This document shows positions 1 through 36,126 of a stretch of 36,126 bases of DNA, piece by piece. The notes beneath the pieces are model-generated. The model was not told where the DNA came from. It was given only the letters and a program-made list of their open reading frames with translations, and made no database searches. The number at the start of each line of letters is the position of its first letter. Positions within the stretch are counted from its first letter, which is position 1. The stretch is from Desulfuromonas sp. (GTDB lineage: Bacteria > Desulfobacterota > Desulfuromonadia > Desulfuromonadales > Geopsychrobacteraceae): contig PKUC01000043.1 in the NCBI GenBank assembly GCA_002868865.1, positions 1 to 36,126 of the forward strand, read 5' to 3'. The position numbers and the translations under genes are program-made.

Positions 1-24
1 ACAGCCGGTTCAGCGCTGTCCAGC

Positions 25-56
25 TTGACTTTTGGCGTGGATAAATGGTAAACAAT
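25..56 (+). promoter_or_regulatory. weak candidate promoter of the trp operon
   Basis: A TTGACT -35-like hexamer lies at 25-30, and an AT-rich stretch at 49-56 contains AACAAT (4 of 6 matches to the -10 consensus). The spacing of about 18-20 bp is loose. It is the only promoter-like signal between the window edge and trpE. The window starts only 82 bases before the gene, so a stronger promoter or a leader peptide further upstream cannot be excluded. Confidence 0.25.
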
Positions 57-82
57 CCCATTTTTCAGTCGAAAGATTTCGC

Positions 83-1564
83 ATGTATTTTCCTTCGGAA
101 GCCGATTTTAGCCAGCTGTCTTACCGAGGCAACCTGATCCCTGTTTATCGTGAAATTCTCGCGGATATGGAGACCCCTGTCTCTGCGTTCCGCAAGATCG
201 ATGACGGTTCGACCTCGTTTCTGCTCGAATCGATCGAGGGGGGCGAGAAGTGGGCGCGCTATTCCTTTCTTGGGAGCGGCCCGGCGCGGATGTTCCGTTG
301 TCGGGACAGGTACTACGAAATCGTTGTTGATGGTCGGGTTGAGTCGAGCGGCGAGGTCGATGACCCGCTGGCGCGACTGCGCGACATTATGGCGGTCTAT
401 CAACCGGTCGATATCGATGGCTTGCCCCGTTTCTTCGGCGGCGCGGTTGGCTATCTCGGCTACGATATGGTCCGCTTCGTTGAGGAGCTGCCCGACAGTA
501 ACAACCGCGACATCGACGCTTGGGACGCCTGCTTTCTGTTGACCGAGGGTCTTTTGATCTTCGACAACATGCGGCAGAAGATCAAGGTCGTCTGCAATGT
601 CCACTTGGCCGCAGGGGAAGATCCGGCTACGGCCTACCGGCGCGGGCTGGAGCGAATCGACGGCCTGATCGACAAACTGCGGCAACCCCTGCCGCAGGCG
701 GTTGCTCCGCAGAGTGTTGGTAACGGGGCCGATCTGCAGCCTAACTTTACCCCTGACGCTTTCAGGGCGGCGGTCGAGCGCTGCAAGGAATATATCCGCG
801 CCGGTGATATCTTTCAGGTGGTCCTGTCTCAGCGGTTTTCCGGTGACCTGCAGGCCGACCCTTTCGATATCTATCGGGCGCTGCGGACCATCAACCCCTC
901 CCCCTACATGTTTTTTCTCCGTTTTGACGACACCCTTGTTGTCGGCGCATCCCCCGAAGTTCTGGTTCGCAAAGAGGGCGACCGTGTCGATGTGCGACCG
1001 ATTGCCGGAACGCGCCCGCGCGGTGCGACGACCGAAGAGGACCAGCACCTCGAAGAGGATCTGCTTGCCGATCCCAAGGAGTGCGCCGAGCACATCATGC
1101 TGGTCGATCTGGGGCGCAACGATGTCGGCCGGGTGTCGGTCGGTGGCAGTGTCGAGGTCAGCGAACTGATGGTTATCGAGCGCTACTCGCACGTTATGCA
1201 TATCGTCTCCAATGTCTGCGGCCGCTTGCGGCCCGAGCTCGACGCCTTTGACGTCTTCCGGGCGGCGTTCCCGGCGGGGACCCTCTCGGGTTCGCCGAAG
1301 ATCCGCGCCATGGAAATCATCGACGAACTCGAACCGAGTCGGCGCGGTGTCTACGGCGGTGCCGTCGGTTACTTTTCCTTCAGTGGCAACATGGATCTGG
1401 CTATCGCCATCCGCACGCTGGTGGTTGAAGGCGATCGGGTGCATCTGCAGGCCGGTGCCGGGATCGTCGCCGATAGCGACCCCGAAATGGAATATCAGGA
1501 AACCCTGAACAAAGCCCGTGGTGTCAAGCGCGCCATCGAGATGGCGAATCGCGGACTGGAATAA
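83..1564 (+). CDS. trpE: anthranilate synthase component I (TrpE)
   Basis: Makes anthranilate from chorismate, with ammonia from the TrpG subunit; first step of tryptophan synthesis, cytosolic. From the ATG at 83 the protein is 493 residues, normal for the family. The N-terminal regulatory domain carries the LLES motif (about residues 47-50), which belongs to the tryptophan feedback site. The C-terminal chorismate-binding domain shows PIAGTRPRG, the LVDLGRND stretch, HIVSNV and PAGTLSGSPK, all hallmarks of TrpE/PabB. The frame stays open to a TTG at 32, but the 17 extra residues do not look like family sequence, whereas MYFPSEADF matches the usual N-terminus, so 83 is preferred; the SD (gaaag) is weak. 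trpG follows after 6 bases and makes the other half of the enzyme. PabB is the alternative, but the operon settles it as TrpE. Confidence 0.95.
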   Translation: MYFPSEADFSQLSYRGNLIPVYREILADMETPVSAFRKIDDGSTSFLLESIEGGEKWARYSFLGSGPARMFRCRDRYYEIVVDGRVESSGEVDDPLARLRDIMAVYQPVDIDGLPRFFGGAVGYLGYDMVRFVEELPDSNNRDIDAWDACFLLTEGLLIFDNMRQKIKVVCNVHLAAGEDPATAYRRGLERIDGLIDKLRQPLPQAVAPQSVGNGADLQPNFTPDAFRAAVERCKEYIRAGDIFQVVLSQRFSGDLQADPFDIYRALRTINPSPYMFFLRFDDTLVVGASPEVLVRKEGDRVDVRPIAGTRPRGATTEEDQHLEEDLLADPKECAEHIMLVDLGRNDVGRVSVGGSVEVSELMVIERYSHVMHIVSNVCGRLRPELDAFDVFRAAFPAGTLSGSPKIRAMEIIDELEPSRRGVYGGAVGYFSFSGNMDLAIAIRTLVVEGDRVHLQAGAGIVADSDPEMEYQETLNKARGVKRAIEMANRGLE

Positions 1565-1570
1565 AATACT

Positions 1571-2146
1571 ATGCTGTTGATGATCGATAACTACGACTCC
1601 TTTACCTACAACCTGGTCCAGTATTTTATGGAGTTGGAGCAGCAGGTCGAGGTGATCCGCAACGACAAACTGACCCTGGCTGACATCGAAACGATGGCGC
1701 CGAAGTACCTGGTGATTTCGCCCGGTCCCTGCACGCCGAACGAGGCGGGTATTTCCGTCGAGGCGATCCGTCACTTTTCCGGGAAAATCCCGATTCTGGG
1801 GATCTGCCTCGGGCATCAGTCGATTACCGCGGCCTTCGGTGGCAACGTCATTCGCGCCGCCGAGCTGATGCACGGCAAAACCAGCATGATCCACCACGAC
1901 GGCAGCGGACTGTTCGCTGACATCTCCAACCCGTTTATCGCCACCCGTTACCATTCGTTGATCGCCGAGCGCGCGAGCCTGCCCGACTGTCTGCAGGTCA
2001 CTGCCTGGACCGACGACGATGTGATTATGGGACTGGCGCATCGCGAGCTGCCGGTGTGGGGGATGCAGTTTCATCCCGAATCGATCTTGACCACTGAAGG
2101 GATGGCGATGTTGAAGAATTTTCTGTCGATGGGGAGTAAGTCATGA
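1571..2146 (+). CDS. trpG: anthranilate synthase component II, glutamine amidotransferase (TrpG/PabA)
   Basis: Class I glutamine amidotransferase that hydrolyses glutamine and channels ammonia to TrpE. 191 residues, the normal length of the unfused subunit. The N-terminus [17 protein letters not shown] is typical. The nucleophile is Cys79 in GICLGHQ; His168 and Glu170 in QFHPES complete the triad; the oxyanion region [11 protein letters not shown] is at 50-60. Its stop codon overlaps the trpD start as ATGA, so the two are probably translationally coupled. Proteins of this type often also serve p-aminobenzoate synthesis (PabA). No separate pabA is visible here, so dual use with folate synthesis is possible but not shown. 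Confidence 0.95.
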
Positions 2147-3195
2147 TCAAACAGGCGATTGCCAAGGTGATAGAGCGGCAGGACCTTTCCGAAGCGGAGA
2201 TGATCGAGGTGATGGATCAGATCATGGGCGGCGAAGCGACGCCGGCGCAAATCGGGTCTTTTATCACCGCGCTGCGGATGAAAGGCGAAACCGTCGCCGA
2301 AATTACCGGCGCGGCGCGGGTGATGCGCGAGCGGGCCACGCCGATCCGCGTCGGCCGCAACCTGGTCGATGTCGATCGTGACGAAATCAACATCGATCGT
2401 GAAACAATCCTCGATGTCGTCGGGACCGGTGGCGACGGCACCAACACCTTCAATATCTCGACCACCGTGGCGATTGTCGTTGCGGCCTGTGGTGGCCGGG
2501 TCGCCAAGCACGGCAACCGCTCGGTTTCCTCGTCGTGCGGCAGCGCCGATGTGCTCGAAGCGATGGGGGTCAATCTGGATGTGACCCCGGCGCAGGTCGA
2601 AGAGTGTATCAACGAGATCGGCATCGGCTTTCTGTTTGCGCCGGCTCTTCATGGGGCCATGAAGTATGCCATCGGACCTCGCAAGGAGATCGGTATCCGA
2701 ACCATCTTCAACGTGCTTGGACCACTGACCAATCCGGCCAAGGCCGACTGCCAGGTGATGGGCGTCTACCGCGATGACCTGGTCGAGCCGCTGGCGCAGG
2801 TGCTCCGTCAGCTCGGTTGTCGGCGCGGCTTCGTGGTTCACGGCAGCGACGGCATGGATGAAATGACTCTGACCGGCGCAACGCGGGTGGCTGAAATCCG
2901 CGACGGGGCGGTTGAACTTCGCAGCGTGATGCCCGAACAGTACGGCCTGACCCGCTGCACCCTGGACGATCTCAAAGGGGGGGACGCCGCCCAGAACGCC
3001 GCCATCGTCAAGGCGATTCTGGCGGGGGCCAAGGGGCCAAAGCGTGATGTCGTTGTCTTTAACGCCGCCTTTGCACTGGTGGCTGGCGGTTATGTCGAAA
3101 CTATCCCCGAGGGGATGGAGATGGCCTCTCAGGTGCTCAACGACGGGCGCGCCACGACTAAACTGGACCAACTGGTGCGGATGACCAACCGATGA
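2143..3195 (+). CDS. trpD: anthranilate phosphoribosyltransferase
   Basis: Transfers phosphoribose from PRPP to anthranilate, the second step of the pathway. 350 residues, as expected for the stand-alone enzyme rather than a TrpGD fusion. The PRPP/pyrophosphate loop GTGGDG lies at 94-99, followed by NTFNIST. The conserved KHGNRSVSS with [10 protein letters not shown], and the GPLTNPA motif in the C-terminal half, are all present. Both ends overlap neighbours by ATGA (trpG before, trpC after), placing it in the middle of a tightly coupled operon. Nothing is missing or unusual. Confidence 0.96.
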
Positions 3196-3968
3196 TTCTC
3201 GAAAAGATACTCGCCACCAAGGCTGACGAAGTCGCCGCCGCCAAGCAGGCCCGCTCGCTGAATGACCTCAAGGCACACATCAGTGATTGCGAACCGACCC
3301 GCAGGTTTGCCGACGCGCTGCGCAGCCGCGCGCTGGTGGGGACGGCGATCATCGCCGAAGTCAAAAAGGGATCGCCTTCCAAGGGGGTGATCCGCGCCGA
3401 TTTTGACCCGCTGGAGATCGCCTGCCATTATCAGACCGCCGGGGCCACCTGCCTGTCGGTTTTGACCGATGAGAGCTATTTTTTCGGTCACCTCGATTAT
3501 CTGACGCAGATCCGCGAGGTGGTCGAACTGCCGCTGTTGCGCAAGGATTTTATCATCGACCCCTATCAGGTTTACGAGGCGCGCGCCGCTGGGGCCGATG
3601 CGATTCTGCTGATCGCCGCCGGGCTGGGGGATGAGCTGATGACCGAGCTGGCGCTTCTGGCGCGTGAGCTGGGCCTTGATACCCTGCTTGAGGTGCATGA
3701 CGAGGCGGAACTGGAGCGGGCTCTGTCCTGCCCGGTCGACCTGATCGGTATCAATAACCGCAACCTGAAAAATTTTGTCACCGATCTGTCGATTACCGAG
3801 CATCTCGCCGGGCGGATTCCGGCCCATCAGGTGGCGGTGGCTGAGAGCGGGATTCACACCCGCGCCGATATCGAGTGGCTACAGGCTGCCGGAGCCGGAG
3901 CTTTTCTGATCGGTGAGAGCCTGATGCGCGAAAACGATATCGAAGCAAAACTGAGAAGCCTTCTCTAA
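3192..3968 (+). CDS. trpC: indole-3-glycerol phosphate synthase
   Basis: Closes the indole ring by converting carboxyphenylamino-deoxyribulose phosphate to indole-3-glycerol phosphate. A (beta/alpha)8 barrel of 258 residues, not fused to TrpF. The expected active-site residues are Glu56 and Lys58 in [11 protein letters not shown], Lys118 in RKDF, Glu168 in LEVHDE, Asn189 in INNRN, and Glu218/Ser219 in AESGI; the C-terminal phosphate-binding GES motif is at 241-243. It starts inside the trpD stop (ATGA overlap) and is followed 20 bases later by the TrpB2-type gene. Confidence 0.96.
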
Positions 3969-3988
3969 CACCGAGCGGAGAACTGACT

Positions 3989-5344
3989 GTGCAGACAAAA
4001 ATTCTTTTGCCCGAAGATCGTATCCCCAAGCAGTGGTACAATATCATTCCCGACATGCCCGGTACGATGGCACCGGTGGTTCATCCCGGGACGTTGCAGC
4101 CGGTCACTCCCGACGATCTGCTGCCGCTGTTTCCCATGGGGCTGATCGAGCAGGAGGTCTCCACCCAGCGCTGGATCGATATTCCTGACGAGGTACGCCA
4201 GATTCTCAGCCAGTGGCGGCCGTCGCCGCTGTTCCGTGCCCATCGCCTCGAGAAGGCCCTCGGCACCCCTGCCAAGATCTACTACAAATACGAAGGGGTC
4301 TCACCTGCTGGCAGCCATAAACCGAACACGGCGATTCCGCAGGCCTACTACAATAAGCTCGAAGGGACCAAGCGGATCGCCAGCGAAACCGGCGCCGGTC
4401 AGTGGGGCTCGTCGATCGCGCTCGCCTGCCAGATGTTCGGGCTCGACTGCACGGTCTACATGGTCAAGGTTTCCTACGGCCAAAAGCCGTACCGCAAGAG
4501 CATGATGCAGCTCTGGGGTGCTGACGTGCTGCCGTCGCCGACCGACAAGACCAACGCCGGGCGTGCCATCCTGGCGGCTGACCCCGACAATAATGGCTCA
4601 CTCGGTATCGCCATCAGCGAAGCGGTCGAAGATGCCGCTACCCACGACGACACCCGCTACTGTCTCGGCAGCGTGCTCAATCACGTCTGCCTGCACCAGA
4701 CGGTGATCGGCCTGGAAGCCAAGGAACAGCTCGAGATCGCCGGTGATTATCCCGATGTCGTCATCGGTTGTCACGGCGGCGGTTCCAACTTCGCGGGCTT
4801 GGGCTTCCCCTTTGTTGCCGACAAGGCAGCGGGCAAAGATGTTCGTATCCTGGCCGCCGAGCCGATCTCCTGCCCGACCCTGACCAAAGGCGTCTACGAT
4901 TTCGATTACGGCGACACCGCACAGATGGCGCCGATCTCCAAAATGTACACCTTGGGGCACGACTTTATGCCGCCGGGCATCCACGCCGGTGGTCTGCGTT
5001 ACCACGGTGCCGCCCCGCTGGTTTCGCAGCTGCTGCACGAAGGGATCATCGAGGCCAAGGCCGTCGGTCAGGTCGAGTGTTTCGAGGCCGCAGTCCAGTT
5101 TGCCCGCGCCGAGGGGATCATCCCAGCCCCCGAATCGTCCCACGCCATCCGCGCTGCCTTCGACGAGGCTCTGCAGGCCAAGGAAGAGGGCAAGGAGAAG
5201 ACCATCCTCTTCAACCTGTCGGGTCACGGTCATGTCGACATGGCCGCCTACGACGCTTTCTTTGCCGGTAATCTCGATAACTACGAGTATCCGAGCGAAG
5301 CGGTTGCCGAGTCGCTGGCGCACCTGCCCAAGGTCGAGCTGTAG
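3989..5344 (+). CDS. trpB2: TrpB2-type tryptophan synthase beta-like protein
   Basis: PLP-dependent fold-type II enzyme of the TrpB2 (TrpB-like) family, which can condense indole with serine or O-phosphoserine but is thought not to pair tightly with TrpA. 451 residues, against about 400 for ordinary TrpB; the extra length at the N-terminus (RIPKQWYNI..., residues 11-90) is a TrpB2 feature. The PLP lysine is Lys111 in AGSHKPNTA, and the phosphate-binding loop GGGSN is at 263-267. The start is GTG at 3989 with a GCGGAG ribosome site about 8 bases upstream. It sits between trpC and trpF in the same operon as a standard trpB, so the cell carries two beta subunits under one control. Whether it serves as an indole scavenger or a spare synthase cannot be told from sequence. 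Confidence 0.92.
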
Positions 5345-5352
5345 GGGGACGG

Positions 5353-5964
5353 ATGACCCGGGTCAAGATCTGCGGCATCACAAATCTGCAGGACGCCCTG
5401 CAGGCAGTCGACTGCGGGGCCGACGCCCTCGGCTTTGTCTTTTACGTCAAGAGCCCCCGTGCGGTCGATGCAGGGCAGGTCTGTGAGATTGTCTCGGCGT
5501 TGCCGGCTTTTGTGACCACGGTCGGCCTGTTCGTCAACGAAACGCCGCAGACGATCCGTGATATCGCGGCAATCTGTCGATTGGACCGGGTACAGCTGCA
5601 CGGTGATGAAACACCAGAAGATTGTCGGCAGTTGGCCGATCTGCGAGTAATCAAGGCGTTGCGGGTGCGCGATGCGCATTCTCTGGCGGCAGCGGACGCG
5701 TACCCTGTCGACCTGCTGCTCGATGCCTGGTCCGATGATGCCTATGGTGGCACCGGCGAACGTTTTGATTGGGCACTGGCCCGTGAAGTCACGGCGCGGC
5801 GACCGGTGATTCTCGCCGGCGGTTTGACACCGGCCAACGTCGCCACCGCGGTCGAAACGCTATGCCCCTACGCGGTGGACGTTTCCAGCGGTGTGGAGGG
5901 CGCACCGGGCAAAAAAGATCACACGAAAATGGCGGATTTTATTCGTCAGGTGAGGAACCGATGA
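5353..5964 (+). CDS. trpF: phosphoribosylanthranilate isomerase
   Basis: Amadori rearrangement of phosphoribosylanthranilate, third step of the pathway. 203-residue single-domain barrel. The catalytic pair is visible as Cys7 in VKICGIT and Asp124 in LLLDAW; GFVFY...SPR and the C-terminal DVSSGVE phosphate site are present. The ATG at 5353 follows GGGGACGG, an acceptable ribosome site. The stop overlaps the trpB start (ATGA). In this operon TrpF acts before TrpC although its gene comes after it. Confidence 0.95.
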
Positions 5965-7157
5965 CATACGATTATCCCGATGAGCGGGGACATTTTGGCG
6001 CATACGGCGGCCGCTACGTGGCCGAAACCCTGATGCCGGCGCTGCTGGAACTGGAGCAGGCCTACCGCCAGGTGCAGAACGATCCGTCGTTTCAGCAGGA
6101 GTTTGACGATTACCTGCGCAACTATGTTGGCCGGCCGAGCCCGCTCTATTTTGCCCGACGCCTCAGTGAAGAGCTCGGCGGTGCGAAGATCTACCTGAAA
6201 CGGGAAGACCTGAACCACACCGGCGCCCACAAGGTCAACAACACCGTCGGCCAGATTCTGCTGGCACGCCGCATGGGGAAAAAGCGCGTGATCGCCGAAA
6301 CCGGCGCCGGCCAGCATGGCGTGGCGACGGCAACGGTGGCGGCGCTGTTCGGCATGGACTGTGAGATCTTCATGGGTAAAGAGGACATCCGCCGCCAGGC
6401 GCTCAACGTCTTCCGCATGAAGCTGCTCGGAGCCAAGGTGCACGAATGCACCAGCGGTACGGCGACCCTCAAGGACGCCATGAACGATGCCCTGCGTCAC
6501 TGGGTCACCCATGTGCGCGACACCTTTTATGTGATCGGCACTGTGGCCGGTCCACACCCTTACCCTGAGATGGTGCGCGACTTTCAGTCAGTGATTGGCC
6601 GTGAGGCAAAACAGCAGATGCTTGAGCAGGCCGGTTGCCTGCCCGATGTGGCGCTAGCCTGCATTGGTGGCGGATCGAACGCCATGGGCCTGTTCTATCC
6701 GCTTGTTCAGGATACCGATGTGCGGCTGGTCGGGGTTGAAGCGGCCGGACTGGGCGTCGATACCGACAAACATGCGGCGTCGATCAGCGCCGGCGCGCCG
6801 GGGGTTCTGCACGGCAACAAGACCTACCTGCTGCAGGACCAGGACGGTCAGATCGAACACGCCCACTCGATTTCGGCCGGTTTGGATTACCCCGGTGTCG
6901 GGCCGGAACACGCCCTGCTCAACGATCTGGGTCGCGGCGAGTATGTTTCGATCACCGACGACGAGGCACTCGAGGCGTTTCAGCGCCTGACCCGCGTTGA
7001 GGGAATTATCCCGGCACTGGAGAGCGCTCACGCCATTGCCCAGGTGATCAAGATGGCACCGACGCTGACACCCGAGCAGTCGATTCTGGTCTGTCTGTCC
7101 GGGCGCGGCGATAAGGATATCCACACCGTTGCTGAAGCGATGGGTGTTGAATTTTAA
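5961..7157 (+). CDS. trpB: tryptophan synthase beta chain
   Basis: Condenses indole with serine; partner of TrpA in the alpha2beta2 complex. 398 residues from the ATG at 5961, which overlaps the trpF stop (ATGA) and gives the usual N-terminus with [22 protein letters not shown] lysine is Lys91 in HTGAHKVNN, the catalytic glutamate is Glu113 in AETGAGQHG, and the phosphate loop GGGSN is at 236-240. The frame remains open 33 codons upstream, but that part lies wholly inside trpF and is rejected. Unusually, the gene for its partner trpA does not follow directly: a helicase gene is placed between them. Confidence 0.97.
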
Positions 7158-7183
7158 CGATCGATGATGTCTTGAGCTGCCGT

Positions 7184-7266
7184 AACGACGGGTCCGGTAT
7201 GGTATCGGATACCGATGACGTGGCTTTATGGCAAGGATCGTTTCGGCGGACCCGTCGTTTGACGGG
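7184..7266 (+). promoter_or_regulatory. leader with two mutually exclusive hairpins before the helicase gene
   Basis: AACGACGGGTCCG at 7184-7196 is exactly complementary to CGGACCCGTCGTT at 7247-7259 (13 bp). Inside the loop, GGTATC-g-GATACC at 7201-7213 forms a second small hairpin. The right arm can instead pair downstream: CCCGTC at 7251-7256 with GACGGG at 7261-7266 around a GTTT tetraloop. The two pairings cannot coexist. The downstream hairpin ends 11 bases before the AAAGGAA ribosome site (7277-7283) of the helicase. No U-run follows, so it is not a normal intrinsic terminator; control of translation or mRNA stability is the more likely job. Regulation itself is inference. Confidence 0.5.
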
Positions 7267-7287
7267 CTGCCCTACCAAAGGAACAGG

Positions 7288-8589
7288 ATGAAATTTACTG
7301 AGTTGGATTTGTCGCCGCAGGTGCTGCGCGGCATCGAACAGACCGGTTTTACTGAGCTGACCCCCGTCCAGCAGGAGTCGATCCCGCTGGCATTGCAGGG
7401 CAAAGATGTCGCGGCGCAGGCTCAGACCGGAACCGGAAAGACCGCGGCGTTCTTGATCTCGCTGTTCAGCAAGCTGCTTTCCAGCAAGCGCGAGACCAGC
7501 AGCAATCCCAGGGCATTGGTGATGGCGCCGACCCGTGAACTGGTGGTGCAGATCTGCGAGGACGCCAAAAGCCTCGGCCAGTTTACCGGCCTGAAGGTGC
7601 AGCCGATCTTCGGCGGGATGGATTATGAGAAACAGCGTCAAGCATTAAAGGACGGTGTTGACGTGATTGTCGCCACCCCGGGGCGGTTGATCGACTACTA
7701 CAAGCAACGGGTGTTCTCGATGCATCGTGTCGAGTCGCTGGTTATCGATGAAGCCGATCGCATGTTCGATATGGGGTTCATCAAGGACCTGCGTTACATT
7801 CTGCGCAACCTGCCGCCCTTCGACAAGCGTCAGACCATGCTGTTTTCTGCGACCCTGTCGCCACAGGTAATGGAGCTGGCCTACGAATTCATGGACCTGG
7901 CGGAGAAGGTGCAGATCGAACCGGAGCAGGTCACCGCGGAAGGGATCGATCAGATCCTCTACCATGTTTCACGCCGGGAAAAATTCGCCCTGCTGCTTGG
8001 CCTGCTCAAGTTGGAGAAGGAGGTCGAGCGGGTTCTTTTGTTCGTCAATACCAAGGCCGAAGCCGAACGGCTGGATGCTCTCCTCAATGCCAATAATGTG
8101 CCCTGTGGTGTGCTGTCCGGAGATGTCCCCCAGAAGAAGCGGATGCGTCTTCTGGAACGTTTCAGGGACGGATCTCTGACCCACCTGGTTGCGACCGATG
8201 TGGCTTCGAGGGGAATCCATGTTGATAACGTCACCCACGTTGTTAACTACGACCTGCCTCAGGATCGCGAAGATTATGTCCATCGCATCGGACGGACTGC
8301 CAGAGCCGGAGCCAAGGGGCGTGCGATCAGTTTCGCCGACGAGGAGATGGTTTATGTGCTGGACGAGATTGAATCCTATCTGGGGAGTAAAATCCCCAGC
8401 ATGATGCCGATCGATGAAGAATTCTGTTTCGATTACAAGCGTGCCCACGTCAAGCGTAAGAAACCGTCGGTCGATAATAAAAGCGGCAAACCGCCCGGTT
8501 CGAAGCGACGACCGCCTCGCAGGAGAACCCGGGGTGGTGGCGCGGCGTCTGGAAAAAAACCGGTCGCGGAGAAACCAAAGACAACCTAG
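7288..8589 (+). CDS. DEAD-box ATP-dependent RNA helicase
   Basis: ATP-dependent RNA unwinding protein of the RhlB/RhlE/SrmB type. 433 residues from the ATG at 7288, which has AAAGGAACAGG just upstream; a further in-frame ATG at 7228 has no ribosome site and adds 20 residues unlike the family. The Q motif is around 21-28, Walker A AQTGTGKT at 45-52, PTREL at 81-85, DEAD at 154-157, SAT at 187-189, and HRIGRTAR in domain 2. The last 50 or so residues are a basic, low-complexity tail (KRRPPRRRTRGGG) of the kind that adds RNA affinity. It lies between trpB and trpA, with a structured leader and a 12-base palindrome marking its two flanks. The exact subfamily cannot be fixed by eye, so no symbol is given. 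Confidence 0.93.
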   Translation: MKFTELDLSPQVLRGIEQTGFTELTPVQQESIPLALQGKDVAAQAQTGTGKTAAFLISLFSKLLSSKRETSSNPRALVMAPTRELVVQICEDAKSLGQFTGLKVQPIFGGMDYEKQRQALKDGVDVIVATPGRLIDYYKQRVFSMHRVESLVIDEADRMFDMGFIKDLRYILRNLPPFDKRQTMLFSATLSPQVMELAYEFMDLAEKVQIEPEQVTAEGIDQILYHVSRREKFALLLGLLKLEKEVERVLLFVNTKAEAERLDALLNANNVPCGVLSGDVPQKKRMRLLERFRDGSLTHLVATDVASRGIHVDNVTHVVNYDLPQDREDYVHRIGRTARAGAKGRAISFADEEMVYVLDEIESYLGSKIPSMMPIDEEFCFDYKRAHVKRKKPSVDNKSGKPPGSKRRPPRRRTRGGGAASGKKPVAEKPKTT

Positions 8590-8625
8590 CCGGTTTTGTG
8601 GAGTCGGAAGGAACGATCAATTTCT

Positions 8626-8643
8626 GGTACTCTATAGAGTGCC
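8626..8643 (+). promoter_or_regulatory. palindrome directly upstream of trpA
   Basis: ACTCTATAGAGT at 8629-8640 is a perfect 12-base palindrome. As RNA it extends to GGU...GCC (8626-8643) with one G-U pair, ending a few bases before the trpA ribosome site GGAG (8649-8652). It could be an operator, or a small hairpin affecting trpA translation. No clear -35/-10 pair accompanies it. Confidence 0.35.
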
Positions 8644-8655
8644 GGGTTGGAGCTT

Positions 8656-9459
8656 ATGACACGGATAGAGACTGTTTTTTCACAGTTAAAGCAGGCTGGG
8701 CAACCCGGGCTGATCCCGTTTATTACCGCGGGTGATCCCGATCTGAAGACAACCGCCAATCTGATTCGGACCTTGGCGAACGCCGGTGCTGACCTGATCG
8801 AGCTGGGGGTGCCGTTTTCCGACCCGATGGCGGATGGGCCGACGATTCAGGCCGCTTCGGAGCGTGCTTTGACCGGTGGAACGACCCTGAAGTCGGTTCT
8901 GGATCTTGTCGCCGAGGTGCGGCGCGACTGTCAGGTGCCGCTGGTGTTGATGGGGTACTACAACCCGGTGTTTCGCTACGGGATTGAAGCGTTCGCCCGC
9001 GATGCGGCCGAGGCCGGAGTGGACGGCGTTCTGCTGGTCGATCTGCCCCCCGAGGAGGCGGGCGAGATCAGCGCTCCGCTACAGGAGGCGGGGATCGCCA
9101 TGATTACCCTGCTGGCACCGACGACGCCGGCGAGGCGGATGAAACGCCTGGCCGCGGCGGCTGAAGGCTATCTCTATTACGTGTCGATGACGGGGGTCAC
9201 AGGGAGCGCCCGGATCAGTCCCGATGAGATCCAAGTCGCCGTTGAAGAACTGCAGGCGATGGCGCGGGTGCCGGTCGGTGTCGGGTTCGGCATTACCACC
9301 GCTGAGGATGCTGCGGCCGTCGGCCGTTTTGCCGATGCAGTGGTAGTCGGCAGCGCTCTAGTGCGCATTGTTGAAAAATATGGTGGCAGTGAAGAACTGC
9401 TGCCCCGCGTTAAGCAGTTCATGTCCGAACTGAAGGCGGGGTTGGCGGACTGTCGATAA
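8656..9459 (+). CDS. trpA: tryptophan synthase alpha chain
   Basis: Cleaves indole-3-glycerol phosphate and passes indole through the tunnel to TrpB. 267 residues from the ATG at 8656, giving MTRIETVFSQLK; the TTG at 8647 would add three residues and is less likely. The catalytic residues fall at the canonical positions, Glu49 in IELGVPFSDP and Asp60 in ADGPTIQ, and PFITAGDPD is at 21-29. GVGFGI and the phosphate-binding VVGSALV stretch are near the C-terminus. The short gap to the helicase (66 bases) holds a palindrome and no terminator, so trpA may be read from the operon promoter, from a promoter inside it, or both. Confidence 0.96.
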   Translation: MTRIETVFSQLKQAGQPGLIPFITAGDPDLKTTANLIRTLANAGADLIELGVPFSDPMADGPTIQAASERALTGGTTLKSVLDLVAEVRRDCQVPLVLMGYYNPVFRYGIEAFARDAAEAGVDGVLLVDLPPEEAGEISAPLQEAGIAMITLLAPTTPARRMKRLAAAAEGYLYYVSMTGVTGSARISPDEIQVAVEELQAMARVPVGVGFGITTAEDAAAVGRFADAVVVGSALVRIVEKYGGSEELLPRVKQFMSELKAGLADCR

Positions 9460-9466
9460 AAACGTC

Positions 9467-9490
9467 GGGGCGAGAGAATTGTCTCGTCCC
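9467..9490 (+). other. hairpin in the trpA-accD gap
   Basis: GGGGCGAGA at 9467-9475 pairs with TCTCGTCCC at 9482-9490 (nine pairs, one of them G-U) around a GAATTG loop. There is no T-run after it, so it is not a typical terminator. Further on in the same 98-base gap TTCGGTCC occurs twice with a 19-base period (9510-9517 and 9529-9536). The accD ribosome site GAGGA is at 9546-9550. Confidence 0.45.
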
Positions 9491-9557
9491 TGAAGGTGAA
9501 CCTTAAGCATTCGGTCCGGACAGTGACGTTCGGTCCCCAGCATGCGAGGATAAATAC

Positions 9558-10406
9558 ATGGTCTGGTTTAAACGGAAAAAAGCGCCGGTCGCACCGGTTG
9601 AAAAAAAGACAGTTCAGATGCCCGAAGGGGTCTGGACCAAGTGCAAAAACTGTCAGGAAATCATCTATGCAAAGGAGATCGAGCGCAACCTCAACGTCTG
9701 CCCCAAGTGTGATTATCACTTCAGGGTCAGCGCCCGCGAGCGGATCGATCTGGTGCTCGATGAGGGCAGCTTTGTCGAGATGGACGCTGCGGTCCGTTCG
9801 GTGGACTTCCTCGATTTTAAGGACTCCAAGAAATACAAGGACCGGATCAAGGCGGCGGTTAAAAAGGCCGGCGACGGAGATGCGGTGATCTGTGGCAGTG
9901 GTCTTCTCGATGGTCTGCCGGTGATGGTTGCGGTGTTCGATTTTTCTTTTATGGGCGGCAGTATGGGCTCGGTGGTCGGCGAAAAGATTACCCGCGCCAT
10001 CGAAAAAGGACTCGAAGCCAAGGCACCGGTGATTATTTTCTCGTCCTCCGGTGGTGCGCGGATGCAGGAGAGCATCCTTTCGCTGATGCAGATGGCTAAG
10101 ACCAGTGCCGCTCTCGCCAAGTTGAAGGCTGCCGGCATCCCCTTCGTTTCGGTGCTGACCGATCCGACCACCGGCGGCGTCACCGCCAGTTTCGCCATGC
10201 TCGGCGACATCAATATGGCTGAACCTCGGGCGCTGATCGGTTTTGCCGGGCCGCGAGTGATCGAGCAGACCATCCGTCAGACTCTGCCCGAAGGGTTTCA
10301 GCGCTCCGAGTATCTTCTCGAGCATGGCATGGTCGACATGATCGTGCCGCGTCAGGAGATGAAAGCCCGCCTGTCACAGGTGTTGCGCATCTTCACCAAA
10401 AGTTGA
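9558..10406 (+). CDS. accD: acetyl-CoA carboxylase carboxyltransferase subunit beta
   Basis: Beta half of the carboxyltransferase that makes malonyl-CoA, the first step of fatty acid synthesis; works with AccA, which is not in the window. 282 residues. The N-terminal zinc ribbon has Cys29, Cys32, Cys48 and Cys51 (CKNC...CPKC), the feature that separates AccD from other carboxyltransferases. The crotonase-like domain follows with [17 protein letters not shown] and [10 protein letters not shown]. The start ATG at 9558 has GAGGA eight bases before it. accD followed by folC is a common bacterial gene order; folC begins within or just after its stop. Confidence 0.97.
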
Positions 10407-10414
10407 GTTCTGCG

Positions 10415-11704
10415 ATGGGCTACCGCGCCTGCCTCGACGACCTCTACGCGCTGCAGCGCTTCGGCATTAAGCTGGGTCTGGAAAATACCACGCGCCTGCT
10501 CGAGCGGCTCGGTTCGCCACAGGATGGATTGCGTATCGTCCACATTGCCGGCACCAACGGCAAGGGGTCGACGGCTGCTGCCCTGACATCCGTGTTGCGT
10601 CAGGCCGACCTCCGCGTCGGCCTGTACACCTCTCCCCATCTGCACGATTTCACCGAACGAATTCAGATCGACGGCCGGCCTGTCCCGCAGCAGGAAGTCG
10701 TCGATATCATGACAGAGGTGCGTCCTCTGTGCGCCGAGTTGAACGTGACCTTCTTTGAGGCGACGACCGCACTGGCGCTGTGCGCTTTTCGACGGGCGGG
10801 CGTCGAATGGGTCGTACTTGAGGTTGGAATGGGCGGGCGTCTCGATGCGACCAACGTGGTGACGCCAGAACTTGCGGTGATCACCCCGATCAGCTTCGAC
10901 CATGCAGAACACTTGGGTTTCTCGCTCGCGGAGATAGCACAGGAGAAGGCGGGAATCATCAAGCCGGAGGTTCCGGTCCTCAGTGCATATCAGGACCCTA
11001 AGGCCGCTGCGGTGCTGAGCGCTCAGGCAGAGCAGCGCCATGCGCCGATTGCTTTTGCTGGCACCGATTTTCGTTGCAGACCCGCCGCTGGTGAGTCGTT
11101 CGATTACTGTGGCCTCGACCGCACGCTTGTTGGGCTTCGCGCCGGATTGCCGGGGAGTCATCAGATCGACAATATGGGCCTTGCCCTTGCTGCGGCTGAG
11201 TTGCTGATGCGCCAGGGTGTTGTGATTCCTGAACAGGCACTGCGTGACGGTGTGGAGAATACCCGCTGGCCTGGACGACTCGAGTGGATCGAACAACGCA
11301 ACCGCCGTTTCCTGTTGGACGGGGCCCATAATCCGGCCGGCGCTGAGGTTTTAGCGACGTATCTTGCCGGTTGTGACCCGGCGCGGATTCACTGGGTGGT
11401 CGGCTGTAAGGCTGATAAAAACTTCACCGGGATTTTCGACCCACTTCTGCCCCTGATGACCCGGGTATACGCCTGCCATCCCCCTGTCGAGTCGGCAACT
11501 GAACCCAATCTGTTATGTGCTTACGCAAATCAGCAGGGTGTCGGCGCCGACGTGTATGATCATGCCACTGATGCTATAACTGCAGCGGTCGCTGCGGCCG
11601 CTGACAATGACGTGATTCTGGTCGCCGGTTCCCTGTTTCTGGTCGCTGAAGCCCGTGCTTTACTGTTCGGTAACACCCCCGATAGTCCGCGGGGGACGCA
11701 ATAA
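10415..11704 (+). CDS. folC: folylpolyglutamate synthase / dihydrofolate synthase
   Basis: Adds glutamate to dihydropteroate and to folates (Mur ligase superfamily, ATP-dependent, cytosolic). From the ATG at 10415 the protein is 429 residues and begins MGYRACLDDLYALQRFGIKLGL, the normal FolC start. A TTG at 10403 overlapping the accD stop would add four residues and remains possible. P-loop GTNGKGS is at 46-52, followed by TSPHL and the FEATTALAL motif; the C-terminal ligase domain has the DGAHNP motif. folP for the preceding folate step is also in this window (18665-19525). The stop shares one base with the lptD start (TAATG). Confidence 0.95.
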   Translation: MGYRACLDDLYALQRFGIKLGLENTTRLLERLGSPQDGLRIVHIAGTNGKGSTAAALTSVLRQADLRVGLYTSPHLHDFTERIQIDGRPVPQQEVVDIMTEVRPLCAELNVTFFEATTALALCAFRRAGVEWVVLEVGMGGRLDATNVVTPELAVITPISFDHAEHLGFSLAEIAQEKAGIIKPEVPVLSAYQDPKAAAVLSAQAEQRHAPIAFAGTDFRCRPAAGESFDYCGLDRTLVGLRAGLPGSHQIDNMGLALAAAELLMRQGVVIPEQALRDGVENTRWPGRLEWIEQRNRRFLLDGAHNPAGAEVLATYLAGCDPARIHWVVGCKADKNFTGIFDPLLPLMTRVYACHPPVESATEPNLLCAYANQQGVGADVYDHATDAITAAVAAAADNDVILVAGSLFLVAEARALLFGNTPDSPRGTQ

Positions 11705-13749
11705 TGACCCGTTTCTTCTTCAGTGTTGGGTGTCTGCTCTGTCTGTTGTTTCCGTTTGTTCTGTGGGCCGCTGACCAGTCCGAACTGCCTGATCGCAGCA
11801 GTCCGGTTTCCGTTGAAGCTGAGCAGCTTTTTGTCGATGAGGAGACCGGTCATTATCGCGCCAGTGGAGCGGTTTATCTCCACCAGGACGGCACCGTTCT
11901 CCACAGTGACGAACTGGTCTGGGATCGCAGCAGTGGCGAGATACAGGCTCAGGGCGCGGTGCGGTTGGAGCGCGCCGGTGAACAGGTTTTTGGGCGCAGT
12001 ATCCGCTATAATCTCGACACCGACACCGGTTTGATCGAGGACGGCCGTGTCTTTCTGGCGGCTCAGAACCTGACGTTGCGTGGCGCACGTATCGAGAAGA
12101 CGGGGCAGGACAGTTTCCGGATTATCGATGGTCAATTTACCACCTGCGACGGCGATAATCCGGCCTGGTCGTTCCGGTCGCAGCGCCTTGATGTCACCGT
12201 CGGTGGTTACGCGCGTGCCCGTCACGCCCGCTTCTACTTGAGTCGTATCCCGGTTTTCTATCTGCCTTACATGATCTATCCGGCCAAGACCGAGCGGGAA
12301 TCGGGACTTTTGATCCCCCGCCTCGGTTATTCCGATCAGCGTGGCATGGAATATTCGGGGGCGTACTATCAGGTGATCAGCCGCAATCAGGATGCGACCT
12401 ACTCCCTCGACTATCTGTCGGAGTTGGGGGTCGGGCAGGGCCTGGAGTACCGTTATCTGTTCGGCCGGGACAATGCCGGGCAGGCTAAAGGGTATTACAT
12501 CGCCGCTGCTGGGGGCGAAGATCGTCAGGCCGCGTCATGGCGGCATACGGGGACTCTGCCGGGGGATTTTCGTCTCAGCGCGGACACGGAGTATGTCAGC
12601 GCCGATGATTACTTCTCCGATTTCGGCGATGAGGCGGACGAGTACAATAAAGACCAGACGGTCTCGACCATCGCCTTGAGTCGCAAGTGGCAGCGGTATA
12701 ACCTGGTGGGGCAGATCCGTTACAGCGATGATCTGGCGGGCGATGATCCGGACACATTACAGATGTTGCCGCAGCTGTCACTGGATGCTGCACGCCGCCG
12801 GATAGGCGGTTCGGTGCTGTTTTCGGCGCTGCGGAGTGATTACACCTATTTCTGGCGTGAAGAAGGGTTGACAGGACAGAGACTTCAACTGCGCCCGTTA
12901 TTGCTGGCGGAAATCGATCTGTGGCGTGCGGCTACGCTTGTCCCGGAGCTGGGATGGACCGAACGGCACTACTGGCTGGCGGCTGGTGACCGTCATCTGC
13001 AGCATGGCCAGTACGATTTTGCCGTGGGCCTCAGTAGTCAGCTCTATCGTACTTACGGCCTGCAGCGCGGCAAACTGCGCCACGCCCTTGAGCCCGAGGT
13101 CCGCTATGCATATGTTCCACAGGCCGCTCAGGACGATTTGCCCGAATTCGACAGCGTGGATCGGATCGACGCCGTCAAGCAGATCGACTATGGTCTGTCG
13201 CAGACCATTACGGTGCGGAGTGATTCCCCCGATCGTGCGTCCCACTCTACAGAGCTTCTTTGGCTCAGGATCTCACAGGGGTATGATCTGCTGGTGGACG
13301 GCACCCCGACAGAGCGTCTGACCCCTTTGCGGGGCCAGCTGACCCTGCTGCCGGACGGTGTCTTCAGCTTTGACGTCGATACGCAGTACGACCTGTCAGC
13401 GGAGCAGTTTGTCGACTATCGCGGCCAACTGCAGCTGGCCGATCAGAGCGAAAACAGCCTGGCGGTGCAGTACGTCCGAGACAAGAGCCTCGATGAGGAA
13501 TCCGACTATGGTCAGTTGGATCTCGCCGCAACCTGGTTGCAGCCGGTTTATCTGCATTATCGGAACCGGTATGATTTCGCAACGTCTGAATTTCTGGAGC
13601 AGGTTGTGGATATGGAATATCGTCACCAGTGCTGGAGCCTGCTTCTGTCGCTGCGTGATCGCGAGGATGACCGATCGGTGATGCTGACCTTTGCGTTGGG
13701 GGGGATCGGTCCTGTCGGCAGCATCGGTGCTCAGATCGACTCTCAATAA
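11704..13749 (+). CDS. lptD: LPS-assembly protein LptD (outer membrane beta-barrel)
   Basis: Inserts lipopolysaccharide into the outer leaflet of the outer membrane together with the lipoprotein LptE. 681 residues. The signal peptide spans residues 1-22, cleaving near LWAA. An OstA/LptA-like periplasmic beta-jellyroll occupies about 33-150 (repeating patterns such as GHYRASGAVYL and GRSIRYNLDTDTGLIEDG), and a large barrel about 200-681. Mature-protein cysteines visible are Cys148 and Cys643 only, whereas E. coli LptD uses four for its disulfide switch, so at most one long-range disulfide is possible. It is direct evidence of a Gram-negative LPS-bearing cell. It is joined to folC by a one-base overlap and followed by a hairpin-containing gap. 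Confidence 0.92.
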   Translation: MTRFFFSVGCLLCLLFPFVLWAADQSELPDRSSPVSVEAEQLFVDEETGHYRASGAVYLHQDGTVLHSDELVWDRSSGEIQAQGAVRLERAGEQVFGRSIRYNLDTDTGLIEDGRVFLAAQNLTLRGARIEKTGQDSFRIIDGQFTTCDGDNPAWSFRSQRLDVTVGGYARARHARFYLSRIPVFYLPYMIYPAKTERESGLLIPRLGYSDQRGMEYSGAYYQVISRNQDATYSLDYLSELGVGQGLEYRYLFGRDNAGQAKGYYIAAAGGEDRQAASWRHTGTLPGDFRLSADTEYVSADDYFSDFGDEADEYNKDQTVSTIALSRKWQRYNLVGQIRYSDDLAGDDPDTLQMLPQLSLDAARRRIGGSVLFSALRSDYTYFWREEGLTGQRLQLRPLLLAEIDLWRAATLVPELGWTERHYWLAAGDRHLQHGQYDFAVGLSSQLYRTYGLQRGKLRHALEPEVRYAYVPQAAQDDLPEFDSVDRIDAVKQIDYGLSQTITVRSDSPDRASHSTELLWLRISQGYDLLVDGTPTERLTPLRGQLTLLPDGVFSFDVDTQYDLSAEQFVDYRGQLQLADQSENSLAVQYVRDKSLDEESDYGQLDLAATWLQPVYLHYRNRYDFATSEFLEQVVDMEYRHQCWSLLLSLRDREDDRSVMLTFALGGIGPVGSIGAQIDSQ

Positions 13750-13758
13750 ATTCAGGTC

Positions 13759-13802
13759 TGGTCCGTCTCGGGCCACTGGCAAAAAAGACGGTTGACGGAC
13801 CA
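13759..13802 (+). other. inverted repeat after lptD
   Basis: TGGTCCGTC at 13759-13767 is complementary to GACGGACCA at 13794-13802, a 9-bp stem with a 26-base loop that contains a run of six A. There is no T-run after the right arm, so termination is doubtful. It is the only structure in the 118-base gap between lptD and the FtsB-like gene. Confidence 0.35.
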
Positions 13803-13867
13803 CTGTACACATGAGAATTTATCAGTCGGGCGGTGGGGAGCCTTGTTGATATTTCGAGGAGTTTGAA

Positions 13868-14185
13868 GTGGCCACGAAGGAACCTGTACAGGTCGTCAGA
13901 CACTTTCCGTTCTGGCTGTTGTTTGTCGTCGCAGTGATTCTGGTGATGGCGCTGCTGGGGGATCGAGGGGTGTTGAGTACGCTTAAGGCTAATCGCCACC
14001 GCGCGGAGCTGCAACAGGAGCTTCACGCTTTAGAGGAAGAACGGCAGGCTCTCAGGGAAGAGATCGGTCGATTGCGCGGTGACAGAGAGTATCTCGAACA
14101 GTTGGCGCGGAAACGGCTCGGTTTGGTTCGTGAGGGTGAGCTGGTTTATCAGTTTGACGACCGACCGCCTGCAGCGCAGGATTGA
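13868..14185 (+). CDS. FtsB/DivIC-like septum formation initiator family protein
   Basis: Short bitopic membrane protein of the FtsB/DivIC type, expected to form a coiled coil with FtsL and act in the divisome. 105 residues; a cytoplasmic N-terminus, one TM helix at about 14-31, and a coiled coil at about 41-80 rich in Glu/Arg/Leu (EEERQALREEIGRLRGD), ending with the family-typical EYLEQLARKRLGLVREGE. The start is GTG at 13868 with GAGGA at 13856-13860. A SPOR-domain gene follows after 61 bases, which fits a cell-division role. The family assignment is firm; the exact function is inferred. Confidence 0.85.
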   Translation: MATKEPVQVVRHFPFWLLFVVAVILVMALLGDRGVLSTLKANRHRAELQQELHALEEERQALREEIGRLRGDREYLEQLARKRLGLVREGELVYQFDDRPPAAQD

Positions 14186-14246
14186 TCAGGTGGGTGTCGG
14201 TTATCGCCTTTTGACATCGATAGCAATACACACAGGGTTGTAGGGT

Positions 14247-14993
14247 ATGATGGTGGAAACAAAGACGCGCTCGCAACGACGAATGGAGCGGAAACAGGCG
14301 GTTGTTTTGCTGGTGCTGGTGCTGGTGGTGTCTCTGGCCAGCTTTACTCTCGGCGTGATTGTCGGGCGGCGCGGTGCCGAGCGTGATTTGGCGCAGCGCT
14401 ATGCTGAACCTAGGCAAATTCTTGTCGCCGAGGTCCCCGCGGCGGTGCCGCCGCCTCAGGACGGAATCCGGCAGAAGATTGAAGAGAGTGAAGAACTGAC
14501 CTTTTACGACAATCTGTCGCGCGGAGAATCGGCGCCGTTGGGGAGCGGTATTAATCGTCCTCCAGCAGAGGATGTCATCGAAGAGACAGTGTCGACCCCC
14601 GCTCCGTCGCAGCCTGAAACGGTGAGCCCGGTAGCTGAGACCATCGCCGACCCGCAGCGGCCCGTGACTGCTAAAAAAACGCCGGTTGCGGCGCCCCCTG
14701 TTGAGAAATTGGAACCGCAAACTGTTGAATCCACCAGTTTGCCCGCAGCGGTTCCTGCTGGAACCTATTCGGTGCAGGTCGGTTCTTTTTCGTCCAGGGT
14801 CGATGCCGATCGGCTCAAGAAGGATCTCCTCACCAAGGGCTATGCTGTTTTTGTTGCAGAGGCTGACTTGGGAGCCAAGGGTGTGTGGTATCGGGTGCGT
14901 CTCGGTCCCTATTCTGATGCCGAAATGGCTAAAAAAGCCTTGCAGATCGCCGACCTGAAGGACAAGATCAAAGGGTTTGTATCGCGCATTTAG
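14247..14993 (+). CDS. SPOR-domain inner-membrane protein
   Basis: Probable peptidoglycan-binding, septum-targeted protein. 248 residues: a basic N-terminal tail, one TM helix at about 19-40, then a periplasmic linker rich in Pro, Glu, Ala and Val (about 45-170), and a C-terminal SPOR domain at 172-248 (YSVQVGSFSS...GVWYRVRLGPYSD). This layout resembles FtsN and DedD. SPOR domains bind denuded glycan strands at the division site. Two ATG codons sit in tandem (14247, 14250); either could be used. The FtsB-like gene upstream supports a role in division. No enzymatic motif is seen. Confidence 0.85.
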   Translation: MMVETKTRSQRRMERKQAVVLLVLVLVVSLASFTLGVIVGRRGAERDLAQRYAEPRQILVAEVPAAVPPPQDGIRQKIEESEELTFYDNLSRGESAPLGSGINRPPAEDVIEETVSTPAPSQPETVSPVAETIADPQRPVTAKKTPVAAPPVEKLEPQTVESTSLPAAVPAGTYSVQVGSFSSRVDADRLKKDLLTKGYAVFVAEADLGAKGVWYRVRLGPYSDAEMAKKALQIADLKDKIKGFVSRI

Positions 14994-15063
14994 GGTGTCT
15001 TTGGGGCGGGGTTTGTAGCACCGCCGCTTTGCTCTGTGCCGGCTTTTTGTAGAGATTTTTTTC

Positions 15064-15092
15064 TTGACATTTAGGGGGCGTGGTAATACCTT
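15064..15092 (+). promoter_or_regulatory. probable promoter of the tRNA pair
   Basis: A perfect -35 TTGACA is at 15064-15069. At a 17-bp spacing the -10 would be TACCTT (15087-15092, 3 of 6); TAATAC at 15084-15089 is another choice, with a short 14-bp spacing. The following GC-rich segment runs straight into the tRNA at 15106. Placement before a stable RNA gene supports it; the -10 is not certain. Confidence 0.5.
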
Positions 15093-15105
15093 CCTGAATC
15101 CGTGA

Positions 15106-15182
<77 letters not shown>

Positions 15183-15189
15183 AATCAAT

Positions 15190-15213
15190 AACCTTCCGGC
15201 TGGAAGGTTTTTA
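15190..15213 (+). terminator. terminator-like hairpin between the two tRNAs
   Basis: AACCTTCC (15190-15197) pairs perfectly with GGAAGGTT (15202-15209) around a GGCT loop, and the arm runs into a stretch of T. It looks like an intrinsic terminator, yet only 8 bases separate it from the second tRNA. That tRNA must therefore be made by read-through, or the hairpin acts as a processing or stability element. Confidence 0.65.
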
Positions 15214-15221
15214 TACAATTT

Positions 15222-15298
15222 GGCGGTGTAGCTCAGTTGGTTAGAGCATGCGGCTCATATCCGCAGTGTCCGGAGTTCGAATCTCTGCACCGCCACCA
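15222..15298 (+). tRNA. tRNA with CAT anticodon, probably elongator tRNA-Met
   Basis: 77 nt with encoded CCA: acceptor GGCGGTG/CACCGCC, D arm GCTC...GAGC, anticodon stem TGCGG/CCGCA with loop CTCATAT, T arm CGGAG-TTCGAAT-CTCTG. The anticodon CAT is shared by elongator tRNA-Met and the isoleucine tRNA whose C34 is turned into lysidine by TilS. Base pairs 4-69 and 5-68 are G-C here, while TilS in E. coli favours C4-G69 and C5-G68, so tRNA-Met is preferred. The neighbouring tilS gene makes the Ile2 reading worth testing. Confidence 0.93.
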
Positions 15299-15303
15299 TG
15301 TTC

Positions 15304-15341
15304 AGGCCCTTTCCGTCGTTGCGGGGAGGGCCTTTTCTTTT
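15304..15341 (+). terminator. intrinsic terminator after the tRNA pair, directly upstream of tilS
   Basis: AGGCCCT (15304-15310) pairs with AGGGCCT (15327-15333) across a 16-base loop and is followed by TTTCTTTT. It begins six bases after the tRNA CCA end and stops two bases before the tilS ribosome site GGAG (15344-15347). There is no room for a separate tilS promoter between them. Confidence 0.75.
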
Positions 15342-15354
15342 GTGGAGTACGCAT

Positions 15355-16710
15355 ATGGATCGATCCCTGTTGCAGATTGTCACTGACCGCTGTCGGCCTT
15401 GTGTCGGGCAGACGCTGCTGGTCGGGGTGTCTGGCGGGGTCGATTCCGTGGTGTTGCTTCATCTCCTGTCCCGGTTGAGGGACGCCTTTCGACTGACTCT
15501 CCATGCCGCTCATCTCGATCATTCCATCCGCGAGCAGAGCGGAACCGATGCCGTTTTTGTTGCTGATCTCTGCAAGGCGCTGAACGTTCCTCTCCAGATG
15601 GATATCTGTGACATCCCCTCGCGCGCTAAAAAACAGAAGGTCAGTATTGAGATGGCGGCCCGTGACGCCCGGCGAGAATTTCTGATGCGGCAGGCTGCGG
15701 ACTGTGGTGCAACGCATATTGCTCTGGCTCACCACCGGGATGATCAGGCGGAGACCTTTCTGCTTCGCTTGTTACGGGGCACCGGTCCTGCCGGTCTGGC
15801 CGCAATGGCGATGTGTGATGGGCTCTGGTGGCGTCCTCTGTTGGAGTGTGGGCGCGATGTGATCCTTCGTTATGCAGCGGATCATCGCCTGCAGTGGCGT
15901 GAGGATGAGAGCAATCAGCAGCTGTGTTACACGAGAAACCGCATCCGCCATCAGTTGCTCCCGCTATTACGACAGTTCAATCCCCGGATCGCCGAACATC
16001 TTGCCACGCTCAGCGCTCAGCAGGGGCAGGACGAACAGTTCTGGCAGGCTACGGTGAGCGAGTCGCTTGAAGATGTGATCCTCTCCCGAGATGACGGCAT
16101 GCGGCTGGATTGTGGTCGGTTGCTGGATCTGCCTCCTGCGCTAAAGATTCGCGTACTGCGCGCTGCGATCGCTGAAATACGCGGTGGTCTGCAGCGAATC
16201 ACCGCGACCCATCTGCGCTCTGTGGACGATCTGTTGTCCCGGTCGAAAAGCCAGGCAGAAATCGGTCTGCCGGAGATCTGGGTGGCGCGGCGCTATGGCC
16301 AACTGTGGTTGCGTCGGAAAAAGCCGGACTGTCCTCCCTTTGAGTTGGCCCTCGATGAGCCCGGTGAGGTGGCGTTGCCGGGAGGGTCCATTTTACGCGC
16401 AACTCTGGCGAAACGATCGCGCGGCGAGACCCGCTGCTGTGTCGAATTTGATGCGGATCAGCTCCTCTGGCCGCTGCAGATCCGCAGTTTCCGCGCTGGA
16501 GATCGTTTCGGCCCATCGGGTCTCGACGGGACAAAAAAGCTGAAAGATTTTTTCATCGACAACAAACTGGAGCATGAGCACCGCAGGCAGGTCCCGCTGG
16601 TGCTGTCGGGGGGGCAGATTCTCTGGGTCGCCGGGGTGCGACGTTCGGCTTTGGCGCCAGCTCTGGAGAGGACCAGATCTATTCTGCGGTTCGAGTTGAT
16701 TCTCCCTTGA
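15355..16710 (+). CDS. tilS: tRNA(Ile)-lysidine synthase
   Basis: Uses ATP and lysine to convert C34 of tRNA-Ile(CAU) into lysidine so that it reads AUA. 451 residues, the length of the long form with the C-terminal domains. The PP-loop motif SGGVDS is at 26-31, followed by LHAAHLDHSIRE and the HHRDDQAET motif around 125-133; the TilS-specific C-terminal region ends with FRAGDRFGPSG and KLKDFFID. The start is the ATG at 15355 with GGAG seven bases before it. An upstream in-frame ATG at 15298 overlaps the tRNA end and is rejected. It sits behind the tRNA terminator, so its expression probably depends on read-through; ftsH follows after about 100 bases. Confidence 0.94.
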   Translation: MDRSLLQIVTDRCRPCVGQTLLVGVSGGVDSVVLLHLLSRLRDAFRLTLHAAHLDHSIREQSGTDAVFVADLCKALNVPLQMDICDIPSRAKKQKVSIEMAARDARREFLMRQAADCGATHIALAHHRDDQAETFLLRLLRGTGPAGLAAMAMCDGLWWRPLLECGRDVILRYAADHRLQWREDESNQQLCYTRNRIRHQLLPLLRQFNPRIAEHLATLSAQQGQDEQFWQATVSESLEDVILSRDDGMRLDCGRLLDLPPALKIRVLRAAIAEIRGGLQRITATHLRSVDDLLSRSKSQAEIGLPEIWVARRYGQLWLRRKKPDCPPFELALDEPGEVALPGGSILRATLAKRSRGETRCCVEFDADQLLWPLQIRSFRAGDRFGPSGLDGTKKLKDFFIDNKLEHEHRRQVPLVLSGGQILWVAGVRRSALAPALERTRSILRFELILP

Positions 16711-16773
16711 GAACGCTGGCGGTTTATGGTAATTTTTTCAGCTAATTTCAGTACTTTTTGAACCCTTTTTCCG

Positions 16774-16789
16774 CCGGCAGCCCTGCCGG
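16774..16789 (+). other. hairpin in the ftsH leader
   Basis: CCGGCA (16774-16779) pairs with TGCCGG (16784-16789) around GCCC, 12 bases before the AGGGGG ribosome site of ftsH. No T-run follows. The AT-rich segment just before it (16725-16770) may hold the ftsH promoter, but I could not find a convincing -35/-10 pair. Confidence 0.35.
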
Positions 16790-16811
16790 AACTTCTGTCA
16801 CAGGGGGTCTT

Positions 16812-18668
16812 GTGAGTCAATTTCAGAAAAACCTCGCGCTCTGGCTTGTCATTTCACTGCTGATGATCATGCTCTTCAACATGATGTCCCAGCGCGACAG
16901 TGACCAGAAACAGATCAATTACACCGAGTTCCTGTCGTCGGTCGAGACCGGTCAGGTCACCGACGTGACGATTCAGGGCAACCAGATCAACGGCGTGTTT
17001 ACCGATGGTGCCAAGTTTCAGACCACGGCTCCGCCCGACCTTGAACTGATTCCCGACCTCAAAGAGAAGGGAATCACCATCGTTGCTAAGCCTGTGGACG
17101 ATCAGGGGTTCTGGTTTACCCTGCTGATCTCCTGGGGGCCGATTCTGCTGCTGATCGGCGTCTGGATCTTTTTTATGCGCCAGATGCAGTCGGGTGGTGG
17201 CAAGGCGATGAGCTTCGGCAAAAGCAAGGCCAAGCTGCTGACCGATACCCAGGGCCAGGTGACATTCAAGGATGTCGCTGGGGTTGATGAGGCCAAGCAG
17301 GAGCTGGAAGAGGTCGTTGAGTTTCTTAAGGATCCGAAGAAATTCACCCGCTTGGGCGGACGGATTCCCAAGGGTGTGCTGCTGGTCGGACCTCCCGGAA
17401 CCGGTAAAACCCTGCTGGCGCGGGCCATCGCCGGTGAAGCCGGGGTTCCGTTTTTTACCATCTCCGGCTCCGATTTCGTCGAAATGTTTGTCGGTGTCGG
17501 TGCCAGCCGGGTGCGTGACCTGTTTGTCCAGGGTAAGAAAAACGCGCCCTGCATCATCTTTATTGATGAGATCGATGCTGTGGGTCGGCATCGTGGTGCC
17601 GGGCTCGGGGGCGGTCATGACGAGCGCGAGCAGACCCTGAACCAGTTGCTGGTTGAGATGGACGGCTTCGAGTCGAACGAAGGCGTCATCCTCGTGGCGG
17701 CGACAAACCGCCCGGACGTTCTCGATCCCGCACTGCTTCGTCCCGGCCGTTTCGATCGTCAGGTCGTTGTACCCCGCCCTGATGTCAAGGGGCGGACCCG
17801 GATCCTCAAGGTCCACGCCCGCAAGGTCCCGTTGGGTGATGGCGTCGATATGGAAGTGGTCGCCAAGGGTACCCCGGGTATGTCGGGTGCTGATCTGGCC
17901 AACCTGATCAACGAAGCCGCTCTGTTGGCTGCCCGGGCCAATAAAACCCTGGTCGATATGGATGATATCGACGCCGCAAAAGATAAGGTATTGATGGGTG
18001 CTGAGCGCCGTTCGATGGTGATCACCGAAGAGGAGAAGCGGGTGACCGCTTATCACGAGGCGGGCCATGCTCTGATTGCGCTGCTGACACCCGGTTCGGA
18101 CCCGGTCCATAAGGTGTCGATCATTCCGCGTGGACGCGCCATGGGTGTCACCATGTACCTGCCGGCCGAAGAAAAATACAATGAAACCGCCAAAGGCCTT
18201 GAAATCCGAATCCGTGCCCTACTCGGCGGAAGGATCGCTGAGGAACTGACCTTCGATTCGGTAACCACCGGTGCCAGTAATGACCTCGATCGTGTCACCG
18301 CGATTGCGCGCAAGATGGTGTGCGAGTGGGGGATGAGTGAAAAGGTCGGACCGTTGACCTTCGGTGAAAAAGAAGGCGGCGAGGTCTTCCTCGGTCGAGA
18401 TATGGGTCACGTGAAGAATTACAGCGAGGCCATGGCGATCGAAATCGACAACGAAATTCGCCGGATCGTCAAAGAGAACTATGAGATCACCACCAACGTG
18501 TTGAAGGAGAACAACGAAAAGTTGGTTGCTCTTTCGGAAGCACTGCTGGAGCGTGAAACCCTGGAGTCCTCGGAAATTACCCGGATCGTTTTCCCTGAGC
18601 AGGTGACTGCGGAGCCCCCCACCGAGCCGTCCGCTCAGAAGGAAGAAACGGCGGACGAAGAGGCGTGA
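16812..18668 (+). CDS. ftsH: ATP-dependent zinc metalloprotease FtsH
   Basis: Membrane-anchored AAA+ protease that degrades unneeded membrane and regulatory proteins. 618 residues from GTG at 16812 (ribosome site AGGGGG at 16802-16807), which gives [13 protein letters not shown], the family start; the open frame back to a TTG at 16758 is rejected. TM helices are at about 7-23 and 102-122 with a small periplasmic domain between. Walker A GPPGTGKT is at 193-200, Walker [10 protein letters not shown] at 250-258, the second region of homology [18 protein letters not shown] at 299-316, and zinc motif HEAGH at 415-419. The stop overlaps the folP start (GTGA). ftsH-folP adjacency is a common bacterial arrangement. 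Confidence 0.97.
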
Positions 18669-19525
18669 GTTTTTCCCGTCCGTTGTGGCTGGAGGGGCGG
18701 GAGTGTCGGTTGGATCTGTCCAGACCGCGGATTATGGGGATTCTCAACGTCACCCCCGATTCTTTTTCCGATGGGGGGTGTTTTGTCGACGTTGAACGAG
18801 CTGTTGCGCGGGCCCGGCAGATGGAAAACGACGGCGCGGATCTGATCGATATCGGCGGCGAAAGTACTCGCCCGGGGGCCGATGTGGTGTCGGTTCAGCA
18901 GGAGATCGATCGTGTCCTGCCGGTGATTGAACGTCTGCGCCGGGAAATGGCGCTGCCTCTGTCGATCGACACGACAAAGAGTGCGGTTGCTGCTGAGGCG
19001 CTACGGGCCGGAGCGAACTTCGTAAACGATATCAGTGGGCTGCATTTTGATCCGGATATGACCGGCGTTGTCGCGCAATACAGGGCTGGGGTGTTCTTGA
19101 TGCATACCCGGGGAACCCCGCGCGAGATGCAGGCCAATCTCGATTATCAGGACCTTTTGTCCGAGGTGTGTGCGTATCTGCAACGCGGGATCGACCTGGC
19201 ACAGGCAGCGGGGGTTTCCCGTCAGGCACTGGCGGTCGATCCTGGCATCGGCTTTGCCAAGAGCGCTCAGGCCAACCTGGCCCTGCTGGCACATCTGGAT
19301 CGCTTTCACCAGCTGGGCTGTCCAATCCTGCTGGGAACGTCTCGCAAGAGCTTCATCGGCCAGATCCTCGATCGGCCAGACCCCCGCCAGCGGGTTGCCG
19401 GAACCTTGGCGACAGTGGCGCTGGGAGTGGCCAGCGGGGTGCAGATCTTCCGCGTCCATGATGTCGGTGAGGCCCGGGATGCCGCGCTGGTGGCTTGGGC
19501 GATCCGTGAAGAGCGTCTGAATTAA
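18665..19525 (+). CDS. folP: dihydropteroate synthase
   Basis: Joins p-aminobenzoate to the pterin pyrophosphate in folate synthesis; target of sulfonamides. 286 residues. Motif [15 protein letters not shown] is at 24-38 and the loop GGESTRPGA at 64-72; [16 protein letters not shown], and the phosphate/pABA site with GTSRKSFIG follow. The start is GTG at 18665, overlapping the ftsH stop by GTGA, so translation is likely coupled to ftsH. cdaA follows after about 70 bases. Confidence 0.96.
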
Positions 19526-19595
19526 GTCCGTTTTTACCTTATGAAATCCCGCCCACGGTAACGTGGACGTTTGATGAGCGGCAATGGAGCCGGCG

Positions 19596-20372
19596 ATGCT
19601 TGATGTCCTGACCAACGTACGTATCCTCGATCTCCTCGATATCGGTATCGTTGCATTTATTATCTACCGGATTATCCTGCTGATCAAAGGGACTCGTGCG
19701 GTGCAGATGCTGTTGGGGCTGGCCGTTATCCTGATGGTCTATGTCGCCTCGCGGGTCGGTGACCTGCATACCCTCAACTGGTTCCTCAGTAACTTCCTCT
19801 CCTCCATTATTCTGGTGATTGTCGTCATTTTCCAGAACGATATCCGCCGCGCCCTGATGCATGTCGGGCGTAACCCCTTTTTCGCCGGTTTGACGCATGT
19901 GGAGGAATCGGAGATTATCGACGAACTGGTCAGCGCCGCGCTGTCGATGGCTAAACGCCGGATCGGGGCGCTGATGGTGATCGAGCGCGAAACAGGCCTC
20001 AAAGATTTTCTCAACGTGGGTACGCCGATCGATGCCAAAGTGACCAGCGAAATTATCACCTCGATCTTTCTGCCGGATTCCCCCATCCACGACGGTGCGC
20101 TGATTCTCCAGCAGGGCCGTTTGAAGCAGGCGGGCTGTTTTCTGCCCCTCAGCGAACGGGTCGACATCAACAAGCAGTTGGGAACCCGTCACCGGGCGGC
20201 GATCGGCCTGACAGAGATGGTCGATGCGGTGGTGATTGTCGTCTCGGAGGAGACCGGCAGGATTTCGGTGGTGGTCAACGGTGGAATTACCCGCAAACTC
20301 GACGCGGCGAGTCTGAAGAAGGTTCTCAAACGTCTGCTTGAGCCGCGCAGGGCCAAACGGAATAAGGGGTAG
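19596..20372 (+). CDS. cdaA: membrane diadenylate cyclase CdaA (c-di-AMP synthase)
   Basis: Condenses two ATP into the second messenger cyclic di-AMP. 258 residues from the ATG at 19596, which has GGAG six bases before it; an ATG at 19584 would add four residues and lacks a good site. Three N-terminal TM helices lie at about 15-30, 36-52 and 66-80, and the DisA_N cyclase domain at about 95-240. It carries the two defining motifs DGA (166-168, in SPIHDGALILQ) and RHR (198-200, in GTRHRAAIGLTE). The order cdaA-cdaR-glmM is the same as in Firmicutes, where CdaR and GlmM regulate the cyclase. The motifs are intact, so activity is expected. Confidence 0.95.
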   Translation: MLDVLTNVRILDLLDIGIVAFIIYRIILLIKGTRAVQMLLGLAVILMVYVASRVGDLHTLNWFLSNFLSSIILVIVVIFQNDIRRALMHVGRNPFFAGLTHVEESEIIDELVSAALSMAKRRIGALMVIERETGLKDFLNVGTPIDAKVTSEIITSIFLPDSPIHDGALILQQGRLKQAGCFLPLSERVDINKQLGTRHRAAIGLTEMVDAVVIVVSEETGRISVVVNGGITRKLDAASLKKVLKRLLEPRRAKRNKG

Positions 20373-20375
20373 ATA

Positions 20376-21050
20376 ATGCTGAAGCTCCTGACGGAAAATT
20401 GGACCCTGAAACTGACCTCGCTGGTGTTCGCCCTGATTCTGTGGATGTTCATCATGGGCGAACGGCGTCTTGAGGTTGGCTATGCGGTGCCGCTGCACCT
20501 GCAGAACGTCCCTGAGCAGCTGATGATCGCCAATGAGGTTCCCAGTCTGGTAGATGTGCGTATCAGCGGACCGCGGACCTTGCTGCTGAAGGTCAATCCC
20601 AACGATATGAGCATCGGTGTCGACCTGACCGACCTGAAGCCGGGGTTGACGACCTTTAAACGCCTTGAAGAAAAACTCAACATTCCGAGCGGGTTGCGCG
20701 TGACTCGCCTGTCCCCGTCCTATGTCGACATTAAACTCGACCGGATTCGGGAAAAGAGGATTCCGATCAAGGTCGTGCTGGAGGGTGCCCCTCCAGCCGG
20801 GTTTCGTCTCGCTGGCCTGACGGCGTCCCCCGAACAGGCGGTGATCGTCGGCGCGGAAAGTGAGCTCAAACGTATTTCGGAAGTGGCAACTGAGCCGGTC
20901 GACCTGTCCGGGGTTCAGGAGAGTTTTACCCTGCTGGTCCCTCTGCTTCACGAGGGAACCTACACGCGGATCAAAGATGAACAAACCACGGAAATTCACG
21001 TCAACGTAGAAGCCCGAACTGGAAGCCAGCGTGCACCGGCCGGAAATTAA
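20376..21050 (+). CDS. cdaR: YbbR-like domain protein, CdaA regulator (CdaR)
   Basis: Extracytoplasmic regulator of CdaA in the organisms studied. 224 residues: one N-terminal TM helix at about 13-30 ([16 protein letters not shown]), then YbbR-type repeats of about 80 residues rich in beta strands ([15 protein letters not shown]..., VDLTDLKPG..., IPIKVVLEG...). Firmicute CdaR usually has four YbbR units; the length here suggests about two to three. The gene starts 3 bases after the cdaA stop with AAGGGG before it. The regulatory role is inferred from family and position. Confidence 0.85.
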
Positions 21051-21070
21051 AACAGGAGTCAAACGGTAAC

Positions 21071-22432
21071 ATGTCTGATCAAAGAAAACTGTTCGGGACC
21101 GACGGGGTCCGGGGTGTGGCCAATATCCCGCCGATGACGACAGAGATGGCCATGCAGCTGGGTCGCGCGGCGGCCCATATTTTTAAGAATGGCAATAAAC
21201 GCCACCGCCTGGTGATCGGTAAGGACACCCGCCTGTCCGGGTATATGCTCGAGAACGCGCTGGTTGCCGGGATCTGCTCGATGGGTGTCGATGTGCTCCA
21301 GGTTGGCCCGCTGCCGACGCCGGGGATCGCTTTTATTACCTCGTCGATGCGAGCCGATGCCGGTGTCGTGATATCCGCCTCTCATAACCCTTATCAGGAC
21401 AATGGCATCAAGTTCTTTTCGCGGGATGGGTTCAAGTTGCCCGACGAACTGGAGTTGAAGCTGGAACAGCTGGTGCTCTCCAGTGAGATCGATGAGATGC
21501 GCCCGATTGCCGATGAGGTCGGTAAGGCGTTCCGTATTGATGACGCGGTGGGTCGTTACGTGGTTTTTCTGAAGAACACCTTTCCCAAAGATCTCGATCT
21601 GCAGGGCCTGAAGATTGTTCTCGATTGCGCCAACGGTGCCGCGTATCGGGTTGCTCCGGCGGTTCTGCAGGAGCTCGGCGCTGAGGTTGTGCCCCTCGGC
21701 GTCAGTCCAAACGGCACCAATATTAATGCCGGCTGCGGCTCGACCTACCCCGAGGTGATTTCGGCAGCGGTACGTGAACATGGGGCCGATCTCGGGATCG
21801 CCCTGGACGGTGACGCCGACCGGGTGATCTTTGTCGATGAAAACGGCGATGAGGTCGACGGCGATCATATTATGGCTATCTGTGCATCGGCGATGATCGA
21901 CGAAGGCCGCCTGCAGCACAACACCGTGGTGGCCACGGTGATGAGCAATATGGGACTTGAAATTGCCATGAAGAAGATGGGTGGTCATCTGCTGCGCACC
22001 GCGGTCGGCGACCGGTATGTTGTCGAGGCGATGCGACAGGGTGGATATTCCCTCGGCGGAGAGCAGTCAGGCCACATGATCTTCCTCGATGACAATACCA
22101 CCGGCGACGGTGTGCTTTCGGCGCTTCAGGTGCTGGCCATTGTCCAGCGTAGCGGCCGTAAGCTCTCCGATCTGGCCGGGGTTATGACATCGTTACCGCA
22201 AGTGCTGGTTAATGTGCGCGTGCGCGAAAAATGTGATCTGCGCGAACACGCTGAGATCAGCAAGGTCATCAGCGCTGTTGAGCAGGACCTGGGTGATACC
22301 GGCCGGGTCCTGATCCGTTACTCCGGAACGGAGCCGCTGTTGCGGGTGATGCTCGAAGGGCAGGATCAGGGGCGGATCGAGCAGCAGGCGAATGACATCG
22401 CTGACGCGGTCCGGCAATATCTGGGCGAATAG
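21071..22432 (+). CDS. glmM: phosphoglucosamine mutase
   Basis: Interconverts glucosamine-6-phosphate and glucosamine-1-phosphate for UDP-GlcNAc, peptidoglycan and LPS. 453 residues. The N-terminus shows [12 protein letters not shown]; the phosphoserine is Ser104 in VVISASHNP; the Mg-binding DGDADR motif starts at 246; the sugar-binding GGEQSGH follows; and the C-terminal phosphate loop is RYSGTEP. GlmM binds and inhibits CdaA in Bacillus and relatives, and the gene order here allows the same partnership. AGGAG precedes the ATG. It is the last gene before pdxJ. Confidence 0.97.
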
Positions 22433-22485
22433 CAATCCCGGGGCGATCGCGAGACGGCCCGAAACATAAAGGTAAGGAGCGTATC

Positions 22486-23205
22486 TTGGCAAAGCTCGGA
22501 GTCAATGTCGATCATATCGCGACAATCCGTCAGGCACGCGGCATAGACGAACCCGATCCGGTGGCGGCTGCGGTGTTGGCTGAACTGGCCGGTGCTGACG
22601 GCATTACTGTTCATCTGCGTGAGGATCGTCGGCATATTCAGGACCGGGACGTTGAAATTCTACGGAAAACGGTCAAAACCCGGCTTAACCTGGAGATGGC
22701 CCTTACCGACGAGATGGTCGCTATCGCTCTTAAGTTACTTCCGGATTCTGTCACCCTAGTCCCCGAAGGGCGTCACGAACTGACCACCGAAGGTGGGCTC
22801 GATGCAATCCAGCTGCGGGCGACCCTCAAGCAGAAGATCGGTCTGATGAAACAGGCTGGAATTGTCGTCAGCCTCTTTGTCGAGCCGGATATCGAGCAGA
22901 TCAAGGCCAGTCACCGAGTCGGTGCGGATTATATCGAAATCCATACCGGGACGTACTGTGACGCAAAACTGGCGGCGAATCGCAGTGAGCAGCTTCAGCG
23001 GATCGAGGTCGCAATCCGGGCGGCCCGCAAGCTCGGTCTCGGGGTGAACGCCGGACACGGTCTGAACTATAAGAATATCGGGCCGGTCGTGGCCCTCGGA
23101 GGTATTGAGGAGTATAATATCGGTCACAGTATCGTAGCCAGGGCCTCTCTGGTGGGGATGGAGCGCGCTGTACGTGAGATGCTGGCGTTGCTGGCCGGAG
23201 GCTGA
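22486..23205 (+). CDS. pdxJ: pyridoxine 5'-phosphate synthase
   Basis: Last step of the DXP-dependent vitamin B6 route, condensing aminoacetone phosphate with deoxyxylulose phosphate. 239 residues. It begins with [17 protein letters not shown], has HLREDRRHI at 43-51, and carries [16 protein letters not shown] and VNAGHGLNY. The start is TTG at 22486 backed by AAGGAG six bases upstream (22474-22479), a clear case of a non-ATG start. acpS follows 2 bases after the stop, the order also seen in E. coli (pdxJ-acpS). Many PLP enzymes are encoded nearby (TrpB, TrpB2, aminotransferase). Confidence 0.96.
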
Positions 23206-23207
23206 TC

Positions 23208-23588
23208 TTGGCTATCGTTGGCCTCGGGGTCGATCTGGTCCGGATCGCCCGTTTTGATGCCTTTGTGACCCGTGGGAAGATGGCGGTCATCCAGCGAATT
23301 TTTTCTGATAAAGAGCAGTCCTACTGCCTGACTCAGGCTCAACCGGGTCAGCACTTTGCGGTGCGCTTCGCTGCCAAGGAGGCCTTTCTCAAGGCGCTTG
23401 GTACCGGGCTTCGGGATGGGATCAGCTGGCAGGAGATGGTTGTTGAGCGCGACGAACTGGGGTGTCCGTCGCTTCAGGTTACGGGGCATGCCGCACGGGT
23501 TCTGGCCAAAAAGGGTGGGCGGAGTATTTACCTGTCGTACAGTCACGATGGTGACTATGGGGTCGCCACGGTTGTCCTGGAGGTTTGA
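23208..23588 (+). CDS. acpS: holo-[acyl-carrier-protein] synthase
   Basis: Transfers phosphopantetheine from CoA to ACP. 126 residues, the normal trimeric AcpS size. The metal-binding Asp9 lies in GLGVDLVRI and Glu58 in RFAAKEAFLKALGTG; the C-terminal half has the usual SYSHDGDYGVATVV. The start is TTG at 23208 with GGAGG about six bases before it, directly behind pdxJ. The stop abuts the ATG of the next gene. Confidence 0.95.
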   Translation: MAIVGLGVDLVRIARFDAFVTRGKMAVIQRIFSDKEQSYCLTQAQPGQHFAVRFAAKEAFLKALGTGLRDGISWQEMVVERDELGCPSLQVTGHAARVLAKKGGRSIYLSYSHDGDYGVATVVLEV

Positions 23589-25157
23589 ATGAAGCTGATC
23601 AGCGCCGGACAGATGCAGAACGCCGATCGATGCGCCATCGACCGTCTGGGAATCCCCGGTGCGGTGCTGATGGAGAACGCCGGTCGTGCTGCTACCGAAG
23701 TTATCTCCAGCGACTATCGGCAGCTGTTCCCGGGGCCTGTTCTGGTGCTGGCAGGAAAAGGCAACAACGGCGGCGACGGTTATGTTATTGCGCGCGGCCT
23801 TCTTGAGCGGGGCTGGCAAGTCAAAACCCTGGTGCTTGCGGACCATGATGCAATCGTTGGTGACGCAGGATTGATGCTCAGTATCCTGCAGAATATCGAG
23901 GCCTCGGCCGATTTTGTCACTGCACCCCAGGAACTGGCTGCCGTCGTGAGCGATTACGCGCCGCGACTGCTGATCGATGCCCTGCTCGGAACCGGACTGA
24001 CGTCGTCGGTGCACGGCCTCTACGCCGAGGCGATCGATCTGCTGAACGCCTCTGGCGCGCCCGTGGTCGCCGTCGATATCCCGTCGGGAGTCGATGGGTC
24101 GACCGGCCGGGTCATGGGTGGCGCGGTCGAGGCAGCGCTGACGGTTACCTTCGACAGCGCAAAGATCGGTCACGTTGTCTGGCCGGGGGGGCGGTACACC
24201 GGGCGTTTGTCGGTGGTCGAGATCGGAATCCCGCAGCGTTGCCACGATGAGAACCATCCTCCGTGCCATTTGCTCGACGGTGCTGAAGCTCGCAACCTGC
24301 TGCCGGATCGACCAAAAAATGGACACAAAGGACGCTTTGGTCATCTGCTGGTGGTTGCCGGATCGCCAGGGAAAACCGGTGCGGCAGCGCTGGCCGCCGA
24401 GGCTGGAATCCGGAGTGGCAGCGGGCTGGTGACTGCGGCCTGCCCGGCAGCGGTTCACGATATTCTTGAGGTCAAATTGACTGAGGCGATGACCCTGCCG
24501 CTGGCCGATACCGATGGTTTGCTGAATGAAAACGGTACGGATTTGTTGTTGGAACTGCTCCCCGGATTCCAGTCCCTTGTCCTTGGGCCTGGTTTGGGAG
24601 TGGGCAGCGGACTGGGGGGGTGCGTTCGCCGGATTATCGCGAACAGCTCGATCCCGATGGTTGTAGACGCGGATGCCTTGAATGCGCTGGCCGGAGAGAC
24701 GGATACGCTTCTGCGGATCCGGTGCGACCAGATGGTGTTGACTCCGCATCCGGGGGAGATGGCGCGCCTGACCGGACTGACGATCGCCGAGATCGAAGCT
24801 GATCGGTTCCGAGTTGCCCGCGATTTTGCTGTAACGTACGGTGTTGTGTTGATCCTCAAGGGGGCGGCCAGCGTGATTGCCGCACCGGATGGGCGGGTCA
24901 ATATCAACGGTAGCGGTAATGTTGGCCTCGCCAGCGGGGGCAGCGGAGACGTTCTGGCCGGGCTGATCGGCGGTCTGCTGGCCCAGGGGCTGGATGTTTT
25001 TGATGCAGCCAGCCTCGGTTGCTATCTGCACGGTCTGGCCGCTGACCGAATCGCCGCAGGGCAGGGCACCGCGGGGATGAAGGCGGGTGACCTTCTGGCT
25101 GAGCTGCCTGCCGCGCGCAGTCAATTATTTCAAGGAGATGAATATGCTTACCGCTAA
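23589..25157 (+). CDS. nnr: bifunctional NAD(P)H-hydrate epimerase / ADP-dependent NAD(P)H-hydrate dehydratase
   Basis: Repairs hydrated NADH and NADPH damage products. 522 residues with both domains fused. The YjeF_N epimerase occupies about 1-215 with MENAGRAATEVI and the loop GKGNNGGDG at 56-64; the ribokinase-like dehydratase occupies about 225-510 with GHLLVVAGSPGKTGAA, VVDADALN, LTPHPGEMARL and the catalytic GGSGD at 450-454. It begins with no gap after acpS. Its last 14 bases overlap the start of the CBS-domain gene. Confidence 0.96.
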   Translation: MKLISAGQMQNADRCAIDRLGIPGAVLMENAGRAATEVISSDYRQLFPGPVLVLAGKGNNGGDGYVIARGLLERGWQVKTLVLADHDAIVGDAGLMLSILQNIEASADFVTAPQELAAVVSDYAPRLLIDALLGTGLTSSVHGLYAEAIDLLNASGAPVVAVDIPSGVDGSTGRVMGGAVEAALTVTFDSAKIGHVVWPGGRYTGRLSVVEIGIPQRCHDENHPPCHLLDGAEARNLLPDRPKNGHKGRFGHLLVVAGSPGKTGAAALAAEAGIRSGSGLVTAACPAAVHDILEVKLTEAMTLPLADTDGLLNENGTDLLLELLPGFQSLVLGPGLGVGSGLGGCVRRIIANSSIPMVVDADALNALAGETDTLLRIRCDQMVLTPHPGEMARLTGLTIAEIEADRFRVARDFAVTYGVVLILKGAASVIAAPDGRVNINGSGNVGLASGGSGDVLAGLIGGLLAQGLDVFDAASLGCYLHGLAADRIAAGQGTAGMKAGDLLAELPAARSQLFQGDEYAYR

Positions 25158-25590
25158 AGATATTATGACCAGCAACGTGATCAGTGTAACCCTCGACACC
25201 GGACTGAAGGAATTGGCCAAGAAGTTTGTCGAGACCGGTGTCAGTTCGATGCCGGTGGTTGATGATCAGGGGGGGCTGCAAGGTGTTGTCAGTGAAACCG
25301 ACCTGATCGAACAGCAGAAGCCACTCCATATTCCGACGGTGATGGCCCTGTTCGATGGCGTCTTTTATCTCGATAGCGAAAAGAAGTTTCGTGAAGAGGT
25401 TGATCGGGTCACAGCGCAGACCGTCGGTGAGATCTGTAGCCGAACCCCTGTAACCTGCTCCCCCGAGGCGACAATTCGTGAAATAGCCGGGCTGATGACG
25501 ACGCACAAGGCGCACCTGATCCCGGTTCTCGATGGGGATACTCTGGTTGGTGTGGTTGCGCGTCTCGACCTGATCCGTGCTGCAGAGTAG
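25144..25590 (+). CDS. two-CBS-domain protein
   Basis: Stand-alone Bateman module that probably senses an adenosine nucleotide (AMP, ATP, NADH or similar). 148 residues with CBS1 at about 1-58 (MLTAKDIMTSNVISV... SSMPVVDDQGGLQGVVSETDL) and CBS2 at about 93-148 (VGEICSRTPVTC... HLIPVLDGDTLVGVVARLDLI), joined by a short linker. The start is the ATG at 25144 with AAGGAG six bases upstream; ATG 25138 touches the ribosome site and the longer frame from 25087 is nnr sequence. It has no catalytic partner domain, so its target is unknown. It is placed between nnr and tsaE with an overlap and a 3-base gap, hence co-transcribed. Confidence 0.88.
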   Translation: MLTAKDIMTSNVISVTLDTGLKELAKKFVETGVSSMPVVDDQGGLQGVVSETDLIEQQKPLHIPTVMALFDGVFYLDSEKKFREEVDRVTAQTVGEICSRTPVTCSPEATIREIAGLMTTHKAHLIPVLDGDTLVGVVARLDLIRAAE

Positions 25591-25593
25591 CTG

Positions 25594-26076
25594 ATGATCG
25601 AGTGGATTGTGACCACCGGGTCAGAGCGTGAGACGTTGTGTCTGGGTGAGCGGATCGGCCGCGTGGCTGAAGCGTCGACCCTGATCCTTCTGCAGGGCAA
25701 CCTCGGTGCCGGCAAAACCGTGCTTGCGCGCGGAATCGCCCGCGGCCTCGACGTTCCGGAGTCGACTCCGGTCACCAGCCCGACTTTCACCCTGATGAAT
25801 CACTATCCCGCCCGGCTTGATCTGTATCATTTCGATCTGTATCGCCTGTCTGATCCTGATGAGCTGATTGAGATCGGCTTTGACGAATTCGCCTATGGTA
25901 GCGGCGTCGCTCTGGTCGAATGGCCGGAGCGCCTAGAGGACAGTGGCTTTGACCGGTTGCATGTGGAGTTGGTCCGCCTTTCAGATCTGCAGAGGCAGAT
26001 CTGCTTCCGTGCCCGTGGTGAACGGTACGAACAGTTCCTTGATCGACTGGCCGCGGCGGGTGATGTCGACCGCTGA
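25594..26076 (+). CDS. tsaE: tRNA threonylcarbamoyladenosine biosynthesis ATPase TsaE
   Basis: P-loop ATPase that, with TsaD and TsaB, makes the t6A modification at position 37 of ANN-decoding tRNAs. 160 residues. Walker A GNLGAGKT is at 35-42, the switch region SPTFTLMNHY follows, and the HFDLYRL and EWPERL motifs are typical of the family. It starts 3 bases after the CBS gene. The grouping nnr-tsaE is common in bacteria. It is the last gene of this run; a 100-base gap with its own promoter signal separates it from lysC. Confidence 0.95.
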   Translation: MIEWIVTTGSERETLCLGERIGRVAEASTLILLQGNLGAGKTVLARGIARGLDVPESTPVTSPTFTLMNHYPARLDLYHFDLYRLSDPDELIEIGFDEFAYGSGVALVEWPERLEDSGFDRLHVELVRLSDLQRQICFRARGERYEQFLDRLAAAGDVDR

Positions 26077-26093
26077 GCGTCAGGACAAACCTT

Positions 26094-26122
26094 TTGACCC
26101 TGAAAAAAAATCCTGTTATTAA
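26094..26122 (+). promoter_or_regulatory. candidate sigma-70 promoter for lysC-cimA
   Basis: TTGACC (26094-26099) and TATTAA (26117-26122) are 17 bp apart in the otherwise AT-rich 100-base gap after tsaE. Transcription would start near 26129, leaving a leader of about 50 bases. That leader is too short for a lysine riboswitch, and no lysine-rich leader peptide is visible. Confidence 0.5.
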
Positions 26123-26176
26123 AGACAGTTCTATCTGAGCTGTAAACACAACAAAACCGAGGAGGAATACGCGGCT

Positions 26177-27412
26177 ATGTCCCTGGTTGTACAAAAATAC
26201 GGCGGTACATCCGTCGGAACGATAGAGCGGATTCGCAATGTGGCGAACCGGGTGGCAAAAACCTTCGACGCAGGCAATGAAGTGGTTGTTGTTGTCTCTG
26301 CCATGTCGGGGGAAACCAACCGCTTGGTCGCGCTTGCCAACGAGATGTGCGAATTCCCCAGCGATCGCGAGTATGACGTTTTGGTGTCGACCGGCGAGCA
26401 GGTCACTATCGCGTTGTTGTCGATGTGTCTGCAGTCGATGGGGTATGCCGCCAAAAGCTATCTGGGATCTCAGATTCCGATGGTGACCGATAACTCCCAC
26501 GCCAAAGCGCGGATCAAGCATATCGAAGATAAGAATATTCGCGCCGATCTGAAAAAGGGCTCGATCGTGATCGTCGCCGGTTTTCAAGGGATCGATGACG
26601 ACGGCAATGTGACGACTCTGGGGCGGGGTGGTTCGGATACCTCGGCGGTAGCGGTAGCCGCCGCGCTGAAGGCCGATGTCTGTGAAATCTACACAGATGT
26701 GGACGGGGTCTATACCACCGACCCACGGATGGTCCCCGAGGCGCGTAAAATCGAAAAGATTTCGTACGAGGAGATGCTCGAAATGGCGTCTCTTGGGGCC
26801 AAGGTCTTACAGATCCGTAGCGTTGAGTTCGCTAAGAAATACGGCGTGGTGGTCCATGTCCGTTCCAGCTTTGACGATAAACCGGGAACCCTGGTTATGA
26901 AGGAGGATGATGAGATGGAAACCGTATTGGTTTCGGGAATTGCGTTCAACAAGGACGAAACAAAGATCAGTATCTTCGGTGTGCCCGATAATCCCGGGGT
27001 TGCCGCGCAGATTTTCAGCCCGCTGTCCGAAGCGAATATCACCGTTGACATGATCATTCAGAATGTCTCCAGCGACGGTGCCACAGACCTGACTTTCACC
27101 GTCCCCAAGGCCGATTACAAAAAGGCCCTGCAGATCGTTGAAGAGGTGGCCACCGGTATCGGCGCCCGCGGTGTTCGCAGTGATGAGGCGATCGCCAAGG
27201 TGTCGATCATCGGTGTCGGGATGCGCTCTCATTCGGGTATCGCCAGCCAGATGTTCCAAACCCTGGCTAAAGAAGGGGTCAACATTCAGATGATCTCTAC
27301 CAGTGAAATTAAGGTTTCCTGTGTGATCGACGCCAAATATACAGAACTGGCGGTGCGGGTACTGCATGAAGCGTTCGGTCTTGACCGCTGCGCCGAAGAA
27401 GAGAGCTGCTAA
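26177..27412 (+). CDS. lysC: aspartate kinase
   Basis: Phosphorylates aspartate, the entry step to lysine, threonine, methionine and diaminopimelate. 411 residues, the length of monofunctional aspartokinase (no homoserine dehydrogenase fusion). It starts [14 protein letters not shown], has [19 protein letters not shown], the [11 protein letters not shown] motif and [13 protein letters not shown]; two ACT domains fill about 265-410 and would carry feedback control. AGGAGGAA lies 9 bases before the ATG. It is followed 25 bases later by cimA, so the two aspartate/isoleucine-related genes probably form one unit. Confidence 0.96.
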
Positions 27413-27437
27413 GTTCAGAACCGAAGGGTAGGCGACG

Positions 27438-29015
27438 ATGAGCCAGATTCGACTGTACGATACGACGTTAAGGGACGGAACCCAGGCTGAAGATATTTCC
27501 TTTCTTGTCCAGGATAAGGTGCGCATTGCCATGCGCCTTGACGAGTTGGGTATCGATTATATCGAGGGGGGGTGGCCCGGATCGAATCCCAAGGATATCG
27601 CTTTTTTTCAGGAAATAAAAAACGAGCGCCTCAATCACGCCAAGATTGCTGCCTTTGGATCGACCCGTCGTGCCAAGTCGACTCCTGAACAGGACGACAA
27701 TATTCAGACCCTGATTCAGTCGGAATCGGACGTCGTCACCATCTTTGGTAAGACGTGGGACTTTCATGTTCGCGAAGCGCTCCGCATCAGTCTCGAAGAG
27801 AACCTGGAGCTGATTCACGACTCGCTGGCGTATCTCAAGGCCCGGGTCGGAGAGGTGATCTACGATGCTGAGCATTTCTTCGATGGCTACCGCGCCAATC
27901 CCGAATACGCCATAAAGACCCTGCAGGCCGCGGCACAGGCCGATGTCGACTGTATCGTGCTGTGTGATACTAACGGTGGAAATCTGCCCGGAAAGATTGC
28001 GGAAATTATCGGTGAGGTAAAGGGGCACATCAGTACTCCGCTCGGAATTCATGCCCACAACGACAGTGATTGCGCCGTTGCCAATTCCTTGACGGCGGTG
28101 GAGTGCGGCGCGGTCCATGTACAAGGTACGATCAACGGTTTCGGTGAGCGCTGTGGCAACGCCAACCTCTGCTCGATTATTCCGGCGTTGAAGCTGAAGA
28201 TGGAGAAGGAGTGCATCTCCGACGAAGGACTCAAGACGTTGCGCAGTCTGTCGCGTTACGTCTATGAGGTTGCGAATCTCATCCCCAACAAGCATCAGCC
28301 CTATGTCGGCAATTCTGCGTTTGCCCACAAAGGCGGCGTCCACGTCTCGGCGATTCAGCGTCACCCCGAAACCTACGAGCATCTGCGCCCTGAGACGGTG
28401 GGCAACACGACGCGGGTTCTGGTGTCTGACCTGTCCGGTCGCTCCAATATTCTGGTGAAGGCCGAAGAGTGTGGCATCAAGCTCGACAGCAAAGATCCCG
28501 TGACCCTCGAGATCCTCGAAGAAATCAAGGAACTCGAGAACAAGGGGTATCAGTTCGAGGGAGCTGAAGCCTCTTTCGAACTGCTGATGCGGCGTGCTAT
28601 GGGTGAAATGAAGCACTTCTTTTCGGTGGTCGCCTTCCGCGTGATCGATACCCTGCGTTCGGGGGATCAGGTGCCAGTTTCCGAGGCTACGGTTAAAGTC
28701 AAGGTCGGCGGACGGATTGAGCATGTCGCCGCTGATGGCCACGGTCCGGTCGATGCCCTCGACAAAGCTTTGCGTAAGGCGATGATCAGTTTTTATCCGC
28801 AGATCAGTGAAATGCGCCTGTTCGATTACAAGGTTCGCGTTCTTCCTGCCGGCAAGGGGACAGAGTCGTTCACTCGCGTGCTGGTTGAGTCGGGGGATCA
28901 GATCGGTCGCTGGGGGACAGTCGGGGTCAGCGAGAACATCATCGATGCCTCGTACCGGGCACTGATCGACGCCTTTCAGTACAAGCTGTTTAAGGACGAA
29001 TCACAGAAAGGGTAG
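27438..29015 (+). CDS. cimA: (R)-citramalate synthase
   Basis: Condenses pyruvate with acetyl-CoA to citramalate, the threonine-independent way to 2-oxobutyrate and isoleucine. 525 residues. The HMG-CoA-lyase-like barrel has [16 protein letters not shown] at 7-22 and the metal-binding HAHND around 205; a LeuA-type dimerisation/regulatory domain fills about 380-520. The LRDGTQAED variant separates this family from 2-isopropylmalate synthase (which usually has LRDGEQ). Citramalate synthase is known as the main isoleucine route in Geobacter. The neighbour lysC supplies the competing aspartate pathway. Specificity is inferred from motif and length. Confidence 0.92.
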
Positions 29016-29020
29016 GCTGT

Positions 29021-29572
29021 ATGAGGGGCGAACACGGAATGCTGCTGTGTGTCGTGTTGCTCCTCTGTAGCCTGTTGTATGATATCGGGCGGCACGTTCT
29101 GGTCAATCAGGACGTGCCGCCCTTTTTGTTGGAAGATCATCCTGCGATGCAGATTGCTGTCGATGATGTGCAGGGCGCGTCAAAAATATATCAGTTTAAG
29201 CGGATGCCATCGGTTCGAGGTGTCATGAATTTGACGGATTGTGCGGGGCCGATGAATGTCATACCAATGGAGACGATTCAAGACCCCGTCAAGAGCGGAG
29301 AGCGGTTCAGTTGTGCCCCTGATGACGCGGGAAATCAGACTTTTTATCGTGACTGGATGCCTGCCCCTCAGCGTATTGCCTTGGGGATTCCCCTTCATCC
29401 GGATCGGATGTCAGTCGCAGATTGGGACGCGCTTCCTGGGGTTGGGGTTGCTCTGGCTGCAAGGATTGTGGCTGATCGTCAAAAAAATGGCGATTTTGGC
29501 CGATATCAGACATTAAAGCGCATCAGCGGTGTTGGGAATGGGCGTCTGGCTCGGTGGGAACGTTTTTTTTAG
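29021..29572 (+). CDS. ComEA-like helix-hairpin-helix protein, exported
   Basis: 183 residues. A hydrophobic N-terminal segment at about 7-20 looks like a signal anchor. The middle (30-125) is not recognised and has two cysteines (Cys74, Cys98) that could form a disulfide outside the cytoplasm. The C-terminus at about 136-183 is a double helix-hairpin-helix unit (LPGVGVALAARIV, then LKRISGVGNGRLARWERFF) as in ComEA, which binds DNA during uptake. Known ComEA proteins are shorter and put the HhH at the C-terminus in the same way. It starts 5 bases after cimA with GGGTAGG before it, so it is co-transcribed, though no competence gene is nearby. Codon choice is a little more AT-rich than in cimA. 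Confidence 0.75.
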   Translation: MRGEHGMLLCVVLLLCSLLYDIGRHVLVNQDVPPFLLEDHPAMQIAVDDVQGASKIYQFKRMPSVRGVMNLTDCAGPMNVIPMETIQDPVKSGERFSCAPDDAGNQTFYRDWMPAPQRIALGIPLHPDRMSVADWDALPGVGVALAARIVADRQKNGDFGRYQTLKRISGVGNGRLARWERFF

Positions 29573-29642
29573 GTATGCAACCTGCTGAAATAGAAGGGTT
29601 TAGGCAGTGGATTGCAATTTTCATTAACGAAGTGGGCTCTTC

Positions 29643-29658
29643 TGGAACGGCTTGTGCT
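29643..29658 (+). promoter_or_regulatory. possible sigma-54 (-24/-12) promoter
   Basis: TGGAACGGCTTGTGCT has the invariant GG and GC exactly 10 bases apart and differs from the TGGCACG-N4-TTGC consensus at two positions. Transcription would begin near 29670, about 64 bases before the zinc-ribbon gene. The surrounding 160-base gap shows no better sigma-70 site. This is a sequence match only. Confidence 0.35.
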
Positions 29659-29733
29659 ATTGGAATATATCACCTTTAGGTAGATGCCACGTTTCGCCTT
29701 TTGTTCTGACATTGATTCTGAATGGAGGTAAGC

Positions 29734-29889
29734 ATGAAGTGTCCCAAGTGTAAAGGTCGCATGTATTCTGAGAAGTACTATGTATTCGTACGCACGTATG
29801 ATGCCTGGAAGTGTTCCTCCTGTGGTGAGGTGCTCGACTCGACAATTCTGGCCAACAGGGCCCGCAGCACAGTCGGCCTGGTCGCTTAG
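29734..29889 (+). CDS. 51-residue zinc-ribbon protein
   Basis: Small open frame below the usual length cut-off but well supported: a consensus ribosome site GGAGGT (29724-29729) four bases before the ATG, and a strong terminator 35 bases after the stop. The protein begins MKCPKCKGRMYSEKYY and has Cys3, Cys6, Cys27 and Cys30 as CPKC...CSSC, a complete four-cysteine zinc ribbon with aromatic residues between the knuckles, then a basic C-terminal tail (ANRARS). It has no TM or signal peptide, so it is cytosolic. Comparable single zinc ribbons bind nucleic acid or other proteins; the function here is unknown. It stands alone between the HhH gene and the aminotransferase promoter. Confidence 0.82.
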   Translation: MKCPKCKGRMYSEKYYVFVRTYDAWKCSSCGEVLDSTILANRARSTVGLVA

Positions 29890-29920
29890 CCCCAATTTTT
29901 GATTGTCTGCTGTTCCTCTG

Positions 29921-29953
29921 AAAGGCCGGGATTTCCCGGCTTTTCTCTTTTTT
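29921..29953 (+). terminator. intrinsic terminator after the zinc-ribbon gene
   Basis: GCCGGG (29925-29930) pairs with CCCGGC (29935-29940) around an ATTT loop; A-residues before and T-residues after extend the stem, and TTTTCTCTTTTTT follows. It ends the small transcript before the aminotransferase promoter. Confidence 0.88.
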
Positions 29954-29974
29954 GCCTTTAGTGTTGATTTCCCC

Positions 29975-30003
29975 TTGAACATTTTACCTGCTGGACGTAT
30001 AAG
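29975..30003 (+). promoter_or_regulatory. sigma-70 promoter of the aminotransferase gene
   Basis: TTGAAC (29975-29980) and TATAAG (29998-30003) with an exact 17-bp spacer, the best sigma-70-like signal on the plus strand of this window. The expected start is near 30010, inside the palindrome at 30003-30030, and the leader is about 36 bases long. Confidence 0.72.
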
Positions 30004-30030
30004 TTTGTCGGATGTCGACATTCGACAAAC
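30003..30030 (+). promoter_or_regulatory. 28-bp palindromic operator overlapping the transcription start
   Basis: GTTTGTCG (30003-30010) is mirrored by CGACAAAC (30023-30030), and the centre ATGTCGACAT (30012-30021) is itself a perfect palindrome; only the pair 30011/30022 (G/T) breaks the symmetry, so 13 of 14 pairs match. It begins at the last base of the -10 and ends just before the ribosome site GAGAGGAG. The position fits a repressor site; in RNA the same sequence would form a strong hairpin in front of the ribosome site. The binding protein is not known. Confidence 0.7.
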
Positions 30031-30045
30031 GAGAGGAGCGTCTTT

Positions 30046-31338
30046 ATGTTCAAGAGTGAGTATGAGGTTCACCTAAATCTGAATGTTCGCGGGTTGCCCC
30101 TGTCTGCAACTCTGGATATCAACGAGCAGAGCGCCCGGCTTCAGCAGGAAGGTCGCCAGATCTATCGGCTAGGTCTCGGGCAGTCTCCTTTCCCCGTTCC
30201 TGAAGGGGTCGTCAGGGCGCTGCAGGAAAATGCGTTTCAGAAGGACTATCTTCCGGTCAAGGGGCTGCCGGCTTTGCGCGACGCTGTGGCCAGCTACTAT
30301 CAACGAACCCAAGGGGTAAACTTCAACGGAGGCGATATCCTTATTGGCCCCGGATCGAAGGAGCTGATGTTTCTTCTGCAGATTGCCTATTACGGTGAGC
30401 TGGCCATTCCCACGCCGAGTTGGGTTTCGTATGCTCCCCAGGCGCATATCGCCGGGCGCCCAGTGCGCTGGCTGCAAACCCGGCAGCAGAACCGGTGGTT
30501 ATTGATGCCGGACGAACTCGAGCATCTGGGGCGGATCGACCCAACCAAGCCCCGTATCGTTATCCTCAACTACCCGAATAATCCAACGGGGTGCAGTTAT
30601 ACCTCCGAGCAGCTTCGTGAACTCGCCGATGTTGCACGACGCTATAAGATGATTGTTCTTTCTGATGAGATTTATGGGGAGCTGGCATTCGCCGGAGATC
30701 ATCAGTCGATCGCGCGCTACTATCCTGAAGGGACCATTGTTGCCAGCGGTCTCAGCAAGTGGGCTGGTGCTGGGGGATGGAGGCTGGGGACTTTTGCCTT
30801 CCCGGAGCCGCTGCGGTGGTTGCTCGATGCCATGGCGGTTGTGGCCAGCGAAACCTTTACCGCAACCAGCGCTCCGATACAGTATGCCGCTGTTGAGGCC
30901 TTCCGCGGGAGCGATGATTTAGAGCGGTATCTGGACAATTCGCGGCGAATTCTCAGCCGATTGTCGTCATGGATTTGGCGTCAGTTTTGCGCGGCGGGGA
31001 TCAGGGTTGCCAGGCCGGATGGGGCGTTCTATATGTTCCCCGATTTCGAATCAGAGCGGGATCGCCTGCGGCAGCGGGGAATCGTCAACAGTACAGATCT
31101 GTGCCGGCGGTTGTTGGATGAAACGGGTGTTGCGGTGTTGCCGGGAGTCTGCTTTGGGCGGCCCGCCACCGAGTTAACGGTTCGCCTGGCGTTTGTTGAT
31201 TTCGACGGAGGGACCGCTCTTAAGGCCGTAGTAGACAGGGCAGAAGAAGTGGTCTCCGATGCCTTTTTGTACGAACAGTGTGGGCGAGTGACGACAGCGA
31301 TCGAACGGATGGTGGCCTGGGTAAAACAGCCCGGTTAG
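30046..31338 (+). CDS. class I/II pyridoxal-phosphate aminotransferase
   Basis: Fold-type I aminotransferase; substrate not determined. 430 residues. PLP site residues are visible: Asn179-Pro180 in LNYPNNPTGC, Asp207 and Tyr210 in LSDEIYGELAF, and the Schiff-base Lys238 in ASGLSKWAGAGGWRLG; an Arg near the C-terminus in ELTVRLAFVDFDG would bind the substrate carboxylate. The N-terminal RGLPLSATLDINEQSARL and the conserved GLGQSPFPVPE resemble aspartate/alanine-type enzymes. It stands alone with its own promoter, a palindromic operator, and a terminator, so it is probably an individually regulated enzyme. The ATG at 30046 follows GAGAGGAG. Confidence 0.88.
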   Translation: MFKSEYEVHLNLNVRGLPLSATLDINEQSARLQQEGRQIYRLGLGQSPFPVPEGVVRALQENAFQKDYLPVKGLPALRDAVASYYQRTQGVNFNGGDILIGPGSKELMFLLQIAYYGELAIPTPSWVSYAPQAHIAGRPVRWLQTRQQNRWLLMPDELEHLGRIDPTKPRIVILNYPNNPTGCSYTSEQLRELADVARRYKMIVLSDEIYGELAFAGDHQSIARYYPEGTIVASGLSKWAGAGGWRLGTFAFPEPLRWLLDAMAVVASETFTATSAPIQYAAVEAFRGSDDLERYLDNSRRILSRLSSWIWRQFCAAGIRVARPDGAFYMFPDFESERDRLRQRGIVNSTDLCRRLLDETGVAVLPGVCFGRPATELTVRLAFVDFDGGTALKAVVDRAEEVVSDAFLYEQCGRVTTAIERMVAWVKQPG

Positions 31339-31349
31339 ATCTCTGCTTC

Positions 31350-31393
31350 AGGCGCCGATTTTATCCGTTGTGGGCCGTTGGCGCCTTTTTTTT
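31350..31393 (+). terminator. terminator of the aminotransferase gene
   Basis: AGGCGCC (31350-31356) pairs with GGCGCCT (31380-31386) over a 23-base loop, followed by a run of eight T (31386-31393). It overlaps the 3' end of the convergent minus-strand gene. The loop is long, so efficiency is uncertain. Confidence 0.5.
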
Positions 31394-31981
31394 GACGCCG
31401 AGGAGAAACTTAAAGATACCGAGCATGGCCATGGCGACAAAGAAAAACCCTCTGATTTTTTCCGGTTCTTTACCTTCGCTGACAAACACCACTTTGTCGG
31501 AGACGGGGATGTTCATCTCCTTGAGAAGTTTCTCCAGTTTGTTCTTGTTGGAGTCTGCGATCAGGTTGCTGACGGTCATTCCGGTGATGTTGCGCTGGCC
31601 GAAGAACAACTCTTTGTTTTGTTCGATAAACCGGGCGCGGGCTTCATCGGTATCGAGTTTGAAATAGTAGGTCTTCAGGGCGGAAACGATCCGGGGATTG
31701 CGGGTTTCGTACCAGACCAGAAGCTCTTCGGCGGTGCGGGTTGTTTTTAAGGGAACCAGAAACGCATCGATCTCCATGGTGCCGCTCATGTTGATCGCCT
31801 GCAGGAGATCCTGATACCCGCCGGTAATCTGCAGCCATTCCTGAGAAATGTCCTGAGCTGCTACCTGATTGATCGTGGCCACTCCTGGTGTCTGATTTCT
31901 CAGGTAAACGGAGACATCATTGTAGCCCAGCCAGCCGAGCAGCAGGCAGACGACCAGCAGGGTTATGCGAAAGCGTTTCAT
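31361..31981 (-). CDS. unidentified membrane protein with two TM segments
   Basis: 206 residues from the ATG at 31981, which has AGGACGAGAG before it; the open frame to 32062 would run back through a terminator hairpin and is rejected. TM helices are at about 5-20 (ITLLVVCLLLGWLGY) and 179-195 (GFFFVAMAMLGIFKFLLGV), followed by a basic KKK tail. Between them is a domain of about 155 residues without cysteine that should lie outside the cytoplasm if both ends are inside. No family recognised. It lies 87 bases downstream of the symporter gene on the same strand, behind that gene's terminator, so the two may share transcription by read-through. A link to the symporter is only positional. Confidence 0.7.
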   Translation of the reverse strand: MKRFRITLLVVCLLLGWLGYNDVSVYLRNQTPGVATINQVAAQDISQEWLQITGGYQDLLQAINMSGTMEIDAFLVPLKTTRTAEELLVWYETRNPRIVSALKTYYFKLDTDEARARFIEQNKELFFGQRNITGMTVSNLIADSNKNKLEKLLKEMNIPVSDKVVFVSEGKEPEKIRGFFFVAMAMLGIFKFLLGVKKKAPTAHNG

Positions 31982-32000
31982 CGTTTCTCTCGTCCTTTGA

Positions 32001-32031
32001 AAAAGAGGGGCCGCCCGAAATGGGGCGGCCC
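32001..32031 (-). terminator. intrinsic terminator after the symporter gene
   Basis: On the minus strand GGGCCGCCC (32031-32023) pairs with GGGCGGCCC (32016-32008) around a six-base loop and is followed by CTCTTTTTC. Nine G-C pairs make this the strongest terminator in the window. It ends about 20 bases before the start of the next minus-strand gene. Confidence 0.88.
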
Positions 32032-32068
32032 GAAGTATTGCAGAACATGCTTTTTCAAACAAGCCTTA

Positions 32069-33994
32069 TCATGCGCCGGCGGTTTCGCTGGCCACGATCG
32101 GAACGTCTTTCTGGGTCATCAGCGAGACAACTACCAGGGCGAGAATCGACGCCGGAATCGAAATCAAAGCCGGGCTGTTGAAGCTGATCGGGGCGTCCTG
32201 AGGCAGCAGGCCGTAGCGGACCCACATGTCAGGAGAGATCAGGATCAGGCCCAAAGAGCTGACCAGTCCGACCATGATCGAAGCGGCAACACCTTTGCCG
32301 GTGGTCTTTTTCCAGAACAGCAGCATCAGGATCGCTGGCAGGTTGGCAGAAGCGGCGACTGCGAAAGCCCAGCCGACCAGGAAGGAGACGTTCATCCCTT
32401 CGAAGACGATTCCCAGATAGATGGCGATACATCCGACCACGACGGCAGCAATTTTACCGGCGCGGACTTTGGCGGCATCGGTCATGTTCATGCCAAGGAA
32501 GTTGTCCATCAGGTCATGAGCGACCGCACCCGATGCAGCGACGATCAGGCCCGAAACGGTACCGAGGACAGTGGCAAACGCCAGCGACGAGATGACTGCA
32601 AAGAGGATAACCCCGAATGATAGGGCCAGCAGCGGTGCCGACATGTTGTTGTCGGTCAGATTGATAACGCCGTTGGTCATCGCGCCCATACCGAGGAACA
32701 GGGTGAGGACGTAGAAGAAGCCGATTGCGGCGATCGCGACAATGGTCGATTTACGCGCGGCTGCTTGGCTCGGAACGGTGTAGTAGCGGATCAGGATGTG
32801 GGGCAGCGCCGCAGTACCGCAGAACAGTGCCAGCATCAGTGAAACAAAGTTGAAGGTTTGAGTCGGTGTGGCATTGTCGACCTTGAACTTCAGGCCGGGG
32901 CGAAGAACGCGAGAACCGGGGGTCGGCTTCTGATAGTAGATGGTCAGTTTGTTGGCACCATCAGCGATATATTTTTTGCCCCACAAAACAATCGTAGAGT
33001 CCTTGAGTGCTGATAGGTAGGCCAGTGGACCAACCGCACCCGTTGCAGCGACTTCCTGTCCGTCCATCTTCAGTTCTTTGATATGTCCAACCGGGAAGAA
33101 GGCGCCGTCTTCTTTCTGTGCCCCGTTATAGAGCTTTGTGCCGTCCGCCATATTGGTGACGTAGAGGGTCTCTTCGAGGGCGTAGCCACCGTTCGCTTCG
33201 TTGAGCTGCCAGATCGACTCTTTGCCGTCTTTGGCTAGCTTGACGAATCCAGCTTCACCGTAAACCGAGTCGAGACCAGCTACGATGCTGTAGCTGGGGT
33301 CGCTCAGCTCGAGAGATGCGCTGGCGGTCATCGACTTGAAGTCGTGGTAAGGCTGTCCATTGTTTTCAGGAGTGGTTGTCAGGCCTTTAGAGAGAACAGC
33401 GATAACCACAACTGTCGACATGATCAGCAGCAGCGCACCTTTAAAGAACTGAACGTAGGTGGTTGATGCCATGCCAGCGGTGGCGACGATAATGGTGACG
33501 ACGATACCGACGATACAGACACCGACCCAGTGAGGCAGGCCGAGCAGCGGCTGGACCAGAACGCCAGCGCCTACCATCTGCGGGATCAGGTAGAAGACTG
33601 AAACCAGCAGGGTCGAAATCGCAGCCGTGAGCTGGATTGCTTTTGAGTTGAATTTGGAGTCGAGGGCATCGGTAAAGGTGTATTTACCGAGGCGCTTCAT
33701 CGGCTCAGCGACAAGGAACAGGGCGACAACCCAGCCTGCCAGGTAGCCGATGGAGTACATCCAGCCATCGTAACCAGCGGTTGCGATCATGCCGCAGATG
33801 CCGAGGAAAGACGCTGCAGACAGGTAGTCGCCAGCAAAGGCAACACCGTTGGTGAACCAGTGGATGTTACCGCCAGCCGCGTAGTAGCCCTCTGCAGAAC
33901 TGGTACGGCGCGCCAGGTAGAAGGAGAGTCCCAGAACAAAGCAGACAAAGGTGACGAACAGGGCGATAGCTAATGGAGATTGTGTATATACCAT
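32069..33994 (-). CDS. sodium/solute symporter, acetate-permease-like, with large periplasmic insertion
   Basis: Member of the SSS family related to ActP, expected to bring in acetate or another short-chain carboxylate with a cation. 641 residues, about 90 more than E. coli ActP. Six or so TM helices precede residue 205; the segment 205-380 is hydrophilic, rich in charged residues and beta-type sequence, and should sit in the periplasm; the remaining helices follow from about 383. GDYLSAASFLGICG at 55-68 is the SSS signature and Na+ site region. The large insertion is typical of the long-type symporters (VC_2705-like subfamily). The start ATG at 33994 follows AAGGGAG. It is co-transcribed with the small gene upstream. 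The substrate is inferred from family. Confidence 0.88.
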   Translation of the reverse strand: MVYTQSPLAIALFVTFVCFVLGLSFYLARRTSSAEGYYAAGGNIHWFTNGVAFAGDYLSAASFLGICGMIATAGYDGWMYSIGYLAGWVVALFLVAEPMKRLGKYTFTDALDSKFNSKAIQLTAAISTLLVSVFYLIPQMVGAGVLVQPLLGLPHWVGVCIVGIVVTIIVATAGMASTTYVQFFKGALLLIMSTVVVIAVLSKGLTTTPENNGQPYHDFKSMTASASLELSDPSYSIVAGLDSVYGEAGFVKLAKDGKESIWQLNEANGGYALEETLYVTNMADGTKLYNGAQKEDGAFFPVGHIKELKMDGQEVAATGAVGPLAYLSALKDSTIVLWGKKYIADGANKLTIYYQKPTPGSRVLRPGLKFKVDNATPTQTFNFVSLMLALFCGTAALPHILIRYYTVPSQAAARKSTIVAIAAIGFFYVLTLFLGMGAMTNGVINLTDNNMSAPLLALSFGVILFAVISSLAFATVLGTVSGLIVAASGAVAHDLMDNFLGMNMTDAAKVRAGKIAAVVVGCIAIYLGIVFEGMNVSFLVGWAFAVAASANLPAILMLLFWKKTTGKGVAASIMVGLVSSLGLILISPDMWVRYGLLPQDAPISFNSPALISIPASILALVVVSLMTQKDVPIVASETAGA

Positions 33995-34008
33995 GGTGTC
34001 GTTCTCCC

Positions 34009-34275
34009 TTAACTATTCAGTTGTTCCTCTGCTTTAGTGCAGAGGTGGTTGTAGATGACAGCCTGAACCAGAGCCAAGGCGATGAGTCCAAAGCCCCACA
34101 TAACAGCTGCGGTCTGGCCCATAACGATCGATTCCATGGCTTTGGGGTTTGTTGCGTTGATTACAACGAAGATGGCGTAAACGATGGTGTAGGCGATAAA
34201 CATCCCGACACCCAGCTTGGTTTTGTAGGCGGACGCGTTGTCCTTACCTAACTTGACTGCGGGTCCATGTCCCAT
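34009..34275 (-). CDS. DUF485-like small membrane partner of the symporter
   Basis: 88 residues from the ATG at 34275, preceded by GAGAGGAG; the TTG at 34293 overlaps the ribosome site and is rejected. Two TM helices lie at about 21-40 and 55-77 with a short loop between. Size, layout and position 14 bases ahead of the symporter match the YjcH/DUF485 proteins that accompany ActP. Its role is not settled in any organism; assembly or modulation of the transporter is assumed. The N-terminal 20 residues are hydrophilic. Confidence 0.78.
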   Translation of the reverse strand: MGHGPAVKLGKDNASAYKTKLGVGMFIAYTIVYAIFVVINATNPKAMESIVMGQTAAVMWGFGLIALALVQAVIYNHLCTKAEEQLNS

Positions 34276-34667
34276 AGTGATAACTCCTCTCAAACAGTGC
34301 CCGTGGGAGCCAATCCGGCTCCATCACGAAAAACAAAGAAAAACCTGCTCCTAATAGCAGATAGCCGACAATAGAACGCGCTATATGGTTGAAAATACAA
34401 GATATTTGGCGGTATCTTCTGTGAAATTATGCGCGATATTGTGTTTTAAGGTTCGCGCTATAATACGATGTTTTAAAATCATGTCAACGAAAAACTTATC
34501 TGAATGTGTTTGTTCCAGGGAGAGGATGTAATCGGAGAAGCCCCCAGTAATATAGGTAATTGTGGAAGATCAGTAACTTGAGAGAGGTTTAAAATGCTGT
34601 TTGAGATTAGAGGTAAAACAGTACATATATGTAAAATCGAATTATTTGATGATTATGGCGGGGAGCG
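34276..34667 (-). other. 392-base region between epmA and the symporter operon: leader and promoter, no clear gene
   Basis: AT-richer than its surroundings. Holds the minus-strand symporter promoter (34460-34487) and a leader of about 180 bases with a hairpin GGAGCC-aatcc-GGCTCC (34306-34322). CGCGCTATA is present twice (34377-34385, 34454-34462), with a related GCGCGATAT at 34431-34439. A plus-strand ATG at 34594 with GAGAGAGG before it opens a frame starting MLFEIRGKTVHICKIELFDD, which then runs antisense through epmA; I do not count it as a gene. No terminator for epmA was recognised here. Confidence 0.6.
34460..34487 (-). promoter_or_regulatory. sigma-70 promoter of the symporter operon
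   Basis: Reading the minus strand, TTGACA (34487-34482) and TATTAT (34465-34460) are separated by 16 bp, a near-consensus pair. Transcription should start near 34453 and give a leader of about 180 bases before the ATG at 34275. One CGCGCTATA repeat lies across the -10/start region and a second about 77 bases downstream. Confidence 0.7.
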
Positions 34668-35573
34668 TTACAGCGACTCGGGGGTAAAGCAGACGATATC
34701 ATCGATACAGGTTGTATCTGTCAGGAGCATGATCAGTCGATCCAGTCCTAGGGCGATCCCTGCAGCAGCAGTGAGATTTTTCAGATCATCCAGAAAGGCT
34801 TCAGGCATGGGACCATCGGTTTTTCCGGCACGCGTTCTGGCACCTCGATCCGCTTCAAAACGCTGGCGCTGCTCGTCTGGGTCCGTTAGTTCGGAGAAGG
34901 CGTTGGCCAGTTCGAGGCCGGCGATATAGAGTTCAAAGCGTTCGGCCAGGTGGGGCTGATCCGGTTTTTTCCGGGCCAGAGCAGCCAGTTCGGCAGGGTA
35001 GTCGTAGAGGATGGTTGGGCGGTTCAGCCCTAGTTGTGGTTCGATGGCGCAGACCATCAGTTCGTCAAATAGATCGTTTTTGAGAGCGGTTTCAGCGGAG
35101 CAGTCGGTGTAGCGCAGAAAGGCGTCCGCGACGCTGAGGCGTTCACACCCATGGGCGAGATCGATCCTGTGCTGTTGGTAGCTGAGCACACCGGATGGGA
35201 TCAGCTTGTGGAGCAGCTGTTCGCAGTCCTCCATCAGTGCCAGATAGCAGGCATTGGGACGGTACCATTCGATCATGCTGAATTCGGGGAGATGCTTTGA
35301 GCCCCGTTCGTGATTCCGCCAGCAGCGACAGATCTGGAAGATCTTCCCGTAACCGGCAGCCAGGAGTCGTTTCATTGCCAGCTCAGGAGAGGTCTGTAGT
35401 TGCCAGCCGTCGCTGTTGATCGGGTCGATATGGACTTCGGGTGCGTTGCCGGGGATGCGCTGTGGTGTTTCGACTTCCAGAAACCCCTGCGCAATAAAGA
35501 AAGCCCGGACCTTCTGAATGATCCGGGCTCTGTCGCTCAGGCGTTGTCTCTTTGTGGCAAGAGACTTGGTCAT
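34668..35573 (-). CDS. epmA: EF-P--(R)-beta-lysine ligase EpmA (PoxA/GenX)
   Basis: Class II lysyl-tRNA synthetase paralogue that joins (R)-beta-lysine to the conserved lysine of elongation factor P. 302 residues from the ATG at 35573, one base after the efp stop; the longer frame to 35792 is antisense-free but overlaps efp and is rejected. It keeps the synthetase core: TSPELAMKRLL at 61-71, motif 2 CRCWRNHERG...PEFSMIEW at about 82-103, and motif 3 GIALGLDRLIML near the C-terminus. It lacks the N-terminal anticodon-binding domain of real LysRS, which is the mark of EpmA. Its substrate EF-P is encoded directly upstream. EpmB, which makes beta-lysine, is not in the window. Confidence 0.94.
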   Translation of the reverse strand: MTKSLATKRQRLSDRARIIQKVRAFFIAQGFLEVETPQRIPGNAPEVHIDPINSDGWQLQTSPELAMKRLLAAGYGKIFQICRCWRNHERGSKHLPEFSMIEWYRPNACYLALMEDCEQLLHKLIPSGVLSYQQHRIDLAHGCERLSVADAFLRYTDCSAETALKNDLFDELMVCAIEPQLGLNRPTILYDYPAELAALARKKPDQPHLAERFELYIAGLELANAFSELTDPDEQRQRFEADRGARTRAGKTDGPMPEAFLDDLKNLTAAAGIALGLDRLIMLLTDTTCIDDIVCFTPESL

Positions 35574-35574
35574 G

Positions 35575-36126
35575 CTACTCTTTGACTCGGGTTGCATATT
35601 CGCCGGTGCGGGTATCGATCTGGATGAGGGTCCCCTCTTCGACGAAGGAGGGCACCTGCAGGGTGTAGCCGGTCTCGACCGTGGCCGGTTTATTGTTTCC
35701 TGCGGCGGTGTCGCCCTTGACCCAGGGATCGGACTGGGTGACACGCAGGTTGACGAAGTTCGGCAGGGTGATACCGATACCCATGCCGTCAAACAGCAGG
35801 ATCTTGACCTCCATATTGTCGACCAGAAAATACCGGTCGTCAGCCAGGGTCTCTTCGCTCAGTGCTGTCTGCTCATAGGTCTGGGTGTCCATAAAGACGT
35901 AGCCGGTCTCATCCTGATAGAGGAACTGCATATCCCGTTCGTCCAGGCTGGCCGGGGTGAAGCTCTCGCCGGAGCGGTAGGTGCGGTCGAACAGGGCACC
36001 GGTCACCATGTTGCGGAGCTTGCAGCGGTAGAGAGCCTGTCCTTTACCGGGCTTGCTGAAGTCGAATTGGGCAATAACGTGAGGTTCGCCATCGATGAGA
36101 ATCTTAAGCCCCTTTTTGAGGTCTGA
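35575..36126 (-). CDS. efp: elongation factor P (5' end cut by window)
   Basis: Relieves ribosome stalling at polyproline stretches. 183 codons are present; the usual length is about 187, so only a few N-terminal residues lie outside the window. The visible part starts SDLKKGLKILIDGEP and contains SKPGKGQ, whose second lysine (codon 36045-36043) is the one modified in E. coli (Lys34). The KOW-like domain and two OB folds follow, including the typical FLYQDETGYVFMDTQTYEQ stretch. epmA begins one base after the stop. The presence of the modifiable lysine and of epmA together indicates beta-lysylated EF-P. Confidence 0.95.
   Translation of the reverse strand, partial: SDLKKGLKILIDGEPHVIAQFDFSKPGKGQALYRCKLRNMVTGALFDRTYRSGESFTPASLDERDMQFLYQDETGYVFMDTQTYEQTALSEETLADDRYFLVDNMEVKILLFDGMGIGITLPNFVNLRVTQSDPWVKGDTAAGNNKPATVETGYTLQVPSFVEEGTLIQIDTRTGEYATRVKE

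Follow-up and report, generated by a model that had tools for sequence, protein, structure and literature searches.

The 28-bp near-perfect palindrome GTTTGTCGGATGTCGACATTCGACAAAC at positions 30003-30030 of the 36,126-bp stretch of Desulfuromonas sp. DNA analysed here (the window) is probably, at roughly 85%, the operator of a FadR/FCD-type GntR regulator that is encoded elsewhere in the same genome (G000:C16) and would repress the promoter of a class I/II PLP-dependent aminotransferase gene (AT; 430 aa, 30046-31338, plus strand). The predicted regulator is a GntR/FCD protein, which we name with good confidence because its gene adjoins AT in some relatives and co-occurs with the site. The kind of system is already known, namely a FadR-subfamily GntR operator, and the conserved unit is refined here to the central TGTCGACA with its flanking boxes.

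The two arms of the palindrome, 30003-30016 and 30017-30030, abut directly and match at 13 of their 14 positions, exactly as a sequence-only reading of this DNA had described, and they hold four half-site boxes (TGTC at 30006 and 30013, GACA at 30017 and 30024). No other gapless palindrome with at least 12 of 14 pairs was found in a scan of the 36,126 bp, and 40 first-order Markov simulations gave a mean of 0.025 gapless 28-bp palindromes per window with at least 13 of 14 pairs, so the earlier statement that such symmetry is unlikely by chance was justified. The core TGTCGACA (30013-30020) is invariant in the aligned relatives, and together with the downstream box it makes up a conserved 15-mer, TGTCGACATTCGACA (30013-30027, plus strand), of which a second, overlapping copy with one mismatch on the minus strand (30006-30020) completes the full palindrome. 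Direct reading also confirmed the proposed sigma-70-like promoter TTGAAC-17-TATAAG (29975-30003, plus strand; 9 of 12 consensus bases), with TTGAAC at 29975-29980, a 17-bp spacer and TATAAG at 29998-30003, followed by the palindrome, GAGGAG and the AT start codon at 30046. Position 30003 is shared, being the last base of TATAAG and the first of the palindrome, and 15 bp separate the end of the palindrome from the ATG. The promoter is not in the program-made promoter list, the scan for which required T at the last -10 position. An intrinsic-terminator-like hairpin at 29920-29945 (plus strand) sets the AT promoter apart from the genes upstream, including a 55-aa ORF with two CxxC pairs (CPKCKGRMYSEKYYVF..WKCSSCGEV; 29722-29889, plus strand) that lies between a comEA-like gene and AT. 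This small ORF gave only sub-threshold matches in a Pfam search; it probably represents a genuine zinc-ribbon gene, since ORFs that on reading are very similar to it lie upstream of gntR at three loci (L042, L052, and L055).

In the window, the operator spans the region from -10 to about +20, and that AT would be repressed rather than activated we infer from this position only. A GntR protein bound over -10/+1 would block RNA polymerase at the AT promoter, and a small carboxylate or amino acid bound by its FCD domain may release it. The main alternative is that GntR reads the site as an activator or dual regulator and not as a simple repressor; no sequence feature fixes the sign of regulation, and GntR/FCD regulators can act either way. 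We consider this unlikely, because the operator covers -10/+1 in the window and overlaps -10-like elements in many relatives, where, by our reading, the TAATGT that opens the motif overlaps the likely -10 or forms it, behind a TTGACT-like -35, a position typical of repressors.

The sequence-only reading had named a lack of conservation upstream of orthologous aminotransferases as its own refutation test; that comparison was run, and the site is conserved there. In a search of the window's genome and 40 relatives (41 genomes in all), strong AT orthologs (E of 1e-109 or better, 46-72% identity) were found in 19 relatives, while a twentieth carries a broken copy (G013:C40:66109-66571; L032/L058) of which only the N-terminal and C-terminal parts match and whose promoter operator is still recognisable with 2 mismatches. 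None of the matches listed for AT itself in an NCBIfam search (25 of 66 models) reached its cutoff. A GntR/FCD gene stands directly upstream of AT and co-directional with it in 6 of the 20 relatives (G020, G022, G023, G028, G024, and G016) and directly downstream in one (G011), and in the remaining 13 no gntR adjoins AT. Where no gntR stands in front, the AT promoter mostly carries TGTCGACATTCGACA or close variants of it; where gntR does precede AT, the motif stands ahead of gntR.

The site and the regulator also follow each other across genomes. A GntR profile built from seven proteins linked to AT in relatives was run on the 41 genomes and identified a clear ortholog in 22 of them, the window's included (best match 317-371 bits); the next GntR-like group scored 132 bits and lower, with the exception of a second copy in G004 (C35, 254 bits), which has no TGTCG/CGACA within 150 bp upstream. 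In all 16 genomes that have both an intact AT and a GntR ortholog, the AT unit has the motif no more than 300 bp upstream of its first gene (no mismatch in 11, one in 3, two in 1, and three in 1), and the count becomes 17 of 17 at up to 3 mismatches when the broken AT of G013 is included. Upstream of AT in the four genomes with no GntR ortholog (G039, G005, G034, and G027), it is absent in every case, the best matches having 5-6 mismatches. In a Markov-shuffled control, 9 of 1,260 upstream regions had a best match with 3 or fewer mismatches. By a hand calculation that ignores kinship, the split of 16/16 against 0/4 would arise by chance once in 4,845, a figure that overstates independence because the genomes share ancestry. 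Among the genomes with a GntR ortholog, the core TGTCGACA is found upstream of all 11 AT genes not preceded by gntR (the window's own and the broken one included), and 20 of the 22 gntR orthologs have it upstream as well. The two exceptions are G011, in which gntR comes after AT and behind the AT operator, and the window's genome. The predicted copy of the site before the regulator's own gene is thus present in relatives and missing from the genome for which it had been predicted.

The GntR ortholog of the window's genome is encoded at G000:C16:10632-11270 (minus strand), on another contig than AT, which agrees with the earlier statement that no regulator gene is adjacent, even though gntR adjoins AT in some relatives. 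Both its GntR and its FCD domain score above the Pfam cutoff, as they do in two linked regulators of relatives. The protein is up to 71% identical to its orthologs, and its SRAPIREA segment, which we take to be the recognition helix, is common to most of them. Its only NCBIfam match at E of 1e-10 or lower is to phnR_burk (TIGR03338; residues 11-203, E 1.8e-27), and membership in that family was rejected because the score, 96 bits, is below the curated cutoff of 271.5. No site was found in the 800 bp upstream of this gntR (best match 5 mismatches), so that the link between regulator and site in the window's genome rests on orthology. The gene is followed by one that reads as hisI-like, and a KamA-family gene, its kinship established by search, lies about 1.4 kb away on C16. 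This gntR (L127) stands apart from the KamA-like and glutamine-synthetase neighbours that are common in many relatives. In the congeneric G001, the gntR ortholog is preceded by TGTCGACAGTCGACA and followed by genes of KamA-like and glutamine-synthetase-like type. The KamA-like gene of the window's genome that is 74% identical to the one in G001 lies on C50, with no motif in the 700 bp read upstream. On the same contig (L146, G000:C50:4000-18000), two different KamA-family genes stand in a row at 5741-8864 behind a gene that reads as MarR-like, without an operator.

That the operator is not beside gntR in the window's genome, and that gntR itself lacks one there, would suit another explanation, in which the site is read by a different, unlinked regulator specific for TGTCGA, the motif before gntR being a sign of cross-regulation. 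One candidate would be HgtR, a Geobacter repressor. The motif tracks the GntR ortholog in the comparison given above, and it stands in the promoters of gntR-AT units in three families (f1, f5, and f12), for which autoregulation is the simpler account, and we regard a different regulator as quite improbable.

To describe the operator across genomes, 31 promoters (11 of AT and 20 of gntR) were aligned on the core, leaving out the two core-less gntR promoters of G011 and the window's genome. The comparison supports the earlier claim of a protein operator built of repeated TGTCG/CGACA half-sites on the AT promoter, but it changes the conserved unit, which had been given as GTTTGTCG-N12-CGACAAAC: the outer boxes vary, and it is the central TGTCGACA that is invariant. 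The left TGTC box, 7 bp out, is exact in 15 of the 31 promoters (2 AT, 13 gntR) and the right GACA box in 16 (7 AT, 9 gntR); at least one exact box about 9 nt from the centre is present in 27 (8 of 11 AT, 19 of 20 gntR), and both are exact in only four, namely the AT site of the window and three gntR sites. In three AT promoters (L020, L021, and L032), the downstream box is degraded. The window's version of the operator is unusually complete, most relatives keeping three boxes or fewer, and because both of its outer boxes are exact, the symmetry axis of the sequence-only reading coincides with the centre of the full four-box operator. Two GntR protomers would grip the central TGTCGACA, and further protomers would take the flanking TGTC/GACA boxes 7 bp out. 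At L039, in the oriented locus, the interval from about 48 to about 20 bp ahead of gntR holds a run of TCGACA boxes in 7-bp steps (GATGTCGACATTCGACATTCGACAATCGACAACGG).

These features would place the site among FadR-subfamily GntR operators as described by Suvorova et al. (2015; PMC4494728), with which it has in common the core, the boxes about 9 nt from the centre, and a regulator of GntR and FCD domains. The GTCGAC found at the core of the window's site and of the 31 aligned promoters fits the core consensus GTM-N0-1-KAC, and the extra half-sites reported at 7-12 nt from the site centre are weaker boxes, whereas both are exact in the window. The published boxes follow TKGT/ACMA as the common consensus, with exceptions named, while the base before TGT is A in all 31 sites here, giving ATGT. 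NanR-type direct-repeat sites (TGGTATAW repeats, cited in PMC4494728), which also belong to a FadR-subfamily regulator, likewise have more than two serial half-sites, as in the TCGACA run of L039/L070, but they differ in sequence and spacing, and the centre of the window's site is an inverted TGTCGACA instead. According to the same source (PMC4494728), the ligands of FadR-subfamily proteins are small carboxylic acids and similar compounds; its text contains neither 'Desulfuromonas' nor 'TGTC'. 'Desulfuromonadales' was not found in the available part of PMC5343134, nor 'GntR' in that of the Pelobacter carbinolicus genome paper (PMC3543383), and our searches, with RegPrecise and subscription papers outside their scope, found no literature on GntR with an aminotransferase in Desulfuromonas, on glutamate 2,3-aminomutase, or on GntR with lysine 2,3-aminomutase and glutamine synthetase.

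The palindrome might also form an RNA hairpin within the 5' leader and so control stability or translation, and the 58-nt stretch, if transcribed whole, does fold better than all of 200 shuffles (z -3.3). A transcript that starts about 7 nt past the -10 would lose the upstream arm, and its fold is then equalled or bettered by 42 of 200 shuffles (z -0.8). In relatives, moreover, the motif overlaps the likely -10 and stands as far as about 160 bp ahead of the start codon, and we consider a role in RNA very improbable.

The motif is also concentrated at these two genes. Allowing at most one mismatch, TGTCGACATTCGACA has 40 matches on both strands of the 41 genomes, of which 33 lie by coordinates at AT or gntR and 7 elsewhere, against 12 matches for the reversed control pattern; every one of the 14 exact matches precedes AT or gntR. 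Among 136 genomes of the order, 36 have a match to TAATGTCGACATT, a pattern that points to gntR or AT in families f5, f12, and f17 as well; the other matches that were read are mostly inside ORFs, several of them enolase-like, and one (G120) is intergenic at neither AT nor gntR. Within the best 80 of 547 AT-like loci, a set that is not independent because several loci belong to the 41 genomes, 17 carry the motif at up to 2 mismatches within 1.1 kb upstream, under record titles of Desulfuromonas, Desulfuromusa, Geothermobacter, Desulfuromonadales, Desulfuromonadaceae, Deltaproteobacteria, Desulfurellales (the bins L227 and L249), and Deferribacteraceae (the bin L211, motif at -45). The other 63 of the best 80, many of them from other phyla, have no motif within these limits. 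The GntR protein pattern was found in 13 of the best 80, ten of them among the 17 loci with the motif; of the remaining three, L201 and L206 appear to have the motif before gntR, beyond 1.1 kb, and in L241 only about 40 bp of sequence precede gntR. In G056, two contigs (C220 and C473; L181 and L182) each end in a very similar gntR with an operator, as a duplication or a strain variant in the bin.

Within the window's genome, a search for TTTGTCG-N12-CGACAAA, proposed earlier as the way to the regulon, gave no excess at up to 3 mismatches (180 matches per strand against 200 for the reversed control). It has one other exact match there (C98:26944-26969; L279 2945-2970; TTTGTCGAGATGATTAAACCGACAAA), some 35-60 bp upstream of an ORF that its N-terminus suggests is TolC-like. 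This match, although placed as in a promoter, was not counted as a target because the TGTCGACA core is absent, and it is possibly the site of another regulator. When up to 3 mismatches are allowed, the 17-mer ATGTCGACATTCGACAT occurs at 8 places against 3 for the reversed control: two overlapping at AT, five inside ORFs of at least 424 aa, and one (L061) inside a putative 104-aa ORF. A look-alike of TTTGTCG-N12-CGACAAA with 2 mismatches at C57:8708 was rejected, as it lies inside an ORF that reads from its N-terminus as a sugar epimerase. The shorter ATGTCGACATT is found at 5 distinct places, namely the AT promoter and four inside ORFs, with no other copy outside ORFs in the 109 contigs of the assembly. 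A copy at 20722-20732 of the window, inside a coding sequence that reads as YbbR-like, was judged a coincidence. Because no site precedes gntR and no other ATGTCGACATT lies outside ORFs, the AT promoter would be the sole target promoter with a core, as far as this one assembly of 109 contigs shows, autoregulation having apparently been lost. To the idea that the symmetry arose by chance and has no function, for which those four copies inside ORFs might speak, we give practically no credence in view of the 0.025 such palindromes expected per window and the conservation of the site across families.

The neighbours of gntR point to the metabolism that GntR may control. In 9 of 15 regions from relatives, a KamA-like gene comes after gntR, in most cases together with one or two genes for glutamine-synthetase-like proteins, and in the other six (G003, G007, G008, G009, G010, and the second G004 copy), no KamA-like gene follows it. 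KamA and glutamine-synthetase genes are also found at G011, G023, G052, and G050, the last of which (L179, from another family) has gntR, kamA, the glutamine-synthetase gene and AT in a row. A glutamine-type ABC transporter and an asparaginase-like gene, both judged from their N-termini, lie nearby in several relatives. The KamA-like protein of G001 aligns to the lysine 2,3-aminomutase structure 2a5h and passes the broad KamA-family cutoff (292.6 bits against 199.2), but it falls below those of the arginine, lysine, and glutamate 2,3-aminomutase models (372, 348, and 340 bits). Two glutamine-synthetase-like proteins were compared with the GlnA cutoff of 429.15, which one passes (476.7) and the other does not (331.7). 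In relatives, GntR would also control its own gene and the co-directional genes for the KamA-family aminomutase and glutamine-synthetase-like proteins, and such co-control suggests that AT may serve as one step of an amino-acid pathway. That this might be a route to beta-amino acids stays a guess, since none of the specific aminomutase cutoffs was reached.

The computation shows the site, its conservation, its tie to this regulator family, and the presence of the regulator in the window's genome; we infer GntR binding, repression, oligomeric state, ligand, and pathway. Only tentatively, with more doubt than confidence, do we go further and propose a previously undescribed regulon. In it, a FadR-subfamily GntR would occupy four half-sites that abut each other, probably in the form of a tetramer or of two cooperating dimers, and would sense a product of a pathway of KamA-family aminomutase, glutamine synthetase, and aminotransferase, perhaps a beta-amino-acid osmolyte route. 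The regulon would extend over Desulfuromonadales, Desulfurellales, and one Deferribacteraceae bin, and in the window's genome gntR would have moved and lost its own operator, with AT kept as the single core-bearing target.

The finding turns an orphan palindrome into a proposed pair of regulator and target that can be tested in isolates. Two of these, Desulfuromusa kysingii DSM 7343 and Geothermobacter hydrogeniphilus HR-1, carry the site and a gntR that precedes AT. The predicted regulon would tie AT, itself an uncharacterised enzyme, to a KamA-family aminomutase and to glutamine-synthetase-like ligases, and it may thereby offer a handle on the pathway that they form.
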